DNA of 64,000 bases from Alkalicoccus daliensis (GTDB lineage Bacteria > Bacillota > Bacilli > Bacillales > Salisediminibacteriaceae): assembly GCF_900103955.1 (NCBI RefSeq), contig NZ_FNIL01000003.1:62001-126000 (forward strand). Direction: 5' to 3'. The position numbers and the translations under genes were made by a program. The first letter of the stretch is position 1. Every line of letters starts with the position of its first letter. Of this stretch, positions 1 to 64,000 are shown piece by piece. Under the pieces are notes generated by a model that was given only the letters and a program-made list of their open reading frames with translations, was not told the DNA's origin and ran no database searches.

Positions 1-193
1 GTTTTGGCAGATCCCCGCTGCCCCACGTATAGGTGCCCAGAATCAGACCATCAAGCTCCGGAATTAATTCAAGCGGGAAGTTTTCCAGTGAATACTTTAC
101 TACTGGAACTGCTTCTTCCTGCAGTTCCCCTTCAATCCAGTCTGCCAGCGTCGATGTATTTCCAGTCGAAGAATGATACACGAGCGCAATCAC
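1..193 (-). CDS. Flavodoxin-like protein, partial (cut by window start)
   Basis: Reading the minus strand from a GTG at 191-193 gives 64 codons that run off the window edge. The N-terminus carries the FMN phosphate-binding loop of flavodoxins (YHSSTGNT, residues 6-13), followed by GTYTWGSGDLP near residue 60, typical of the second FMN loop. The GTG overlaps the stop codon of nrdF (GTGA), so the two are translationally coupled. In class Ib ribonucleotide reductase operons a flavodoxin-like protein (NrdI) supplies the oxidant that assembles the Mn-tyrosyl cofactor of NrdF. That role is inferred from position; an ordinary flavodoxin electron donor is equally possible. The C-terminal part is not visible. 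Confidence 0.8.
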   Translation of the reverse strand, partial: MIALVYHSSTGNTSTLADWIEGELQEEAVPVVKYSLENFPLELIPELDGLILGTYTWGSGDLPK

Positions 194-1224
194 AGCTCAT
201 CAAATCCGTTTTTCTCTGTAACTTTGGAATAAGTCCGGGATTTCTGCTCAAAGAAATCCGATTTCGTATCATTCATCATTTCATCACTGAAGACGTGAAT
301 CCAAGGCATTGGATTGTCCCGTCCTTCATATAAATTCTGCAGGCCAAGCTGGCGCATTCTTTTATTTGCCAGATATTCCACATAGCCGTCGTACTCTTTT
401 AAATCGATACCTTCAATCCCGCTCAATATATAATGTGCCCATTCTTTCTCCAGCTGGACTGCTTTATCAATCGTGTCATAAATATACTGTTTATTTTCTT
501 CTGTCTGCAGTTCTTTATTTTCTTCCATCAGCAGTCTGATAAACTGCGAGACAAAGTAAGCATGCTGCATTTCATCCCGCTGAATATAGCTGATCATCGT
601 ACTGGTTTTCACCATTTTCTGCTGGCGCGCAAGGTGATAGAAAAATGCAAAGCCTGCGTAGAAGTATATCCCTTCTAAATTAATCGAGTTTACACAGAGC
701 TTAAACAGATTCTGAATAGATGGGTCTCTTCTGAACTCTTCATACGCATCCAGAATTAATGCATTTCTTTTTCTCACTAACGGATCATCTTTTGCCTCAT
801 TAAATCTTTTTGTCTGTTCTGTACTTGATACGAGAGAGCTCAGCACATAAGAATAGGATTCATTATGCACGGCTTCCTGCTGTGCAATTACAGCAAAGAT
901 TGCCTGGAAGCTTGGATCTGTCACATAGTCCATCACCTGCGCCATCGTCGGGGTCTGAAGACTGTCGAGTGAAGCAAGCTGTGTGTTGATTCGGAGAAAC
1001 ACATCCTTTTCCACTTCAGAAAGCTGGTCCCACTGCTTAATATCATCCTGCATATTAATTTCCTGGGCTTTCCAGAAATTAGAAAGAAGCGCCTGATACA
1101 CGTCATACATCTGTGGATAAGCAATGTCATTCCAATTTAAGATTCCTGATGCTTCCCCATTTACTATTCCGGTGGACTTGTTTGCAAACTGCGGTTGAAG
1201 CAGCTTCATTTTAGTTAAAGTCAT
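190..1224 (-). CDS. nrdF: Ribonucleoside-diphosphate reductase, beta subunit
   Basis: Small radical-generating subunit of class I ribonucleotide reductase, 344 aa, which makes the stable tyrosyl radical used by NrdE. The metal ligands and radical site are in the expected order: D87, E117 and H120 followed by Y124 (EAVHNESY, the E-x2-H-x3-Y spacing of NrdF), E184 (INLEG), then E218 and H221 (RDEMQH). The radical tyrosine is present, so this is not a tyrosine-less variant. The start is the ATG behind a GAGGAGG site rather than the longer frame that overlaps nrdE. It follows nrdE after 19 bp and overlaps the flavodoxin gene. It should be co-transcribed with nrdE under the cobalamin riboswitch. 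Confidence 0.93.
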   Translation of the reverse strand: MTLTKMKLLQPQFANKSTGIVNGEASGILNWNDIAYPQMYDVYQALLSNFWKAQEINMQDDIKQWDQLSEVEKDVFLRINTQLASLDSLQTPTMAQVMDYVTDPSFQAIFAVIAQQEAVHNESYSYVLSSLVSSTEQTKRFNEAKDDPLVRKRNALILDAYEEFRRDPSIQNLFKLCVNSINLEGIYFYAGFAFFYHLARQQKMVKTSTMISYIQRDEMQHAYFVSQFIRLLMEENKELQTEENKQYIYDTIDKAVQLEKEWAHYILSGIEGIDLKEYDGYVEYLANKRMRQLGLQNLYEGRDNPMPWIHVFSDEMMNDTKSDFFEQKSRTYSKVTEKNGFDEL

Positions 1225-1243
1225 ATTTGTAATTCCTCCTCTG

Positions 1244-3508
1244 TTATGAATGACAGCTCTCGCATTCTTCAATTTCCTGCTGAGAAGTACTGCGGATATA
1301 ATACGTAGTTTTCAGCCCCTGTCTCCAGGCTTCCAGGTGCAGATCCAGCAGCTCTTTTGCATGAATATCGTGACGCACGTACAGATTAAAACTGATCCCC
1401 TGATCTACATGGCGCTGTCTTGCAGCATTCTGGCGGATACTCCAGCGCTGATCGAGTTCATGACGCACACGCTGGTAGTAAGGATAGGTGACATGTGTTA
1501 AATCAGGAGGCGTTACCTTTAATTTGAAATTCTTTTTCTCTTCTGCATATTCCAGTGCATAAATTGGGTCAATTCCGTCCGTTGATCCAGCAATTTTCGC
1601 GGTAGAAGAGTTCGGTGCCACCGCCATCAGCCAGCCATTTCGAATCCCGGTGGTACTGATTTTTTCCTTTAATTCTTTCCACTTTCCAGATTGATAATTT
1701 CTTCTTTCAAAATACTCTCCATTTTCCCATTCAGAACCTGTAAATTTCGGGTAAGCACCTTTTTCTTCCGCCAGCTTTGCAGAAGCTTGAATTGCAGCAA
1801 AGGCAATCCGCTCATACACCTCGTCAGCTAACGTCACCGCTTCTTCCGACTCCCAGTAAATTCCCTGCTTTGCCAGCACATGATGCCAGCCGAATGTCCC
1901 GAGCCCGACAGCACGGTAATTTTTGTTCGTTGCTTCTGCCTGTCCTACAGAAAGCGTATTTAAATCAATAACGTTGTCGAGCATCCTTACCTGGATATCT
2001 GCGACTCTCTCTACCACATCATCCTCTAATACGTTGGCCAGGTGCATGGAAGAAAGGTTGCAGACAACAAAGTCTCCCGGCTTTCTTACAATGACAATAT
2101 TTCCTTCATCGTCCTGATATTCTTTTGTAATAGAAGTTGGAGACATATTCTGCGCTATTTCCGTACATAGGTTGCTGCAGAAGATAGAAGTTCGTCCATG
2201 CGCTGTTTTATTCGGGTTCTGTCTGTTTACTTCATCCCTGTAAAACATGTAAGGCGTACCGGTTTCGAGCTGCGCTACCATAATACGTTTCATGATATCC
2301 ATCGCCCGGTAAGTTTTCCGTGGAAGAAGCGGGTGTGCAACAGCTTCTTCATATTTTTCCGTAAAGTAAGCTCTGTCTGCTTCATCATAGAAATCTTCCA
2401 GTCCAAGAGCATTCCCTGCTTCGTCTTTCCATCCCATGATCTGCTTCACTTGATGCGGACAGAATAATGACCATTCGCCGATACTTTTTCCTTCATTATC
2501 TTTTTCTTCCATTTTTCTCATGAAATGGTCAGGAATGTTCACTCCAGTGAAAATATCATGAGCTTTACGGCGCTCATCCCCGTTGTTTGTTTTTAAATCC
2601 AGAAAGCCGCTCATCATATCCTTGTGGAAAATATCAAGGTATACTGCTACAGCTCCCTGCCGCTGGCCGAGCTGGTCTACACTTACTGCTGTATCATTTA
2701 AGAGGCGGATCCAGGGAATAACGCCGGACGAATTTTCCTTAAACCCTTTGATATCAGATCCTAGTGCCCGCACCTTTCCAAAATAAACGCCGATGCCGCC
2801 GCCGTCTTTACTTAAGCGGGCAATATCCCAGTTATTTAAATAAATTCCGTCCAGAGAATCTTCTACCGTATCTATAAAGCAGGAGGAAAGCTGTCCATAG
2901 CTTTTACCGGCATTCGCAAGAGTTGGCGTAGCAACGGTCATATAAAGGTTAGATAACGCCCAGTAAGCTTCTTTGATTAATCCAATTCTTTTTTCCACAG
3001 GTTCATTCTGCATTAAACTCATGGCAATGATCAGCCAGCGTTCCTGCGGCAGTTCATACACTGCTTTACTGTGATCTTTCGCTAAATATCTGTCTGCAAG
3101 TAAAAATAATCCGATAAAGGTAAACTGGTGATCCCTTTCCGGTACAAGCATCATTTCTAATTGGTCAATATCTTCTTTCGAATATTTTTCGAGCAGCGTT
3201 TCACTGTAAATCCCTTTCTGCGTAAGAGTGCGGATAAGACCGTAGACATTCGTATAAGGCTCTCCTTTACGGTTCTCTGCCGCATTCCGATATAGCTCTG
3301 CAAGGTACAGTCTTGCTGCCGCATATGTATAATCCGGCTGATCCATCGCTATTTTATTCAGTGCATCATGCAGTGCAAACTGTGTCGAAGCTTCCAGACT
3401 CATGTCTTCTTCTGCAAGTTTATCTTTAATTGGGCTGAAATCCAGCTTGTACGTATTTTCAAGTTCTTCTACTGTTGTTAAAAGCGCCGAAGCAGATGCT
3501 GTTTTCAT
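1244..3508 (-). CDS. nrdE: Ribonucleoside-diphosphate reductase, alpha subunit
   Basis: Catalytic subunit of class I ribonucleotide reductase, 754 aa, converting ribonucleoside diphosphates to deoxyribonucleotides. Active-site residues are recognisable: C210 (LSSCF) and C483 (VVCNLSS) as the redox pair, N446-C448-E450 (NLCTE) as the radical/catalytic triad, and a C-terminal C749-x2-C752 tail that would be re-reduced by thioredoxin or glutaredoxin. No clear ATP-cone is visible at the N-terminus. The start is the ATG at 3506-3508, seven bases behind AGGAGGG; the frame stays open another 17 codons upstream without a ribosome site. It is first in the operon with nrdF and a flavodoxin. A cobalamin riboswitch and an intrinsic terminator lie just upstream. 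The alternative name nrdA is possible. Confidence 0.93.
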   Translation of the reverse strand: MKTASASALLTTVEELENTYKLDFSPIKDKLAEEDMSLEASTQFALHDALNKIAMDQPDYTYAAARLYLAELYRNAAENRKGEPYTNVYGLIRTLTQKGIYSETLLEKYSKEDIDQLEMMLVPERDHQFTFIGLFLLADRYLAKDHSKAVYELPQERWLIIAMSLMQNEPVEKRIGLIKEAYWALSNLYMTVATPTLANAGKSYGQLSSCFIDTVEDSLDGIYLNNWDIARLSKDGGGIGVYFGKVRALGSDIKGFKENSSGVIPWIRLLNDTAVSVDQLGQRQGAVAVYLDIFHKDMMSGFLDLKTNNGDERRKAHDIFTGVNIPDHFMRKMEEKDNEGKSIGEWSLFCPHQVKQIMGWKDEAGNALGLEDFYDEADRAYFTEKYEEAVAHPLLPRKTYRAMDIMKRIMVAQLETGTPYMFYRDEVNRQNPNKTAHGRTSIFCSNLCTEIAQNMSPTSITKEYQDDEGNIVIVRKPGDFVVCNLSSMHLANVLEDDVVERVADIQVRMLDNVIDLNTLSVGQAEATNKNYRAVGLGTFGWHHVLAKQGIYWESEEAVTLADEVYERIAFAAIQASAKLAEEKGAYPKFTGSEWENGEYFERRNYQSGKWKELKEKISTTGIRNGWLMAVAPNSSTAKIAGSTDGIDPIYALEYAEEKKNFKLKVTPPDLTHVTYPYYQRVRHELDQRWSIRQNAARQRHVDQGISFNLYVRHDIHAKELLDLHLEAWRQGLKTTYYIRSTSQQEIEECESCHS

Positions 3509-3568
3509 GAGTAAATCCCTCCTGATTCTAATTGTTTTTACCGTTAAAATATTTTTCATAAGTTAACA

Positions 3569-3606
3569 ATAAAAAAACTCTTCCTTTTCTCCGGAAGAGT
3601 TTTCGT
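3569..3606 (-). terminator. Intrinsic terminator in the nrdE leader
   Basis: On the minus strand a 10-bp perfect stem (arms 3593-3602 and 3575-3584, AAACTCTTCC) is followed directly by a run of seven T. It sits between the cobalamin riboswitch and the nrdE start codon. This is the usual layout of a transcription-attenuating riboswitch: ligand binding would favour this hairpin and switch off nrdEF. Confidence 0.85.
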
Positions 3607-3639
3607 GATAAGAGCACAGCACAGAATTACAGGGAACAT

Positions 3640-3870
3640 CCCCTTCAACCCGCAGCCGCCTCTTATCCTCATTCCCCGAAGAATAGAAACTTGATAGAAT
3701 AATGGCAGGTCTCCTGGCTCATGCTTCTTTCTCAGCAGTTTCCCTTCCCATATCAGTGCCGTTAAGCTACTCTGATACAGTGGATCCAACTCCTTCGTCA
3801 GCACTTACAGTTGCGGGGACAGCTTCGGCTTTTACCGAATTCCCTTTTCAGCCGCTCTGCGGCACCAATT
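3640..3870 (-). ncRNA. Cobalamin (B12) riboswitch
   Basis: The minus strand contains the conserved blocks of a class I cobalamin aptamer in order. A GC-rich helix ends in GGTGCCGCAGAGCGGC (about 3851-3866) and runs into GAAAAGGGAA. Next comes the core CCCGCAACTGTAAGTGCTGA, then GATATGGGAAGG, and finally the B12 box AGCCAGGAGACCTGCC (3704-3719). A terminator hairpin follows at 3575-3602, then nrdE. B12 riboswitches normally repress transport or synthesis of B12 or B12-independent isoenzymes. Here the target is a B12-independent ribonucleotide reductase. Outer borders are approximate, since the peripheral helices were not folded. Confidence 0.93.
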
Positions 3871-3967
3871 ATTCCATGCATACTATATTTAGTTGTTTCT
3901 TAACAGACAGAAACTATATGTTGATTATATTACGTGTCTTCCCGAGATATTGCAAGATTAAACTATA

Positions 3968-4123
3968 GAATTTGTAGCATTTTATAACGAACGTAGGAAA
4001 GATGTAATTGCAGAGGGGAAATATTTGAATAGCAGATTTTTGGAGATTGAGCTTTCTGAAAGAAATAAAATGCGTTTTGAATTTATGTATAAAATTGGTG
4101 CTTATACAAAGCACAGCTTTTAA
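3968..4123 (+). other. Possible small ORF or gene remnant
   Basis: A 52-codon open frame with protein-like composition (ends ERNKMRFEFMYKIGAYTKHSF-like, highly charged) runs to a TAA at 4121-4123. It has no ATG at its head. A TTG at about codon 21 has an AGAGGGG motif six bases upstream, giving 32 aa. I do not recognise it. It could be a degraded gene end or chance. Confidence 0.2.
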
Positions 4124-4140
4124 AGTATAGCAGGAAACAT

Positions 4141-4182
4141 ATTTACCCCGCTATCTTTTTCTTAAAAAAAAGCAGGGTAAAT
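4141..4182. terminator. Inverted repeat, possible terminator
   Basis: Twelve-base arms (ATTTACCCCGCT and AGCAGGGTAAAT, one mismatch) surround an A/T-rich loop. It lies downstream of the DUF4190 gene on the minus strand. There is no clean T-run after the stem on either strand, so termination is only a possibility. Confidence 0.4.
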
Positions 4183-4221
4183 ATGGGGGATCATCTTTAA
4201 CAAATAACTTCAACCGGTTTA

Positions 4222-4509
4222 TTAAGCGATAACAAAAAAGATAAATAACAGCAATAATACCTGGATCGCTGCCGTTGCAATGCTACAGATTATTCCGCCC
4301 CAGGCAAGGCCTTTTCCGGGCTGAGGATTTTCGTTAATTTCCTTTAAAGCAAGTATTCCTACAATAAGGCCAGGAACAGCAATTACCAGGCTGTATATTC
4401 CAATTAAAAGAGCAGTGAGCAGCGCAGTAATTCCCAGAATAAATGAGACAAGAGATTTTGTATTTCTTCCGGGCGGTGCTCCCTTTCCTTCAAACGAGCC
4501 AGAAGTCAT
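4222..4509 (-). CDS. DUF4190-type small membrane protein
   Basis: A 95-aa protein with a short Gly/Pro-rich N-terminal head, then two hydrophobic helices (about residues 20-52 and 70-95) separated by a loop with ALKEINENPQPGKG. The pattern LGI-x-A-L... GIL-ALKEI... GKGLAWGGI is typical of DUF4190 proteins, which are small integral membrane proteins of unknown function in Gram-positive bacteria. A GGAGG site precedes the ATG. It stands alone; neighbours give no functional clue. Confidence 0.75.
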   Translation of the reverse strand: MTSGSFEGKGAPPGRNTKSLVSFILGITALLTALLIGIYSLVIAVPGLIVGILALKEINENPQPGKGLAWGGIICSIATAAIQVLLLLFIFFVIA

Positions 4510-4581
4510 TTTTGTTTCCTCCTGATAATAATATTTAAGATCTTTCCATTGTAATTTTAAAATTTAAAGCAGCTGCCGTTG

Positions 4582-5349
4582 TTATTCTTTCTTCCATCCA
4601 TTAATAAAATACTGGAGCGTCCTGCTTTCTTCCTCAGACAAACTGCCGTTGTTTTCTTCGAGCGCACGGCGGACAGCTGTTTCCTCCCCTTGAAATTCCA
4701 GCATGGCTTCTGCCGTTCTTCTTAAAAAATCTGTTTCCTGCAGATATTCATTTCTCGTAATAGGTTTCCAATGGGAAACAATATATGTTTCTGCTTTATA
4801 ATCTTCTATACGGTCCAGCATTTTAATCGTTTCTTCGGGCGTGAACTTCCATTCCGAAGCATATAAATCCGGCGCAAGCACATCGGCAAGAAACAAAGTT
4901 TTTTCTTCTTTTACATACACTACCAGTCCATCAGGGGAATGATTGCCCCCCACCTGTGTTAATACACACGTAACTCCGCCTAAATCCAAAGTCAGTTCAT
5001 TACTAAAGGTGATGGTAGGTAAAACAATGCGGATATTTCTTTTTATCGGAAATTCTTTTTTTATTGCGTCTGCGCAGAACTCTATTTCTATCCCTTTTTC
5101 CACCCGGTTGTCCAGAGAATCATCGTCCCAGGAGAAGGGTTTAAGAGCTTCAATACCTGCTTTTGTATCTTCAGTGGCAATGGTTGGAATTCTCGTCAGG
5201 GCAGACATTCCAAATACGTGATCCCAATGCCAGTGAGTAATAGCTACCAGGGAAGGTGCTTGTATTCCATGTCCTGTTAATTCATCAAGAAAAAGACGTG
5301 CATGCGCTTCAGAATTCCCTGCATCAATATCTTCTCCTTTCCTTCTCAC
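4582..5349 (-). CDS. Metallo-beta-lactamase-fold hydrolase, N-terminally short
   Basis: The metallo-beta-lactamase-fold zinc signature THWHWDH lies at residues 38-44, with GGNHSPDG near residue 135, FLADVLAPD near 154 and IVSHWKP near 187 as the remaining metal-site segments. Full-length relatives have two beta-strands of about 35 residues before the motif written here as IDAGNSEAH; those strands are missing. The frame is closed by a TAA two codons before the GTG start, and no good ribosome site precedes that GTG. The gene is therefore probably 5'-truncated or frameshifted upstream of 5349, and may not make an active enzyme. The substrate is unknown. Confidence 0.6.
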   Translation of the reverse strand: MRRKGEDIDAGNSEAHARLFLDELTGHGIQAPSLVAITHWHWDHVFGMSALTRIPTIATEDTKAGIEALKPFSWDDDSLDNRVEKGIEIEFCADAIKKEFPIKRNIRIVLPTITFSNELTLDLGGVTCVLTQVGGNHSPDGLVVYVKEEKTLFLADVLAPDLYASEWKFTPEETIKMLDRIEDYKAETYIVSHWKPITRNEYLQETDFLRRTAEAMLEFQGEETAVRRALEENNGSLSEEESRTLQYFINGWKKE

Positions 5350-5498
5350 ACTTTATCATAATCATGGACTGGATATACAGCAGCAAATAAAATGCATGTT
5401 TCCGGAAAGATATTCTAAGGTATTACTTTCGTAGATGAAAAAAAGACTTAAGAGATTTAGATTGATCCAGACAGCATGTGTTGAAAGAGGTGGTGCGC

Positions 5499-6599
5499 AT
5501 GGAAGCAGCGTCATATTTTTTCACTGATTATGAAACTTCAAGAAACCATTTTCAGACGAGGCTATTCGATATGAAAAAAAAGTGGCCGAAAGCTTCTCAT
5601 CAACAATGGTTCTCTGGAAATCAAAATGAAGATAATTCTACTGATATCCTGCTTGCAGACAGCTTAAAAAGTACTGAAAAGCTTCTTATCATCACCACCG
5701 GGTTACATGGAATAGAAGGATATGCAGGGAGCGCTGGATTAAACTTGTTTCTTGATGAAATTATGAATTATCTTAATCCTTCCACTACCGGTATTCGTTT
5801 AATTCATGCAGTAAATCCTTGGGGCATGAAACACTTTCGAAGAGTGACGAAAGGTAATATTGATTTGAACCGGAACTTCCATCGGATCTGGGCGGAAATC
5901 ACCGGACACTGCCCAGAGATTTATAGTAAAAATAATGAATTATTTCTTCTGGATAAATTAGAAAACGTTAATTCTGCAAAGATAGAAAAGAAATTAACTT
6001 TAGATTATTCTGAAAGCGAATTGAAAAAATTAAAAAATTTTCCTGAAGGACAACACCGGCACGCACATGGCTTATATTACGGCGGTATCACATTAAATAA
6101 AAAAGCGCAGCAACTAGCAATAGCTTTTTCTGAATGGGCTCAAAATTACGAAGAGATACTTCATATTGACCTTCATACAGGAGGAGGTCCCAAAAATAAG
6201 CTGACAATGATTTTTTCTGAAAATGACCCTCGAACCGAAGATCAGCTTCGCGCCGACATTCACTTTCCCCTTGTTTCAAAAGCTGAGGCTTTATTGTCAC
6301 TTGGGGCCTCCACCGCAAGACTGCAGGAATTTCTGCAGAATACTTATCCTGAAAAAAAGATTACTTCCTCGGTATTTGAAATGGGTACAGTAAAAGAAGA
6401 CCTCTCAGGATACAAATTTGTAAGCAGCACCATGATTCTGGAAAACTATTTTTATTGGAATGAGAACTTAACTGAAGAAGCAAAAAACAGATTTTTTCAT
6501 CTTTTTTATCCTGCATCCACTGACTGGCAGCATGCATATTTACGAGAATCCTATAAAGCTATGCTCGCCCTGCTTTCCTCTGAAGGGTTTATCAACTGA
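5499..6599 (+). CDS. DUF2817 family, M14-like zinc carboxypeptidase/deacylase
   Basis: 366 aa. Residues typical of the zinc-peptidase-like DUF2817 family are present: LHGIEGYAG (H-x2-E metal ligands, about residue 75), a downstream DLNRNF block (about residue 125) and LHIDLHTGGGP (about residue 225), which holds the third ligand histidine. SSVFEMGTV near the end holds the likely catalytic Glu. The ATG at 5499 follows GAGGTGG; a GTG/TTG cluster seven codons earlier is less well placed. There is no signal peptide, so it is probably cytoplasmic. It is monocistronic, converging on the ABC exporter genes. The natural substrate is not known. Confidence 0.8.
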   Translation: MEAASYFFTDYETSRNHFQTRLFDMKKKWPKASHQQWFSGNQNEDNSTDILLADSLKSTEKLLIITTGLHGIEGYAGSAGLNLFLDEIMNYLNPSTTGIRLIHAVNPWGMKHFRRVTKGNIDLNRNFHRIWAEITGHCPEIYSKNNELFLLDKLENVNSAKIEKKLTLDYSESELKKLKNFPEGQHRHAHGLYYGGITLNKKAQQLAIAFSEWAQNYEEILHIDLHTGGGPKNKLTMIFSENDPRTEDQLRADIHFPLVSKAEALLSLGASTARLQEFLQNTYPEKKITSSVFEMGTVKEDLSGYKFVSSTMILENYFYWNENLTEEAKNRFFHLFYPASTDWQHAYLRESYKAMLALLSSEGFIN

Positions 6600-6648
6600 C
6601 CCCTCTAAAGCAAATCCTTTCAATAAAAACATTACACCTAAACGAATA

Positions 6649-6677
6649 AGAGAGCAGGAATCTACTTCCTGCTCTCT
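6649..6677. terminator. Bidirectional terminator between convergent genes
   Basis: Perfect 12-bp arms (AGAGAGCAGGAA at 6649-6660, complement at 6666-6677) with a 5-base loop lie between the DUF2817 gene and the convergent ABC-2 permease gene. The flanking T-runs are weak on both sides. Confidence 0.6.
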
Positions 6678-6722
6678 AAGTTTCAATAAATTCTTTTGCA
6701 GACTCCGCAGCTTTAAACCTGC

Positions 6723-7826
6723 TTATGCCCGCCGTTCCATTAAATTTATTCCTATGCCCATCGTTATTACTCCCATTAAAACAAGAATGGATAAGGCACC
6801 TGTTATTTCTCCTAAGCTTTGATTTAAGAGTGCGGCCCCTTTGAGCGCCTCCATCCCATAATACATCGGCATTACTTTGGACAGCATTACTATCACTTCA
6901 TTTGTAACAATTTCTACCGGCCAGAAAGCACCTCCAAGCATTGCCATGGCGGTTGCAGTTATTGGAATTACCGCCTGCAGCTGCTGTGGAGAAGTAACTA
7001 ACCCGATTAAAAGCATCCCTACAGAGACAATTGTAAATGTGAAGCAAGCGACAATAATCATCAAAATTCCAAAGTGAGCTTCTATTTGAAAACCCAACAT
7101 ATATTTAAAAAATATGAATATAAGAATTATCTGCAAATAACCTACCAAAAAGCAGTACGCAACATGTCCTGCATACACCTGCCATTTTTGAAGCGGAGAT
7201 ACAATCAGCCGGTTCCACGTCCCGTCTCTTTTTTCTTCAGCGACATTTGATAAGCTGAAAATAATTGTATATATAGAGAAGAACAATGTCATTCCAAACA
7301 GCGCCTGTAAATTTTCATCATATACGAAACCGCTGCTTTCTCCGTTGATCGTCTCCATATTGAGTGCCAATACCGGACTAATCCTTTCCTCTGCTATCGC
7401 GGCTCTGATATTTTCCTCCTCCACAGCAGCTTCTGCCGCTGCCAGACGGAGCTCCTCGGTAAATACCTGCTGTATATAATTGGCTGCAATTTGATAACTT
7501 TGCTCATCAACCGCCACCAGCATTCTGTAATCATCGTCTCTTATTTCAAGCGCCATGTTCCTGTCGCCCTGTACAATAGAATTTCTTGCTTCTTCTTCCT
7601 CCACTAATACAAATTCAAAGGATTCGGATGCATTCAGCAGTTGTATCCAGTAGTCTGCCTGCTCCTGTGTTGTATTATCACCTGCATAAGACTGTATTGT
7701 TATTTTATCTCCTGTGTCGTTTCCACCCAGAAAAAACACAAAAAATAAAGTTAAAACGAAAAATGATACTACAAGTAATGGCTTTCTTCTAAATCGCTGC
7801 AGCTGCAGAATAAAAATAGACTTCAT
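6723..7826 (-). CDS. ABC-2 type exporter permease
   Basis: 367 aa. One N-terminal membrane helix (about 15-35) is followed by a large acidic extracytoplasmic domain (about 40-170), then five hydrophobic segments in the C-terminal half. This is the usual build of ABC-2 permeases of the YhaP/NatB/DrrB kind. The motif AEEKRDGTWNRLIVSP just after the second helix is characteristic of the family. Its start codon overlaps the end of the upstream permease gene by 4 bp. With the second permease and the ATPase it should form one exporter. Drug, lipid or peptide export is likely but not determined. Confidence 0.85.
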   Translation of the reverse strand: MKSIFILQLQRFRRKPLLVVSFFVLTLFFVFFLGGNDTGDKITIQSYAGDNTTQEQADYWIQLLNASESFEFVLVEEEEARNSIVQGDRNMALEIRDDDYRMLVAVDEQSYQIAANYIQQVFTEELRLAAAEAAVEEENIRAAIAEERISPVLALNMETINGESSGFVYDENLQALFGMTLFFSIYTIIFSLSNVAEEKRDGTWNRLIVSPLQKWQVYAGHVAYCFLVGYLQIILIFIFFKYMLGFQIEAHFGILMIIVACFTFTIVSVGMLLIGLVTSPQQLQAVIPITATAMAMLGGAFWPVEIVTNEVIVMLSKVMPMYYGMEALKGAALLNQSLGEITGALSILVLMGVITMGIGINLMERRA

Positions 7827-9097
7827 GAGGTTACAGACCTCCTTCGCGGAAATATAATTACACTTGCTGCAAGCAGTACTGCACTGAGGAGCAGTAATCT
7901 ATTTAAGGAAGGAAGCAGCACCGTCCATTCAAATCCCTGAAGCCAAAGCAGGTAGGCAGTCATAGCGATGCCATTCGGTGTCCAGTTTCCCGCTTCTACA
8001 ATTACCTGCGGCATCCCTGCCAGAGGAAAGAAACTTCCTCCTGCAAAAGCAAATAATGTCACTACCCCTCCGCTGAATATACTTGAAACTGCATCGCTTT
8101 CAAAGCGGATACTGATAGACGTTAACAGACTCGTCAAACTTCCTATACACAATGCTAATACAAAAGTGATGAAAACCATTCCGGTCCAAAAATTTATAGA
8201 ATCCAATGAAAATGTCCTGAAAATAAAAGCAGAAAGAGTAAATAATATCCCCATTTGTAAAAACGAGAACAATGTACCTGTCATCCATTTTCCGGATAAA
8301 TACTTTGCAGGGTGCGTCCCTGATAAAATAATCCGGTTATATACTTGTTCATGTTTCTCTACGTATGCTTTACTTGCAATTGTCCCAGCTACATAGAGAA
8401 CAAACATAACCGCCATCCCAATAGAATAATACTGCATGGAGTTCACGGGTTCGTTCTGCGCAATCGGAATAACCCCGCCGGTTTCTGCAGGTTCCCCCTC
8501 CCTGGCAGCTTCAGGGCCTGCAGCTGAAGCAATTGCACTTTCCAGGTTCAGCACCTCCACGAACCCTTCTATAAGATCCGCAAATATATTTGCATATAAA
8601 GAGCCATTTTCGCTAAGCGTTACAATAACGTCTGCAGAAATTTCTTCATTCCAAATCATCGCCTGCAGACTGGTATAAGTAAAACCTTCCGGAAGCGTCA
8701 ATACTGCATCCAGTTCTCCTGCTTCCAGCATTCGTGATGCTTCTGAAGCTTTCATTTCTTCAACAGTGACAATTTCCTTCAAATCTTCATTTTCCAGAAA
8801 CTCCTTAAGCAGTTTAGCGGGATTTAGTGTCCGCGCTGTCTCTGCAATTTCTTCGTGGAGTTCATCCGGAAGCTCAATTTCTTCCAGCTCCTGCAGAAAC
8901 TGCGCTGTGCCTTCCTCGGTATTATCTTCTGCCACCAAAGCTACCTGGACGTCTATTTCAGAGGAATCCCCTCCTAATATTCCTCCCAGTGCAAAGCCTA
9001 ATATTCCAATTAAAATAAAAGGCATTAAAAGGAGTACCATTATTTCTGACCTGTCTCTCAAAATCACTATCAGATCTTTCCATATAAATAACCTCAT
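7823..9097 (-). CDS. ABC-2 type exporter permease
   Basis: 424 aa, same architecture as its downstream partner: an N-terminal helix (about 20-40), a long extracytoplasmic domain of about 190 residues rich in Glu, and five or six C-terminal helices. KAYVEKHEQVYNRIILSGTHP is the cytoplasmic motif shared by ABC-2 permeases, seen near residue 240. It is 13 bp downstream of the ATPase gene and overlaps the next permease. Paired permeases suggest a heterodimeric membrane pore. The acidic outer domain fits a salt- or alkali-adapted cell. Confidence 0.85.
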   Translation of the reverse strand: MRLFIWKDLIVILRDRSEIMVLLLMPFILIGILGFALGGILGGDSSEIDVQVALVAEDNTEEGTAQFLQELEEIELPDELHEEIAETARTLNPAKLLKEFLENEDLKEIVTVEEMKASEASRMLEAGELDAVLTLPEGFTYTSLQAMIWNEEISADVIVTLSENGSLYANIFADLIEGFVEVLNLESAIASAAGPEAAREGEPAETGGVIPIAQNEPVNSMQYYSIGMAVMFVLYVAGTIASKAYVEKHEQVYNRIILSGTHPAKYLSGKWMTGTLFSFLQMGILFTLSAFIFRTFSLDSINFWTGMVFITFVLALCIGSLTSLLTSISIRFESDAVSSIFSGGVVTLFAFAGGSFFPLAGMPQVIVEAGNWTPNGIAMTAYLLWLQGFEWTVLLPSLNRLLLLSAVLLAASVIIFPRRRSVTS

Positions 9098-9110
9098 GTG
9101 GTCCCCCTTT

Positions 9111-10043
9111 CTAATCGCGCAGTTTCCGGCCTGTTAAATGCAGAAACACGTCTTCCAGAGAAGGTTCTTGAATATTTACGTTCGTTACCTGTGCCTCATG
9201 CCTGTCAGCAATTTGAAACAAACTGCTTAAGAGCCTGCTTCCTTTTACAGATATAAGTTTCAAGCCTTTCTCGGTTTCGATTACCTGTCTGATACTGTCC
9301 AGCTGCTGAAACTCCTTTTCCATCTCCGGATAAGCACGGTCCAGTTCCATTAAAATTGTTTCCTCGCCGGACAGTATACTTTTTAACTCCTCTTTTGTAC
9401 CTGAAGAAATGATTTTTCCGTGGTCCATAATATAAACCCTGTCACACAGACGCTCAACTTCCTCCATATAATGACTCGTATACAGAACGGTAATCCCTTT
9501 TTGCAGGTTTAATTCTCTGATCATGTCTAAAATATAACTTCTTGACTGTGGATCGATACCGACCGTAGGTTCGTCCATAATTAGAATTTCCGGATCATGT
9601 AAAAGAGCTGCCGCAATATTAACTCTGCGCTTCATCCCTCCCGAAAAAGTATTTAATATATCTCCCTGCCGATCAGTGAGACCTACAAGAGAAAAAACCT
9701 CTTTAATTTTTTCAGTCAGCATTTGTCCTTTTAATCCGTAAATTCTGCCGAAGAACTTCAAGTTTTCATAGGCTGTAAGTTCCTGATACAGAGCAATATC
9801 CTGTGGGACGACGCCGAGGACTTTCCTGATTTTCCCAGGATTTTTTATCACGTTTTCTCCGTGCAGAAGAACTTCCCCGGAAGTAGGTTTCATCAGGGAG
9901 GAGATCATGGAAATTGTCGTGGACTTCCCTGCGCCGTTTGGTCCAAGAAGTCCCACTGATTCTCCCTTTTCCAAATAAAGACTGACTCCCTCCACCACTG
10001 TTTTTCCTTTAAAAGCTTTTGATAGTTCTTCCGTCTCCAGCAT
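9111..10043 (-). CDS. ABC transporter ATP-binding protein
   Basis: 310 aa. Walker A GPNGAGKST (about 35-43), signature FSGGMKRR (about 138-145), Walker B ILIMDEPTVGID (about 155-166) and the H-loop TSHYMEE (about 200) are all intact. The C-terminal 80 residues match the extension found in DrrA/CcmA-type export ATPases. It is the first gene of the exporter operon, preceded by a terminator and a 16-bp palindrome that separate it from the regulator genes. It energises the two ABC-2 permeases that follow. The arrangement resembles B. subtilis yvfRS beside yvfTU. Confidence 0.9.
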   Translation of the reverse strand: MLETEELSKAFKGKTVVEGVSLYLEKGESVGLLGPNGAGKSTTISMISSLMKPTSGEVLLHGENVIKNPGKIRKVLGVVPQDIALYQELTAYENLKFFGRIYGLKGQMLTEKIKEVFSLVGLTDRQGDILNTFSGGMKRRVNIAAALLHDPEILIMDEPTVGIDPQSRSYILDMIRELNLQKGITVLYTSHYMEEVERLCDRVYIMDHGKIISSGTKEELKSILSGEETILMELDRAYPEMEKEFQQLDSIRQVIETEKGLKLISVKGSRLLSSLFQIADRHEAQVTNVNIQEPSLEDVFLHLTGRKLRD

Positions 10044-10083
10044 TTTATTTCCCCCTCTGTTCTAATTACTTCCTAGTATATAG

Positions 10084-10112
10084 AAAAAGAGACAGCGCAC
10101 CCACTGTCTCTC
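10084..10112 (-). terminator. Intrinsic terminator after the response-regulator gene
   Basis: On the minus strand GAGACAG (arms 10104-10110 and 10089-10095, extendable by one pair) forms a hairpin followed by TTTTTC. It ends the kinase/regulator transcript before the exporter operon, so the exporter needs its own promoter or readthrough. Confidence 0.75.
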
Positions 10113-10134
10113 GTCATCAGAAGTATTTAAATTC

Positions 10135-10150
10135 AGTGACTTCAGTCACT
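10135..10150. promoter_or_regulatory. 16-bp palindrome, candidate regulator operator
   Basis: AGTGACT and AGTCACT form perfect 7-bp arms around a 2-bp centre. A 2-base loop is too tight for a good terminator, so a protein-binding site is more likely. It sits just behind the response-regulator gene and about 90 bp upstream of the exporter ATPase. NarL/LiaR-type regulators bind short inverted repeats of this sort. This is inference only. Confidence 0.4.
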
Positions 10151-10152
10151 TT

Positions 10153-10797
10153 TTACACGAGCTGACTCCGTATTGCATAAATCGCCAGTTGTGTACGGTC
10201 ACGCAGTTCCAGCTTATCCAGAATGATACTTATATGGTTCTTTACTGTACCAACTGATAAAAATAATGTCTCCGCTATTTCTTTATTATTTCTTCCTTCT
10301 CCCACTGCCCGGATAATAGCTATTTCTCTTGCCGTGAGCACCGGATCAATTGGTACTGGTGCTTTCTCCATCTGGGTTTCCATAAGTACCGGCAGTACTT
10401 TTGCGGCTACATGGCTTTCCAGCAGCAGACCGCCATCATGGCATGTCCGGATAGCCCGGATTAATTCTGCGGCATCTGCATCTTTCAGCATATATCCCCT
10501 GGCACCACCTTTAAGTGCTTCTAACGCATATTGATCATCATTAAATGTGGTAAGCATCAGTATATTAATTTCCGGCCAGTGCTGGTGGATGTTCCTGGCA
10601 GCTTCCAGTCCATTCATTTCAGGCATGCGGATATCAAGGATAGCAATATCGAACGCAAGCGGTCCTCTGCATGCTTCTAGAGCTTCCAGTCCATTTGATG
10701 CTTCTGCCGTAACTTTTAATTCAGGGTCAGATTCAATCATCATTTTCAATCCCTGCCTCACCATTCCCTGATCCTCTGCAAGTAAAATGCGAATCAT
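10153..10797 (-). CDS. NarL/LuxR-family response regulator
   Basis: 214 aa. The receiver domain (1-120) has the acidic pair E8-D9, the phosphorylation site D55 (ILDIRMP), T83 in LTTF and K105 in YMLKDAD. The C-terminal LuxR-type helix-turn-helix spans about 148-205, with LTAREIAIIRAVGEGRNN and VGTVKNHISIIL. The ATG overlaps the kinase stop codon. It should be phosphorylated by the adjacent histidine kinase and most plausibly controls the ABC exporter downstream. It resembles YvfU/DesR/LiaR-type regulators; the signal is unknown. Confidence 0.92.
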   Translation of the reverse strand: MIRILLAEDQGMVRQGLKMMIESDPELKVTAEASNGLEALEACRGPLAFDIAILDIRMPEMNGLEAARNIHQHWPEINILMLTTFNDDQYALEALKGGARGYMLKDADAAELIRAIRTCHDGGLLLESHVAAKVLPVLMETQMEKAPVPIDPVLTAREIAIIRAVGEGRNNKEIAETLFLSVGTVKNHISIILDKLELRDRTQLAIYAIRSQLV

Positions 10798-11939
10798 ATG
10801 CTTTCCTCCTTGGTCATTAAAGTAAAAGATCCACGAATAATGTATTTATCCGGATAAGGAGTAATTTCCAGTTTTCCACCTGCAGCTTCCATTCTCTCCT
10901 GCATCGATTTTAAGCCAAACCCTTTGTGCAGGGAAGCTTTTCCTTGCACAGGGTTTTCCACCTCAAACCGAAATACAGCTTTCCCCGGGGCTTCCAGTGT
11001 TATTTTTACTTCTCTTTCCGATCCATGCTTCATTGCATTTGTTAATGCTTCCTGAACAGCACGGTATACAGCAATCGCCTGCGCATTGCTTAATGCAGCA
11101 GTAAGCGCCCCGTGTCTAACTGTGAACTGAATTCTAATTAAGCTTTCCGCTTCCAATTTTCTGATCAGCTGGATTACAGCAGGCAGACCACCGCTTTCTT
11201 CCTGTTTTAATGTTTTCACTGCATTCCTGGTTTCTTCAAGGCTTTCCCGGGCTAGCTGCTTTAATGTTTCCACATCCTGATTTACCTCCGGAGATGACTT
11301 CATCCGGAAGACTTCCAGCTGCATAAGCAGCGCTGTTAATTTATGTCCAACTGCATCATGGATTTCCCTGGCAATCTGCGTACGCTCTTGCTGTCTGACT
11401 GCTTTTTCTCCTGACACAAGATCCCTTTTCATTTTTCGATATTCTGAAAAAAGCGCTTCACCCCGGTGCCGCAGTTCTTCCTCTTTTTTGCTGGTTCTTT
11501 GATAAAGAAAGAGTGCCATTGCCGTCACTGACACGTAAATTACAAATAACAAAACGTCCATATCCGGCACAACAAAATATCCACAGAAACCAGCCAGAAA
11601 ACCTACCGCAAGAGTATGAAGCTCCTTTAAGTAAAAAGTTGCTGCACCTGCTGTAATAATATAAAGCAGCAGGACTGAATGATCAGGAGTAAAAGCTTCA
11701 CCTTCCCACAGGGTAAAAGTGAGCAAAAGGATTTTTGTAAGAAATAAAATTAAAAGCAGATTATCTTTCCCTTTACATACAGGCACCAGAAAAAATACAG
11801 TATAAAACAATGAAGCTCCGATGATTCTCCAGGGCATCTCTAAAAGCGATGCTTCAGCCGAAAGCAGCAGCCTCCCCCACAGGAGAAAAAGTATCAGCAG
11901 CCAAATCCAGTATTGATGTTTTTCCAAGGTTCTAATCAT
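10794..11939 (-). CDS. Sensor histidine kinase (HisKA_3 family)
   Basis: About 381 aa from the ATG behind GGAGG (a longer frame to 11990 lacks a ribosome site). Five or six membrane helices fill the first 150 residues with almost no outer loops, so sensing is probably within the membrane. A coiled linker follows. The HisKA_3 phosphoacceptor is in QIAREIHDAVGHKLTALL. The ATPase domain contains VQEALTNAMKHG (N box) and GFGLKSMQERM (G box). The build is that of DesK/YvfT/LiaS kinases that respond to membrane state or envelope drugs. It overlaps the response-regulator gene by 4 bp. Confidence 0.9.
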   Translation of the reverse strand: MIRTLEKHQYWIWLLILFLLWGRLLLSAEASLLEMPWRIIGASLFYTVFFLVPVCKGKDNLLLILFLTKILLLTFTLWEGEAFTPDHSVLLLYIITAGAATFYLKELHTLAVGFLAGFCGYFVVPDMDVLLFVIYVSVTAMALFLYQRTSKKEEELRHRGEALFSEYRKMKRDLVSGEKAVRQQERTQIAREIHDAVGHKLTALLMQLEVFRMKSSPEVNQDVETLKQLARESLEETRNAVKTLKQEESGGLPAVIQLIRKLEAESLIRIQFTVRHGALTAALSNAQAIAVYRAVQEALTNAMKHGSEREVKITLEAPGKAVFRFEVENPVQGKASLHKGFGLKSMQERMEAAGGKLEITPYPDKYIIRGSFTLMTKEESI

Positions 11940-12126
11940 AGAATGCCTCCAGGGTTTCGGGTTACTATTGATACTTTTATCATAATCCATGTGAATTCAA
12001 TTCTGCAGTGTTATTTTATAATTTAGTAAATTTCTTTCTTTTGTCAGGTTTATCCTCAGGTTAAACAAGTAAAGATAAATTCCCTTATAACTAAGCTGCC
12101 CTGAAATGAAAATTTCCTTTTTAAAA

Positions 12127-12338
12127 GGCTGCCTTGAAAATAAAAGTTCCGCTAAAAAGAAGTAATCATGCTGCTTCACTTTCGGAGAGTCTTACCCAAG
12201 GGCTTGTTCTCGACTAATTTCTCTCTCAGGGCACGGCTTCCATCGATCCACAGACAGCAGGGCAGAGACCGCCATGCTGTCTTGAAGAACCAGGATCGAT
12301 TCCGCTCGTGCTTCGTGACCTTCCAGAAGGTCACTTGG
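12127..12338 (+). repeat. Dispersed repeat family A, copy 1
   Basis: This 212-bp block matches 55109-55320 without gaps and with about 11 differences (about 95% identity), in the same orientation. It contains a perfect 20-bp palindrome (12315-12334, arms GTGACCTTC) and nested complementary arms around 12243-12301 (ATCGATCC with GGATCGAT, AGACAGC with GCTGTCT). Both strands carry short open frames shared by the two copies, but no ribosome site or known domain. No transposase is nearby. The rest of the gene-free stretch 11940-12556 shows nothing recognisable, except a family-B-like GCCGGAAAGCG block at 12495-12520. Confidence 0.85.
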
Positions 12339-12556
12339 ATTCTCCAACGGCGCTCATCTTTTTGGTATCCTTGCTGTCGTTACATAGCAGAGTTTATTTT
12401 CATCTTTCATAGTGCAGCTTTTTACGCATAAAGGTCTCTGCTTAAGTCTGATATTGTTATAAGGAAGCTGGAGAGCTTCTTCCTGCAAGCTTTCGCCGGA
12501 AAGCGAAGGAGAATCCTATAATAAATATATAAATTTCCTGCTTTATAAACATTCTT

Positions 12557-12586
12557 AAGACCTGGAAACGAAAGCTCCCAGGTCTT
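12557..12586 (-). terminator. Terminator downstream of lactate permease
   Basis: Nine-base arms AAGACCTGG (12557-12565) and its complement (12578-12586) form a hairpin just behind the lldP stop codon. The T-run after it is interrupted. Confidence 0.6.
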
Positions 12587-12620
12587 CATCTATTAACTAT
12601 TATTTAGTTTCTCTCTGATG

Positions 12621-14207
12621 TTACATAAACATCGCAGCTGCTGCCCCTGCAATTCCTATAAACATTGCATAGACCAGTGCAGGAATTACTGTTTTCCGAA
12701 TAATATCTCCTTCCTTTCCTACGAGTCCCACTACTGCAGCTGCTGCCACTACGTTATGGACACATATCATATTACCTGCTGCTGAGCCAGCCACCTGCTG
12801 TGCAAGAACCAAATTAGTATCAAGTCCGGTACTCGCAGCAACATTAACTTGAATCGGTGCGAACGTTAACGCAGACACCATGGAACTCCCGGTCACAAAT
12901 GACCCAAGCAGCCCCAGAAAAGGAGCGGTAAAATGCCAGACATCTCCAAGAATATTTGTTAAAACTAAAGCAATATACTCCGGCATTGACATAAGATCGG
13001 CAGCATTAATTCCTGAATTTATAAACACATTTACTAAAGCAAGCGTTGGGAAAAGGGCAAGTGCTGCTCCTACTACTGTGCCTTTTGCTTCCTTTACAGC
13101 AAAACCGAAATCCCGGATTTTTTTTCTTTGCGTAAAAATCGACAAAAACGCTGCCAGTAATAATACAGCTCCAGGAGAATACAATACCTGCCATCCAGAT
13201 GATATATCTGCTATTCCGAAAATGTTATTCCAGCTTAAATCAATCGCATTCTGCGTAAAATTTTGCACAGGCTCAATGATTCTTGTTAAAAGCAGCAGAA
13301 CTATAACAATGAAATACGGACTCCAGGCAGCCATAAGAGACATTTCCGAACTCTCTTCCTTTGCTTCAAAGCCTTCTGCTCTTGCTTCCTGCCACGGCTC
13401 TTTTGGAAGAAGAATGTTTTTCTTCGCAGTCAGTGTTGCAGCTGCCAGGGCGGTAAGTGATGCCAGAATAGCAACAAATTCAGGCCCGAATAGGTTCGCA
13501 TAAATAAAAGCAGAGATACTGTAAGTCAGCCCTACGAAAAAAGCCCATGGAAATAATGAGAGCAGACCTTTTCTGCTTGATTTTTTTCCAAAACTTAAGC
13601 TGAGCACGATAATTAATAAAAAAGGAACGAAAGTGCCGACAAACATATCCATGAACGTGATATTTACTGCTACTTCCTGAAACATCCGGGGCCCAGCTCC
13701 CTCCACCCCTCCCAGACCAATGATCACAGGTGTCCCTACTGCACCAAAAGACACAGCGGTACTGTCAGCTATTAAGGCCAGTGTCGCTGCCGCAAGCGGT
13801 GTAAATCCAAGAGCTACCATCAAAGGGCCTGTGACCGCTGCAGGCGTGCCGAAACCAGCAGCACCCTCTATTAAGCTTCCAAAAAGAAAAGCTACGATTA
13901 CTACCTGTACCCGCATATCCGGAGAAATATTTCGAAATCCCTGATTTATTCTATCGACTGCGCCCGTCTGCCTTAGCGTGTTCAAAAGAACAATAGCTCC
14001 AAGCAGAATAAATAAAATGGTAACTGCCTGATGAAACCCTTCCATAATTGAAGCGGAGAGTGTCAAAGTATCCATATTCCACACAAAAAATGCTAAAAGT
14101 ATAAAAATCATCGCACTGTAAAGCATGCCTTTTTTGGCAGGCATTCGAAGCAGAACTAAAAATATAAAGGGAGCAGCAATGGCACTGAAAGCGGTAAGGA
14201 ATAGCAT
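12621..14207 (-). CDS. lldP: L-lactate permease family transporter
   Basis: 528 aa with about 13 membrane helices. The signature [19 protein letters not shown] (about residues 110-128) and the later [20 protein letters not shown] block (about residue 470) are diagnostic of the LctP/LldP lactate permease family, which imports L-lactate (and often glycolate) with protons or cations. Length matches the family. It is a single gene with its own terminator; no lactate-oxidising lut or lld genes are adjacent. The 276-bp upstream region is very AT-rich with an imperfect palindrome near 14309-14330. Confidence 0.92.
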
Positions 14208-14483
14208 GAGAGATAGCTCCTTTAATAATAAGTTTATTGCTCACATTTTCACAAGTAAGTGTATTGTAACGAATTAATTAGAAGATCTTATATCTGTATT
14301 ATAAAAAAATATATAACTGTTGTATATAACTTATAAAAGTAATTAATGACATGTTTGTGAAATATTGAACATAAACCATTTTTCAATATGCTGTACTACT
14401 CTATTTACATAACTGTATGAATCTTTATTTCCCGCCTTTATAATTTAAGCAGAAAGCTTTTAGGGAACATCTTTCATGAGGAC

Positions 14484-15527
14484 TTATACTAATCCCTCTG
14501 CTTCATGCATAATTCTCTGCACTTCAGTTATAATTGTTTTTGCCTTTCCTTCTAACACCAGATCAAAGTCTTGTCCGCTGCTGGAAACTTCCGCATTCAG
14601 ATACACAGTCCTCCCGCTGGCTAGCAGAGGCAGCTGATTTGCTGGATATACTTCCAGGCTTGTTCCAATAACAATAATCAGTGAAGCTGATTTAATGCGT
14701 GATAATGCGGTATTCCAGGCTTCCTGCGGCAGCATTTCCCCAAACAATATCACACCGGGACGCAGCTTCCCTCCGCAGACACCGCACTTTCTTTTAGCTT
14801 TAAAATCGGATGGAGCCGCTTTTGCACCACAGTTATGACAATAAATATTTTTAAGGGAACCGTGGAGCTCGTAGACATTTTTGCTGCCTGCCGCCGTGTG
14901 AAGACCATCCACATTCTGTGTAGCTACTGCATCGACAAAACCTCTCTCTTCCCAATCAGCAATAACCTGATGACCTTCATGAGGAGCTGTTCCCTCCAGT
15001 GCTTCCAGTCTGGCAGTGTAAAAATCGGTAAAAAGTTCATAGTTATTATCTAGAGCTTCAGGTGCTGCAACTGTAATAGGATCAATACTGCGCCACCATC
15101 CTTCTTTTGAACGGAAATCCGGCAGATTGGATTCTGTGCTCATACCTGCACCAGTTAAAACTATCGTACTCTTCGATGTAAGCAGCCAGTTGGCAAGCTT
15201 CACCTGATTTTTATCTCTCTCAGGAAAGCATTTTTCAGTCCATGCGGAAAAAGCTGAATCATTCCGATAAGAATGTGTAAGTATTTTTCTTTTCACTTGG
15301 TTTACTAACGCTTCATCAATGTACATCGGATAGAGAGAAAGCCAGGCATAACTTTCTATAAGTGCCAGCGCATCCGTTTCTGCATTGGAAAAACTGCGAT
15401 CTCCTGTTTCCAAATCTGTCACTACCCTGCGAAATTTCCACTGCTTTTCTGCATCCTGTCCTTTTACTTCAATGAGGATCCCTTCTCCACCAATCGACAA
15501 AAGTGTATTCCAAATCTCAGTTGTCAT
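14484..15527 (-). CDS. SIR2-family NAD-dependent protein deacylase with N-terminal extension
   Basis: 347 aa. The sirtuin core begins near residue 108: GAGMSTESNLPDFRS (126-140) binds NAD, TQNVDGLH (203-210) lines the active site, H222 in LHGS is the catalytic base, C230/C233 and C248/C251 form the structural zinc site, and GTSLEVYPAN is at 288-297. It should deacylate lysines using NAD. Typical bacterial sirtuins are about 240 aa; the first about 105 residues here are an extra, unrecognised region with no membrane segment. It stands alone between lldP and ywbE. Confidence 0.9.
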   Translation of the reverse strand: MTTEIWNTLLSIGGEGILIEVKGQDAEKQWKFRRVVTDLETGDRSFSNAETDALALIESYAWLSLYPMYIDEALVNQVKRKILTHSYRNDSAFSAWTEKCFPERDKNQVKLANWLLTSKSTIVLTGAGMSTESNLPDFRSKEGWWRSIDPITVAAPEALDNNYELFTDFYTARLEALEGTAPHEGHQVIADWEERGFVDAVATQNVDGLHTAAGSKNVYELHGSLKNIYCHNCGAKAAPSDFKAKRKCGVCGGKLRPGVILFGEMLPQEAWNTALSRIKSASLIIVIGTSLEVYPANQLPLLASGRTVYLNAEVSSSGQDFDLVLEGKAKTIITEVQRIMHEAEGLV

Positions 15528-15620
15528 TTTTTGCCTCCTCCCTATTTATATGGTTCCTATACCCGCTGCAGAAGAAAACATTCAGGATGAAGATATTTAA
15601 GTATTTCTATAAGTGTAAAA

Positions 15621-15649
15621 GAAAAAGCCATAGAAGAATTTCTTCTATG
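15621..15649 (-). terminator. Terminator overlapping the 3' end of ywbE
   Basis: Ten-base arms CATAGAAGAA (15629-15638 and 15640-15649) give a hairpin on the minus strand followed by TTTTTCTTTT. The hairpin overlaps the last codons of ywbE. Confidence 0.65.
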
Positions 15650-15845
15650 ACAAAATTTCTTTTACGCGTCCGACGACACCACTGGTAAGCTTTACTTTTA
15701 TTCCATGCGGATGATTAGCAGATTTCGTCAGCAGCGTCTGCACAGTTCCTTCTGTTAATTTTCCAGTGCGCTGATCCTGCTTCTGCACTACTTTAACATT
15801 CGTACCTGGCTTGATATCTGCCCTGTTTGTACCCGGCATAATCAT
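15645..15845 (-). CDS. ywbE: YwbE family protein (DUF2196)
   Basis: 66 aa starting at the ATG behind AAAGGGG. The sequence NRADIKPGTNVKVVQKQDQR followed by TGKLTEGTVQ, HPHGIKVKL and GVVGRVKEIL is the full length of the YwbE family, small KOW-like basic proteins of unknown function found across Firmicutes. A longer in-frame start at 15893 lacks a ribosome site. It lies 57 bp after the appC gene on the same strand and could be the tail of the app operon. Confidence 0.85.
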   Translation of the reverse strand: MIMPGTNRADIKPGTNVKVVQKQDQRTGKLTEGTVQTLLTKSANHPHGIKVKLTSGVVGRVKEILS

Positions 15846-15902
15846 ATCGCCCCTTTCCTCTACACTTTTCAGTATAGCGGATAAAAGCACCATCTGTAAA
15901 AA

Positions 15903-16823
15903 TTAATTTTTCATTTTCGGATCAAGCGCATCTCTTAAGCCGTCCCCGATCATATTAAATCCGAGTACAACGAGCATAATAGATATCCCCGGGAAAAGAA
16001 CTGTCCAGGGAGCACTCTGGATATACTGCCTTGCATCAGAGAGCATTGCACCCCATTCCGGAGTAGGAGGCTGTGCCCCCAGCCCTAGAAATCCAAGTGC
16101 GGCTGCTTCCAGGATAGCTGTACCAAACCCCAGCGTTGCCTGCACGATAATCGGCGCAGTGCTGTTCGGCAATACATGATGAATTAAAATTCTTCCGCTT
16201 TTCATTCCCTGTGCTTTTGCAGCGAGGATATATTCTTCTTCCCTGATGGAAATTACTTTTGAGCGTACGAGCCGCCCGAAGATCGGGATGTTAATAATTG
16301 CAATCGCTATAAGAGCATTCTGCAAAGATGGACCGAGAATTGCTACAATCGCAATGGCAAGAAGTATACTCGGGAAAGCGAGCATAATATCGAAAAATCT
16401 TGAAATTAACATATCAACCCATCTGCCATAATATCCCGCAATAATCCCCAGCATAGAACCGAAAATTAAAGCTCCTGTTACTGCAAAAAATCCTACCAGT
16501 AAAGAGATTCTTGCTCCGTAAACAATCCTAGTAAAAATATCCCTGCCCAAATCATCGGTCCCAAACCAGTTATTTAAATTGGGAGAGGTAAGCCTGGGCC
16601 CCGCATTCAACGTAGATGGCGCATAACTTGTCAGAAACGGAGCGAAAATTGCAATTAAAATAAAGAAGCTGATGATAAACATTCCTACAATTGCAAGTTT
16701 GTTTTTCTTTAATTCCCGAAAAGCTTCTTTCCAGGGGGAGGCCGGAGCCGGCATGGAAGTCTGCGGCTCTTGTTCTTCCGGTCCTGGAATTGGTGTTTTG
16801 TTTGTTGGTTTGACTGTCTCCAT
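15903..16823 (-). CDS. appC: Peptide ABC transporter permease (AppC/OppC type)
   Basis: 306 aa. A 30-residue Pro/Glu-rich cytoplasmic head precedes six membrane helices. The permease EAA motif that contacts the ATPases is seen as EEEYILAAKAQGMKSGRILIHHVLPNS (about 200-226). GTDDLGRDIFTRIVYGAR near residue 93 is the standard OppC/DppC signature. It pairs with AppB to form the membrane pore for oligopeptides. It follows appB by 15 bp and is the last transporter gene of the operon. Confidence 0.92.
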   Translation of the reverse strand: METVKPTNKTPIPGPEEQEPQTSMPAPASPWKEAFRELKKNKLAIVGMFIISFFILIAIFAPFLTSYAPSTLNAGPRLTSPNLNNWFGTDDLGRDIFTRIVYGARISLLVGFFAVTGALIFGSMLGIIAGYYGRWVDMLISRFFDIMLAFPSILLAIAIVAILGPSLQNALIAIAIINIPIFGRLVRSKVISIREEEYILAAKAQGMKSGRILIHHVLPNSTAPIIVQATLGFGTAILEAAALGFLGLGAQPPTPEWGAMLSDARQYIQSAPWTVLFPGISIMLVVLGFNMIGDGLRDALDPKMKN

Positions 16824-16838
16824 ATATACCGCTCCCCC

Positions 16839-17849
16839 TTAGTATTTAATTCGAGGATCTATAAAGCTGTATAAGAGATCCACTATCAAATTAATAAACA
16901 CGAACATAGTAGCTATAATTAATATACCGGACTGAATAACCGGATAATCTCTGTTTCCAATCGCATCAAAGACATATCTTCCTATGCCCGGCCAGCTGAA
17001 AATAGTTTCTGTGAGAATTGCTCCGCCTAAAAGTGTTCCAGTCTGCAGACCTACTACTGTAAGTACAGGAATTACTGCATTTTTAAAGCCGTGGCGGTAT
17101 ACAATCGATAATTGATGAATTCCCTTTGCCTGTACAGTGCGGATATAATCTGAGCGCAGTACTTCAAGCATACTCGATCTTGTCATTCTGGCTATAATCG
17201 CCATCGGAATTGTTCCCAGTGCAATACCCGGCAGGATCAGATGCTGAAATGCAATAGAAAATTGATCCAGTCTTCCGGAAAGCAAAGTATCAATAAGGTA
17301 AAAGTGTGTCACTGTTTCTACAGGATCTCTTGGATTCGCTCTGCCGAACGCCGGCAGCCAGCCAAGTTCCTGGGCAAATACCCACTGCTGCATCAGTCCA
17401 AGCCAGAAAATCGGCATAGAAACACCAATAAGGGCAATAATCATTGCTGTATAATCAAATAAAGAGTTTTGTTTCCAGGCGCTGATGATTCCTGCATTGA
17501 CCCCCACAATTACAGCAAACACCATTGCAAATATTGTCAGCTCAATCGTCGCTGCTAAAAACGGCCAGATATCTCCTGAAATTGCTGTATTTGTTCTAAG
17601 TGACTGGCCAAGATCTCCCTGCAGAAGCCCAAGCATATAATCCGTGTACTGCACGAAGTAAGGTTCATTTAACCCAAGCTGTTCTTCCAGCTGAGCGACT
17701 GCAGCTGGTGTTGCCTGCTGGCCCAGGATAGTAAGAGCAGGATTCCCGGGAATTAAATGGATAATAGAAAATGTTATTAATGACATTCCGATTAGTACGG
17801 GTATCAGCATTAATAAACGGCGTATTGTATAAGCGAACAATAAACGCAC
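16839..17849 (-). CDS. appB: Peptide ABC transporter permease (AppB/OppB type)
   Basis: 336 aa, six helices. The N-terminus YTIRRLLMLIPVLIGMSLITF and the C-terminal half DYIRTVQAKGIHQLSIVYRHGFKNA (EAA loop) followed by GGAILTETIFSWPGIGRY are hallmark OppB/DppB sequences. It forms the heterodimeric channel with AppC. A strong terminator lies between it and the upstream binding-protein gene, so it should be expressed at a lower level than that protein. Confidence 0.93.
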   Translation of the reverse strand: MRLLFAYTIRRLLMLIPVLIGMSLITFSIIHLIPGNPALTILGQQATPAAVAQLEEQLGLNEPYFVQYTDYMLGLLQGDLGQSLRTNTAISGDIWPFLAATIELTIFAMVFAVIVGVNAGIISAWKQNSLFDYTAMIIALIGVSMPIFWLGLMQQWVFAQELGWLPAFGRANPRDPVETVTHFYLIDTLLSGRLDQFSIAFQHLILPGIALGTIPMAIIARMTRSSMLEVLRSDYIRTVQAKGIHQLSIVYRHGFKNAVIPVLTVVGLQTGTLLGGAILTETIFSWPGIGRYVFDAIGNRDYPVIQSGILIIATMFVFINLIVDLLYSFIDPRIKY

Positions 17850-17903
17850 CCCCCGCTGTGTTTCAGCATATGTAATAGTAGTTGCAGAAATATGTCCATT
17901 AGT

Positions 17904-17946
17904 AAAAAAGGGGGCAGTAAGAGCGATTCTCTTTAGCTGCCCCCTC
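17904..17946 (-). terminator. Terminator between binding-protein gene and permeases
   Basis: Minus strand: arms GGGGGCAG (17937-17944) and CTGCCCCC (17910-17917), extendable inward, followed by CCTTTTTT. It lies between the solute-binding-protein gene and appB. Partial termination here would give excess binding protein over permeases. Confidence 0.8.
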
Positions 17947-17958
17947 TTAATATTGATT

Positions 17959-19659
17959 TTACTCGCTTAATTCAACTTCAGTTAAAGGTTCACTTGTAGA
18001 TGGGTGCGGTACATAGTTCTGTACGCGGTCACTTCCTGCAAGAACTGGAATAGAGTGTACCAGCGGGATCATAGGAGCGTCTTCATGAATAATCTCCTGT
18101 GCTTCCATGTACAACTCAGTTCTTTCGTCTTCGTCGATACTAACTTTTGCCTGATCAAGCAGCTCATCTACTTCATCATTACGATAGAAATCACGGTTAC
18201 CGCCTGGTATTGCATCTGAGTGCAGCAGGTTACCGAAGAAATAATCCGGATCACCGTTTGTTCCAGACCATCCAAGCATGTAAACATCATGTTCACCAGC
18301 TTCTGTCTGTTCCAGATAAGTAGCCCACTCCATGCTGACGATATTAGCTGTTACACCGATATCTTCGAAGTTTGCCTGCATTACTTCAGCTGCACGCTCT
18401 GGATCCGGCATATAAGGCCGTGCTACCGGCATTGTCCATAAATCAAACTCCAGCCCTTCATACCCAGCATCCTCCAGCATCTGCTGCGCTAACTCAGGAT
18501 CGTATTCGTAAGGCTCGATCTCGTCATTGTAGCCGAGGTAGTCCGGTGGAATAAGGTTCTTCGCGGGCTCTGCATTGCCTGCATAAAGCAGCTCAATCAG
18601 TGTTTCTTTATCAATGGCATGATTCAATGCGCGGCGAAGCTCTGGATCATCAAACGGTTCTTTATCACCATTGAAACCAAGGTAACCGATATTGTTAGTA
18701 GTACGTTCGAAAGTAGTAATTCCTTCTTCGCCTTCCAATGCTTCCAGATCGTCAGGGTTCAGCCCATCCATAATATCGATTTCTCCTGAACGAAGTGCAG
18801 TTAGACGAGCGGAGTTGTCAGGAATTACCTGGAAAATTACCTGGTCAAGTTTTGGAAGATCTTCCTGCCAGTAATCTTCATACTTTTCCAGCACAATGGA
18901 GTCATCACGTGACCAGCTGACAAATTGGAAAGGACCTGTGCCGACTGGGTTTTCATTAATTTCCGGACCGTATTCTTCAAGCGCTGCCGGAGAAGTCATA
19001 GAGAAATAACTCATCCCCATGTTCTGAAGAAAAGACCCAAGCTGATTATTCAATACAAATTCAACTTCATAGTCACCAAGCACATTGATTTCATCAATTA
19101 CGTGCCCTTCGTCTCCTACAAATCCGCCAAATTGTGTGCCGTAAACTGCATATGCATATCCTTCATCCCCAAAGTGAAACTCGTGATCGGGATCAGCCCA
19201 TCGTTCAAAATTGGTTTTTACTGCTTCCGCATTAAATTCTGTCCCATCATGGAAAGTTACCCCTTCGCGCAATGTGAAGACGTAGCGTAGTCCATCATCA
19301 TGCATTTCCCAATCCTCTGCAAGCCCCGGACCGATTTCAAAAGAATCCTCTTCAAAAGAAAGTAGACTTTCGAACATCTGCTCCGTTACACGGGAAGACT
19401 CCCCATCCGTTACACTTGCGTAGTCAAGGCTGACAGAGTCTCCTCCACGTGCGAAGATGAGCGTTTGATCTCCAGCGGGTGCTGCAGCTTCTTCATCTCC
19501 ATCACCTTCCGCATCGTCTGCACTTTCTTCATTGCCTTCTCCTGCAGCGTTGTTATTCGCTTCTGTATCAGCAGGATCTCCTTCACTATTATCAGCTGCG
19601 CAGGCTGTAAACATTAGTGAACCTACAACCGCCAGTGATAAAACTAAAGACTTCTTCAT
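17959..19659 (-). CDS. appA: Peptide-binding lipoprotein of ABC importer (AppA type)
   Basis: 566 aa. A lipoprotein signal peptide (MKKSLVLSLAVVGSLMFTAC, lipobox cysteine at 20) is followed by an acidic, Asn/Glu/Ala-rich linker of about 50 residues, then the SBP_bac_5 fold, with VTFHDGTEFNAEAV near 135 and DNSARLTALRSGEIDIMDG near 280 as family blocks. It binds oligopeptides outside the membrane and hands them to AppBC. The very acidic linker and surface suggest salt adaptation. It is third in the D-F-A-B-C operon and followed by a terminator. Confidence 0.92.
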   Translation of the reverse strand: MKKSLVLSLAVVGSLMFTACAADNSEGDPADTEANNNAAGEGNEESADDAEGDGDEEAAAPAGDQTLIFARGGDSVSLDYASVTDGESSRVTEQMFESLLSFEEDSFEIGPGLAEDWEMHDDGLRYVFTLREGVTFHDGTEFNAEAVKTNFERWADPDHEFHFGDEGYAYAVYGTQFGGFVGDEGHVIDEINVLGDYEVEFVLNNQLGSFLQNMGMSYFSMTSPAALEEYGPEINENPVGTGPFQFVSWSRDDSIVLEKYEDYWQEDLPKLDQVIFQVIPDNSARLTALRSGEIDIMDGLNPDDLEALEGEEGITTFERTTNNIGYLGFNGDKEPFDDPELRRALNHAIDKETLIELLYAGNAEPAKNLIPPDYLGYNDEIEPYEYDPELAQQMLEDAGYEGLEFDLWTMPVARPYMPDPERAAEVMQANFEDIGVTANIVSMEWATYLEQTEAGEHDVYMLGWSGTNGDPDYFFGNLLHSDAIPGGNRDFYRNDEVDELLDQAKVSIDEDERTELYMEAQEIIHEDAPMIPLVHSIPVLAGSDRVQNYVPHPSTSEPLTEVELSE

Positions 19660-19682
19660 TGCATTTCCCCCTTTTAATATTG

Positions 19683-20702
19683 TTAATTTTGCTGCAAATG
19701 ATAATCTGCTGTCTGCTCCTGCGTTGACTCTTCGTCATACAGGTGGCATGCAGCAAAGTGGTTAACTTTAATTTCCCGGAATTCGGGCACTACGGTTTTA
19801 CACATATCCATAACTGCCGGACATCTTGTATGAAACGGACAGCCGGATGGAGGATTAGACGGACTCGGAACGTCTCCTTTTAAGATAGTACGCTCTTTCT
19901 TTTTATCCGGATCCGGTTCCGGTACGGCTGACATGAGTGACTGGGTATAAGGGTGAAGCGGTTCCTTATAAAGATTCTCATTAGTAGTAAGCTCTACCAT
20001 TTTACCGAGGTACATCACCCCAATACGATGGCTTATGTGTTTTACAACGCTCAAATCATGCGCAATAAATATATAAGTGAGTCCAAACTGTTCCTGCAGG
20101 TCTTCCATCAAATTCAAAATCTGCGCTTGTATTGATACATCGAGCGCCGATACCGGCTCATCACAAACAATAAGCCGGGGCCTTACAATCAATGCTCTTG
20201 CGATGCCAATCCGCTGTCGCTGGCCACCGCTGAATTGATGAGGGTAGCGTGAAGCATGCTCTCCTGGAAGTCCTACTATTTCCAGAATCTCTTCCACCTT
20301 TTTTCTGCGTTCTTCTTTCGTCCCTACCCCGTGAACCAAAAGCGGTTCTCCAAGAATTTTTTCAATTTTATGACGAGGATTCAGGGAAGCATAGGGATCC
20401 TGAAAAATAATCTGCATATGCCTCCGCATTACGCGCATTTCCTCTGTACTCATCTTAGTGACATCTTTACCATCAAAAATCACTTCGCCCGCCGTTGGTT
20501 CTATTAACCGGAGCAGCGCTTTACCTGTAGTGGATTTTCCACAGCCGGATTCTCCAACAATTCCCAGAACTTCACCTTCGTACACATCGAAAGAAACGTC
20601 GTTTACTGCTTTTACTTCCCCAACCTGTTTTGCAAGAATTCCACCTTTTATAGGAAAAAACTTTTTAAGGCCTTTGACTTCCAGTAAGGGCTGTTTCGCC
20701 AT
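19683..20702 (-). CDS. appF: Peptide ABC transporter ATPase (AppF/OppF type)
   Basis: 339 aa from the ATG behind GGAGG; an upstream in-frame start lies within appD and is not needed. Walker A GESGCGKST, signature FSGGQRQRIGIARAL, Walker B LIVCDEPVSALD and the H-loop AHDLSVV are intact. The C-terminal oligopeptide-transporter extension has the Cys cluster GCPFHTRCP, with further cysteines downstream, common in this family. It forms the ATPase heterodimer with AppD and overlaps its gene by 38 bp. Confidence 0.93.
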   Translation of the reverse strand: MAKQPLLEVKGLKKFFPIKGGILAKQVGEVKAVNDVSFDVYEGEVLGIVGESGCGKSTTGKALLRLIEPTAGEVIFDGKDVTKMSTEEMRVMRRHMQIIFQDPYASLNPRHKIEKILGEPLLVHGVGTKEERRKKVEEILEIVGLPGEHASRYPHQFSGGQRQRIGIARALIVRPRLIVCDEPVSALDVSIQAQILNLMEDLQEQFGLTYIFIAHDLSVVKHISHRIGVMYLGKMVELTTNENLYKEPLHPYTQSLMSAVPEPDPDKKKERTILKGDVPSPSNPPSGCPFHTRCPAVMDMCKTVVPEFREIKVNHFAACHLYDEESTQEQTADYHLQQN

Positions 20703-21711
20703 TTTTACCGCCTCCTTCCTTATTATCGTATAAGAAGCAGCGGCATAAATGCTCATCTTCCAACTGGAGAAGTTCAGGATTTTCGACCAGGCACCTGTCA
20801 AACACTGCAGGACACCTAGCGGCAAAACGGCAGCCATTTTTTATAGAACCTGGTTTTGGTACATTCCCCGGAATTGAATAAAGACGTGTGTCACGTTCTG
20901 AAAGCTTTGGAAGTGATTTAATTAACCCCTGGGTATAAGGATGTTTTGGATTCTTCAGGATCGTACGAACGGACCCTTGCTCCACTACTTTCCCTGCATA
21001 CATTACTACAACCCGCTGACAAACTTCTGCGACCACTCCGAGATCATGCGTGATTAACAGAATTGCAGTACCCTTTTCTTTATTTAAGTTCTGCATCAAT
21101 TCTAAAATCTGCGCCTGTATTGTAACGTCCAGGGCGGTAGTTGGTTCATCTGCGATTAGCACTTCCGGATCGCTTGACATGGCTATAGCAATCATTACCC
21201 TCTGCCGCATGCCTCCGGAAAGCTGATGAGGATATTCATTCACAACTTCTTCAGGCCTGGGTATTCCTACTAAAGTAAGCATTTCCACCGCTTTTCTGTG
21301 GGCTTCTTTTTTCGAAATATTACTGTGATTCCGAAGGCCTTCCGTAATTTGAAATCCAATTTTAAAAAGAGGATCCAGTGAAGTCATCGGTTCCTGAAAA
21401 ATCATCGAAATTCGATTTCCTCTGATCTGTCTCATTCTTTTTTTGCTCAGTTCAACTAAGTTCTCTTCATTCGTTTCTTTTCCTTCACTTCTGTAGAGAA
21501 TTTCTCCCCCTACAATTTTACCGGGCGGATCTGGTACAAGCCCCATAATTGATAAAGAAGTCACGCTTTTGCCGCAGCCCGATTCCCCAACTACACCGAG
21601 TACTTCCCCCTGTTGAATATGGAAGCTCACATCGTCTACAGCAGGAATCTCTCCTCTGTCTGTAAAGAAGTGGGTCTGTAAGCCGTTCACTTCCAGTACT
21701 GGTTTACTCAT
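20665..21711 (-). CDS. appD: Peptide ABC transporter ATPase (AppD/OppD type)
   Basis: 348 aa from the ATG at 21709-21711, preceded by AGGGGGAGAG. Walker A GESGCGKSVTSL, signature LSGGMRQRVMIA, Walker B LIADEPTTALD and ITHDLGVVAEVC mark an OppD-type ATPase. The C-terminal extension carries NGCRFAARCP. It is the first gene of the D-F-A-B-C operon, the gene order of the B. subtilis app oligopeptide system. A 10-bp palindrome, ATGTCGACAT (21727-21736), lies in the leader just before the ribosome site. Confidence 0.93.
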   Translation of the reverse strand: MSKPVLEVNGLQTHFFTDRGEIPAVDDVSFHIQQGEVLGVVGESGCGKSVTSLSIMGLVPDPPGKIVGGEILYRSEGKETNEENLVELSKKRMRQIRGNRISMIFQEPMTSLDPLFKIGFQITEGLRNHSNISKKEAHRKAVEMLTLVGIPRPEEVVNEYPHQLSGGMRQRVMIAIAMSSDPEVLIADEPTTALDVTIQAQILELMQNLNKEKGTAILLITHDLGVVAEVCQRVVVMYAGKVVEQGSVRTILKNPKHPYTQGLIKSLPKLSERDTRLYSIPGNVPKPGSIKNGCRFAARCPAVFDRCLVENPELLQLEDEHLCRCFLYDNKEGGGKNGETALTGSQRP

Positions 21712-22072
21712 GTCTCTCCCCCTAGTATGTCGACATGACAAATATGTATTCTGTTTGTAAATTTATAATTTTCGAAAAATTATATCTATAAAAATAAAAT
21801 TACTACATTAGGACAAAATAATCAATTATTATTTTCAAAATTTTATAAAATTATGTAACAACATGTATCTTGATATGCTTACATGGATTTAATTAACCCC
21901 TGTCATATCAAGGTTTCAAGAAATATAGCTGATTATATCACATTAAAAATTGTATAGTTTTAATTTTTTGTATGAATTATGCTGAGATAGTGTATTTTGT
22001 GAAATTATTGCTTCAGCGAAGACTTATCCCCATTTCATAAAATGGCCGTTCTGCGGATGAACAGGCACAGTA

Positions 22073-22091
22073 TTTAATGATAATCATCCGT
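22073..22091. promoter_or_regulatory. Fur-box-like sequence
   Basis: TAATGATAATCATC matches 13 of 14 core positions of the Fur consensus TAATGATAATCATT. It lies in the gene-free stretch 21712-22271, about 370 bp upstream of appD and behind the gas-vesicle genes, so no promoter is obviously next to it. The rest of that stretch is AT-rich and holds only a weak 41-codon frame (22113-22238). Confidence 0.3.
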
Positions 22092-22271
22092 TTAAATCCT
22101 TGTTCAGGATCAATGGAAGCTATTTATTTAAGCAAAATACTAAGCTTGCACGGAACCCTGATAACGAAAGATGGAGGACTTGCTGAAGGATTTCTCTGCT
22201 GGAATGCCGAAGAGCCGCAGTGGGTATTCTGTCTTTAAATAACACGCTCCGTACTATCCATTTAATAAAAT

Positions 22272-22314
22272 TTAAAAACGCATTTTCAAGAAATATCTTC
22301 TTGAAAATGCGTTT
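22272..22314 (-). terminator. Strong terminator ending the gas-vesicle operon
   Basis: A perfect 17-bp stem (22276-22292 and 22298-22314) with a 5-base loop is followed on the minus strand by TTTTTAAATTTTATT. It lies 15 bp beyond the gvpJ stop codon. Confidence 0.9.
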
Positions 22315-22328
22315 ACTTCTCGGGCTTA

Positions 22329-22676
22329 TTATTTTTCTTCTTTCGTTTCTGCAGTTTCATTTAATCGCTCTTCCAGTCTTTCGATTTTTTCATGCAGTTC
22401 CTGATTCTCATTTTCCATTTCTATATTCCGTGCTTTGGAAGAGTAGTAAGGATCCGTTTCCCACCAGTCTATTCCCATTTCCTTTGCTTTATCTACAGAA
22501 GCTATTAATAACCTTATTCTTATTGTAATCAGTTCAACATCAGCTAAGCTTATCGAAATATCTCCAGCAATAACTACACCTTTATCCAGTACTACTTCCA
22601 AAACCTCCACAAGACTGTTTTGATTCGTGGAGTGTTTCACTTCGTCTGAATATTTCACTTGATCCATCTCACCCAT
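22329..22676 (-). CDS. gvpJ: Gas vesicle protein GvpJ
   Basis: 115 aa. Residues 18-70 are a GvpA-like fold: SLVEVLEVVLDKGVVIAGDISISLADVELITIRIRLLIASV-type sequence, with the two beta-strands flanked by helices. Instead of the short tail of GvpA it continues with GIDWWETDPYY and a Glu-rich coiled coil to the end, which is the usual form of GvpJ. GvpJ is a minor shell or nucleation protein at the tips of the gas vesicle. It is the last gene of the cluster, 20 bp behind gvpK. Confidence 0.88.
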   Translation of the reverse strand: MGEMDQVKYSDEVKHSTNQNSLVEVLEVVLDKGVVIAGDISISLADVELITIRIRLLIASVDKAKEMGIDWWETDPYYSSKARNIEMENENQELHEKIERLEERLNETAETKEEK

Positions 22677-22696
22677 CTATAAAAACCTCCCTAAGA

Positions 22697-22990
22697 TTAC
22701 AGCAAATTGCCCAATGGGCCGAGATCAATATTAAGATCTTCTGCTGTGAGACCAAAATATTCTTTCATTTCTTCCATTTTTTCTTCCAGATTATACAATG
22801 CTTCACCCAGCTTTTCCTCTTCTTCATCTGTAAGAGATCCGTTCTCTACTCTGCGCATCGCCTGCCGTTCTACCAGCTGTCTCAGCAGCTCAATTACTGT
22901 CAGCACCAGTTCTGCAAGACCTTCCTGCACTTTATCTGGATCGAGTGACACGTTGCTCGGGTTATTAAGCAGCTGTGAAGATTTTTCCAT
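22697..22990 (-). CDS. gvpK: Gas vesicle protein GvpK
   Basis: 97 aa. The block DPDKVQEGLAELVLTVIELL followed by RQLVERQAMRRVENGSLTDEE and DLNIDLGPLGNLL at the C-terminus is the conserved GvpK sequence. GvpK is an accessory protein needed for vesicle assembly. Its ATG overlaps the gvpS stop codon, so the two are translationally coupled. Length fits the family. Confidence 0.92.
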   Translation of the reverse strand: MEKSSQLLNNPSNVSLDPDKVQEGLAELVLTVIELLRQLVERQAMRRVENGSLTDEEEEKLGEALYNLEEKMEEMKEYFGLTAEDLNIDLGPLGNLL

Positions 22991-23217
22991 TATTGTTCCT
23001 CTCCTTCCACAATGGCTTCTTTTTCTTCCATACTCTTTTCTTTACTTTCAATCAAAGTTTCGACAGAAGTTAATAAAATGCGGAGATCTAAATACACCAG
23101 ATCAATATCCGCTATGGATATCATAATATCCCCTCGCAGAACAACACCTTTTTCCAACACTGCATCCAGCACATCCAGCAGTACAACTTCCTGATCTTTA
23201 TTTAATTCACGCGGCAT
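22990..23217 (-). CDS. gvpS: Gas vesicle protein GvpS (GvpA/J paralogue)
   Basis: 75 aa, another GvpA-fold protein: LLDVLDAVLEKGVVLRGDIM followed by ISIADIDLVYLDLRILLTSV covers residues 13-52, then a short Glu/Lys tail. Position between gvpL and gvpK is the same as gvpS in the Priestia megaterium cluster. It is a minor structural or nucleating homologue of the main shell protein; the exact role is not established. The ribosome site AGGGGAG precedes the ATG. Confidence 0.85.
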   Translation of the reverse strand: MPRELNKDQEVVLLDVLDAVLEKGVVLRGDIMISIADIDLVYLDLRILLTSVETLIESKEKSMEEKEAIVEGEEQ

Positions 23218-23232
23218 ATTAATCTCCCCTTA

Positions 23233-24057
23233 TTATTCCGCACCAGAATGCTGCAGTTTAGCAAAATGATAACTTGGCCATGGCCCTGAAGCTTCTACAG
23301 TCAATCCTTTATATTCTCTTTCCGCTCGCTTTTGGAACTCACGTATGTGCACTAATGCTTCTTCTGCCGCTTGACCGTCTTTAAATAAATATACACTGTT
23401 CCATACCATTTCATCTTTTCTGCCGCTCAGCTTTTTCTCCCACAGTTTTTTCTTTTCGTGGTCACTTGTAAGCGGTAGAAGAGACTGGTGAAGCTCCGAA
23501 CATAAATATTCCAGCTGTCTTTCTGTTTTTTCCTGCAGCCAGCTGTCCATATTTTTTAATGCGAAAAATTGCTTTCCTCTGGGCATCTGTTCGATTTCTC
23601 TTCTTCGTTCTTTCACCAGTGGAGCATCCTGGGTGAAAGCGGCATCAAAAGTATGGCGGTCAGCGTATACCTTTAAGCTCCATTCTTCTTTATCTGCCAG
23701 ATAATCAAAAAGCTGTTTTATTTCTTTTTGCTTATTTCGCAGAACTTCTTCCAAGCTTTGCATAGATTCGTATACAGTTCCAAAAGAAAGCGGAATAATC
23801 CTGAATAAACGAGATAATTCATTTACTACTTCATGATGATGAAAGGCGTGATCTTTTAACCACTCCATATTTTCTGCGCTGTGCTGTAAATTCTCTTCAG
23901 AAAAATTTTGCGAATCTACAGGAGTGCAAACAGCTGTTACTCCTTCAATTTCATGAAATTTTACGTTTTCATTTTCCAATATTCCTTTCAGTTCCGGCTG
24001 CTCGTCCTGATTGATCGGAGGCAGAAATCCGTAAACATATAAATATCGTCCCACCAA
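23233..24057 (-). CDS. gvpL: Gas vesicle protein GvpL (GvpF/L family)
   Basis: About 274 aa. The likely start is the TTG (24055-24057) or the next codon GTG, both behind AGGGGGA; a longer frame would run back into gvpG and has an atypical Lys/Arg/Cys-rich N-terminus. The protein begins GRYLYVYGFLPP and carries the GvpF/L fold with FRIIPLSFGTVYES (about 100-113), VYADR and the C-terminal EASGPWPSYHFAKL. GvpF/L proteins bind GvpA and act during early vesicle assembly. It is adjacent to gvpG and gvpF. Confidence 0.88.
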   Translation of the reverse strand: MVGRYLYVYGFLPPINQDEQPELKGILENENVKFHEIEGVTAVCTPVDSQNFSEENLQHSAENMEWLKDHAFHHHEVVNELSRLFRIIPLSFGTVYESMQSLEEVLRNKQKEIKQLFDYLADKEEWSLKVYADRHTFDAAFTQDAPLVKERRREIEQMPRGKQFFALKNMDSWLQEKTERQLEYLCSELHQSLLPLTSDHEKKKLWEKKLSGRKDEMVWNSVYLFKDGQAAEEALVHIREFQKRAEREYKGLTVEASGPWPSYHFAKLQHSGAE

Positions 24058-24067
24058 AAGAGTCCCC

Positions 24068-24307
24068 CTAACCTTCCTGGTTCTCCATTTCCGCCTGCTT
24101 CGCAATTCTATATCGCTGCAGCAATACTTCTTCTTCTTTATCATACATTTCTTCTGTGATGTCCCCAAGCTCATACATCATTTGTAAATGTACCAGTTTT
24201 TTTTGAATTACTTCCAAATCAAAAAATTCCTTGTCCACTTCTTCTTTCACTTTTTCACCTACGTAACGAATGCCATCGATCGGCCACGTGAAAAGTTTAA
24301 GAATCAT
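24068..24307 (-). CDS. gvpG: Gas vesicle protein GvpG
   Basis: 79 aa, highly charged and helical. KLFTWPIDGIRYVGEKVKEE near the N-terminus and LQMMYELGDITEEMYDKEEE later are characteristic of GvpG, a small accessory protein that interacts with GvpF/L. Its ATG overlaps the gvpF stop codon (ATGA). Length fits the family. Confidence 0.9.
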   Translation of the reverse strand: MILKLFTWPIDGIRYVGEKVKEEVDKEFFDLEVIQKKLVHLQMMYELGDITEEMYDKEEEVLLQRYRIAKQAEMENQEG

Positions 24308-25050
24308 GTTGCACCTGCTTTCACTTTAAGATCAATAAAGTTGTATGCCGGCCAGGGTCCCGTGTAAGTAAAATCAATATGGTCCTTCCATTTTTCATAA
24401 ATTTCATTTACCTTTAAATCAAATTCCTCTTCTTTATCTTTTTCAAGAAGAAATGCTGCATTGAGAAGCATCCGCTCATTTACTACTTCATTTGATTTAG
24501 CTGCATTGGCAATTTTAGCCAACGGTTGAAATACTTCTTTTTCAAACTGCAGGTGGATAGCTCCTACAAAATCTTTGGAAGCCTCCCCGATTGCAAGACG
24601 ATCATAATAAGAAGAAGCTTTTGACTTATCCTCAATGCTCTGCTGCATCTGCTTCAGCTTTGGATTATTCTGTGCCTGTTCCTGCATCCATTTCTTTTTA
24701 CCAACCAGTTTTAACCCTACCTCAAATTTGTTTGCAATCTTCGGGAAAATTATTTTAAAGTTGGGATAAAGCTGCTTCATAAATATTTCCACATCTTTTT
24801 CTGATTCCACTATATTCCCGAAACTCACCGGAATTACAGTATGCTCTTTCATAATATTACTGACGGCATCCTGGTGTGCTTTCGCATTTTTTCTGCTTGG
24901 CTCATAAATTTTAATGGGAGCCTTTGCAGCTACTGCCGCCATATCCTTATAAGGAACTGTAATAACCTTACACTTTTCTCCATCTAATTCCACGTCTTTA
25001 AATTTTTTATTTACAGCGTCCGGAATTACAGCGAATAAATAATAACCCAC
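24304..25050 (-). CDS. gvpF: Gas vesicle protein GvpF
   Basis: 248 aa of the GvpF/L family: GYYLFAVIPD at the start, HTVIPVSFGNIVESEKDVEI in the N-terminal domain, and DFTYTGPWPAYNFIDLKV at the end. GvpF is an early assembly factor that contacts the shell protein GvpA. It follows gvpN by 23 bp and is coupled to gvpG. Together with GvpL it makes the usual F-G-L trio. Confidence 0.92.
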   Translation of the reverse strand: MGYYLFAVIPDAVNKKFKDVELDGEKCKVITVPYKDMAAVAAKAPIKIYEPSRKNAKAHQDAVSNIMKEHTVIPVSFGNIVESEKDVEIFMKQLYPNFKIIFPKIANKFEVGLKLVGKKKWMQEQAQNNPKLKQMQQSIEDKSKASSYYDRLAIGEASKDFVGAIHLQFEKEVFQPLAKIANAAKSNEVVNERMLLNAAFLLEKDKEEEFDLKVNEIYEKWKDHIDFTYTGPWPAYNFIDLKVKAGAT

Positions 25051-25073
25051 GGTAAATAGCCCCCCTACCTGTT

Positions 25074-26114
25074 TTAATCAGCATCCTTGACTGCACTTCT
25101 TACCAGATGCGATGCTCGTTGAAAAGTGTCAGCACCTTCAAACCGAATGACTTCTCCGCTCAGTACATCCTGGCACACCTGCACAAAGTCATTATTTTCT
25201 TTATCAATCTCAATTTCAGCTTTTTTCGAAATTGTTGCAATCATTAAGGCGGAACGAATACTTAACAGTTCTTTTGCATCTCCTACTTCACTTTCCAGTT
25301 TCTTTAAAATACTCCATATATACCGCGCATCTTTATGACGAATATCAGCTGTATGCTGAATAATGGCTTCTGTAGTTTTTTGTGTAAATGCTACTTCCAT
25401 TGTAATAAGGCGGTCCATAAGTGCATCCTGTTTTTCAAAAATCCCGGCGTATTCTATAGGGTTGGAAGTAAAGATAATATTGAACTCAGGATGTACCTGT
25501 ACCTGAGATTGCTTCTGTTTCGTCCCATAAAGCGGAATAACCCTTTCTTCCAGGATTGAAAGGAAAAGGTTGTTTGTTTCAGGACGGGATCTTGAAAACT
25601 CATCATATATGAGTGTATGTCCTTTTTCTGCTGCTTCAACCAGTCTTCCTGGTGTCCAGTCTTCTTTAATGTTTACTTCTTTTTTATATACAGTGCTGAT
25701 AAAATTATCAACCAGCTTTGTACTCGTAAGACCAGTAATACCGCCCAGCAGGTCTTCATTGGACATCTCATGATTACCTGTTATTACACTTACCGGCCGT
25801 TCACGCCTTTTTGCAATTTCCATGGCTAGAGCTGTTTTACCAGCACCTGATTTTCCTGTAAGGTGCACTGGATAACCTGTGGATAAAACACGCACAGCTC
25901 TTTCAATTAAAGAGTTTGTTTCATCCGTTTCCACATACTGCTTCTTCGGTTCCGCATTTTCTTTTTTTGAATTGTCTTTCGCCTGAGTATTTGATTTTTC
26001 AGTAGACTTTACTGTTTTCTGCTTTGTGCCCATTGATTTCTGCGGTGCACTTTTCACTGCCGTGTCACGCTTGGTGGCTCTTCTTCTGCTGGATACTTGC
26101 TTCTGCGGACTCAT
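25074..26114 (-). CDS. gvpN: Gas vesicle AAA+ ATPase GvpN
   Basis: 346 aa. Residues 70 onward are a MoxR/GvpN-type AAA+ ATPase: Walker A GKSGAGKT (87-94), Walker B HTLIYDEFSRSRPETNN, and a sensor region FNIIFTSNPIEYAG. GvpN promotes vesicle growth beyond the small bicone stage. The first about 60 residues are a Lys/Ser/Thr/Gln-rich disordered extension, basic in contrast to the acidic proteome; typical GvpN proteins have a shorter N-terminus. It is 5 bp downstream of gvpO/R. Confidence 0.93.
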   Translation of the reverse strand: MSPQKQVSSRRRATKRDTAVKSAPQKSMGTKQKTVKSTEKSNTQAKDNSKKENAEPKKQYVETDETNSLIERAVRVLSTGYPVHLTGKSGAGKTALAMEIAKRRERPVSVITGNHEMSNEDLLGGITGLTSTKLVDNFISTVYKKEVNIKEDWTPGRLVEAAEKGHTLIYDEFSRSRPETNNLFLSILEERVIPLYGTKQKQSQVQVHPEFNIIFTSNPIEYAGIFEKQDALMDRLITMEVAFTQKTTEAIIQHTADIRHKDARYIWSILKKLESEVGDAKELLSIRSALMIATISKKAEIEIDKENNDFVQVCQDVLSGEVIRFEGADTFQRASHLVRSAVKDAD

Positions 26115-26119
26115 ATCGT

Positions 26120-26395
26120 TTATACCTCAGCTTCCTGTTGAAAGTCAGTAGATGTACGCTGACGGAGAGCAATCCGTTCAAAAGAAGTTACGTCTCCATC
26201 TTCATCTACGTGAACTGAGTAGCTTCCTATCAGCTGATCCCGGCCGTATCTCTTCATGTATTCTTTTTCTTCAATTACTTCTACTCCCAATTCCCATTCA
26301 TTTTCTTTTTTCACAATTGAAGTAAAACGATGAACTGGAGAAAGATGCTCCTCAAAATAATCTCTCACTGTATTCATTAACTCTTCTGTTTTCAT
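26120..26395 (-). CDS. gvpO: Gas vesicle protein GvpO/GvpR family
   Basis: 91 aa. The pattern VHRFTSIVKKENEWELGVEV followed by EYMKRYGRDQLIGSYSVHVD, then FERIALRQR, is the GvpO domain. In P. megaterium the same position before gvpN is called gvpR. It is an accessory protein of vesicle formation. It starts downstream of the hairpin that follows gvpA, so it is the first gene of the lower-level distal part of the operon. Confidence 0.85.
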   Translation of the reverse strand: MKTEELMNTVRDYFEEHLSPVHRFTSIVKKENEWELGVEVIEEKEYMKRYGRDQLIGSYSVHVDEDGDVTSFERIALRQRTSTDFQQEAEV

Positions 26396-26428
26396 AATGC
26401 TGTCATCCTTTCTGAGTTTAAAAGTTAC

Positions 26429-26469
26429 AAAAAGACAGGGGCAGCTTATGCGAATCTCCTCTGCCCCTG
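26429..26469 (-). terminator. Intercistronic terminator after gvpA
   Basis: Minus strand: a 9-bp stem CAGGGGCAG (26461-26469) with CTGCCCCTG (26436-26444), followed by TCTTTTTG. It sits between gvpA and gvpO. Partial termination here would make far more shell-protein message than accessory-gene message. Confidence 0.8.
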
Positions 26470-26482
26470 AATTATTATCTAT

Positions 26483-26746
26483 TTAGGCGAAATTTAATTG
26501 CTCTCTTCCACCTGTAGATAGATCCTCATCAATTTCTCCCTGGACCTCATCACGCAGCAGACCAACAGCTTCTGCATATCGCAGCCAAGTATCCACACTT
26601 GCGATTACAATTCTTGCTTCAATCGTAATTAATTCAATACCTACCAGTGAAACTCTTACATAAAGGTCTATTACAATACCCTTATCTAGAATTCGGTCGA
26701 TTACTTCTGCAAGACTTGATGTATCTGTACTCTTCTGAATAGCCAT
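26483..26746 (-). CDS. gvpA: Major gas vesicle shell protein GvpA
   Basis: 87 aa. [40 protein letters not shown] and [14 protein letters not shown] are the near-invariant GvpA sequence: helix, two beta-strands that tile the ribs of the gas vesicle wall, and a second helix. The C-terminal 15-residue acidic tail is short, as in the Priestia GvpA/B proteins. It is the only full GvpA in the window; gvpJ and gvpS are minor paralogues. A strong ribosome site (AGGAGAG) precedes it and a terminator hairpin follows it. Confidence 0.96.
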
Positions 26747-26770
26747 TATAAATCTCTCCTTTAAATTTTT

Positions 26771-27247
26771 TTAGGGTTTTTTAATATACGAGACGCCCTT
26801 AATACTGCTGGCCCCCTTTACGCCAGAGTATCCTTTGATGTCTGCTGCAGTTTTTATTCCGTCGTCTTCGGATGAATCCCCTAGATTGGTGAATGCATTA
26901 TCCTTCAATTCTTCCTTCGCATTTCCTGCCTGATTCTGAAGTTCTTCTTTTGCCTCAGAAGCTTTGTCCTGAAATTTTTCTTTTGTTTCTTCCAGCTTGT
27001 CGCCTACGTCAGAGAATTTTTCTTTGAATTCTTCTTTCACATCCTGCACCTTCTCGACTTTGTCATAGACATTCTTGCCTGCAGCTACCGCTGCGGCTGC
27101 GCTTTTTGCTTTCGGAAATTCATCAGCTAAATTTTCAGCAACATCTTCTGCTTTATCCTGCGTTCCTTCTTTCACGGATTCCGCAGTGTCTTTTATTTTA
27201 TCTACTGCATCTTCGGCAAGTGAACTGTCATCTTCTTCCTCTGCCAT
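26771..27247 (-). CDS. gvpQ: Gas vesicle protein GvpQ-like
   Basis: 158 aa, almost entirely helical and charged. Repeated 11-mer-like stretches (KEEFKEKFSDVGDKLEETKE and EKFQDKASEAKEELQNQAGN) resemble LEA-type amphipathic helices, and an Ala-rich patch is at about 50-60. The C-terminus repeats I-K-G-x-S (IKGYSGVKGASSIKGVSYIK). Position next to the shell gene and composition match GvpQ of P. megaterium, a non-essential accessory. It lies 24 bp upstream of gvpA. Confidence 0.7.
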   Translation of the reverse strand: MAEEEDDSSLAEDAVDKIKDTAESVKEGTQDKAEDVAENLADEFPKAKSAAAAVAAGKNVYDKVEKVQDVKEEFKEKFSDVGDKLEETKEKFQDKASEAKEELQNQAGNAKEELKDNAFTNLGDSSEDDGIKTAADIKGYSGVKGASSIKGVSYIKKP

Positions 27248-27266
27248 TCAAATCCCTCCTTTTACG

Positions 27267-27656
27267 TTAGGATTCTTTAACTTTACCGATAAAAAAGCCA
27301 TCGACTTCTTTCATTTTTCCGCGCCACAGTACATTACCTTTGGATGGAATAGCTGTGCCGCTTTCATCAAACATCTTTGCTTCTTTCATGTGCACGTAAT
27401 TAATCCCTGGTTCTTCTCCGGATTCAAGATGGTGAGTAGCCTTTTCCAGCTTGTCGTAAATCTGCTTATCAGCGTCATTATCTTCGGAAAAAGCTTCCAT
27501 CAGTTCTTGAAAGTAGTATTCTGCAGAAACCAGGTTTCCACTTACCAAGGTCCCATGCACGTTAAGAGTAATTGGGATTTCATAATCTTCATGTTCGTTT
27601 ACTGATTCAATCATGAGTTGTAAAATTACGTCTTTTTCTTTGTTTGATCCAGCCAT
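27267..27656 (-). CDS. gvpU: Gas vesicle protein GvpU
   Basis: 129 aa. The pattern IPITLNVHGTLVSGNLVSAEYYFQ in the N-terminal half, YVHMKEAKMFDESGTAIPSK in the middle, and VLWRGKMKEVDGFFIGKV at the C-terminus is that of GvpU, a soluble protein of Bacillus-type clusters reported to influence vesicle clustering. In P. megaterium gvpU is last in the cluster; here it lies upstream of gvpQ and gvpA. A GGAGTC ribosome site precedes the ATG. Confidence 0.85.
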   Translation of the reverse strand: MAGSNKEKDVILQLMIESVNEHEDYEIPITLNVHGTLVSGNLVSAEYYFQELMEAFSEDNDADKQIYDKLEKATHHLESGEEPGINYVHMKEAKMFDESGTAIPSKGNVLWRGKMKEVDGFFIGKVKES

Positions 27657-27694
27657 AATGTCGACTCCTTTTTACAAGTCATATAGTAGATAAA

Positions 27695-28510
27695 TTATTT
27701 TTTAGAAGACTTCTTTTTAGAACCGCCTTTACCTTCTACTTCTGTTTCATTTCCAGAAGATTCTTCTTCTTCCTCTTCCTCTTCCTCTTCAGATTCAGAC
27801 TCTTCTTCCTCAGATTCCTCTCCTTCTTCAGATTCGGACTCCTCTTCCTCGGATTCCTCCTCTTCAGATTCTTCCTCCTCGGATTCCTCTTCTTCGCCTT
27901 CTTCTTCCTCTTCTTCACCGCCGCCTGATTGTGCGGAAATTAACTTTTCAAGCTGTTTTTCCAAACGGTCCATGCGTTCCTTCATTTCATCCTTTTCTTC
28001 ATCCGGTTTCTCTTCGCTTTCTTCTTCAGATTCCTCTTCTTCGCCTTCTTCTTCCTCTTCTTTACCGCTGTATTCCGGTTCTTCTTCATCTTCGTCTTCT
28101 TCTTCTTCGCCTTCTTCCTGCTCTTCTTCCTCCTCATCCTCATCATCGGAACTGCTTCCGCCGAGAAGATTTCTCATGGAGTCCTTCATGGAATCTTTTA
28201 AAGAAGAGCCCTGCGTAGACGCTTTATCTTTTAGTTTTTCAGCTAAAGAAGCGCTTTTTTCTTTCCAGCCATCTGTATCCATATCGGTGAATTTACTCAT
28301 TAATTTCTCGCGGTTCTGCGGGTTAAAGTAATAACCGGCTGCACCCCCGATTACTGCACCCATCACAGTAGACTTAATAGTACCAGGTCCCTGTGATCCT
28401 TCCTCTCCCTCTTCCTGGTTTTCCTGCTCTTCACCTTTTTTACTCTGCTTCTTTTCCTGTTTTTCTTCCTGCTGCTTTTCCTCTTGCTGCTTCTTTTTCT
28501 TTTCTGCCAT
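27695..28510 (-). CDS. Acidic YtxH-like gas vesicle accessory protein (GvpT-like)
   Basis: 271 aa. A Lys/Gln/Glu-rich head (1-40) is followed by a glycine-zipper segment TIKSTVMGAVIGGAAGYYFNP (about 45-66), the YtxH-type motif also found in GvpT. Two long tracts made almost only of Glu, Ser and Asp (about 118-165 and 195-255) surround a coiled coil with RMDRLEKQLEKLISA. The tail is basic (GGSKKKSSKK). Gene position fits GvpT or GvpP. It probably contacts vesicles or membrane through the glycine-rich helix while the acidic tail stays disordered; this is inference. Confidence 0.65.
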   Translation of the reverse strand: MAEKKKKQQEEKQQEEKQEKKQSKKGEEQENQEEGEEGSQGPGTIKSTVMGAVIGGAAGYYFNPQNREKLMSKFTDMDTDGWKEKSASLAEKLKDKASTQGSSLKDSMKDSMRNLLGGSSSDDEDEEEEEQEEGEEEEDEDEEEPEYSGKEEEEEGEEEESEEESEEKPDEEKDEMKERMDRLEKQLEKLISAQSGGGEEEEEEGEEEESEEEESEEEESEEEESESEEGEESEEEESESEEEEEEEEEESSGNETEVEGKGGSKKKSSKK

Positions 28511-28540
28511 GATTCATGACCTCCTTCTGCTATTTCTATA

Positions 28541-29026
28541 TTATTTATCTGAAGAATCTACCAGTTTGGATATCATCTCTTCCAATCTGTCCATACGTTC
28601 GTTTAATTCTTGATTTTCTTTGCTTTGAGCTTCGCTTTCTTCATCTGATGAGGATTCCTGCTGATCGTCTTCCTGTTCTGCTGATTCATCTTCACTGCTC
28701 TGTTCGGCATTACTGCCCTGCACTTTGTTTAACAATGATTGTTTTCCTTTTTCCAGTATTTCATCCGGAATGGAAGCTCCCTTGGAGTCAAGATAAGAAG
28801 AAATTGAATTCTTAAAGTTGGACGAAACTTGTTCAATTACAAGGTCCTGTACTGTGCGCCTAAGCTGAAAGCCTACAGACTTTGCCACCTCAGACTGCCC
28901 TGCTTTTTTTATAGCAGACTTAGCTGCATCACTGCTGCTGATAAAGCCGAGACCTGCTCCGATTAGAGAGCCTGCCATCACATAGCTTTTATCGACTTTC
29001 TGTTCGGATTTTTCTTCTGCGCTCAT
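28541..29026 (-). CDS. Gas vesicle accessory protein (GvpP/GvpT-like)
   Basis: 161 aa, first gene of the cluster. A glycine-rich hydrophobic segment (SYVMAGSLIGAGLGFISSSD, about 14-33) precedes an amphipathic helical stretch (about 34-95), a Ser/Glu/Asp/Gln low-complexity region (105-135) and a terminal coiled coil ELNERMDRLEEMISKLVDSS. The last segment is related to the coiled coil of the next gene, so the two look like diverged relatives. It matches the GvpP/GvpT group by build and position; precise assignment is not possible by eye. The ribosome site AGAGGAGG is strong. Confidence 0.6.
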   Translation of the reverse strand: MSAEEKSEQKVDKSYVMAGSLIGAGLGFISSSDAAKSAIKKAGQSEVAKSVGFQLRRTVQDLVIEQVSSNFKNSISSYLDSKGASIPDEILEKGKQSLLNKVQGSNAEQSSEDESAEQEDDQQESSSDEESEAQSKENQELNERMDRLEEMISKLVDSSDK

Positions 29027-29070
29027 GTAAATCCTCCTCTTTGTAAATAACTCTGCAATTACTTTGTACT

Positions 29071-29096
29071 ATTACCTAATTGTTAATGTGGAAAAC
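29071..29096 (-). promoter_or_regulatory. Possible sigma-B-like promoter of the gas-vesicle operon
   Basis: Minus strand: GTTTTC, 14 bp, GGTAAT, about 45 bp before the first gas-vesicle gene, resembles the general-stress consensus GTTTAA-N12-15-GGGTAT. No better sigma-A promoter was picked out by eye. The rest of 29027-29378, between the divergent gas-vesicle and cueP genes, is AT-rich and otherwise unremarkable. Confidence 0.25.
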
Positions 29097-29378
29097 CTCT
29101 TTATACATAATAAGTATTTATTACATAATCTTTAGCCCCGATGGAATTAAAATAAACTAACAATTTCATTTTTATACAATTAAACTTCAACTTTTATAAA
29201 TTTACATTTTTATGATAAAATAATTATATACTTTGTGAATGTTTTCACTTTTAGATGTCTTCGAATGTAGAAGGACCTAAACTAAAGAGATGGCTTTCCG
29301 TAATAATCATATATTCACAGTCATATTTGTAAGCGAACATTTTCAAAGTAAAACTCATTATAGACAGGAGCTAACTTT

Positions 29379-29915
29379 ATGAAAATGAAAGTAATATCCG
29401 GACTCTTATTAGTGATGGCTTTATTCGGAGGATATTGGTATGTGACAACGGGGGACAGTTATTCTGCAGAAATATCCAGTACGGATGAGATTCAATCTCT
29501 GGTAAATGATATAAATGCAGGTACTGCAGCTGCCCATTCTGCTTCTATAGATTCTCATGAATTAGTTGTGAAGGATGATAAAAATGAGGGTACACATTAT
29601 GATTTAAGTGAAGAAGATTTTTTCGTTTCTATTGCTCCCTATCTTAATGAAACCCATCCTTGTGAAATTCACAGCCTGACCGGGTGTGAGGGAGAAATGC
29701 AGGAAGAGGATTTTTATCTTTCGGTTATTGATATGGATGGAAGCACTATTCTCGAAAAAGATATTCAATCATTGTCTAATGGATTTATAGATTTATGGCT
29801 TCCCCGTGATAAAATTTTCGAAGTTACTATTGAACATAAAGGAAAAACCGTTAAAAAAGAAATATCTACTTTCGAGGGAGATAATACTTGCATTACAGAT
29901 ATGCAGTTACGTTAA
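29379..29915 (+). CDS. cueP: CueP-family copper-binding protein
   Basis: 178 aa. An N-terminal hydrophobic segment (about 5-22) acts as signal or membrane anchor. The conserved CueP block PYLNETHPCEIHSLTGCEGE has two cysteines and two histidines, and a third cysteine is in NTCITDMQ near the C-terminus. CueP proteins bind copper in the periplasm of Gram-negatives; in Gram-positives they act outside the membrane. AGGAG precedes the ATG. It is transcribed away from the gas-vesicle operon and has its own strong terminator. Confidence 0.88.
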   Translation: MKMKVISGLLLVMALFGGYWYVTTGDSYSAEISSTDEIQSLVNDINAGTAAAHSASIDSHELVVKDDKNEGTHYDLSEEDFFVSIAPYLNETHPCEIHSLTGCEGEMQEEDFYLSVIDMDGSTILEKDIQSLSNGFIDLWLPRDKIFEVTIEHKGKTVKKEISTFEGDNTCITDMQLR

Positions 29916-29976
29916 AAAGGAAAACCTCGAATTCTTTCCATGTTTAATACGAACTTATAAGTATTCTGATTAATAA

Positions 29977-30010
29977 AAGCAGGAAGCTGAAAAGCGCTTC
30001 CTGCTTTTTT
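29977..30010 (+). terminator. Terminator of cueP
   Basis: AAGCAGGAAGC and GCTTCCTGCTT arms with a short loop are followed by TTTTTT on the plus strand, about 60 bp behind the cueP stop. Confidence 0.9.
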
Positions 30011-30047
30011 CAGAGTGTTTATAAAGTGAGAAATTTTATATATTTAT

Positions 30048-30560
30048 GATTTGCTGTGTATGGGTTCTCCTCCGCTTTCCGGCCAGCCTTCAGCTATTTG
30101 CAATGTCTGCCGGATAGAACAAAATAAGAAGAGCATGGGTCCGCGCAGCCACATCCATCTCGGAAAAAGCATACGAGATGGATGCAAAACCCTGGCTGGC
30201 TTCCCTCATGCTTGGAGAGAAGTTATTTCCGAAGAAAAAGTGTTCGCATCTCTGCGGTTTCGTATAAAAACCATGGTCTCCTTTAATTATGCTGCAGGGC
30301 CAGAAGGTCGACTTCTGGAGGATGAAGAACGATTCTTACATCTTCCCAGGCGGTCTTACTGGGAAGATATAGTAAGCATGTGCGAAACCAGCCAATGATC
30401 TTGAAAGCACTGGAAAGAGCTTTTCGCTTTCCAGTGCATTGGCTGCGTGAAGCCATACTCTTTTTTTAGAAGGCAGGTTAGCGGAGAGAGTTCCCTCCGG
30501 AAAGCGGACTTTCGAAGGCAAAGCATACAAGCGTATACTTTTACAAAAAAATATTTCAAC
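30048..30560. repeat. Hairpin-rich intergenic element related to repeat family B
   Basis: No convincing gene is present. On the minus strand 30048-30083 nearly matches the end of the family-B copy at 35095-35129 (about 33 of 36 bases). The stretch with CCGCGCAGCCA near 30140 resembles the family-B core. Four perfect hairpins are visible: 30152-30184 (11-bp stem CATCCATCTCG), 30310-30328 (CCAGAAG), 30342-30367 (CTTCCCAG) and 30390-30443 (AGCCAATG plus GCACTGGAAAG stems). It may be a mosaic of mobile repeat units or a structured RNA. Confidence 0.55.
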
Positions 30561-30586
30561 AGCCTGATAAGAGCTGAGTTTGATGA

Positions 30587-31969
30587 TTACTTCCTTATCA
30601 ACGTTGCTACTGCTTCTACCTGGGCCGTCTGCGGAAACATATCTACCGGCTGCAGCCGTACAAGCTTATAACCAGCTTCCGCCAGCTCAGTGACATTTTT
30701 TGCAAGTGTAGAAGGGTTGCAGGAAACGTAAACAATTCGTCTCGGCTTGGATCTTTTTAAAGTGTATAGCAGCTTTGCGTCTAAACCAGTGCGTGGAGGA
30801 TCCACTATTACAACGTCTGCCTTCCAGCCTTCCTGTTCCCATTTAGGAATCACATCTTCTGCCCGGCCTGTTTCATAATGTAGATTTGATGCTTCATTTC
30901 TAATTGCGTTCGCCTTTGCATCATCTATTGCTGCTGGGACAATATCCATTCCTCGTATTTCTTTTGCTTTGTCCGCTACCCAGAGTCCAATCGTTCCTAC
31001 TCCACAGTAAGCATCAATTACTTTTTCTTTGCCGCTGAGCTGCGCTGCTTTTTTAGCTGCATCGTATAATTTTTTAGTTTGCTCCGGATTCAGCTGAAAA
31101 AAGGCACGTGCAGATAAATCAAAAGATATGCCATCCATTTTTTCGTGAATTTTTTCTTTCCCATCAAGTACTATAGTTTCTTCTCCAAAGATTACCGGTG
31201 TTTTATCCGGGTTTATATTCTGTACAATTGACGTTACGTCCGGCAGACGTTTACGGACTTCTTCAATAAACAAATCTTTTTTGGGGAATTCTCTCTCTGC
31301 TGTAACAAGTACAAGCTGATATTCATTTGTTTCAAACGCTACTCTTGTAACAATAGTTCTTAAAAAACCTTTATTTTTATTCGGCTTATAGATAGGAATC
31401 TGCAGACTGGCAGCTATTTCTTTAACTTCGTTCGTGACCTTGTCCGTCTGGGGATGCTGCACAATACATTCATCGATATTTAACAAACGGTTGCTGCCTC
31501 TTGCATAAAGACCTGCTATTACCCGATCCTTTGCAAGCCCAGCCTGCATCTGCGCTTTGTTTCGATAACGCCATGGATCTTCCATGCCAATCGTTTCGGG
31601 AAATTTCACTTTTTCCAAGGGGATTTTTGTATAGCGTTCAAATGCCTGCCGCACAATATCTTTTTTTTCACGAAGCTGTCCTTCATATGTTAAATGCTGG
31701 AGCTGACAGCCACCGCATTCTTCATAAACTGGACAGGGTGGAGTAGTTCGGTCCGGAGATTTTTTTCGTATCTTCACAATTTTTCCAGTAGCAAATTTTG
31801 TGGAAACCTTCTCTGCTTCACAAACGATTTCTTCTCCCGGAAGAGCTCCTGGAACAAAAACTACCTGTCTTTTGAAAAATCCTACTCCCTCTCCATCAAT
31901 ACCTAATCGTTTAATAGTCAGTGGGAATTTCTGTCCCTTCGTTATCGTAACTTGATTACTTTTACTCAT
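30587..31969 (-). CDS. rlmCD: 23S rRNA (uracil-C5)-methyltransferase, RlmCD/RumA type
   Basis: 460 aa. An N-terminal TRAM domain (about 8-65) precedes the iron-sulfur cysteines C79, C85 and C88 ([10 protein letters not shown]) with a fourth further on. The SAM-binding motif is [12 protein letters not shown], the catalytic motif is VDPPRTGLD, and the nucleophilic cysteine is in [13 protein letters not shown]. The enzyme methylates uracil at C5 in 23S rRNA; the B. subtilis relative (RlmCD/YefA) modifies two positions. It lies 3 bp after the broken glycosylase gene and is probably co-transcribed. Confidence 0.92.
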
Positions 31970-31972
31970 ATT

Positions 31973-32853
31973 CTACCTCTTTTCATTTTTTAGCTGGAGA
32001 CTCTCCCAAAGATAAAGAGAAGCATAAGTACGGTAAGGCTTCCATTGCTCTCCCATGCCGGCTAAGATTTCCGGCGCTGGCTTCGCCTGCGCAGATTTAA
32101 GCTTTTTAACAGCATTTAGAATTCCAATATCCTGGATCGGAAGTAAATCAAGCCTCCCCATGCCAAACATCAAAAAATTTTCCGCAGTCCATCTGCCAAC
32201 TCCGCGAATTTGAATAAGATCACTTATGATTTCTTCATTCGTTAATTTATATAAAGAAGCTAAATCCAACGTACCTTCTGCTATTATTTTTGAAGTATCA
32301 ATAATGTATTCAGCTTTCCTTCCGCTGAACTGTAATGCTCTTAGGTTATCTACATGAAGATCAGCCGTCTGCGCTGGAGAAGGATAAAACCAAGCTCCCT
32401 CTTTTTGAAAGCCGAAAGTCTGTACAAACCGGGAAGTGAGCGTATAAGCAAATTTCATATTCAGCTGCTGATGGATAATTGTTTCATCAAACTTCCATAC
32501 AGCTGAGAATCTGATACAAAAGGAAGCCCCCTGAATCTTTTAAATATAGAGTCCAGTTCCGTGTCTTCAAAATGTACAGCTACTTCTCCTAAATTAATAT
32601 TCCAGTGAAAAAGATGGGAAAGCTGTTTGATTACTTGTTCTTCTGCAGCTTCCCGGGGAAAAGTAATAATAAATTCAGGAGTGTCCACCGTGCCAATCTG
32701 CTGAAGTTGTACAGTAATTGGAGATTCATTCAGCCATAGCGGGACTGTCATCATTTGCTTCTTCAAGTCTATCTGAAGCAGCGGATCCATGGACAGCCTG
32801 ATTAATGCCTGCTTAAAATTATACGGCCCTGGAATTGTTAACGTACGCTTCAT
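31973..32853 (-). pseudogene. DNA-3-methyladenine glycosylase II, frameshifted
   Basis: Two adjacent frames together make one AlkA-type glycosylase. The upstream frame (32853-32461, 130 aa) has the N-terminal domain; the downstream one (from 32458, 161 aa) has the helix-hairpin-helix IQIRGVGRWTAENFLMFGMG and the following catalytic-region aspartate (LPIQDIG). At the break the second frame reads IIHQQLNMKFA, the canonical family sequence, while the first frame reads on to a stop. Restoring one A in the AAAC at 32481-32484 joins them perfectly. This is either a one-base deletion or a sequencing error; no classical slippery heptamer is present. Confidence 0.8.
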
Positions 32854-32885
32854 TTATACTTCACCTCCCCGGCTTATGTCTTTTA

Positions 32886-32919
32886 AAAGAGGCACCCCGG
32901 TAAATTTCTGGGACGCCTC
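32886..32919 (-). terminator. Terminator after the histidine phosphatase gene
   Basis: Minus strand: GAGGCGTCCC pairs imperfectly with GGGGTGCCTC and is followed by TTTT. It separates the phosphatase gene from the glycosylase remnant. Confidence 0.65.
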
Positions 32920-32932
32920 TCGATGACTTTCA

Positions 32933-33550
32933 TTATTGCATATGTTCCTGGATGTGAGCAGTATTATTCGTAAAATGAATTTTTGCCTGCCCCATCTCAT
33001 CAAAAAATACTTTGGTAATACCTGTATTATCTATATTGAAGATACGGTTCCACTGATGCCAGCCGTCTCCAGCAATAAGGTACATCAAAAAAATACTGAT
33101 AAATCCACCATGCGAAACAGCAAGTATTGTTTCCCCTTCATGATTTTCATGCCAGTGTCTCATGAGTTTCAAACACCTTGCTGATATAGCATCAAAGGTT
33201 TCAGTTCCCGGAATACCGGAAGTTACAAAACTTCGGTGCTGCAGCTCGGGATACTCTGCCAGTATATCTCCACGCGGCTTATTTTCCAGCGGCCCCAGAA
33301 AAACCTCCCTCAGTTCTTCCATTCCCTGCGGCTTCATCTTCAAAGGATCGGCTATAATTTCTGCAGTACGAAATGCTCTGTTCAAGTCACTGGAATACAC
33401 TTTATCAAAATGAATATACTGCAGAGACCTCGCTGCAAGTTCCGCCTGCCGGATGCCGAGATTTGTAAGAGGATACTCGCTCTGCCCCTGAATGATATGT
33501 TTTACATTCGCTTCAGATTGTCCGTGTCTTATAAGATACAGGGTAGTCAA
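32933..33550 (-). CDS. Histidine phosphatase family protein
   Basis: 205 aa from a TTG start at 33548-33550 behind GGAGGAG; the longer frame has no site. LYLIRHGQSEAN at the N-terminus holds the catalytic histidine and arginine; SDLNRAFRTAEII, REVFLGPLENK and VSHGGFISIF are the other active-site blocks of the phosphoglycerate-mutase superfamily. It is a cytoplasmic phosphatase of the PhoE/CobC-like group; the substrate cannot be read from sequence. It lies 17 bp before the end of the SE1561-type gene, probably in one transcript. Confidence 0.88.
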   Translation of the reverse strand: MTTLYLIRHGQSEANVKHIIQGQSEYPLTNLGIRQAELAARSLQYIHFDKVYSSDLNRAFRTAEIIADPLKMKPQGMEELREVFLGPLENKPRGDILAEYPELQHRSFVTSGIPGTETFDAISARCLKLMRHWHENHEGETILAVSHGGFISIFLMYLIAGDGWHQWNRIFNIDNTGITKVFFDEMGQAKIHFTNNTAHIQEHMQ

Positions 33551-33567
33551 GATCGCTCCTCCTTCAT

Positions 33568-33744
33568 TTATTCGTATTGCTGACGATACTGCTGGCACTG
33601 CGCTTCCAGTTCATCGAGCATATTAATAATGCGGTCTATATCTTCGACCTTTGTTTGTTCAGGATCGAGTGTATCAAGTACATTTACTAGTGTTTCCATT
33701 CTTTCATGAAGTGTTTGCAGTTTTACTTGCTTATCATTTTCCAT
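33568..33744 (-). CDS. SE1561-family small coiled-coil protein
   Basis: 58 aa from the ATG behind AAAGGAG. It is strongly helical and acidic: LHERMETLVNVLDTLDPEQT followed by VEDIDRIINMLDELEAQCQQ. This is the whole length of the SE1561 family, conserved small proteins of Bacillales without known function. It is upstream of the histidine phosphatase gene and divergent from yfkAB. Confidence 0.75.
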   Translation of the reverse strand: MENDKQVKLQTLHERMETLVNVLDTLDPEQTKVEDIDRIINMLDELEAQCQQYRQQYE

Positions 33745-33875
33745 ATCATTGCTCCTTTCAAGTCTTTCCAACTCCCAATTGTAACAGATTCCTTCAGGAA
33801 GGCAACGGGAGGGACTGTTATCTAATCATTTTTCCTGCTATGATAAGTACGTTATGAAAGGATTTGATTGAAATA

Positions 33876-34994
33876 ATGAATAAATTAAAAACAAACCTTA
33901 TTCCATCTAATGATCCCTGGGAAGCCTACTTGGACCAGATGGAATTTGGTACTCCAACTTTAACGAATGTTGAGTTTACTACAACAAATTTATGCAATAT
34001 GAGATGTGAACACTGCGCCGTAGGATATTCACTGCAGACAAAAGACCCCGAAGCACTTCCTTTAAGCGATCTTTTAGAGAGTCTGGATAAGATACCTCAG
34101 CTGCGCGCGCTGAGTATCACCGGTGGAGAGCCGATGCTGTCAGTGAAATCCGTGAAGGAATACGTAGTCCCTCTCTTGAAATATGCATACGAAAGAGGAG
34201 CAAAAACGCAGATAAACTCTAATTTAACTATGCCTTTAAAGCGGTATGAATTAATACTCCCCTATCTTGATGTCCTGCATATATCTCACAACTATGGCAG
34301 TGTGGAAGATTTTGCTGATATAGGCTTTGCGGTAATGGAGAAAAAGCCAGCAAAAGAAATGCGCGAAAAGTATTTTCACCGCATGATAGAAAACAGCCGT
34401 CACTTAAGTGAGAGAGGAGTCTTAATTTCAGCGGAGACTATGCTGAATAAGCGAACGCTCCCTCATCTGGAAGCAATTCACCAGCAGATTATAGATATGG
34501 GGTGTCAACGCCACGAGATTCACCCAATGTACCCCACTTCATTTGCGAGTCATCTTGAAACAGCTTCCCTGGAAGAAATTCGCGCTGGAATTCATCGGCT
34601 GCTAAATTATCGCAGGGAGGATATCTGGATGCTTTTCGGAACGCTTCCTTTTTACGCCTGCAGCAGCAATGAAGATGACCTTTCATTATTGGAACGTCTC
34701 TATCAAACTAAAAATGTCACAATCAGGAACGACCCGGATGGCAGATCAAGATTAAATGTAAATATATTTGACGGTTCCATACATGTTACTGATTTTCATG
34801 CTGATGGGAATCTCGGTTCTATCTACGAAAAGTCTCTTCCCGAAGCTTTTGAACAGTGGCAGCAGACTTCCACTTCCCAATCGCTTTCCTGCCACTGTCC
34901 GGCAGTAGAATGTCTTGGACCTAACCTTTTGGTGAAAAATGCATATTATCCAACAGTTGATTTTCTTTCCCGTGCTGCGAAAATTAGTAAATAA
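33876..34994 (+). CDS. yfkAB: Radical SAM/CxCxxxxC-motif protein YfkAB
   Basis: 372 aa. The radical SAM cluster is C40-x3-C44-x2-C47 (CNMRCEHC), followed by SITGGEPMLS (SAM binding). Near the C-terminus CHCPAVEC gives the CxCxxxxC motif that names the family and may bind a second cluster. The family is widespread in Bacillales; its product is unknown. The ATG at 33876 is about 12 bases behind AAAGGA; a TTG four codons earlier is too close to that site. It is monocistronic, with a family-B repeat after it. Confidence 0.9.
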   Translation: MNKLKTNLIPSNDPWEAYLDQMEFGTPTLTNVEFTTTNLCNMRCEHCAVGYSLQTKDPEALPLSDLLESLDKIPQLRALSITGGEPMLSVKSVKEYVVPLLKYAYERGAKTQINSNLTMPLKRYELILPYLDVLHISHNYGSVEDFADIGFAVMEKKPAKEMREKYFHRMIENSRHLSERGVLISAETMLNKRTLPHLEAIHQQIIDMGCQRHEIHPMYPTSFASHLETASLEEIRAGIHRLLNYRREDIWMLFGTLPFYACSSNEDDLSLLERLYQTKNVTIRNDPDGRSRLNVNIFDGSIHVTDFHADGNLGSIYEKSLPEAFEQWQQTSTSQSLSCHCPAVECLGPNLLVKNAYYPTVDFLSRAAKISK

Positions 34995-35005
34995 GGGAAG
35001 CCTGC

Positions 35006-35129
35006 CACAGAGAAATTCTTCAGCTATCGCCAGGAAATAAGCAGGGTTCCGCGCAGCCAATCCAAGTATGCTAAAGAGCTTCTCCATAACTTTTGCCGGA
35101 AAGCGGAGGAAACCTATACACAGCAAATC
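35006..35129 (+). repeat. Dispersed repeat family B, copy 1
   Basis: The core AAATAAGCAGGGTTCCGCGC and the following AGCCAATCCAAG (35036-35066) matches the copy at 53496-53639 almost exactly and that at 41065-41200 with changes; the preceding AGAGAAATTCTTC is also shared. Its far end (35095-35129, GCCGGAAAGCGGAGG...) recurs inverted at 30048-30083. The element fills the space between yfkAB and the terminator at 35168. Confidence 0.7.
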
Positions 35130-35167
35130 AAAAACATACAAAATTTCTTACTATTTAAACACGCTGA

Positions 35168-35196
35168 AAACGCTGACTAAAACTAGTCAGCGTTTT
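35168..35196. terminator. Bidirectional terminator between yfkAB and the TPR gene
   Basis: AAACGCTGACTA and TAGTCAGCGTTT form a 12-bp stem with a 4-base loop, followed by TTTTTG on the plus strand and AAAAC/TTTTC on the other. It separates two convergent genes. Confidence 0.8.
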
Positions 35197-35255
35197 TGAA
35201 TGTTACTTTAGATATTTTAATTGGTTTTCATCATCACCTTCCAAACCACCTCTGG

Positions 35256-37445
35256 CTAAGAAAGTTTTGCTTGTTTATCATCTCCCAGCAGACGCTCACA
35301 CTGCTTATGACGCATATCAAAAATCTTTAACGGATCATAGAAGTATTCAGGGTGCGCCTGAAGTTTTGCGAGCTCTTCTTTAGTGAGCTGCAACTGCTCT
35401 TCATATTCTGCCATTACTGCTTCGATATGTTCAATGATATCGGCGAAAGCTGTGTCTACATCTGCACGGATCGCTCTTTCAAATAAATCAAACTCAAAGA
35501 AAAGCTTGTAGGAAAGCGTTTCTGCGACATCCTGAAAATCATCGTTTTCCAGATACCTTTTATACTGCTGCAGTAAAAATGATTTACTCTGCTGCATGTC
35601 TCCAAAGTATTTGCCGACATTTCGCAGCAGCAGTTGTTTTGGCTCCAGACGGGACATGATATTTTCTTCGGGTAACTCTGTTCTGTTAATCATTCGTGTG
35701 AGATCCCTTTTCCAATCGTGAATCAGTTCAAAATCAAGCTGTAAATGCAGCTTCTCTTCCCCAATCATTCCATTTAAGCTTTCGTTCATTTCATTCAAAT
35801 AGTCCTGCGTCACTTGTAATTCAGCTTCTGTATTACGCAGCCACTGCTGTAACGATTTTCTGAAAATAGGGAAAAGCTGTTCATCGACATATGCCCGAAG
35901 ACGTGTATTCATAGCTACGTTTAATTCCTCGTGAAGGTTCTTTGCAGACTTTTCTTCGTCATTCAATACATCTTCCGTAGCTTTAATTAACGAAGGTACA
36001 TTCGATTCAAACTGCTCTTTCTGCATTTGTTTCATCTTTAGATAAGTTTCAAGGATATTCTCCTGCTTTTCAGACCGCGTATCACTCAGTGTTGCACGAA
36101 GTCCTTTGAATCTGCTGAGCATTTCTTCATAAAACTGGATAGAATCCTCCAGTGAAAATTCTACAGTTTTCTGCTGTTCCAGCAGCAAGCCTAATAAATT
36201 GCTTATCGCCCGAGATAAATTTTCTGCGATTCTTTCTGCCTGAAGTTCATTTGTACGAATGGATTCCAGCCACTTTACTCTGTCGAAAGTCAGTCCATCC
36301 CGCTGATCAAGCATAGAGGAGAGTCCTGCACTTCCTGAAAGCTCCTGTCGAAGTTTATCCGTTGTTTCTTCAGGATCAATGTCTTCTGTTTCCACCCAGG
36401 CTACGATGGATTCAAGCAGACGGAGCATTTCTTCTACAGCGAGTGATGCATCCTGGGAAGATGCGCCGGGAGGGCTCATCAATACAGATTCTTTTTCAGG
36501 AAATACTTCTTCCCAGGCTGCCTGGGCTGCAACAGCAAGTACTGCACTCTGTCCATTGGAAAGCATTTCCCAGTGACGCAGTAATTCAGGCATCACAGGT
36601 TCCATCTCTTCTTCCAGATACCTTGCATCTGTTAAATCATTGTAAATATCGTGGTGAAGCGCGGCCATTGTTTCCCAATCAGGATGTCTTGACAGTTCAA
36701 TAGTCGCAAAAATGGAATTCATAGTCCCGACCCAATACAAATAATTATCTGTGTCACGATATGCAGCAGTCCATGCTGCCATTAATTCCTGGAATAAAGA
36801 TTGATCTTTTTCCACTACGTCTCTTGCAGGTTTTTCAAAGTATTCTGGAGTGAAAGAATTTGTATATCCGGCAGAAACATAGCGGAGAAGATGACGGTAC
36901 CACGTCAGATCTTCTGTTCTTTCAGCCTCTTTTACCGCGAGATCCACAGCTTTATTCCAGTCTTTATTATCTTCATAGATTGTTCTGGCGAGCTCTGATA
37001 CTCCCGGGTAGTCAGGATCTATGTTTAAAGCTTCCGTTAAGTATTCATAAACCTTCGCCTGGTTTTTCTCTTCTGCGTAAATAGAAAGAAGCTGTAAAGC
37101 GACTTCGCTTTTTAACACACTCTCCTCCGTATTTACTGCAAGGTATTTTTCTTTCGCTTTTTCCATCCATCCATTGTCATAATAGGCGTCTCCAATATTC
37201 TTTTCAGCCCAGGATTTCAGAGATCCTTTCACAAGCTCCCATTTAAATACAGCGGCTTCGAGGTCTTGATGATGATAGTATACTTCCCCTTGGGCATAGC
37301 GGATATCTGCTATTAAATCAGGTTCTTCCTCTTCTTTTGTTTCAGCAATCAGCTCACCTAAATGCTTTACAGGAAATTGCTGGTATGGTTCTTCCACTAC
37401 TTGTTTGTAATACGTTTTCCGAACCAGCGCTTCTAATTTATCCAT
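35256..37445 (-). CDS. Large helical TPR-containing protein, function unknown
   Basis: 729 aa without signal peptide or membrane helix. Residues about 45-175 contain TPR-like units (AQGEVYYHHQDLEAAVFKWE, IGDAYYDNGWMEKAKEKYLA, YEYLTEALNIDPDY). The middle (180-340) is helical, and 380-720 is a series of long acidic coiled coils, including KQLLLRNVGKYFGDMQQSK and the terminal EEQLQLTKEELAKLQAHPEY. I do not recognise a catalytic motif. The form suggests a scaffold or a partner of a dynamin-like or other NTPase encoded elsewhere, but nothing here proves it. It is monocistronic with a good ribosome site. Confidence 0.75.
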   Translation of the reverse strand: MDKLEALVRKTYYKQVVEEPYQQFPVKHLGELIAETKEEEEPDLIADIRYAQGEVYYHHQDLEAAVFKWELVKGSLKSWAEKNIGDAYYDNGWMEKAKEKYLAVNTEESVLKSEVALQLLSIYAEEKNQAKVYEYLTEALNIDPDYPGVSELARTIYEDNKDWNKAVDLAVKEAERTEDLTWYRHLLRYVSAGYTNSFTPEYFEKPARDVVEKDQSLFQELMAAWTAAYRDTDNYLYWVGTMNSIFATIELSRHPDWETMAALHHDIYNDLTDARYLEEEMEPVMPELLRHWEMLSNGQSAVLAVAAQAAWEEVFPEKESVLMSPPGASSQDASLAVEEMLRLLESIVAWVETEDIDPEETTDKLRQELSGSAGLSSMLDQRDGLTFDRVKWLESIRTNELQAERIAENLSRAISNLLGLLLEQQKTVEFSLEDSIQFYEEMLSRFKGLRATLSDTRSEKQENILETYLKMKQMQKEQFESNVPSLIKATEDVLNDEEKSAKNLHEELNVAMNTRLRAYVDEQLFPIFRKSLQQWLRNTEAELQVTQDYLNEMNESLNGMIGEEKLHLQLDFELIHDWKRDLTRMINRTELPEENIMSRLEPKQLLLRNVGKYFGDMQQSKSFLLQQYKRYLENDDFQDVAETLSYKLFFEFDLFERAIRADVDTAFADIIEHIEAVMAEYEEQLQLTKEELAKLQAHPEYFYDPLKIFDMRHKQCERLLGDDKQAKLS

Positions 37446-37538
37446 GCGTTATCCCTCCATAGAGTCAGTTTCTGATTTATCAGTATCTGCTCAAGCTCAT
37501 TCGTACTTTCAGTCGTTATTCTGATAGTGATTGTTTCA

Positions 37539-38885
37539 TTATTTTGTTTTCTCCATAATATTTATTTCTTTCCATTTTCCGAGGCGGTAATATCCCACAG
37601 CAATAAGAGAACTAAGTACTAAGGACGCCCCCATTCCTATACCTATTCCAGCTTCGCCAAATAGAGACGCTGCAAAGTATGTCAGCGGGAATCTTAAAAT
37701 CCAGAAAGAGATAATATTAAGTACAAAAACCTGAAACATTGCTCCTGCTGCTCTAACAACACCATTCACAACAAAATTAATACCTAAAAAGGGATAAAAA
37801 AATGCAACTGTCTTCACATACATTGTACCAAAAGCAATGGTCTCTGTGTCCTGTACAAACAAAGAAACTGCCCATTCGGCACTAAAAAATACGATGGTAC
37901 TGATAGATAATGATACTACAGCAATTAAAATAAGACCGCTTTTCGTAATATCACTTACCCGCTCCCATTTATCTGCTCCAATATTCTGCCCTGCCATACT
38001 GTTTATTGCAGAACCGAGCGTAAGGGCCGGGATCATAATAAGGCTGTCAAGTCTTTGTGCAGCTCCAAATCCGGCTACTACTTCCTCACCAAAACTTGTA
38101 ACTACCGTCATAATTGCAAGTACTCCTCCAGATATTACCATCATCGATAATCCGGCTGGAAGACCCAGCTTAAAAATCCTTGCTGCCTGTTCTTTTGCCG
38201 GAATAAAGGGAAACGAAAAAGGGACGCCGCCTTTGGTGATTGAATAAATCAGCCCGTAAATAAATGCAGTTCCCTGTGATACTACTGTGGCATAAGCCGC
38301 ACCGGCAATGCCTAAATCTAAGTAAGCGATAAAAATAGGATCTAAAATCGCATTTAAAATTACGGCCAGCAGGACGAATCTCACCGGTGTTTTACTGTCT
38401 CCCAAAGCTCTTAATACGGTAGCAATAAAATTATAGCCAAACAAAAATAAAATACCGACAAAGTTAATTCTTAAGTAAGTTACGGCCAGCGGTAAAATTT
38501 CCTCCGGTGTTCCCATAAATGCGAGCACTCTTTCAGCAATAACAAATCCTATTATTCCAAGAACTAATGCAAGCGCCCCTAAAATCACTACAAAAGCATT
38601 TAATGCACGTTTCAGTCCTTGATTATCCGCAGCTCCCTTGTATTGGGAAAGAACCGTAAGTGCTGATGTATTTATCCCTATAATAAAAGCCAGAATCGTA
38701 AAGATAACTGTACCGGAAATAGCAGTGGCGCCAAGCGCACTGGGACCAAGCAGATTTCCCACCCAGAGAGAATCAATGACTTGATAGGAAGTCTGCAGAA
38801 TATTTGTTAAAAAAATGGGTGAAGAAAATAAAATCATTTTCTTCATAATACTTCCTTCTGTAAAGTCATATTGTCTGCCAGCCAT
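37539..38885 (-). CDS. MATE-family multidrug/cation efflux transporter
   Basis: 448 aa from the ATG at 38883-38885 behind AAAGG. Twelve membrane helices in two similar halves. QTSYQVIDSLWVGNLLGPSA (about 32-51) is the N-half MATE signature, and GFGAAQRLDSLIMIPALTLG followed by INSMAGQNIGA is that of the C-half. Such proteins export drugs or toxins with Na+ or H+. A longer frame upstream would run into the preceding gene-free region and lacks a site. It stands alone. Confidence 0.92.
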   Translation of the reverse strand: MAGRQYDFTEGSIMKKMILFSSPIFLTNILQTSYQVIDSLWVGNLLGPSALGATAISGTVIFTILAFIIGINTSALTVLSQYKGAADNQGLKRALNAFVVILGALALVLGIIGFVIAERVLAFMGTPEEILPLAVTYLRINFVGILFLFGYNFIATVLRALGDSKTPVRFVLLAVILNAILDPIFIAYLDLGIAGAAYATVVSQGTAFIYGLIYSITKGGVPFSFPFIPAKEQAARIFKLGLPAGLSMMVISGGVLAIMTVVTSFGEEVVAGFGAAQRLDSLIMIPALTLGSAINSMAGQNIGADKWERVSDITKSGLILIAVVSLSISTIVFFSAEWAVSLFVQDTETIAFGTMYVKTVAFFYPFLGINFVVNGVVRAAGAMFQVFVLNIISFWILRFPLTYFAASLFGEAGIGIGMGASLVLSSLIAVGYYRLGKWKEINIMEKTK

Positions 38886-38940
38886 GATTTCCAGCCTTTC
38901 TGATGCTATATCTATAAATAATAGGTGCTGCTTTTGTTGA

Positions 38941-38988
38941 AAAAAAGCTGTACTGCTTCCCGCTCGCCGGAGAGTCAAAACAGCTTTC
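38941..38988 (-). terminator. Terminator of the OsmC-family gene
   Basis: Minus strand: AAAGCTGT and ACAGCTTT arms, about 30 bases apart with further internal pairing (CTCTCCGGCGAG), are followed by a run of T. It begins 5 bp behind the OsmC stop codon. Confidence 0.75.
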
Positions 38989-38992
38989 GTAA

Positions 38993-39373
38993 TTATTTCA
39001 ATTCAAAAGTTTCAGTTATTGTTACGACTCCTTCTACTGTCTGCGCCATAGGACAATTCTTTGCAGCAAGAGCGACTGCCTTTTCTACTTTTTGCTCTTT
39101 AAGAGCTTCACCTTCAATAATATAATGCAGAGCTATTGCACTGATGCGGTTCGCTTTTTTTTCATCACGTGTAACATCTGCGTTAACCCTGATGTCTTTT
39201 ACATTCATTCTCTGTTTCTCCATCACCTGACGCAGCACTGATGCACTGCATACAGCTATGGATGTAACCATTAATTGAAACGGACGAAAGCCATGTTCTT
39301 CCTGACCGCTGATCCGTAACGTTCCATATTCAAATTCCGTTTCGAAGTAATCGCCTTTCCAGGTGAATTCCAT
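38993..39373 (-). CDS. OsmC-family peroxide-reducing protein
   Basis: 126 aa. The two redox cysteines of the OsmC/Ohr fold are in AVCSASVL (C42) and AAKNCPMAQTV (about C107), in the correct order. The family reduces organic hydroperoxides or other thiol-reactive compounds. RISGQEEHGFRPFQLMVTSI is typical of the YhfA-like branch. GGAGG precedes the ATG. It is a single gene. Confidence 0.88.
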   Translation of the reverse strand: MEFTWKGDYFETEFEYGTLRISGQEEHGFRPFQLMVTSIAVCSASVLRQVMEKQRMNVKDIRVNADVTRDEKKANRISAIALHYIIEGEALKEQKVEKAVALAAKNCPMAQTVEGVVTITETFELK

Positions 39374-39753
39374 ATTGTTACCTCCTCAATTACGTATCCA
39401 TCTCTTATTTTACTCATTTCACGAGCTTGCGTCACGTAAAACATTCTTGCATCTTTCCGCTGTTGATTTACAATGGAAGAGGTGTGGAAATTTCTAATTC
39501 GTTAACTACTATTTTCACCAGTGTTTACATATATTTCTATAGTGTATTTACTAATAAAACAAACTCCTTAATGAAAATAAAATCTTTTTGTAAATTGAGA
39601 AATTTGCCTTGCTGCCCAGGACGACCAGACTGCGCTGGTTTGCGTCCGCTCCTTCATTCTGCAGCAGCGTTCTTTTTGATATAAAGATTCTGTTTTGCTT
39701 GACCGGCTTCGTTTATCTGAATGAAGCAACTGAATATAAAAGAAGGTGTAAAT
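39374..39753. other. Gene-free stretch upstream of MFS gene
   Basis: Upstream of two divergent genes. AT-rich with no clear promoter, RNA or repeat. Short open frames on both strands lack ribosome sites and protein-like composition. Confidence 0.5.
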
Positions 39754-40938
39754 ATGGAAAATAATCCAGTGTTCCGCTATTGGGTACTGGTCGGCATGGT
39801 ACTGATTGCCGGGTTTTCTCAAGGCATGCTATTACCTGTTCTTGCAGTTATGCTTGAAGGCGCAGGGGTGTCTTCTTCTGCAAATGGATTAAATGCTGCT
39901 GCATTGTATATGGGCATAATCCTCATATCGCCATTTATCGAAGCCCCAGTCCGAAAATATGGGTACAAACCTGTCATTCTCATAGGATTGGTTCTTGTTA
40001 CAATTTCAGTTATGCTATTTCCTCTCTGGCAGGCTTTCTGGTTCTGGTTTGTTCTGAGAATGGTTGTAGGAATTGCTGACAACTTAATTCATTTTTCCAC
40101 CCAGGTATGGATCAGCACTACGAGTACTCCTGAAAAGCGCGGGAGACAGCTGGCGTTATATGGCCTTGCTTTTGGAATGGGGTTTGGCTTAGGTCCTATG
40201 ATGACCCGGCTGCTGGAAATTCATCAGTTTCTCCCCTTTATTATTTCTGCAGTAATGAGTCTCATTGCATTCGGCTTCATGCTTTTATTGAAGAATGAAT
40301 GGCCTGTGAAAGAGCTGGCAACAGCTTCGAAAATGGGAACTTTTTCAAGGTATAAAAAAGTAATTAAGCTTGCATGGTTTGCCCTGCTTCCAGGGTTCTG
40401 CTATGGATATCTGGAAGCTTCGCTTCACGGAAATTACCCGGTATATGCACTGCGTATGGGAATTGATATTCAATTAACTACTATGTTTCTTCTCCCCGGA
40501 TTTGTTTTTGGAAGCCTTGTAACGCAGCTTCCTCTTGGTATACTGAGTGATAAGCTCGGCCGCAGCAGAGTACTCCTGACGCTTATGGGAACAGGAGGAC
40601 TTCTTTTTATGTTAATGCCGCTGATAGAGCAGTATCCGATAGTTTTATTTAGTGGATTTGTTATTACCGGAATGCTTCTGGGTTCTCTCTTTTCTTTAGG
40701 AATTACATATTTAGCTGATTTAGTGCCGGCAAGCCTTCTTCCGACAGGAAACGTAATGACAGCTGTACTCTTTGGCTTCGGAAGTATGACCGGCCCTATT
40801 GTGGGAGGAATTTTAATTGAAGTCATCGGCTCAGGTGCAATTTATTATTCGATCAGCGCTATGCTTGGCCTGATGGTCGCGGCTGGGTGCATTTTTGAAT
40901 TCCAGCAGTTAAAAGAGGAAAAAAAGGCAGCTGCCTGA
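39754..40938 (+). CDS. MFS transporter
   Basis: 394 aa from the ATG behind GAAGGTG. Twelve helices. MFS loop motifs are PVRKYGYKPVIL (between helices 2 and 3) and QLPLGILSDKLGRSRVLLTL (between 8 and 9). GLAFGMGFGLGPMMTRLL is like the motif C of drug antiporters, so proton-driven export is plausible. The substrate is unknown. It is monocistronic, followed by repeat family B and a terminator. Confidence 0.9.
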   Translation: MENNPVFRYWVLVGMVLIAGFSQGMLLPVLAVMLEGAGVSSSANGLNAAALYMGIILISPFIEAPVRKYGYKPVILIGLVLVTISVMLFPLWQAFWFWFVLRMVVGIADNLIHFSTQVWISTTSTPEKRGRQLALYGLAFGMGFGLGPMMTRLLEIHQFLPFIISAVMSLIAFGFMLLLKNEWPVKELATASKMGTFSRYKKVIKLAWFALLPGFCYGYLEASLHGNYPVYALRMGIDIQLTTMFLLPGFVFGSLVTQLPLGILSDKLGRSRVLLTLMGTGGLLFMLMPLIEQYPIVLFSGFVITGMLLGSLFSLGITYLADLVPASLLPTGNVMTAVLFGFGSMTGPIVGGILIEVIGSGAIYYSISAMLGLMVAAGCIFEFQQLKEEKKAAA

Positions 40939-41064
40939 AAAAGTCTCCTTCGTTACACAGCAGTATTAATTTTCATACTTCATGGTGCAAATATTTTTGC
41001 ATGAGTGTTTCTGTTAATGTTGATATAATAACATTACGCCTGCGGCTCCTTTTTCTGCGCTTGC

Positions 41065-41200
41065 CGCGGAGAAATCCTTCCTCTGTACCTCTAAATAAGC
41101 AGGGTTCCGCACAGCTCCTCCAAGGAAGCCTAAGATTTTCTTACTTGAATGCAAGACTTGCCTCCTGCTGGGAGGTTCGTTCAAAGCCCTGGACGAACCT
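41065..41200 (+). repeat. Dispersed repeat family B, copy 2
   Basis: CGCGGAGAAATCCTTCC is identical to the start of the copy at 53496, and AAATAAGCAGGGTTCCGC follows as in the other copies. The element ends in a hairpin AGGTTCGT/ACGAACCT (41173-41180, 41193-41200), the counterpart of the GTTCGTCT hairpin in copy 3. It is more diverged in the middle. It lies between the MFS gene and the terminator at 41253. Confidence 0.65.
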
Positions 41201-41252
41201 ATGAACTTCCCGCTTTTCCCGCAGTCTCCCTGCCACGAAAACATGCAAAATT

Positions 41253-41293
41253 AAAGCACGGTACTCTGCGGAGCAGAGCAGCCGTGCTTTTTT
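41253..41293 (+). terminator. Terminator between MFS and aeRF1-like genes
   Basis: AAAGCACGG and CCGTGCTTT arms with an internal CTCTGC/GCAGAG stem are followed by TTTTTT on the plus strand. The reverse strand also ends in a short T-rich stretch, so it may serve both convergent genes. Confidence 0.85.
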
Positions 41294-41301
41294 AGCGTTA
41301 T

Positions 41302-42099
41302 TTATTTAAAAACTTCGCTCAAAACCTTCTTTGCATCATTCTGATTTAAATTTTTCTCTACCATACTGGCAGGCTTTGTTTGTAAGACCTCTTCAAATGT
41401 TCGTGCCATGTCAGCTTCACCTACAATGTGAAGTTCTTTCCATTCATGTTTCTTTTTCATTTTTTCTACTTTCTGCGCCATATCTTTGTAAAAGCGATGC
41501 TGGTTTTCTTCAAAACGACGCTGAAATTTATCTACGTGAGTAGCACCTGACATAATACTGTCCGCGTCACCCATACCTTCATTCAGGCTCCATTCTTCTT
41601 TTCCTGAATCAAACTCATACAGCCATTCATTATTTACTTCACCTAAGGCAGTATCAATAATGCGTACTTCATGGTTGTTAGGCATAATGACACCCGCATG
41701 AGGATATTTATTTTCTACACTTTCCAAGCCTTCCAGCTGCGGCGTCTCTTCCCAGTAAAAGTTGGTTTCTACAGGAATTTGCAGATAATGAACGGACCAT
41801 AAATCCTGTTCTTCAGATGCAAAAATCACAACACTTTTCTGGAAGTTTGTCTGGTTGTCGTGAATTTCCTTTTCGACTTTTTTGCTTAAATTTTTATAAG
41901 CTTTCAGTTCGTCTTTATCTTCAACAGATGCTTCAAGATACTCTTCTACTTTTTTCAATCCATTTTTCAAACGTATCTTCCATTCACCTTTCTGCTGATC
42001 TGGATCAGCAGGATCCGTGTTCAGATAAACAGAGAGTACACACTTTCCGTTTTCGCATTTTATATTTTGTAGTGATTGTAGTTCATTTGCTAAAGTCAT
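41302..42099 (-). CDS. aeRF1/VLRF1-like release-factor-type protein
   Basis: 265 aa; the start is the ATG ten bases behind GGAGG, as two ATGs further upstream are too close to the site. CVLSVYLNTDPAD at the N-terminus and HAGVIMPNNHEVRIIDTALG in the middle match the bacterial aeRF1-type (baeRF/Vms1-like) fold, and HEWKELHIVGEADMARTFEE is in the C-terminal domain. Related proteins hydrolyse peptidyl-tRNA on stalled ribosomes; no such activity is shown here. The protein is acidic and soluble, and monocistronic. Confidence 0.65.
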   Translation of the reverse strand: MTLANELQSLQNIKCENGKCVLSVYLNTDPADPDQQKGEWKIRLKNGLKKVEEYLEASVEDKDELKAYKNLSKKVEKEIHDNQTNFQKSVVIFASEEQDLWSVHYLQIPVETNFYWEETPQLEGLESVENKYPHAGVIMPNNHEVRIIDTALGEVNNEWLYEFDSGKEEWSLNEGMGDADSIMSGATHVDKFQRRFEENQHRFYKDMAQKVEKMKKKHEWKELHIVGEADMARTFEEVLQTKPASMVEKNLNQNDAKKVLSEVFK

Positions 42100-42355
42100 C
42101 TGCATCATACCTCCTCTTAAAATGTATACTTATCTCATTACCATATACGGATTCACTCAAACTTCTTTTTCTACAGTGAAACTTTCCAGTCAATATTTAG
42201 GGTTGCTGATTTTTCATACGCTCATCCTGCGCTAAAAAATAAGTTTGACTGTCCTGAATTTTTCCGGCTGAACTGCAGCAGTCGGCACCTGATTTTATTC
42301 GACAGGCTCCTGCAGCAGGATTCATCAAATGTTTCCGTTGTACATTTCAAAAAAA

Positions 42356-42382
42356 TAAAAAACCCACTTTTACATGGGTTTT
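42356..42382 (-). terminator. Terminator downstream of the YtxH-like gene
   Basis: AAAACCCA and TGGGTTTT arms with an 8-base loop, followed on the minus strand by TTTTTTATTTTTTT. It ends the gene starting at 42837. The 42100-42355 interval shows nothing else. Confidence 0.85.
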
Positions 42383-42402
42383 TAACATCGTATAAACTGT
42401 AA

Positions 42403-42837
42403 TTATATTTTTTCCGTTCCTTCTCCTTGTTCAGGAATATTCTTTATAGGAACCTCTCCCTGTTTCATGTCAAGATGTTTGGTCTTCTGAGATGCTTCGT
42501 CAATTAATTCTTTCCATTCTCCTCCAACATTATAAAGAACACTTCTTACTTCATCCAGGTGACCTTTCATCTTCTGCGATGTATCAACCAGCTGTTTTAC
42601 GTCCTGTGATGCGCGGTCCATAATATCAGAAATCTGATTGCCTGAGGACTGCAGATTCTTCATTACCGCTTCCCGGTTCTCTTTTACAAGTGTAACAAGT
42701 TCCTTTATTTGGGAAGTAGATGTATTTGCTGCTCTGCTGACATTATGTCTTGCTTTTTCATTTGATGCGACTGCTGCGGCTCCAGCTAACAATCCAAGTA
42801 CTGTTCCGCTTACTATTATTTTAGAACTTTTACCCAT
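42403..42837 (-). CDS. YtxH-domain membrane-associated protein
   Basis: 144 aa. A glycine/alanine-rich helix (IIVSGTVLGLLAGAAAVASN, about 7-26) is followed by EKARHNVSRA, the YtxH pattern, and a long helical region with ASQDVKQLVDTSQKMKGHLD. Proteins of this type are peripheral or single-span membrane proteins of unknown function, often stress-induced. GGAGGCG precedes the ATG. It has its own terminator. Confidence 0.75.
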   Translation of the reverse strand: MGKSSKIIVSGTVLGLLAGAAAVASNEKARHNVSRAANTSTSQIKELVTLVKENREAVMKNLQSSGNQISDIMDRASQDVKQLVDTSQKMKGHLDEVRSVLYNVGGEWKELIDEASQKTKHLDMKQGEVPIKNIPEQGEGTEKI

Positions 42838-42979
42838 AGGTCTTTCGCCTCCACTTCTATAATCTTCCTTATACTTAACTATTCTATATCACTTTTTTGA
42901 ATCCTCCAAACCTGTGTTCATTAACCAGCAGTGAATTTATTATCTTTTTCTTCTTTTTTGATATTTTTTTACTATCCAC

Positions 42980-43960
42980 CTATTGTTTAACAGGTTGGTG
43001 CTGTGAATAATACAGCTTCCCATCTTTCCAGTGTTTCTTTACCCTTTCTTCCTGCTGCAGCAGATCCAGATGCCCCTGCGTCTCTGAAAACGTAAGGTCC
43101 GGCTGCTTCATAAAAATTTCCGGATAAACCTTTCTGCATAAGTCCATGACTGTAAAAGATTCCGTCCCTATTTTTTCATAGAACATTTCCGCTTTTGATA
43201 GCTGGCTTTCCAGTCTTTTAATAATAAGTTCTTTTGGTGCACTTATCCTTTTTCCGTGACCTGAGTATACGATAGAAGCTTGCAGACATTTTTTTAATGA
43301 GTCTCTGTATTGAAGTAATGTTTCAGGACGTTTTTCCACAGGAGAATAGGGCGCTTCCAGAATTGCGTTAGAGGAAATATGAGAAATAATATGATCTCCT
43401 GCTATTAACACTCCATCTTCTTTTCTGATAAGTGAGATATGGGTCTGGGCATGACCTGGAGTTTCAAGCACTTTCCAGCCAGTGAGACCCTGTATGGTCC
43501 CCTCCTCTTCACTTACTTCTTTATGAAGTTCTGCAGGCTTCACATAAGTCATATATGATTGATGCTGTTTTTTTATTTGTTGGATGAAAGTTTCTTCCAT
43601 TCCATTTTCCTGATAAAACGCCTCAAAAAATTGATATACGTTTTTATAATGCGCTTCGTCTTTAGATAACCAGGGGCGAAGCTTTTTATGTCCGGAAATC
43701 ACAGCTGATCCAGAAAACAAGTATGCCAGTCCTACATGGTCAGGGTGATGATGTGTAAGTATCAGCTGATCTATATCATGAATTTTCAATTCCGCTTCTG
43801 CCAGTCCAGATCTTAATGCCTCTTCTGCTTCCACAGTAGCAGGGCCGGTATCTACCAAAATATTCTGCTCTCCTTTTATTAAATAGGCATTCACCGTCCC
43901 CACTAAAAAAGGGGTAGGAATCTTTATGGGATGAATTGTTTCAGTTTTTATAGTATTCAT
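42980..43960 (-). CDS. Metallo-beta-lactamase-fold hydrolase with C-terminal winged helix
   Basis: 326 aa. LILTHHHPDHVG (about 67-78) is the HxHxDH metal motif, LETPGHAQTHISL the next histidine, LIAGDHIISH the bridging aspartate and YSGHGKRI the last ligand. After residue 235 comes a helical domain like the winged helix of LACTB2-type proteins. The gene is complete, unlike the short homologue at 4582. The substrate is unknown; RNA or thioester hydrolysis is possible. AAAGGAG precedes the ATG. Confidence 0.85.
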   Translation of the reverse strand: MNTIKTETIHPIKIPTPFLVGTVNAYLIKGEQNILVDTGPATVEAEEALRSGLAEAELKIHDIDQLILTHHHPDHVGLAYLFSGSAVISGHKKLRPWLSKDEAHYKNVYQFFEAFYQENGMEETFIQQIKKQHQSYMTYVKPAELHKEVSEEEGTIQGLTGWKVLETPGHAQTHISLIRKEDGVLIAGDHIISHISSNAILEAPYSPVEKRPETLLQYRDSLKKCLQASIVYSGHGKRISAPKELIIKRLESQLSKAEMFYEKIGTESFTVMDLCRKVYPEIFMKQPDLTFSETQGHLDLLQQEERVKKHWKDGKLYYSQHQPVKQ

Positions 43961-44217
43961 ATCCGGTTCTCCTTTAGTCTATCTTATATTTGACTTCTTT
44001 TATGAATAAAGCAAGGAATGAAGATTTTTTGGATCGTTATCAGACTTTACAAAATAGCTGCCTGTGTATGAACTTAAGAGATACAATTCACGAAATAATT
44101 ATTAAAATTTACAAAACATTTTTAAAAGTTCTTAATTTTGTAACAATTCTGTTATTAAAATTTCATAATCTTTATGTATACTTGTTAGTGAAGTCACAAA
44201 CAAAGGATGGATAATAA

Positions 44218-44361
44218 ATGCGAAAACCTATACGTACGTCTTTTGATGAGCTGGTAGAACAAAATAAACTGGAAATAATGCAGGATGCACAGGCAATTTC
44301 TTCTATTGAAGAAAAACTGGATAACAAGTATCGTCAGCAGTTTGAGCAGCAGAAAGATTAA
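44218..44361 (+). CDS. FbpB-family small basic protein
   Basis: 47 aa, a small gene easily overlooked. MRKPIRTSFDELVEQNKLEI then MQDAQAISSIEEKLDNKYRQ matches the FbpB family: a basic start, S-F-D/E-x-L-V-x-x-N-K, then I-E-E-K-L/I. In B. subtilis FbpB is an iron-starvation protein acting with a small RNA. AAAGGATGG precedes the ATG and a terminator follows directly. No Fur box was seen upstream, so iron control is not shown. Confidence 0.75.
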   Translation: MRKPIRTSFDELVEQNKLEIMQDAQAISSIEEKLDNKYRQQFEQQKD

Positions 44362-44371
44362 TTTTTAAAGA

Positions 44372-44408
44372 AAACCCATCTACAGCGTCTGCTTTGATGG
44401 GCTTTTTT
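44372..44408 (+). terminator. Terminator after the FbpB-like gene
   Basis: AACCCATC pairs with GATGGGCTT, with a 13-base loop, followed by TTTTTT. Plus strand, 11 bp behind the stop codon. Confidence 0.8.
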
Positions 44409-44412
44409 ACGT

Positions 44413-44745
44413 TTAATTTTGATATTTTTTTATAAGTGACTGGAATTTAAGCGCGTGAGATACATCCCCTTTAATTTTAAGTTTGCCGCTCATATACGCC
44501 ATAGTTGCATTTAAATCATCGTTCGCCAGTTTTTGAAAGTATTCTTCCTTCATTTCCATTACGAGTTTTGGCTCCCATTGAGCACTGCTGCTGTATTCGG
44601 CCTTTCCCTGATCAATACGCAGCTGATAGATTCCTTCTTTTTCATCCGTAATCCGGAATTCATATGTGTAAGTTAAATCCTCAATATGCTCAGGATTTTT
44701 TTCCATTTTTTCTGTAAACTCCTGTAAAGCTGCTTCCACTGACAT
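44413..44745 (-). CDS. SCP2 sterol-binding-domain protein
   Basis: 110 aa from the ATG behind GGAGG. The pattern TYTYEFRITDEKEGIYQLRI followed by PKLVMEMKEEYFQKLANDDL then TMAYMSGKLKIKGDVSHALK is the SCP2 fold, in which a hydrophobic tunnel binds lipids or acyl chains. It is the whole protein, as in other small bacterial SCP2 proteins. The ligand is unknown. It is convergent with the FbpB-like gene. Confidence 0.82.
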   Translation of the reverse strand: MSVEAALQEFTEKMEKNPEHIEDLTYTYEFRITDEKEGIYQLRIDQGKAEYSSSAQWEPKLVMEMKEEYFQKLANDDLNATMAYMSGKLKIKGDVSHALKFQSLIKKYQN

Positions 44746-45076
44746 ATGCAACGCCTCCTGTAATTTATGAATGAACAGCCATTCAATTTAAAGTAATTAT
44801 AGCTGACTTTTTGCATTATGTATAGATAAGACCCTAAAATAGATTTTGTACAATTCATCTGAAATAATAAGAATAACAGCAACTTTTTTGTTATCTAAAA
44901 GTTTTCACAGGCGGAATTCAGTTAGCGTAAAAAGGGAATCATCAGAAAAAGCATTCTTCAGCCTTTTATATTAACGAGCTGCTAATATATTTGTAACTTT
45001 TTTCTAGTATATGTGTGCAATTAATGATAAGCTGTTCTTTTGTGAAAAGTTATTTGAAGAATGGAGTCTGCTATTT
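44746..45076. other. Gene-free stretch upstream of the YczE-like gene
   Basis: AT-rich intergenic DNA between divergent genes. I see no RNA, repeat or clear operator. Confidence 0.5.
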
Positions 45077-45688
45077 ATGAAAAGATTTTATATAATCAGT
45101 ACCTTTTATTTACTCGGCCTTATTTCCGTATCGTTTGGTATCAGTTTAATTCTGCTTTCCGAACTGGGTGCCGGCCCGTGGGATGCATTTTTTGTAGCAC
45201 TGCAGCAGAATTTAGGACTTACCGTCGGGAGCTGGACATTTATTATTGGATTTATTCTTATATTAATCAATGGGCTGCTGTTAAAACAAAGACCTGATTT
45301 TTCTGCGTTAATTACAATGTTCCTAATTGGCAGCTTTCTTGATTTCTGGCTGATTTTTGTATTTATTGATATGGAGCTTTCCTTACTGACATTTCGTTTT
45401 CTTGCCCTTTTTGCCGGAATTTTCTGCATAGGTGCCGGAGTAGCCTCCTATATGCAGTCTAACTTTGCCCGCAATCCAATTGATCACTCTATGATTGTAT
45501 TTCATACGCTCACAGGAAAAAGCCTGGCGTTTTCTAAAACATTTTTGGAGGTTTCTGTCCTTTTGATTGCTTTAATTATCGGTGGACCTATCGGACTTGG
45601 CACAGTGATCATCGCCTTTGGAATTGGTCCCTTAATTCAATTTTTCCATAAGAGAGTTACCACTTTCCGTGTAAGACTTACTGGTTGA
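45077..45688 (+). CDS. YczE/YitT-type membrane protein
   Basis: 203 aa from the ATG preceded by GGAG (an in-frame start 22 codons earlier has no site). Five membrane helices. SFGISLILLSELGAGPWDAF in the first half is the signature of the YczE/YyaS family, polytopic membrane proteins of unknown function; one relative affects lipopeptide production in Bacillus. NFARNPIDHSMIVFH is in a loop. It has its own terminator. Confidence 0.8.
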   Translation: MKRFYIISTFYLLGLISVSFGISLILLSELGAGPWDAFFVALQQNLGLTVGSWTFIIGFILILINGLLLKQRPDFSALITMFLIGSFLDFWLIFVFIDMELSLLTFRFLALFAGIFCIGAGVASYMQSNFARNPIDHSMIVFHTLTGKSLAFSKTFLEVSVLLIALIIGGPIGLGTVIIAFGIGPLIQFFHKRVTTFRVRLTG

Positions 45689-45693
45689 ATTGA

Positions 45694-45730
45694 AAAAAGC
45701 AGGCGTCCCGGTACGGGAGCCTGCTTTTTG
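45694..45730 (+). terminator. Terminator after the YczE-like gene
   Basis: AAAAAGCAGGC and GCCTGCTTTTT arms enclose a TCCCG/CGGGA inner stem, and are followed by TTTTTG. The 45731-45932 interval beyond shows nothing. Confidence 0.9.
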
Positions 45731-45932
45731 TACTTCTTCGTTATATTCGTTCGGGCGAGTACGCCGCGGTAAAAATCAATAAAAGGAAGCTTCTCAACGA
45801 AAGCCCTACCTCTCTTTCATCCTCACAGTTCCTTGACTGCGCCGGTCTTACTAATCTTTCATGGATTCCAGAGTCTTTAATTCGCCTAAACGATGTTCCT
45901 GTTTCAAAAGCACTTTATATAGAATAGCTTAA

Positions 45933-46655
45933 TTACATTTTTTTGTCAACGTTTTTCTGTACCTGCCTTTGAATTTCGGCTGCCAGTGTCTGCAGATCGA
46001 CTTTCCCCTCTTGATGGATACGGATTGGTTTTCCGTAAATAATTTTCACATCCGCAGGTTTCATTATTCCGTTATTTGCTTCCATTAATTTATAGGAGCC
46101 GCTGATTGAAACAGGGACAATTGCTACTTTGGAAAGTGTGGCAAGCTTCAGGCTCCCTATTTTAAAATCATTAACCTCAGCACTTTTACTTCTCGTGCCT
46201 TCCGGAAACACCACCATGCTGTTCCCATCTTCTAATTTATTTGCAGCGGTTCTGATAGCCTGCACTGCTTTTCTTCTGTCTGCTCTGTCAATAAAGACAC
46301 AGCCCATCACCTCCATCCAGGGAGAAATAAGGGGAATTTTTTTTACTTCTATTTTTGAAAGAAACCCTATTTTTCTGCCGGCAGAAGAAAGCAAAATAGG
46401 TATGTCGAAGTTCCCCTGATGATTACTGACAAATAATACTGGTTCCTTTTGAGGGAGATATTCAAGACCTCTTATTTCCAACCTTGCGCCTGCAAGCTTT
46501 AACAAACGCCGTGACCAGCGCTCTGCTTTTCCTTTTACATAATCGCCAGCTTTATTTTTATCTTTTTTATACATCATTTCTGCTTTTTTTATACCGGGAG
46601 AAATAACCAATAAATATATCATAAAATAAACAAACCATAATCCAGTACGAACCAT
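45933..46655 (-). CDS. plsC: 1-acyl-sn-glycerol-3-phosphate acyltransferase
   Basis: 240 aa from the ATG behind GAAGGTTG. An N-terminal membrane helix precedes the acyltransferase motifs: NHQGNFD (H-x4-D), FIDRADRRKAVQ, FPEGTRSK and VPVSISGS. It makes phosphatidic acid from lysophosphatidate in the membrane. The length is typical. It is divergent from acyP. Confidence 0.9.
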   Translation of the reverse strand: MVRTGLWFVYFMIYLLVISPGIKKAEMMYKKDKNKAGDYVKGKAERWSRRLLKLAGARLEIRGLEYLPQKEPVLFVSNHQGNFDIPILLSSAGRKIGFLSKIEVKKIPLISPWMEVMGCVFIDRADRRKAVQAIRTAANKLEDGNSMVVFPEGTRSKSAEVNDFKIGSLKLATLSKVAIVPVSISGSYKLMEANNGIMKPADVKIIYGKPIRIHQEGKVDLQTLAAEIQRQVQKNVDKKM

Positions 46656-46768
46656 CTTATCACAACCTTCTTCATTTACTACTTCCATAGTATAAATAAA
46701 ACAGATGTGTAAAAACAACTATGGAAGGGAATTCAAATAATTACTTAAGTAAAAAGAGGAGGGGAAAT

Positions 46769-47041
46769 ATGCCGAGATATGATATTACTGTTACCGGAAG
46801 AGTACAGGGAGTCGGATTCAGATATTTTGCACAATTAGAAGCGAAGCAGCGTGAATTAACAGGCTGGGTGAAAAATGAAGATGATGGTTCAGTCCGTATG
46901 GAAGCAGAAGGAAAAGAGGAAGCATTAAATAACTTTATCCGGGCACTTGCACAGGCGCGCTATCCTGCAGAGGTGGACGATATTATCCCCCTTACTATTG
47001 AAAGTGTGGAAACAGAATCAGATTTCCGGATAATTCATTAA
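46769..47041 (+). CDS. acyP: Acylphosphatase
   Basis: 90 aa from the ATG behind AGGAGGGG. VTGRVQGVGFRYFAQLEAKQ holds the phosphate-binding loop and catalytic arginine, and GWVKNEDDGSVRMEAEG the catalytic asparagine. It hydrolyses carboxyl phosphates. Complete family length. It is a single gene ending at a strong hairpin. Confidence 0.95.
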   Translation: MPRYDITVTGRVQGVGFRYFAQLEAKQRELTGWVKNEDDGSVRMEAEGKEEALNNFIRALAQARYPAEVDDIIPLTIESVETESDFRIIH

Positions 47042-47045
47042 TACG

Positions 47046-47090
47046 AAAAGCAACTCCCGCCAACTGTAAATCATGGCGGGAGTTGCTTTT
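47046..47090. terminator. Bidirectional terminator between acyP and the LLM oxidoreductase
   Basis: AAAAGCAACTCCCGCC and its exact complement form a 16-bp stem with a 13-base loop, flanked by A/T runs on both sides. Confidence 0.9.
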
Positions 47091-47102
47091 ATGGAATATT
47101 TA

Positions 47103-48098
47103 TCAGTTAAACATATCTTTCACCAGTTCATAAGACCTTAAGCGGTCCTCATGATAATAAGTTATGGTACATATCATTATTTCTTTTGTTTTATATCTTT
47201 CTGCGAATTCTTCCAGCTGTGCTCTTACTTGTGCTGGACTCCCGATAATCATACGCTTTCGGTTTTCTTTTATTCGGTCTTTTTCATACTCCGTAAAATT
47301 ATATATGCTTGCTTGAGCAGGGTCCGGTGTACCGGCGAGGCTCATTCCCTTCGCCAGAGTAAGCATGGAAAGGTCCAGGCTTGAAGCGATGTACTGAGCC
47401 TTCCTTTCGGTATCCGCACAAACTACAAATACTGTCACTATATGCTCAGCCTCCCGCAGATAGGAAGATGGCTGAAACAGTTCCTGGTAAAGCTCCACTG
47501 AATCTGTTCCTCCTTCCTCATTTATAAAATGAGCGTAATTGTAAGGCAGTCCTTTCTCAGCTGCTAATGCTGCACTTGCAGCGCTCGATCCTAAGATCCA
47601 AAGCGGAGGCACTGAAGAATTCACCGGTGCTGCAAGAGCCTCGCCATACGCATATTCAGGAATAGGCTTATAGTGCAGATAATGAAGCAGATCATCTACC
47701 TGGCGGGGAAATAAGTCAGCCCGCCGGGGAGTGCCCCCGCTGAGTGCCAATGTTGCTCTCGGCATTCCACCAGGCGCCCTTCCCATCCCTGCGTCTATTC
47801 TTCCTGGGAACAATCCCTCCAGTAAATGAAAGTTCTCAGCAATTTTAAAAGGGCTGTAATGTGTCAGCATCACCCCGCCGCTCCCTATTCTTATATTTTT
47901 CGTATGCGCTCCCAAGTAAGAGAGCAGCACTTCAGGAGAGGAACCTCCCAATGACTGGGAATCATGATGTTCTGATACCCAAAAACGATGATAGCCCCAC
48001 TCTTCCGCTTTTTGTGCAAGATCTTTTGAGTTCTGCAAAGCTGCTACTGCACTAAATCCATCAGCAACTGGTGTCTGATCTAAAATACTAATCCTCAT
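47103..48098 (-). CDS. LLM-class flavin-dependent oxidoreductase
   Basis: 331 aa from the ATG behind AGGAGGG. The luciferase-like TIM-barrel begins ISILDQTPVADGFSA, with AEEWGYHRFWVSEHH, SSPEVLLSYLG, IRIGSGGVMLTHYSPFKIAE and GRIDAGMGRAPGG as the MsnO8-type family blocks. It uses reduced FMN or F420 to oxidise an unknown substrate. It stands alone. Confidence 0.9.
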   Translation of the reverse strand: MRISILDQTPVADGFSAVAALQNSKDLAQKAEEWGYHRFWVSEHHDSQSLGGSSPEVLLSYLGAHTKNIRIGSGGVMLTHYSPFKIAENFHLLEGLFPGRIDAGMGRAPGGMPRATLALSGGTPRRADLFPRQVDDLLHYLHYKPIPEYAYGEALAAPVNSSVPPLWILGSSAASAALAAEKGLPYNYAHFINEEGGTDSVELYQELFQPSSYLREAEHIVTVFVVCADTERKAQYIASSLDLSMLTLAKGMSLAGTPDPAQASIYNFTEYEKDRIKENRKRMIIGSPAQVRAQLEEFAERYKTKEIMICTITYYHEDRLRSYELVKDMFN

Positions 48099-48390
48099 TA
48101 ATCTATCCCTCCTAAGCTTTATTATCTTTATAACTGCTGGAGCGTGTCCAATTATTTGATTTGAAATTCCATATATCAATCACAAAGATTTTTCGTAGGA
48201 ATTCTATTACACTTTCGGTATGATAGAAATAAAGAGCTCTACACTTTCTTGAAATTGCACAGCTGATTACTTATATTATGTATGAGAATCTGAGCGGCAT
48301 CTACAAATGTGAAGCAGCCTCTATTTCTACCTGCCCACAGGAATTTCACCCTGCAAATTATTGTCTTTTTTTATGAAGATTGGTTCCTCG

Positions 48391-48551
48391 CCACGAAGTA
48401 TAGTTGACGAATGAATTTATTTATATTCACTAAAATGGAGAAAGAATGTTACGGGAACGCTCCGTCTGAAACGCAGGTCTTTATATGATGTGTATAGTAA
48501 ATTTCTGCGTTGCAATAAATCACAGACTTGCCTGTCAACTACACGTCGTGG
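48391..48551. repeat. 161-bp element with terminal inverted repeats
   Basis: CCACGAAGTATAGTTGAC (48391-48408) and the complement of 48534-48551 differ at only two positions. Inside lies a second stem, AACGCAG (48470-48476) with CTGCGTT (48505-48511). No coding frame is seen. It could be a MITE-like remnant or one long RNA hairpin. The rest of 48099-48626 is AT-rich without features. Confidence 0.5.
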
Positions 48552-48626
48552 TGATGAGCCTGAAAATTAATTATTATAGTTTAAAATGCTTTTGAAATCA
48601 GTTTTCTCAAGAAAGGAATTGAAATA

Positions 48627-49820
48627 ATGAACATACGCAGAATGAAAGCTGCAGAAGCCGAGAAAGCCCTGATTATGTCGGAATTTGCATTTCAATATAC
48701 TTTATCTGAAGATGAAAGAAGAGCTCGGCTTGCAGATATGAATCCCCATGAAACATGGATAGCAGAAGAAGACGGTGAAATTTTATCCAAAGCAGCGGTT
48801 CTTCCGCTTCACGTATATATGTATGGTCTTGCTATCCCTGCCGGTGGAGTTTCTGGTGTCGCTACATGGCCGGAACACCGAAGGAAAGGTATTGTAGCAG
48901 AATTATTAACTCACTCGTTGAAGGAAATGAAAGAGCAGGGACAGCTTCTTTCGCTTCTCTACCCTTTTTCTATACCTTTTTACAGAAAATATGGCTGGGA
49001 GCTGTTTGCAGACCGGGAAAAAATCACTTTAACCAGAGAACAGTTTCCTCTTAAAGAAAGCTGTGAAGGTGAATGCAGGCGCATCAGCCAGGACGCTAAA
49101 ATAATTGGTCCGGTATATGATGAGTGGGCCTCGAAAAGAAATGGCACCATCGTCCGCACTGCAGAGTGGTGGAAAAAATCTGTTTTCAAAAGAAAAAAAG
49201 GAATAATTGCAGCTTATTTTCGAGAGGGCGTCTGCAGAGGCTACTTGATTTATGAAGTGAAAGATCAGCATATGCAGATAGACGAAATTATCTGGCTTGA
49301 CCCGGATGCAAGAAAAGGCCTTTTCTCTTTTATCCGTAACCATGATTCGATGGCTGAAAAAGTCTCTATTATTACCGGAGCGCACGATATCTTTCCTTTT
49401 CTGCTTCCGGATCCAAAAGCCGAACGTGTTTTGTCCTCCTACTTTATGGCGAGAATAGTTGACTGCGAAACTTTGCTGGCGCTTGTTCCTTTTCAGCTGG
49501 AAACCAACGAAAGCATTATACTTCATGTATCTGACAGTATCTGTGCCTGGAACGTAGGCACTTATATTATTTCTGCTTCTGCAGGAACACCTGCCAGAGT
49601 TCGTTTTTTCCCTCTTCAGAGCGAGGAAAATACAATATCCAGACAGCTTCCCAGTAAAGGAATAACACTGGATATCAATAACCTGTCCGCTGTTGTTATG
49701 GGAGCGCAGTCTGCAGAAAAGCTGTGGGAGGAACAGTATATTGAAGGTGATGAGGAATCCGTTAGGCTTTTTACGAAAGCTGTCCCTGCAAAAAATGCAT
49801 TTATTTATGACTTCTTTTAA
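48627..49820 (+). CDS. Eis-type GNAT N-acetyltransferase
   Basis: 397 aa. An N-terminal GNAT domain with GGVSGVATWPEHRRKGIVAE (the acetyl-CoA loop, about 72-91) is followed by the second GNAT-like domain and a C-terminal SCP2-like domain of Eis proteins. PFSIPFYRKYGWELF is another family block. Eis enzymes acetylate amines, including aminoglycosides in some species; that is not shown here. AAAGGAATTG precedes the ATG. It is followed by a small membrane-protein gene. Confidence 0.85.
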   Translation: MNIRRMKAAEAEKALIMSEFAFQYTLSEDERRARLADMNPHETWIAEEDGEILSKAAVLPLHVYMYGLAIPAGGVSGVATWPEHRRKGIVAELLTHSLKEMKEQGQLLSLLYPFSIPFYRKYGWELFADREKITLTREQFPLKESCEGECRRISQDAKIIGPVYDEWASKRNGTIVRTAEWWKKSVFKRKKGIIAAYFREGVCRGYLIYEVKDQHMQIDEIIWLDPDARKGLFSFIRNHDSMAEKVSIITGAHDIFPFLLPDPKAERVLSSYFMARIVDCETLLALVPFQLETNESIILHVSDSICAWNVGTYIISASAGTPARVRFFPLQSEENTISRQLPSKGITLDINNLSAVVMGAQSAEKLWEEQYIEGDEESVRLFTKAVPAKNAFIYDFF

Positions 49821-49856
49821 ACGAAGGATCATATTTTATACTGAGGAGTGTTTAAA

Positions 49857-50156
49857 ATGAAGTCTCTGTTTTTAACTTTTTTCACCAAATTGTATGGTCC
49901 GGTGCCTGAAAATTCATCACTGCGCCTCTATTATTGGATCACTGCAGGTATCTTTTTCGTTCCATTATTTCTCTCCCCATTTTTCTTTATCAGCTACTTC
50001 TTACAGGGAGGACCAGAGTATGCATTTACTTACGGGCTCCTGATGCTTGCAGTAGTCTGGATATTCATGCCGATCTTTTTCAGGCTTATTATGCGCATGA
50101 ATCGCTTTCTATATAAATCTACAGAAGATAATGTTGATAAAAGAAAAGATAAATAA
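49857..50156 (+). CDS. Small two-helix membrane protein, unknown
   Basis: 99 aa from the ATG behind GAGGAG. Two hydrophobic helices at about 25-48 and 58-82, with a basic and acidic tail (DNVDKRKDK). No family was recognised. It lies 36 bp behind the Eis-like gene and before a terminator, so it is probably in the same transcript. Confidence 0.65.
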   Translation: MKSLFLTFFTKLYGPVPENSSLRLYYWITAGIFFVPLFLSPFFFISYFLQGGPEYAFTYGLLMLAVVWIFMPIFFRLIMRMNRFLYKSTEDNVDKRKDK

Positions 50157-50166
50157 AGGTATCATC

Positions 50167-50216
50167 AAAAAAATGCTGCTTCATGGGAGAAAAATTCTCC
50201 TGAAGCAGCATTTTTT
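50167..50216. terminator. Bidirectional terminator
   Basis: AAATGCTGCTTCA (50171-50183) and TGAAGCAGCATTT (50201-50213) with an inner GGAGA/TCTCC stem, bordered by A-run and T-run. It serves the membrane protein gene and the convergent aldehyde dehydrogenase gene. Confidence 0.9.
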
Positions 50217-50230
50217 ATCATATGCAGATT

Positions 50231-51604
50231 TTATTCCCACATTTTCCGTAAAGTTTTAATTGTATTTTGAGACTGATTGTAACGAAGCGGAAGATCGAAC
50301 TTCGTCGTCTGCTTCAAAATACTTTTCCTGTGAGTAAATGTATCAAAGCTGTCTTTCCCGTGATATGCTCCGTGCCCGCTTTCCCCTACTCCGCCGAACG
50401 GCAGATAAGGAGAGGTAATGTGCATGATCGTATCATTAACACATCCTCCTCCAAACGTGAGGTTATTCAGCACAAGTTCTTCTGTATCTTTATTATCTGT
50501 GAATAAATACAAAGCAAGTGGATTCGGACGTTCCCTTACATATTCGATAACTTCATGCTCGTACTGGTAGGATACGATGGGAAGGATCGGGCCAAAAATT
50601 TCGTCTTCCATGACCGCATCCTCCATCTGCACATCCATCATAATCGTCGGTTCCATTTTTCTATTGTCTCTGTCATATCCACCGCCGTAAAGAATTTTCT
50701 CTTTATTCAGCATCGCTGCCAGCCTGTCTACATGGGCTTCTGAAATGATCCTCGGATAACTGCGCTTCCCTCTTACTTCAGGTCCGAAAAACTTCTTGGT
50801 GTACTGTACCAGAAGCTTTAAAAATTTCCGGCGGGAAGATTCATGGATTAATACGTAGTCGGGTGCTACGCAGGTTTGTCCCGCATTTAAAAATTTGCCC
50901 CATACAATTCTTTTAGCCGCAAGCTTTAAATTAGCGTCTTCTGTTACAATTGCAGGATTCTTCCCTCCCAGCTCCAGGGTGACAGGCGTTAAGTTTTCAG
51001 CAGCCTGTGCCATGACTTTTTTGCCGGTATGTTTTGAACCAGTAAAGAAAATATAATCCAGCTTCTGGCTCAGCAGGGATTTTGAAACTTCTGCGTCTCC
51101 TTCCACTACAACTATGTATTCTTCAGGAAAAGTAGAAGCAATGATATCCCTGATTACCATACTTGTATGAGGTGTTAGTTCAGACGGCTTAATAATGGCT
51201 GTATTTCCGGCAGCCATTGCTCCCAGCAGAGGAGTCATCGCTAACTGGAAAGGATAATTCCAGGGACTGATAATTAGTGTTACTCCATAAGGATCTTTAT
51301 AGATATAACTTTTACTTCCAGTATGAGACAGGGGGGCTTTTTGTTTCTGCGGCGTTGCCCAGTAATCCAGGTTCTTTTGAATATCTTTCAATTCGCTGTA
51401 AAAAAAACCTATCTCCGTCAAATAGGATTCAAATTCCCCTTTATTTAAATCTTTTTTCAGGGCGTCCATTATCTCATGCTCCCGCTTCTGCACAGCCTCT
51501 TTTAAAAGCTGAAGCTGTCTTTTGCGAAAACCTATCCCCCTTGTTTTTCCAGTATAAAAATATTCTTTTTGATTTTTTACAAGTGTTTCTACCATACTTT
51601 CCAT
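50231..51604 (-). CDS. Aldehyde dehydrogenase (class 3 type)
   Basis: 457 aa. ISPWNYPFQLAMTPLLGAMA is the NAD-binding start, TLELGGKNPAIV holds the catalytic glutamate, and NAGQTCVAPDYVL the catalytic cysteine. The C-terminus (YHGKDSFDTFTHRKS) and total length match class 3 enzymes such as B. subtilis YwdH, which oxidise fatty or aromatic aldehydes. It has no operon partner. Confidence 0.92.
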   Translation of the reverse strand: MESMVETLVKNQKEYFYTGKTRGIGFRKRQLQLLKEAVQKREHEIMDALKKDLNKGEFESYLTEIGFFYSELKDIQKNLDYWATPQKQKAPLSHTGSKSYIYKDPYGVTLIISPWNYPFQLAMTPLLGAMAAGNTAIIKPSELTPHTSMVIRDIIASTFPEEYIVVVEGDAEVSKSLLSQKLDYIFFTGSKHTGKKVMAQAAENLTPVTLELGGKNPAIVTEDANLKLAAKRIVWGKFLNAGQTCVAPDYVLIHESSRRKFLKLLVQYTKKFFGPEVRGKRSYPRIISEAHVDRLAAMLNKEKILYGGGYDRDNRKMEPTIMMDVQMEDAVMEDEIFGPILPIVSYQYEHEVIEYVRERPNPLALYLFTDNKDTEELVLNNLTFGGGCVNDTIMHITSPYLPFGGVGESGHGAYHGKDSFDTFTHRKSILKQTTKFDLPLRYNQSQNTIKTLRKMWE

Positions 51605-52403
51605 GCTGAAATCACGTCCTCTATTGGCTTCTCTCTATATTGTCGTTTTTTATTGTAAAAAAGTCACGCTTTTTCTTTGAGATATCTTCAGATAAAAAAG
51701 GAGACCCCCAAAAGTACTCTTAAGTTTATTATTAGAGAATTATCTTATTTCAACCTTCCACAAATTTAATATTATCAAACCTGGCAGCATTGTTAAGTAA
51801 ATACAATACATGTTTTCTCCACCGGTAAATTTAAGTGATGAACGAATATTTTATACTGCATCTGTTGATGATCCATTTATTTAAAAATAATTGCCTGTAG
51901 AATGCAGAGTCCGCGGTGTATATTGCTTCGCCTGCCGTGAAGAAAGCTTTCGGCCGTAAGTACACAATGTGATCTTCCCACTATCTTTTTACACAGTCTT
52001 TAAATAACACTTTGCATCTGTGACATATCTTTTATTTACGCGGAAGAAATAATGATATCTCGTCACTCCGTAAAAACTACAGTATCGCTTTTCCCAAGCG
52101 TGATTAAAAAAGTCTTTTTTAAAAAAGAGCACCTCACCGCATTCTTGCAAAAAAGCTTCTTCTTTCCTTTTTGAATAGGAAACATGAAATATCATTTGGA
52201 TAATATCTGCTGATCGACAGACGTGATTATATATTTTAATTCTACACAAGCAGCATATCTTCAGACTTCTTACTTGAATAATATACAGTTGTAAGTTAGT
52301 ATTTGAGTTGGCTAACGAACGGTCGTACGTATATTGCAGCAGTTTTAATGGTTCACTCGATTACTCCCGCTATATAAAAGAAATTCAGAAAGGGGCATTG
52401 CAC
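51605..52403. other. Gene-free stretch between ALDH and TetR genes
   Basis: About 800 bp, AT-rich. An 86-codon frame on the minus strand (51989-52249) has an unusual Cys/Phe/Tyr-rich translation and no ribosome site and is not accepted as a gene. A 10-bp palindrome GAAAGCTTTC is at 51944-51953. No RNA or IS was found. Confidence 0.5.
52313..52328. promoter_or_regulatory. Possible TetR operator
   Basis: ACGAACGGTCGT is an imperfect inverted repeat (one mismatch per arm) about 80 bp upstream of the TetR start, the place for an autoregulatory site. Such C-G-rich blocks are rare in this AT-rich stretch. Weak evidence. Confidence 0.25.
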
Positions 52404-52985
52404 ATGTCTTCTACCTACAATCGTTTACTGCAAGTTTCTTTACGGCAGTTTTCCTTATATGGATATGATGGAGCAAGTCTTTCATCAATCGCGGAGGAAG
52501 CCGGTATTAAGAAGGCTTCTATTTATAATCATTTTAATAATAAAGATTCATTATTTCTTGAAGTGGTTCACAAGGTGTATAAAGATTATCTGCATATGCT
52601 GAAAAAAGCACTGCCCCAGGCGGAAAAAAATGGACTCCCTGATTTATTGGACAGCGTAGCTTCCTACTTAACCAACGAAGAAAACGGAAAATTTTATCTG
52701 CATTTTGTTCTTTTCCCACCTCCACATCTGGAAAAAGACGTACGCCGGAAGTTTATGACTTTTGAAGAAGACTGCAATTTATTGCTCCGCCCATTATTTC
52801 AGCAGAAAATAGATAATAAAGAAATTCCTGTGCAGCCGCTGGAACCGCTGCTGGATGCATTTTACGGACTGCTCGACTCCTGGTCTGTACAAACTCTTTA
52901 TTACGATACTGAAGAACTGAAAAGAAAACGCAGAGCCTCCTGGAAATTTTTTTGGAAAGGAATAGGAGGGCGATTGAATGATTGA
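52404..52985 (+). CDS. TetR/AcrR-family transcriptional regulator
   Basis: 193 aa from the ATG behind AAAGGGG. The N-terminal helix-turn-helix is FSLYGYDGASLSSIAEEAGI followed by KKASIYNHFNNKDSLF, standard for TetR. The C-terminal domain holds the ligand pocket and dimer interface. Its last codons overlap the following small-export gene by 8 bp, which implies that it controls its own operon. Confidence 0.9.
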   Translation: MSSTYNRLLQVSLRQFSLYGYDGASLSSIAEEAGIKKASIYNHFNNKDSLFLEVVHKVYKDYLHMLKKALPQAEKNGLPDLLDSVASYLTNEENGKFYLHFVLFPPPHLEKDVRRKFMTFEEDCNLLLRPLFQQKIDNKEIPVQPLEPLLDAFYGLLDSWSVQTLYYDTEELKRKRRASWKFFWKGIGGRLND

Positions 52986-53463
52986 AACTATCTGGCAGTA
53001 TACCCTTATTTTTCTCATGGCAGCTACTCCCTGGTTTGAAATTCTTCTCGTCATTCCAATCGGTATAGGGATGGGGCTCGACCCTCTGCTTGTCGGTATT
53101 TTTTCATTCATCGGCAACTTTCTCCCCGTTCTGTTTATTATTTATCTGCTCCGTTTTTACCAGCAGACTAGTTTTCACAGAAGAAGAAAAGCAGCGAAAT
53201 TGTGGAAAAAAAGGCACAGCAAAAAAAAGCCTGGGCGCAATGAAAAGGCACAGGCAGTATTTCAAAAATATGGATTGCCGGGCCTGGCAATCGCCGGTCC
53301 TGCAATTACAGGCATACATCTGGCTGCAGTAATTGCCTTATCTTTAAAAGCGGACAAACATGCCACTGCCTGGTGGATGGGAAGCAGCCTGTTTTTATGG
53401 AGCATCTTTCTTACCATTGCAAGTATTTACAGTATTGACTGGATTCAGAGTTTGTTTAATTAG
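52978..53463 (+). CDS. Small multidrug export family protein
   Basis: 161 aa. Helices at about 5-25, 32-55, 95-118 and 128-155. MAATPWFEILLVIPIGIGMG, KYGLPGLAIAGPAITGIHLA and the final helix match the Sm_multidrug_ex family. A basic cytoplasmic loop (RRRKAAKLWKKRHSKKKPGR) lies in the middle. Function is poorly established despite the name. The start overlaps the TetR gene, so the two are coupled. Confidence 0.8.
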   Translation: MIETIWQYTLIFLMAATPWFEILLVIPIGIGMGLDPLLVGIFSFIGNFLPVLFIIYLLRFYQQTSFHRRRKAAKLWKKRHSKKKPGRNEKAQAVFQKYGLPGLAIAGPAITGIHLAAVIALSLKADKHATAWWMGSSLFLWSIFLTIASIYSIDWIQSLFN

Positions 53464-53495
53464 CTCTGATGTCGAAATAAGAAAAGTACACCTGA

Positions 53496-53639
53496 CGCGG
53501 AGAAATCCTTCCGCTGTCCCTTGAAAATAAGCAGGGTTCCGCGCAGCCAATCCAAGCAGGACAAAGACCGTTCTTTTGGATTCAAGCTATCGGCTGGCTT
53601 CACACCTGCTCTAAAAGTTCGTCTGCAGTGGAGACGAAC
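53496..53639 (+). repeat. Dispersed repeat family B, copy 3
   Basis: CGCGGAGAAATCCTTCCGCT, then AAAATAAGCAGGGTTCCGCG and CAGCCAATCCAAG reproduce the core of copy 1 at 35036-35066 and the start of copy 2 at 41065. The far end is a hairpin GTTCGTCT/AGACGAAC (53617-53624, 53632-53639). It fills the space between the small-export gene and the XRE-TPR gene, ending 15 bp from that gene's stop codon. Confidence 0.7.
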
Positions 53640-53654
53640 CTTCCATGCAGCTTT

Positions 53655-54938
53655 TTAATGAAGAGTTCTTTTCCATAAAGCTTTCATGGCCTTCTGATAC
53701 CAGGCGATACTCTCTTCAAGTAAATTATTGGCAGCGTAAAACTCTCCCATTCTCTCATAATAATATGCTAATGAAATCATATCCTGCTTCTCTTCAAAAA
53801 AAGGCAGGATAGTCTTTTTCATCTCACCTTCGAATTTATGAGAGGAAGCACCATCATATTTATATAAATAATAGAGAAATTTCAGTTCATACTTTTTTTC
53901 ATATTGGGTATAAGCCTGTTCCCTGCGCAGTGCTTGAATAGTTTCCACTCCGTGGTTTACCCAGCTTATTATATCCTGAGGCGCATTCATAATTTCAAAT
54001 TGCATGAGAATTCCATGTATGGGAGCAAGCCTTTCTCTTCCCGTGCGGAGCCTGTAGCTCTGCTGAAAAGACTGGATCGCTTTCATCGCCTCATTTTGCT
54101 GCGCATAAAGTTCTCCCTGTTCCTGAAGCATCCGTGCCAGTAATTGCTGATTTTTTATCTGTCCGCTGATTTTTTCAGCTTTTTCAAGCTCAGCTGCTGT
54201 ATCTTCAAAATTGCCGCTTAATCTGAGCGCTCGTGCAAGGATGACTCTTCCCCTTCCGCTCTGCAGAAGAGCATACCGTTGATCGAACGATGTAAGTGCT
54301 TTATTTATAAGCCGAATGCTTAAAGTATAATCTCCTGTTTCAAGTACAGTTTTCCCCATCAACAAATAAAAATCTTCAAGAACATGTTTTTTCATGATTA
54401 AACTATTAATCATATTGCAGGCTGTTTGCATATTCCTTTTTGCTTTCTCATAGTCTTCATAATAACCAGCAGCTTCTCCCATAATCATGAAATAATAAAA
54501 TCTGGTTTCTTCTGATAATTCCTCACTGGAAATACTATCCGCCCGCTTTATAAAGTCTTCTATCAGCCTTTCATGTTTCTTCAAAATAAAATATCTTATT
54601 GATATTAACGAATGGAGTAATTGGATTTCTCTATTTTGAAAAAAATCAATTTGTTCAGTTATTTCTCCCTTATATTTTTCTGCGGTTCTTACTTGTTCAT
54701 AGATGATTGACTTATGCCATGCAGCAAGTTTCAGCCTGATTTCTTTTTCATCTACATTACTCAGCTCCTCTTTTGTAATGTGGAGCCTTTCAAGAAGCTG
54801 CATTAACAAATCATCTGCTGGTTCAATTTTATCGTTTTCTATTTTGCTGTAGTAAGAAACAGAGCAAATTCCTGCACATATTTCTTCCTGCTTCTTACGT
54901 TGTTTAATCCGATTGTATTTCAGCAATTTTCCTGACAT
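53655..54938 (-). CDS. XRE-type helix-turn-helix regulator with TPR domain
   Basis: 427 aa from the ATG behind AGGGAGAG. Residues about 1-60 are an XRE helix-turn-helix (ICAGICSVSYYSKIENDKIE). The rest is a superhelix of TPR-like repeats: EDYEKAKRNMQTACNMINSL, TGDYTLSIRLINKALTSFDQ, QNEAMKAIQSFQQSYRLRTG and NNLLEESIAWYQKAMKALWK. The build is that of peptide-sensing RNPP regulators (PlcR, NprR, Rap-like). No signal-peptide-bearing precursor gene is found next to it. Repeat B copy 3 follows it and repeat A copy 2 precedes it. Confidence 0.85.
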   Translation of the reverse strand: MSGKLLKYNRIKQRKKQEEICAGICSVSYYSKIENDKIEPADDLLMQLLERLHITKEELSNVDEKEIRLKLAAWHKSIIYEQVRTAEKYKGEITEQIDFFQNREIQLLHSLISIRYFILKKHERLIEDFIKRADSISSEELSEETRFYYFMIMGEAAGYYEDYEKAKRNMQTACNMINSLIMKKHVLEDFYLLMGKTVLETGDYTLSIRLINKALTSFDQRYALLQSGRGRVILARALRLSGNFEDTAAELEKAEKISGQIKNQQLLARMLQEQGELYAQQNEAMKAIQSFQQSYRLRTGRERLAPIHGILMQFEIMNAPQDIISWVNHGVETIQALRREQAYTQYEKKYELKFLYYLYKYDGASSHKFEGEMKKTILPFFEEKQDMISLAYYYERMGEFYAANNLLEESIAWYQKAMKALWKRTLH

Positions 54939-55108
54939 CAATATCTCTCCCTGACAGCACATTGATTGTAGATGAAAAGCAGTTCTCCTGTTAAGTTAGG
55001 AGCGGATGTTAAACACAAAGCATTTTGAATACCTGCTTTCCTAAAACAACTTTATAATCTTGTTTTAAATACTTTAAAACTCATGTTTATATTTTCATTT
55101 TATAAATA

Positions 55109-55320
55109 GGCTACCTTGAAAATAAAAGTTTTGCTAAAAAGAAGTAATCATACTGCTTCCCTTTCGGAGAGGGTTGCCCAAGGGCTTGTTCTCGACTAAT
55201 TTCTCTCCCAGGGTACGGCTTCCATCGATCCACAGACAGCAGGGCAGAGACCGCCATACTGTCTTGAAGAACCAGGATCGATTCCGCTCGTGCTTCGTGA
55301 CCTTCCAGAAGGTCACTTGG
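55109..55320 (+). repeat. Dispersed repeat family A, copy 2
   Basis: Matches 12127-12338 without gaps at about 95%. The 20-bp palindrome (55297-55316) and the internal complementary arms are conserved. It lies about 170 bp upstream of the XRE-TPR start, in a large AT-rich gene-free stretch (54939-55967) that otherwise shows nothing recognisable. Confidence 0.85.
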
Positions 55321-55967
55321 TTCCTCCGCCTTGTCTTCGTTTTATTGATAGAAAAGCTAGTAATAGAAACAAGCTCTTTTTTTGTTTCACAAAAGGAAGA
55401 ACGAGCTGGGAAGATCCCGCAGCGAAGTTCTCACTTATCAACAATGAACATTAAAATAAACTTGAATTAAGCGAATGATTTCTTTGTAATTTTTAAACTT
55501 ATTATCAAAATCATAAATAATATCTGTTTAAGCTACTTTGTGCCTAATTATGAATATGAAATTAACAATATTATATAAATAAGTTCCATTTAACAGAGGC
55601 TATTATAGTGAAAATATCTACTCCTATCATATCTTGGAAAATTAATATGTAAATGATATTATTATTTTCTCAATTTAATTTTTGTTAACAATTCAGTTAC
55701 AAATATTGTATGCTGTTTGTAAAAATGTTATTTTATCAATGCTGTATTCTTCAAAACAGCAGAATTAGCTTTGTCTAAAATTGTCGATTAATTCCTTATA
55801 CTACTACTAAAAATGTAATGCTAATTACCTAATTGAGTTTTTGAAAGTATTTCTCTTAACTTTTTTCTTATTATTATAGATTTTCACATGTAAATTAAGG
55901 ACCTGAATCTGTAAGAATAGTAGAAAGGCAAAAAATATAATAATTTATATATCGGAGGATTTATTTT

Positions 55968-56972
55968 ATGTTATCAGCTATGCAAATTGGTATTGATTTA
56001 GGAACTGCAAATCTGCTTGTTTATACTAAGGAAAAAGGGATGATCATTAATGAACCTTCTGTTGTAGCCTTGGACAGCGCAACTGGAGAAGTGCTTGCCG
56101 TGGGGGAAGAAGCTAAAATGATGGTGGGGAAAACTCCTGGAAATATCGTGGCAATCCGGCCCCTGCGTGATGGTGTAATTGCGGACTATGACGTTACTAC
56201 TGAGCTTATTAAACATTTAATGAAAAAAGCATCCAAAAAATTAGGAACTACTATTCGAAAGCCGAATGTAGTTGTATGTACTCCTTCAGGAGCTACCTCT
56301 GTGGAAAAACGTGCAATACAGGACGCTGTAAGACAAAGCGGAGCAAAAGATGTTCAGTTAATAGAAGAACCGGTTGCTGCTGCTATCGGTGCTGATCTGC
56401 CTGTAGAGGAACCTGTAGCAAATGTGGTAATAGATATTGGCGGCGGAACTTCAGAAGTAGCAATTATTTCTTTCGGAGGGATTGTTTCCAGTCATTCTCT
56501 TCGTGTAGGAGGAGACAGACTGGACGAAGACATTACTCAGTTCATCCGAAAAAAATATCACTTAATGATAGGCACCAGAACTGCCGAAGAAATTAAAATG
56601 GAAATTGGTTATGCTTTGATTGACCATACACCTCAAACGATGGAAATCCGCGGCAGGGATCTTGTCAGCGGCCTTCCGCACACAATCGAAATTACGTCCA
56701 CTGAGATTCAGGGAGCTTATCAGGAAGCACTGCTTTCAATTCTTGAAACAATTAAGCTTACGCTGGAGGACTGTCCTCCTGAATTAAGCGGGGACATTGT
56801 AGATCGCGGTGTGATGCTTACCGGTGGCGGATCCCTTCTGAAAGGAATGGAAGAATGGCTGTCTAATGAAATTATCGTACCAGTTCACCTGGCGCCGAGC
56901 CCGCTCGAATCGGTAGCTATCGGCACCGGCCGATCTTTGAAAATGCTTAAAAAGCTTCAAAAAGCCAATTAA
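55968..56972 (+). CDS. mreBH: Rod-shape actin homologue MreBH/Mbl
   Basis: 334 aa. [20 protein letters not shown] is the phosphate-1 motif of actin-like MreB proteins; [19 protein letters not shown] is phosphate-2; [16 protein letters not shown] is the adenosine motif. [20 protein letters not shown] and [15 protein letters not shown] fit MreBH most closely, with Mbl as the alternative. It polymerises along the membrane and guides cell wall hydrolases or synthesis. CGGAGG precedes the ATG. It stands alone, not in an mreBCD operon, which favours MreBH. Confidence 0.88.
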
Positions 56973-56994
56973 TATCATGAGGTATTAAATTTAA

Positions 56995-57034
56995 AATAAG
57001 CTGTCCGGAATATTATTTTTCCGGACAGCTTATT
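56995..57034. terminator. Bidirectional terminator between mreBH and carbonic anhydrase
   Basis: AATAAGCTGTCCGGAA (56995-57010) and its exact complement (57019-57034) form a 16-bp stem with an 8-base loop. Confidence 0.85.
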
Positions 57035-57045
57035 AGTGTATTTGC

Positions 57046-57606
57046 TTATTCAGGTTTTTCAATCCATTCTACTTCCCCTGAGTCAAGGTGGAATAATCCG
57101 CCAAAGACAGGAACTTCCCGCTCCAGGGCCTGATAAGTCTCTAAGTTCTTAATGTTCTCCACCTGTACTTTCACATTATGCCGCTCCAAACTTTCTGCAT
57201 CATCAGGTACTTCTCCATCATATGAAGATACTGACTCCCTGACATGGTGAATCCAGCTTTCCAGTTCAGGTGCGAATTTTTCACTTTTCGTCGCCTGAAC
57301 TCCTCCGCAGTTTGTATGGCCGAGCACTAAAATATAATCTACTTTCAGCACGTGTATCGCATAATATAAGCTGGCTTTAAAGCTGTCATCAGATGCTTTC
57401 GCCTGGTTTGCAATATTTCTATGTATAAACAGCTGTCCAAGCGGCTGTCCCGTTATTGTCGTAGGAGAAGTTCTTGAGTCGCAGCAGGACAATACATAGA
57501 ATGAAGGGCTCTGTCCTTTTGAAAGATTTTCAAAATACGCTTTATTTTCCTGCATTTGTTTTTCCTGAAACTGTTTTTGACCTTTTTCTAATTCATTCAT
57601 CTTCAT
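57046..57606 (-). CDS. Beta-type carbonic anhydrase
   Basis: 186 aa. SCCDSRTSP (C41, D43, R45) and LGHTNCGGV (H97, C100) are the zinc-binding and catalytic motifs of beta-carbonic anhydrases, which interconvert CO2 and bicarbonate. There is no signal peptide, so it is cytoplasmic. The N-terminal 30 residues are a charged helix, as in other bacterial members. GGGGGTAAAGG precedes the ATG. The bicarbonate permease SbtA lies 4.4 kb away. Confidence 0.93.
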   Translation of the reverse strand: MKMNELEKGQKQFQEKQMQENKAYFENLSKGQSPSFYVLSCCDSRTSPTTITGQPLGQLFIHRNIANQAKASDDSFKASLYYAIHVLKVDYILVLGHTNCGGVQATKSEKFAPELESWIHHVRESVSSYDGEVPDDAESLERHNVKVQVENIKNLETYQALEREVPVFGGLFHLDSGEVEWIEKPE

Positions 57607-57847
57607 ACCTTTACCCCCAAGTAATAATATTTTAATGTTAAAAGCTATATGGAATGATACGAATACCTAAGACGAGTGCCTTGAGCCGTCCTTCCCTGAT
57701 CATTCCTGTAAAATTCAATGGGCTTCCTTATAATTTTAATAGTTTCTCAGCGTCTATTCAATTTATCAAGATACATTTAGACAATTTTTATTCATTTGAA
57801 TGAATTTAATACACCTTATCGATACATTTCATTATCGTTCCCCACCG

Positions 57848-57888
57848 AAAAAGGGCAGTGCAGAAAATAAATCTCCGCACTGCCCTTT
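57848..57888 (-). terminator. Terminator of the lmo0937-type gene
   Basis: Minus strand: AAAGGGCAGTGC and GCACTGCCCTTT arms, about 14-base loop, followed by TTTTTC. Confidence 0.85.
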
Positions 57889-57890
57889 AT

Positions 57891-58028
57891 TTATTTCCCA
57901 CGGATCATTCTGATGATAAAGACAACCAGAACAATAACGAGTACGATATGAATAAGCCCTCCAGCAATATCCAGTACCAAACCTATCAGCCAGAATAATA
58001 ACAAAATAGATATAATAGTCCAAAGCAT
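57891..58028 (-). CDS. lmo0937-family small membrane protein (DUF5670)
   Basis: 45 aa: MLWTIISILLLFWLIGLVLD followed by IAGGLIHIVLVIVLVVFIIR and MIRGK. Two hydrophobic helices around a GG, ending in basic residues, is the full form of the lmo0937/DUF5670 family, found in many Bacillales and often stress-induced. GGAGGT lies eight bases before the ATG, and a terminator follows the stop. A longer overlapping frame on this strand is a shadow. Confidence 0.8.
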   Translation of the reverse strand: MLWTIISILLLFWLIGLVLDIAGGLIHIVLVIVLVVFIIRMIRGK

Positions 58029-58095
58029 GTCCAGTACCTCCTTTCAACTGCATCTATCTTCTACTATTACCTCTTCTCACAAATTCAAACTTTTG

Positions 58096-58986
58096 CTACT
58101 CTATTCCGCAGCAAAAAGGTAAGTACTGGTGCAGCACACTAATCTTGACAGGTGTTTCACTTTTAATTTCTCCATCTGTGTCTACTTTCTTCACAGGGTT
58201 TGTATTTATTTCAATAGATTCCCCCTGTATGTGCCGGACTCCTTCTGTATCTTCCATCGTATTTGCTGTTACTGTGCGCTGCAGCCATTCACGAAAAAGT
58301 TCTCCCCCTGTGCCCTTCATAAAAAATACGTCTAGTTTTCCATCCTGTAAATCAATATCCTCCGCGGGCAAGGGAGTCGTACCAAGGAACTTTCCATTGC
58401 TTACTAATATCATCACAGCTTCCCCATTGTATTTTTCTCCATCTATTGTCACATCATACTGAAAATTATCTGCTGATCCGAGTGTACGAATGGCACTCAT
58501 AAAATAACTCAGCCTGCCTACTGTATCTTTTGCAGATTCATTAATATTTTCTGATGTATCGGCTATTACCCCTATTCCTAAAAAGTTCGAGAAAATAGAA
58601 CCGTTGTACACTCCAATATCAATATTTTTTACCTTTTTCTGTAAAGATACTCTCGCAGCTTCCACAGGATTTATTGGCAGACCAAGAGACCTGGCAAAAT
58701 CATTGCATGTACCGGCAGGAAGAATGCATATTACCGGAGTGATGGTTCTTTTTCTCAGAGCATCTATGCTTGCGTGCACAGTCCCATCTCCTCCCATGAT
58801 CCAGACATATTGAAATGAACGGGAGTCGTCAGCTAGGTATTCTTTTAAGTCCTCTTCACTCTCCGGCTGATAAAAAGTCAGTTCCTTTACTGATTCCTGC
58901 AGCACTGCTTCTATCTCCTGTAATAATTGCGCTTTTTTAGCATTTCCAGCTTTGTTGTTATATATTACTACTCCGCTAGAGATCAT
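58096..58986 (-). CDS. Diacylglycerol-kinase-family lipid kinase (YegS-like)
   Basis: 296 aa. GGDGTVHASIDAL (GGDGT at 65-69) is the ATP-binding motif of the DAGK catalytic domain, with LPAGTCNDFARSLGLP next. VSNGKFLGTTPLPAEDIDLQ in the C-terminal half is typical of YegS/BmrU/DgkB-type kinases. It phosphorylates diacylglycerol, sphingosine-like lipids or another lipid. It is monocistronic. Confidence 0.9.
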   Translation of the reverse strand: MISSGVVIYNNKAGNAKKAQLLQEIEAVLQESVKELTFYQPESEEDLKEYLADDSRSFQYVWIMGGDGTVHASIDALRKRTITPVICILPAGTCNDFARSLGLPINPVEAARVSLQKKVKNIDIGVYNGSIFSNFLGIGVIADTSENINESAKDTVGRLSYFMSAIRTLGSADNFQYDVTIDGEKYNGEAVMILVSNGKFLGTTPLPAEDIDLQDGKLDVFFMKGTGGELFREWLQRTVTANTMEDTEGVRHIQGESIEINTNPVKKVDTDGEIKSETPVKISVLHQYLPFCCGIE

Positions 58987-59743
58987 TCTGATTCCTCCTA
59001 TCTAATATGCAGACGGAATGAATTTTGGTACTTCCGTTTTATTGTTTCGAATTTGCGCGAACTGAAAATTTCTTTCCATGACTGCGTTCCTTTTCCTCGT
59101 ATCAAAGGCATACTGCATTGAAAAATCAATCTATATTGTCCATATAGATTAAATATGTAAATCTTATTTGAGCAAAGATTTTAGTGCATCTTCCGATTAC
59201 TCGTTCCAAACTAGGCGGAAAAATTGTTAGGAAGAGATCCTGCTTCTATAAGACCCTTACCCATTGTTACTTTATTAATCCCCTTCTCTTACTTTTACCA
59301 AACTTAACATACGAGGGATATTTATACGTGTCTCCAGGTATTAGTTTCTGTCTTCTTTTTTATGGAGTGTTCTTCTTTCTGCAAAATCCTGCATCAAGAT
59401 TTTGTCTGTTTGAGTTTACAGATCAATCGAAAAAATCCTTCTCTCGGAAACAAAACCATCTTCTGCAGGATCTTACCACCTGAACATAGAATGCCAGATT
59501 ACTTTCTCTAAGGAAACAATTCAAGTTCATTAATTTCCTGACATTTACATCTAAAATTAATATAAATTTTTGGCACATTAATTTCTATGTTTTTAATTTC
59601 TCACATTCGTGGAATAGAGTGAAAGGTAATTTATTCCTCAGGTTCTTACCTCTTATAAATTTTAATATATCACTATGAAAAATCTGGTATATTAGAACAA
59701 GTTAGTTTTCATCTTGATATTATACAGACAGGAGGGCTGATTC
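58987..59743. other. Gene-free stretch with an operator-like inverted repeat
   Basis: About 750 bp with no credible gene. AATCTATAT (59128-59136) and its exact complement (59142-59150) flank a 5-bp centre, about 140 bp upstream of the lipid kinase gene; this may be a regulator site. A 99-codon plus-strand frame (59184-59483) has no ribosome site and an implausible composition. Confidence 0.45.
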
Positions 59744-60892
59744 TTGACGAAAGATCATGCTTGGATGATGCTCCGGCTGCTTTTTGTAATTGTATTTATA
59801 CTTACCATTTCCTATCTGGTATTATGGCTTTTCCGGATCGCTTATCCTTTTTGGATTGCAGCAATACTGGTATGGATGTCCTATCCATTAATCCGATGGC
59901 TTCGTAAAAGAATTCATCTTCCTAATACGCTTGCGGTAATCGTAACTTTATTACTCAGTATTGGTACTATGCTTGGGGCTTTGACAGGGCTTGTGTTTTT
60001 GATTATTTTTGGTGTCCGGCGTTTTTCAAATGTTGTACCGCAGTGGATTGAATCCACCTCCCGGGAAATTCAAACATTTTTTAATGAAACGATATTTCCC
60101 ATCTGGCAGGGAATTACGGGTGCTATGGATTCTCTTACTCCTGAGCAGCAGGATGCTGTGGGAGAAGGTATCACTACGCTGGGCACACGTCTGGCTGAAT
60201 CATTTACAGAAGGCGGCCAGGGATTAACAGAAGCACTTACTTCTATTTTAATTTTTGTACCAACTTCTATTGTAGTAATCGTGTTTATTTTTATTGCTTT
60301 TTATTTCATCGGAAAAGACTGGGAAAGAATTTTCAGTTATATATATTCTCAAATTCCTGTAACGATTGTAAAAAAATCGAAATCTTTTAAAACTATGTTT
60401 CAATACCGGGTATTTGGTTTTCTTCGTGCGCAGGTGCTGTTGATGCTGATTGCCTCTTTAATCGTTTTAATCGGCCTGGCGGTACTTCAGGTGGAAAATG
60501 CTATCACAATCGCAATGATCGTAGGAATTGCTGAGATTCTTCCATATTTAGGGTCTGGTACGATTCTTATTCCCTGGATGCTTTACATGTTTTTTACGGG
60601 AAATATCAGCATGGGCATTGGAATAGCAATTCTCTACGCCGTCACCGTATTAATAAGGCAGGCGATCGAACCGAAAGTACTTTCTTCCAGTATGAATTTA
60701 AATGCTTTAGCAGTATTAATTTCATTGTTTGTCGGCTGGCAGTTATTCGGAGTAATCGGGGTATTTACAGGACCATTTCTGCTGGTAGTAATCGTTATTT
60801 TTAAAGATATTGGAGTGCTTGGCGAATTATATCAGTTTGTGAAATACGGATTTAAAGAGGATGCTCCTCCCCCTATCTACGTGAAAGAATAA
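59744..60892 (+). CDS. ytvI: AI-2E-family permease YtvI
   Basis: 382 aa from a TTG behind AGGAGGG. Seven or eight helices with a large loop (about 110-175). FLRAQVLLMLIASLIVLIGL and IAEILPYLGSGTILIPWMLY are the AI-2E/PerM family core; RQAIEPKVLSSSMNLNALAV is the YtvI block. In spore formers YtvI is annotated as a sporulation membrane protein; substrate unknown. It is monocistronic with a strong terminator. Confidence 0.9.
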   Translation: MTKDHAWMMLRLLFVIVFILTISYLVLWLFRIAYPFWIAAILVWMSYPLIRWLRKRIHLPNTLAVIVTLLLSIGTMLGALTGLVFLIIFGVRRFSNVVPQWIESTSREIQTFFNETIFPIWQGITGAMDSLTPEQQDAVGEGITTLGTRLAESFTEGGQGLTEALTSILIFVPTSIVVIVFIFIAFYFIGKDWERIFSYIYSQIPVTIVKKSKSFKTMFQYRVFGFLRAQVLLMLIASLIVLIGLAVLQVENAITIAMIVGIAEILPYLGSGTILIPWMLYMFFTGNISMGIGIAILYAVTVLIRQAIEPKVLSSSMNLNALAVLISLFVGWQLFGVIGVFTGPFLLVVIVIFKDIGVLGELYQFVKYGFKEDAPPPIYVKE

Positions 60893-60935
60893 AGATAAAG
60901 TAGAGATAGGGAGATATTAGTTTCTAATAGTGAAA

Positions 60936-60967
60936 AGCGCTTCCTGTTAAGCAGGAAGCGTTTTTTT
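60936..60967 (+). terminator. Terminator of ytvI
   Basis: CGCTTCCTG (60938-60946) and CAGGAAGCG (60952-60960) with a 5-base loop, followed by seven T. The 60968-61375 interval beyond has no gene, repeat or riboswitch that I recognise. Confidence 0.92.
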
Positions 60968-61375
60968 GGTATTATAAAACGGTTTATTTACTGTGCTGGC
61001 GGTGGATTCTCTCAAGTTCATCACCATAAGTGTGCACCCTGGCTCATGATAAAGCTTGCCTCTGCTTCTCACAGACACTATTGAAGAATGCAGATTAGTT
61101 TAAAAACTGGCTCTGCAATAAACTATGCTTCAAGCGAGTGACAATTTCAACAAGCAGCCTGATTCATCAATTTAGATAACCTTATTGCCGATTTTGTCCC
61201 AGCTTTTTTCCCATGAGGAGCTTTTCTTCTTATTTTAACTTGAAGGGAAAAGGATAGATATAAGTGGAATGAGAGGCTCGCGCAGTATGAGACAGGATGA
61301 ATCTGTTACAAACTCCGGTTGACGGAGTTCCTAATTTCAAGTAATTTTATTACATACGTTTAGGAAGAAGGCGAG

Positions 61376-61753
61376 TTGAGAGAAGTGAAGAAGACGAAGG
61401 GTCAATTGGAAATGGCATTAAGTGTAAAGATTACGCAATGGGAAAAGGAGTATTTAGGCAGGGGATCACTATCATGTAAGTGTGAGTTGATCCGCGATAT
61501 GGCGCTGATAACTCTCGCAGGTGTTTTAACGCCGGCTGAGTATCAGATGGCTGAATCAATTGCAGGAAGGGATCAGATTAAGAAATTCAGAAATGACCTG
61601 GTGGAATCCGGCAGGAAACAGGTTGAAGAGATGGTTAACGAGGTGTTTGGTTTGGAACTGATCTCGTTGCATACCGATATCAGTACAAAGACAGGCGAGC
61701 GGCTTATAGTACTCAAATTCAATAAACCTTGGGATCAGGCAGACAATGCCTAA
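61376..61753 (+). CDS. DUF2294-family protein
   Basis: 125 aa from a TTG behind GGAAGAAGG. KKTKGQLEMALSVKITQWEK followed by GRGSLSCKCELIRDMALITL, then GLELISLHTDISTKTGERLI matches DUF2294, small soluble proteins of unknown function in Firmicutes and other phyla. It is directly upstream of the bicarbonate permease, though a terminator lies between. An 11-bp inverted repeat, ATGAGAGGCTC, flanks it at 61269-61279 and 61861-61871. Confidence 0.82.
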   Translation: MREVKKTKGQLEMALSVKITQWEKEYLGRGSLSCKCELIRDMALITLAGVLTPAEYQMAESIAGRDQIKKFRNDLVESGRKQVEEMVNEVFGLELISLHTDISTKTGERLIVLKFNKPWDQADNA

Positions 61754-61933
61754 ATTTTAGTTGACTTACTCACTTTCATGCATAATAATAAAAGAGGAAA
61801 CATTCGCTCAGGGCAGTTCAAGAGCCATTCTTGGAGATTGAGCCGCCGGATGATTGAATGGAGCCTCTCATCATAAACCAATGCGATTGTTGGTGATGTG
61901 GAATACTTTTCCAAAAGTAAGCCATACATACAC

Positions 61934-61966
61934 AGCGCACACTCTTTTGAGTGTGCGCTTTTTTTG
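61934..61966 (+). terminator. Terminator between DUF2294 and sbtA
   Basis: AGCGCACACTC and GAGTGTGCGCT arms with a 4-base loop, followed by TTTTTTT. Transcripts of the two genes are therefore at least partly separate. Confidence 0.92.
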
Positions 61967-62014
61967 ATGAGTGAAAACCTTTACAAACAAACTATCATTT
62001 AGGAGGTTATCATT

Positions 62015-62971
62015 ATGGAAAGCTTATTGTATGTAGTCACAAGTCCTCCGGTTATTCTTTTTATTGTCGGTATTCTTGCGGCAATCGGAAAGTCGAACCT
62101 GAAAATGCCTGATGGATTATCTATTGGCCTGAATATGTATTTATTATTAGCGATCGGCCTGAAAGGGGGCATGGGCCTGGCAGAGGTCCGTATAGATGAA
62201 GTAGTGGCGCCATTTGCCGCAGCACTTATATTAGGGCTTATTTTGCCGATTGTAGGGTACTTTATCGGGATGCTGTTCAAATTTACGTTTGAGGAACGGG
62301 TTGCTATGGCTGCGACATTCGGTTCAGTTTCATTAGTTACTTTTGCTGCGGCTACCGCACAGCTTGATCAAATGGGGATTGGCTATGAGCCGTATATGAC
62401 CACGCTTGTTGTTCTTTTGGAAATTCCCGGCCTTGTAGTAGCTTTAATGATTTACCAGCACTTTAAATCTCCCGTGTTTGGCATTGTACCTAGAGCCGGG
62501 GCGACCCATGTGATGATCGACAGTTTGATGTCAAAAAGCATTTTGCTGCTTATTGCGGGATTAGCAGCAGGATATTTTGCACCTGATACCGCTATGCTGA
62601 AACCGTTCTTTGTAGATCTTTTTCCGGGCGTACTGCTGTTGTTTTTGCTTGGATTAGGATTAAAGGTTGGACAGCAGCTCGGCGTGATTAAAGAATACGG
62701 CTGGGCTCTTATTGCTGCAGGGATTGTCTTTCCTGTTATCGGGGCCGTCATCGGGTATATGATGGCTCAAGCAGCCGGCTTTTCTGAAGGAGGAACCATA
62801 CTGTTTATGGCACTTGCTGCAAGCGGATCTTACATTGCAGCACCCGCGATGCTCCAAGCTTCAGTACCTGATGCAAAGCCGTCCTTTTACTTAACGATGG
62901 CTCTGGCAGTCACCTTCCCGTTTAATCTGATTGTGGGGATACCGCTGTTTATTCAGTTCGTTACGGGTTAA
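62015..62971 (+). CDS. sbtA: Sodium-dependent bicarbonate permease SbtA
   Basis: 318 aa, about ten helices in two inverted halves. NLKMPDGLSIGLNMYLLLAI and GLKGGMGLAEVR start the family, AATFGSVSLVTFAAATAQLD is in the first core domain and ALAASGSYIAAPAMLQASVP in the second. SbtA imports bicarbonate with Na+; in cyanobacteria it is paired with the PII-like SbtB, which is absent here. AGGAGG precedes the ATG. Carbonic anhydrase is encoded 4.4 kb upstream. Confidence 0.92.
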   Translation: MESLLYVVTSPPVILFIVGILAAIGKSNLKMPDGLSIGLNMYLLLAIGLKGGMGLAEVRIDEVVAPFAAALILGLILPIVGYFIGMLFKFTFEERVAMAATFGSVSLVTFAAATAQLDQMGIGYEPYMTTLVVLLEIPGLVVALMIYQHFKSPVFGIVPRAGATHVMIDSLMSKSILLLIAGLAAGYFAPDTAMLKPFFVDLFPGVLLLFLLGLGLKVGQQLGVIKEYGWALIAAGIVFPVIGAVIGYMMAQAAGFSEGGTILFMALAASGSYIAAPAMLQASVPDAKPSFYLTMALAVTFPFNLIVGIPLFIQFVTG

Positions 62972-62980
62972 AAAATATAG

Positions 62981-63019
62981 AAAGAGTGCGCCCCTGTCTG
63001 TGACAGGGGCGCACTCTTT
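62981..63019 (+). terminator. Terminator of sbtA
   Basis: An 18-bp perfect stem (62981-62998 and 63002-63019, GC-rich) with a 3-base loop, followed by TTTT. It is the strongest hairpin in the window. Confidence 0.92.
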
Positions 63020-63164
63020 TAGTTAACGCCCGATAAAATCATTGTGTGTCTTTACCAAACTTGTCTTTAGTTTTGTCCGAGCGTCTTTTATTTAATATTT
63101 ATATTAGCTATGTTTTATATTTTCAAAATGGGGATTTCATTAGTGTCAGTATAAATATTATAGA

Positions 63165-63311
63165 CTACAGGCTGGATGCTGACATGTTTCTTTCGTGCTG
63201 TACTTCCATTTCAGCGATACGATATTCCTGAATAAACGTATATACTACCCGTAGATCGTCTTCCGATAAGTTGTCTACTAAATGAAGGACATCTTGTTTT
63301 TCAATATTCAC
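63165..63311 (-). CDS. Small acidic helical protein, unknown
   Basis: 48 aa from a GTG behind GGAGGGG: NIEKQDVLHLVDNLSEDDLR followed by VVYTFIQEYRIAEMEVQHER. The pattern V-x2-L-V-D-x-L-S-E-x-D-L-x-x-V-x-x-F-I resembles small DUF2281/antitoxin-like helices, but no toxin gene is adjacent. It is the only coding candidate in the 62972-63366 stretch. The ribosome site is strong and composition protein-like. Confidence 0.6.
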   Translation of the reverse strand: MNIEKQDVLHLVDNLSEDDLRVVYTFIQEYRIAEMEVQHERNMSASSL

Positions 63312-63366
63312 GGAAGTCCCCTCCTTCTGTTCGATCTACAGGTTATATACCCCTATTCCAGAATTT

Positions 63367-64000
63367 TCAACCGTCTAATTTCAAAATGTATTTCTTTCTT
63401 ACTAAGAAAATAATATTATAAAGCAACAGCAACGCAGCTGTAACTGCAGCTGTAACTGCAATAAACTGTACTTCCTCTGCCCTCTCCACGTATATCCCAA
63501 TAAAGGCCCATACAAATACAGATGAGTAAATTATATCTTTATATTTTTCGGCAATTATCGCAGCTATAATTCCCCCTGCAGGAATAATTATCACTGTCCA
63601 TAACTCATTTGAAATGATAAAACCGTCCTCAAATCCAAATGTATTAAATAAAATGCCTATATTTACGATAAATGCTACAGAAACCCAGCCCATATAAATA
63701 GCAAAAGGCAGCTTCGTCCATACAGATACTTTGCCAGCCTGCAGGATCTGTCTGTATATCAGAATTATAGACAGAAGCAGAGCCGCCATAGGTAGCATGG
63801 TCCATGGGAAAAATTCGTAATGAAATAACAACAGCCAGCTGACATTAAAAATCCCATTCCATACAAATAACCAGCCTATATTATCTACAGCTTTAATATC
63901 ACCTGCATGTGAAGTAAATAAAGAGCGAATTACCCAGATTCCCAATGTGATATAAATAAGACTCCAGATGCTGAATACATATCCTGCCGGGGTGAACAGG
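63367..64000 (-). CDS. TspO/tryptophan-rich sensory-like membrane protein, partial
   Basis: The frame runs past the window end; the visible 211 residues include FTPAGYVFSIWSLIYITLGI, the N-terminal signature of TspO-like proteins, then WLFVWNGIFNVSWLLLFHYE and several further helices to a basic C-terminus. TspO proteins bind tetrapyrroles or act in stress. This one is longer than TspO of about 160 aa and may belong to a related Trp-rich group. The start codon lies outside the window. Confidence 0.75.
   Translation of the reverse strand, partial: LFTPAGYVFSIWSLIYITLGIWVIRSLFTSHAGDIKAVDNIGWLFVWNGIFNVSWLLLFHYEFFPWTMLPMAALLLSIILIYRQILQAGKVSVWTKLPFAIYMGWVSVAFIVNIGILFNTFGFEDGFIISNELWTVIIIPAGGIIAAIIAEKYKDIIYSSVFVWAFIGIYVERAEEVQFIAVTAAVTAALLLLYNIIFLVRKKYILKLDG

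Follow-up and report, generated by a model that had tools for sequence, protein, structure and literature searches.

A cobalamin riboswitch with a terminator upstream of the class I ribonucleotide reductase operon of Alkalicoccus daliensis, and its co-occurrence with NrdJ in related genomes

The nrdAB operon of Alkalicoccus daliensis, encoding a class I ribonucleotide reductase, is preceded by a cobalamin riboswitch and an intrinsic terminator (Table 1; positions are those of the window, the whole 64,000-nucleotide stretch of DNA that was analyzed). We hold it very probable that this leader is a transcription-attenuating cobalamin riboswitch of the operon and that the B12-dependent class II reductase NrdJ takes over when nrdAB is shut down. 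The ligand is probably adenosylcobalamin, and nrdAB is probably turned off by B12, because the bacterium also has a B12-using reductase. The arrangement, a textbook case of cofactor-driven isozyme choice in an essential pathway, is already known and is very common among the relatives of A. daliensis. The modest additions made here are a correction of the enzyme class, the probable additional control by NrdR, and a count of the co-occurrence of the riboswitch with NrdJ.

Table 1. Features of the nrdAB operon and its leader in the window.
Feature	Position	Strand	Basis or detail
nrdB, class I beta subunit	190..1224	-	NF007184, PF00268
nrdA, class I ribonucleotide reductase alpha, 754 aa	1244..3508	-	NF006665, PF02867
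Intrinsic terminator, 12-bp stem, U-rich tail	3573..3604	-	terminator scan and fold
Outer antiterminator helix (predicted)	3587..3683	-	UUCUUCGGG 3683-3675 with UCCGGAGAA 3595-3587; energy prediction only
Antiterminator hairpin core (predicted)	3607..3667	-	GAUAAGAG 3667-3660 with CUCUUAUC 3614-3607; folds and comparative swap test
P13-L13 hairpin (putative)	3664..3685	-	UAUUCUU 3685-3679 with GAGGAUA 3670-3664, loop CGGGGAAU
Cobalamin riboswitch aptamer (RF00174)	3687..3885	-	covariance-model search; 108.2 bits, E 3.6e-26
NrdR-like box 2 (CAACTAAATATAGTAT)	3880..3895	-	overlaps 5' edge of aptamer match
NrdR-like box 1 (AATCAACATATAGTTT)	3911..3926	-	consensus scan
-10 element TAATAT, 17-bp spacer	3927..3932	-	by eye; probable
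-35 element TTGCAA	3950..3955	-	by eye; probable

The match to RF00174 (Rfam Cobalamin) is full length, covering all 189 model positions, and its score of 108.2 bits (gathering score 31.5) confirms the proposal of the first-pass annotation that a cobalamin riboswitch stands upstream of a class I reductase. The same aptamer was recovered in a whole-genome RF00174 search. Aligned in the match are the conserved core and the B12 box, GAGCCAGGAGACCUGCC. The terminator hairpin placed before the reductase gene by the same annotation is likewise present, as a 12-pair stem (4 of the pairs G-C) with a U-rich tail about 65 bases from the nrdA ATG; the 1.2 kb scanned held 4 terminator-like sites against a shuffle mean of 1.0. 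The predicted fold of the leader (3700-3555) has an energy of -48.4 kcal/mol and a z of -4.04; none of 200 shuffles was equally stable. The span originally given, 3569-3870, takes in the terminator and fixes its end to within a few bases, but it misses 15 bases at the 5' end of the aptamer.

By NCBI models, the operon enzyme is a class I NrdA/NrdB and not class Ib. NrdA scores 1191 bits with NF006665 (cut-off 1057) and 493.6 bits with PF02867, and NrdB scores 399.7 bits with NF007184 (cut-off 310) and 262.7 bits with PF00268. The class Ib label was rejected, as TIGR04170 reached 369 against a cut-off of 750 and TIGR04171 reached 161 against 355. The initial description as a class Ib-type nrdEF is thus replaced, and the name nrdA fits the first gene better than nrdE. 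At E up to 0.001, Pfam listed only PF00317 and PF02867 in NrdA, and PF00268 and a sub-threshold Rubrerythrin in NrdB, with no family for an ATP-cone (N-terminal, class Ia) in either protein. Among solved structures, the closest in sequence is 7agj_A (578 bits), the alpha subunit of a reductase. The two genes are adjacent, and the region beyond nrdB lies outside the window. Start codons were chosen from the sequence as ATG 3508 behind AGGAGGG for nrdA and ATG 1224 behind GGAGG for nrdB, the mechanical ORF of which begins at TTG 1272.

As the first-pass annotation had expected, a class II nrdJ is encoded elsewhere in the genome (3.78 Mb, 28 contigs, completeness 99.98). It lies at G000:C15:775409-777352, scores 584.6 bits with TIGR02504 (cut-off 399.95), and reads as an 855-aa ORF. 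A genome search with PF02867 returned two large subunits only, NrdA and this NrdJ, and the NRDD profile search found no NrdD. MetH (1262.5 bits) and a cobalamin adenosyltransferase (PF01923, 205.8 bits) are present, while CbiC, the single synthesis marker searched, was not found. This points to uptake of corrinoids and not to their synthesis. The genome carries three RF00174 riboswitches. In addition to the one at nrdA, the second precedes metE, encoding the other classic B12-independent isozyme, and the third precedes a periplasmic-binding-protein/FecCD-permease pair resembling btuF-btuC.

Unlike nrdAB, the A. daliensis nrdJ carries no cobalamin riboswitch that cmscan could detect in its upstream stretch (L005), the nrdJ leader having been checked in this genome only. 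In the same stretch, at about 3866-3840 (minus strand), between NrdR-like boxes and nrdJ, a small hairpin (GAAGCCTGA..TCAGGCTTC) leads into a U-rich tract. Of six same-genus genomes inspected, four (G000, G001, G003, G006) show a similar hairpin and two do not; the element could be an nrdJ attenuator.

To place the leader among relatives, we used 120 genomes, the A. daliensis genome included and the relatives chosen by the tool. Of the 119 relatives, 99 have an NrdA like that of A. daliensis (54-83% identity) and 9 have a class Ib-like gene (31-35% identity). A protein search gave no class I hit beyond NrdJ in the remaining 11 (G034, G038, G041, G051, G065, G067, G071, G078, G094, G095, G103), which were left out of the co-occurrence table. 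Unless they have reductases that this search missed, these 11 genomes may need B12 to make DNA precursors. TIGR02504 exceeded its cut-off in 102 of the 120 genomes, including that of A. daliensis. Seven others fall below it because their nrdJ is in pieces, and nrdJ is absent, defined as a best TIGR02504 E above 1e-70, from 11. Four genomes with a split nrdJ and a class I gene (G042, G061, G079, G086) were counted as NrdJ-positive. Group I introns (RF00028, over cut-off) lie beside nrdJ pieces at G037:C17:89648-90004, G089:C41:206165-206493 and G033:C15:128967-129272, and one lies between two nrdA pieces at G086:C53:135451-135729. Several other nrdJ reading frames are 950-1500 aa long, which suggests in-frame inserts such as inteins.

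For each of the 108 class I genes, we scanned about 1.3-1.5 kb before the match with cmscan (0.7 kb in one case, L122, at a contig end). A cobalamin riboswitch was found in 93 of the 97 relatives with NrdJ and in none of the 11 without it (Fisher p 4e-12, taking the genomes as independent, which they are not). Restricted to NrdA-type genes, the counts are 91/93 and 0/6 (p 2.5e-8, again with genomes taken as independent); for class Ib-like genes, they are 2/4 and 0/5. The 11 NrdJ-less genomes span 8 family labels and so do not amount to 11 independent events, and 5 of them have class Ib-like genes instead of an NrdA of the A. daliensis type. Four genomes with both NrdJ and a class I gene (G066, G107, G056, G029) had no riboswitch in the scanned stretch. 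A permissive search, run at E up to 1 on all 15 loci that lack a riboswitch, turned up no remnant of one. The distribution thus agrees with the original remark that such a switch is sensible only with NrdJ in the genome, while the description of the arrangement as uncommon does not hold for NrdJ-bearing relatives. The combination first proposed, class Ib with a riboswitch, does exist, in 2 of the 9 class Ib-like relatives: the nrd operons at L139 and L142 (G035, G081) have a cobalamin riboswitch 657 and 691 bases, respectively, before the class Ib-like match.

Comparison of the 94 riboswitch-bearing leaders (that of A. daliensis and 93 from relatives) supports the operation of a P13/antiterminator/terminator switch across the group. 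By a strict rule, 87 of the leaders have a terminator between the aptamer and the gene and 7 have none; the controls gave 2/94 on the antisense strand and 15/1880 in shuffled leaders. Directly behind the aptamer, the leaders share a hairpin with a CGGG-holding loop, here called P13-L13 after the nomenclature in PMC9600662. The 3' side of this hairpin (such as GAUGAAACGAU in many relatives) has two complementary partners, the 5' side of the hairpin (GUUUC) and the strand that immediately precedes the terminator (AUCGUUUCAUC). For the duplex between the P13/L13 region and the pre-terminator strand together with the terminator arm, we compared cognate with swapped partners. The predicted antiterminator duplex averaged -26.9 kcal/mol for cognate and -19.3 kcal/mol for swapped partners, and the cognate gave the stronger pairing in 80 of 87 leaders and, when swapping was confined to partners from different families, in 32 of 36 families (p 2e-6). 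The duplex uses at least three terminator-arm bases in 86 of 87 leaders. As partners were swapped between leaders, composition is controlled. The test was not blind, as its regions were picked from inspected linkers, where the P13 strand is repeated before the terminator, and were defined after a simpler test had failed. The simpler test, taking the best ungapped stem between the terminator 5' arm and everything upstream, showed no excess over shuffled arms (16.1 vs. 16.4 expected), with 40 of 87 leaders above expectation.

The antiterminator and P13 share at least four bases in 87 of 87 leaders, but this count has no control and was given no weight. For an L5-L13 kissing pair, swapping gave no support, the cognate being better than swapped partners in 14 of 37 families; the loops are much conserved, and so the swap test has little power here. 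The first L5 pattern caught 29 of the 94 leaders.

In the A. daliensis leader itself, pairing points to such a switch less clearly than in the group. The putative P13-L13 hairpin conforms to the other leaders in position and in its CGGG loop; its stem is absent from the unconstrained minimum free energy (MFE) fold and was imposed. Swapped partners would give a stronger P13 (mean -12.1) than the actual one (-9.7). The antiterminator core would be extended by pairing of 3659-3649 with 3625-3616. The cognate antiterminator pairing of this leader is 6.0 kcal/mol better than with partners from other families, and 20 of the 86 swapped partners pair as well as or better than the cognate. The full-length MFE fold shows the inner antiterminator hairpin side by side with the terminator. 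This suggests that the ON state is kinetic or relies on the outer helix, on which mutual exclusion would then depend. The outer helix takes up L13 and part of the terminator and is predicted in a transcript ending before the terminator 3' arm.

The putative promoter carries a second candidate control element, missing from the first-pass annotation. In an alignment of the A. daliensis leader with five same-genus leaders, the TTGC of the probable -35 element and a GTA just before or in the -10 element are invariant across the six sequences. This pair was not among the sites reported by the consensus scanner (8/12 matches by hand count, the scanner limit being 9), which offered AAGACA-16-TATAGT at 3940-3913 instead. 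Overlapping the presumed -10/start region are two boxes resembling those of NrdR, a dNTP-sensing repressor. With an NrdR consensus supplied by the analyst, the pair makes 24/32 matches, a score reached by none of 470 pooled shuffles. The boxes are 31 bp apart from start to start, leaving 15 bp between the 16-bp boxes, in agreement with the usual spacing of 15-16 bp given in PMC12051234. Of the 94 leaders, 82 have their best pair at a distance of 30-32 bp, compared with 42 of 470 shuffles. Upstream of nrdJ, the best pair is 30-33 bp apart in 21 of 21 genomes (A. daliensis and 20 chosen by the analyst), a count with no shuffle control. The A. daliensis genome encodes NrdR (222.8 bits). As such boxes precede both nrdAB and nrdJ, both reductases are probably regulated by NrdR.

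For the direction of the response, the action of NrdR and the physiological replacement by NrdJ, we infer the following scheme. When the coenzyme is scarce, the RNA behind the aptamer would fold into the antiterminator, with the 5' strand coming from the P13/L13 hairpin and the 3' strand reaching into the terminator 5' arm; RNA polymerase would then read into nrdAB, and dNTPs would be made by the B12-free class I enzyme. With the coenzyme bound, the aptamer would hold P13/L13 and block the antiterminator, the 12-bp terminator would form, nrdAB would be off, and the B12-dependent NrdJ would supply dNTPs. NrdR probably represses initiation of both nrdAB and nrdJ in addition.

It is very unlikely that the riboswitch is a relic, with an aptamer that no longer binds or switches and with nrdAB under NrdR alone. 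In its favor are the weak P13, an aptamer score that is the lowest among the three in the genome, and the presence of an NrdR gene and of paired NrdR-like boxes at the promoter. However, the match is full length and far above threshold with the core and B12 box conserved, the terminator and the covarying antiterminator are retained in same-genus leaders, and the riboswitch is missing exactly where NrdJ is missing. Slightly less probable still is that control is chiefly translational, or exerted via another corrinoid, with the terminator merely accessory. Translational control is at odds with a U-tailed terminator between aptamer and start codon, kept in most leaders; as to the corrinoid, ligand choice is not readable from sequence, and semiselective recognition of corrinoids is possible in cobalamin riboswitches (PMC9600662). 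That the aptamer belongs to another transcript, of an upstream or antisense gene, and is near nrdAB incidentally is hardly credible, as nothing beyond the long intergenic stretch favors it, all 94 riboswitches are on the strand of the gene, 139-906 bases before the NrdA match, and no minus-strand promoter-like site was listed between the terminator and nrdA.

The attenuation of nrdAB that we prefer has known counterparts. The riboswitch of Streptomyces coelicolor nrdABS is reportedly due to Borovok 2006. Adenosylcobalamin is reported to lower nrdABS transcription (PMC4991794), in line with the earlier statement that such switching is known in Streptomyces. There, too, a cobalamin riboswitch precedes a class I reductase and NrdJ is in the genome, although the host is an actinobacterium and the operon includes nrdS. 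In Propionibacterium acnes, the nrdAB 5' UTR has a cobalamin riboswitch and, by RNA-seq, transcription mostly ends before the first gene; NrdJ is again the B12-dependent partner, and nrd-boxes for NrdR occur at nrdAB and nrdRJ (PMC3848588). It differs in having a single nrd-box at nrdAB, where A. daliensis has a pair, and a further riboswitch at nrdDG, whereas no NrdD was detected in A. daliensis. In Priestia megaterium DSM319, of the Bacillaceae, cobalamin riboswitches belong to both metE and the class I reductase genes ('nrdEF'), and NrdJ and MetH are present (PMC8390425). Unlike A. daliensis, where CbiC was not found, P. megaterium makes cobalamin, and it has eight cobalamin riboswitches instead of three. 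B12-elements before delta-proteobacterial NrdDG are similar in concerning a B12-independent isozyme under proposed B12 repression with NrdJ in the genome, but the enzyme is class III rather than class I (PMC545781). A literature search on Bacillus halodurans found no papers.

The contrast between genomes with and without NrdJ is a quantitative test of the expectation that a B12 riboswitch is found on a B12-independent isozyme only beside a B12-dependent one. We give roughly even chances to the broader reading that, through the riboswitch, this B12-scavenging bacterium makes all its dNTPs with imported B12 whenever some is present, and that the riboswitch has been gained or lost with nrdJ across the Bacillota relatives. 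The commitment would follow from there being two reductases in all, one of them switched off. If joint gain and loss is true, an active class II enzyme could be predicted wherever the riboswitch is present.

Elsewhere in the window, an Rfam BsrC match (RF01410, 50.4 bits vs. 38) lies at 45789-45870 (plus strand), between a membrane-protein ORF at 45011-45688 and, on the other strand, an acyltransferase-like ORF at 45933-46718, both named by eye. In addition, 5478-6599 (plus strand) encodes a DUF2817 protein (PF10994, 195 bits), with a relation to the AstE/AspA fold via a sub-threshold or borderline match.
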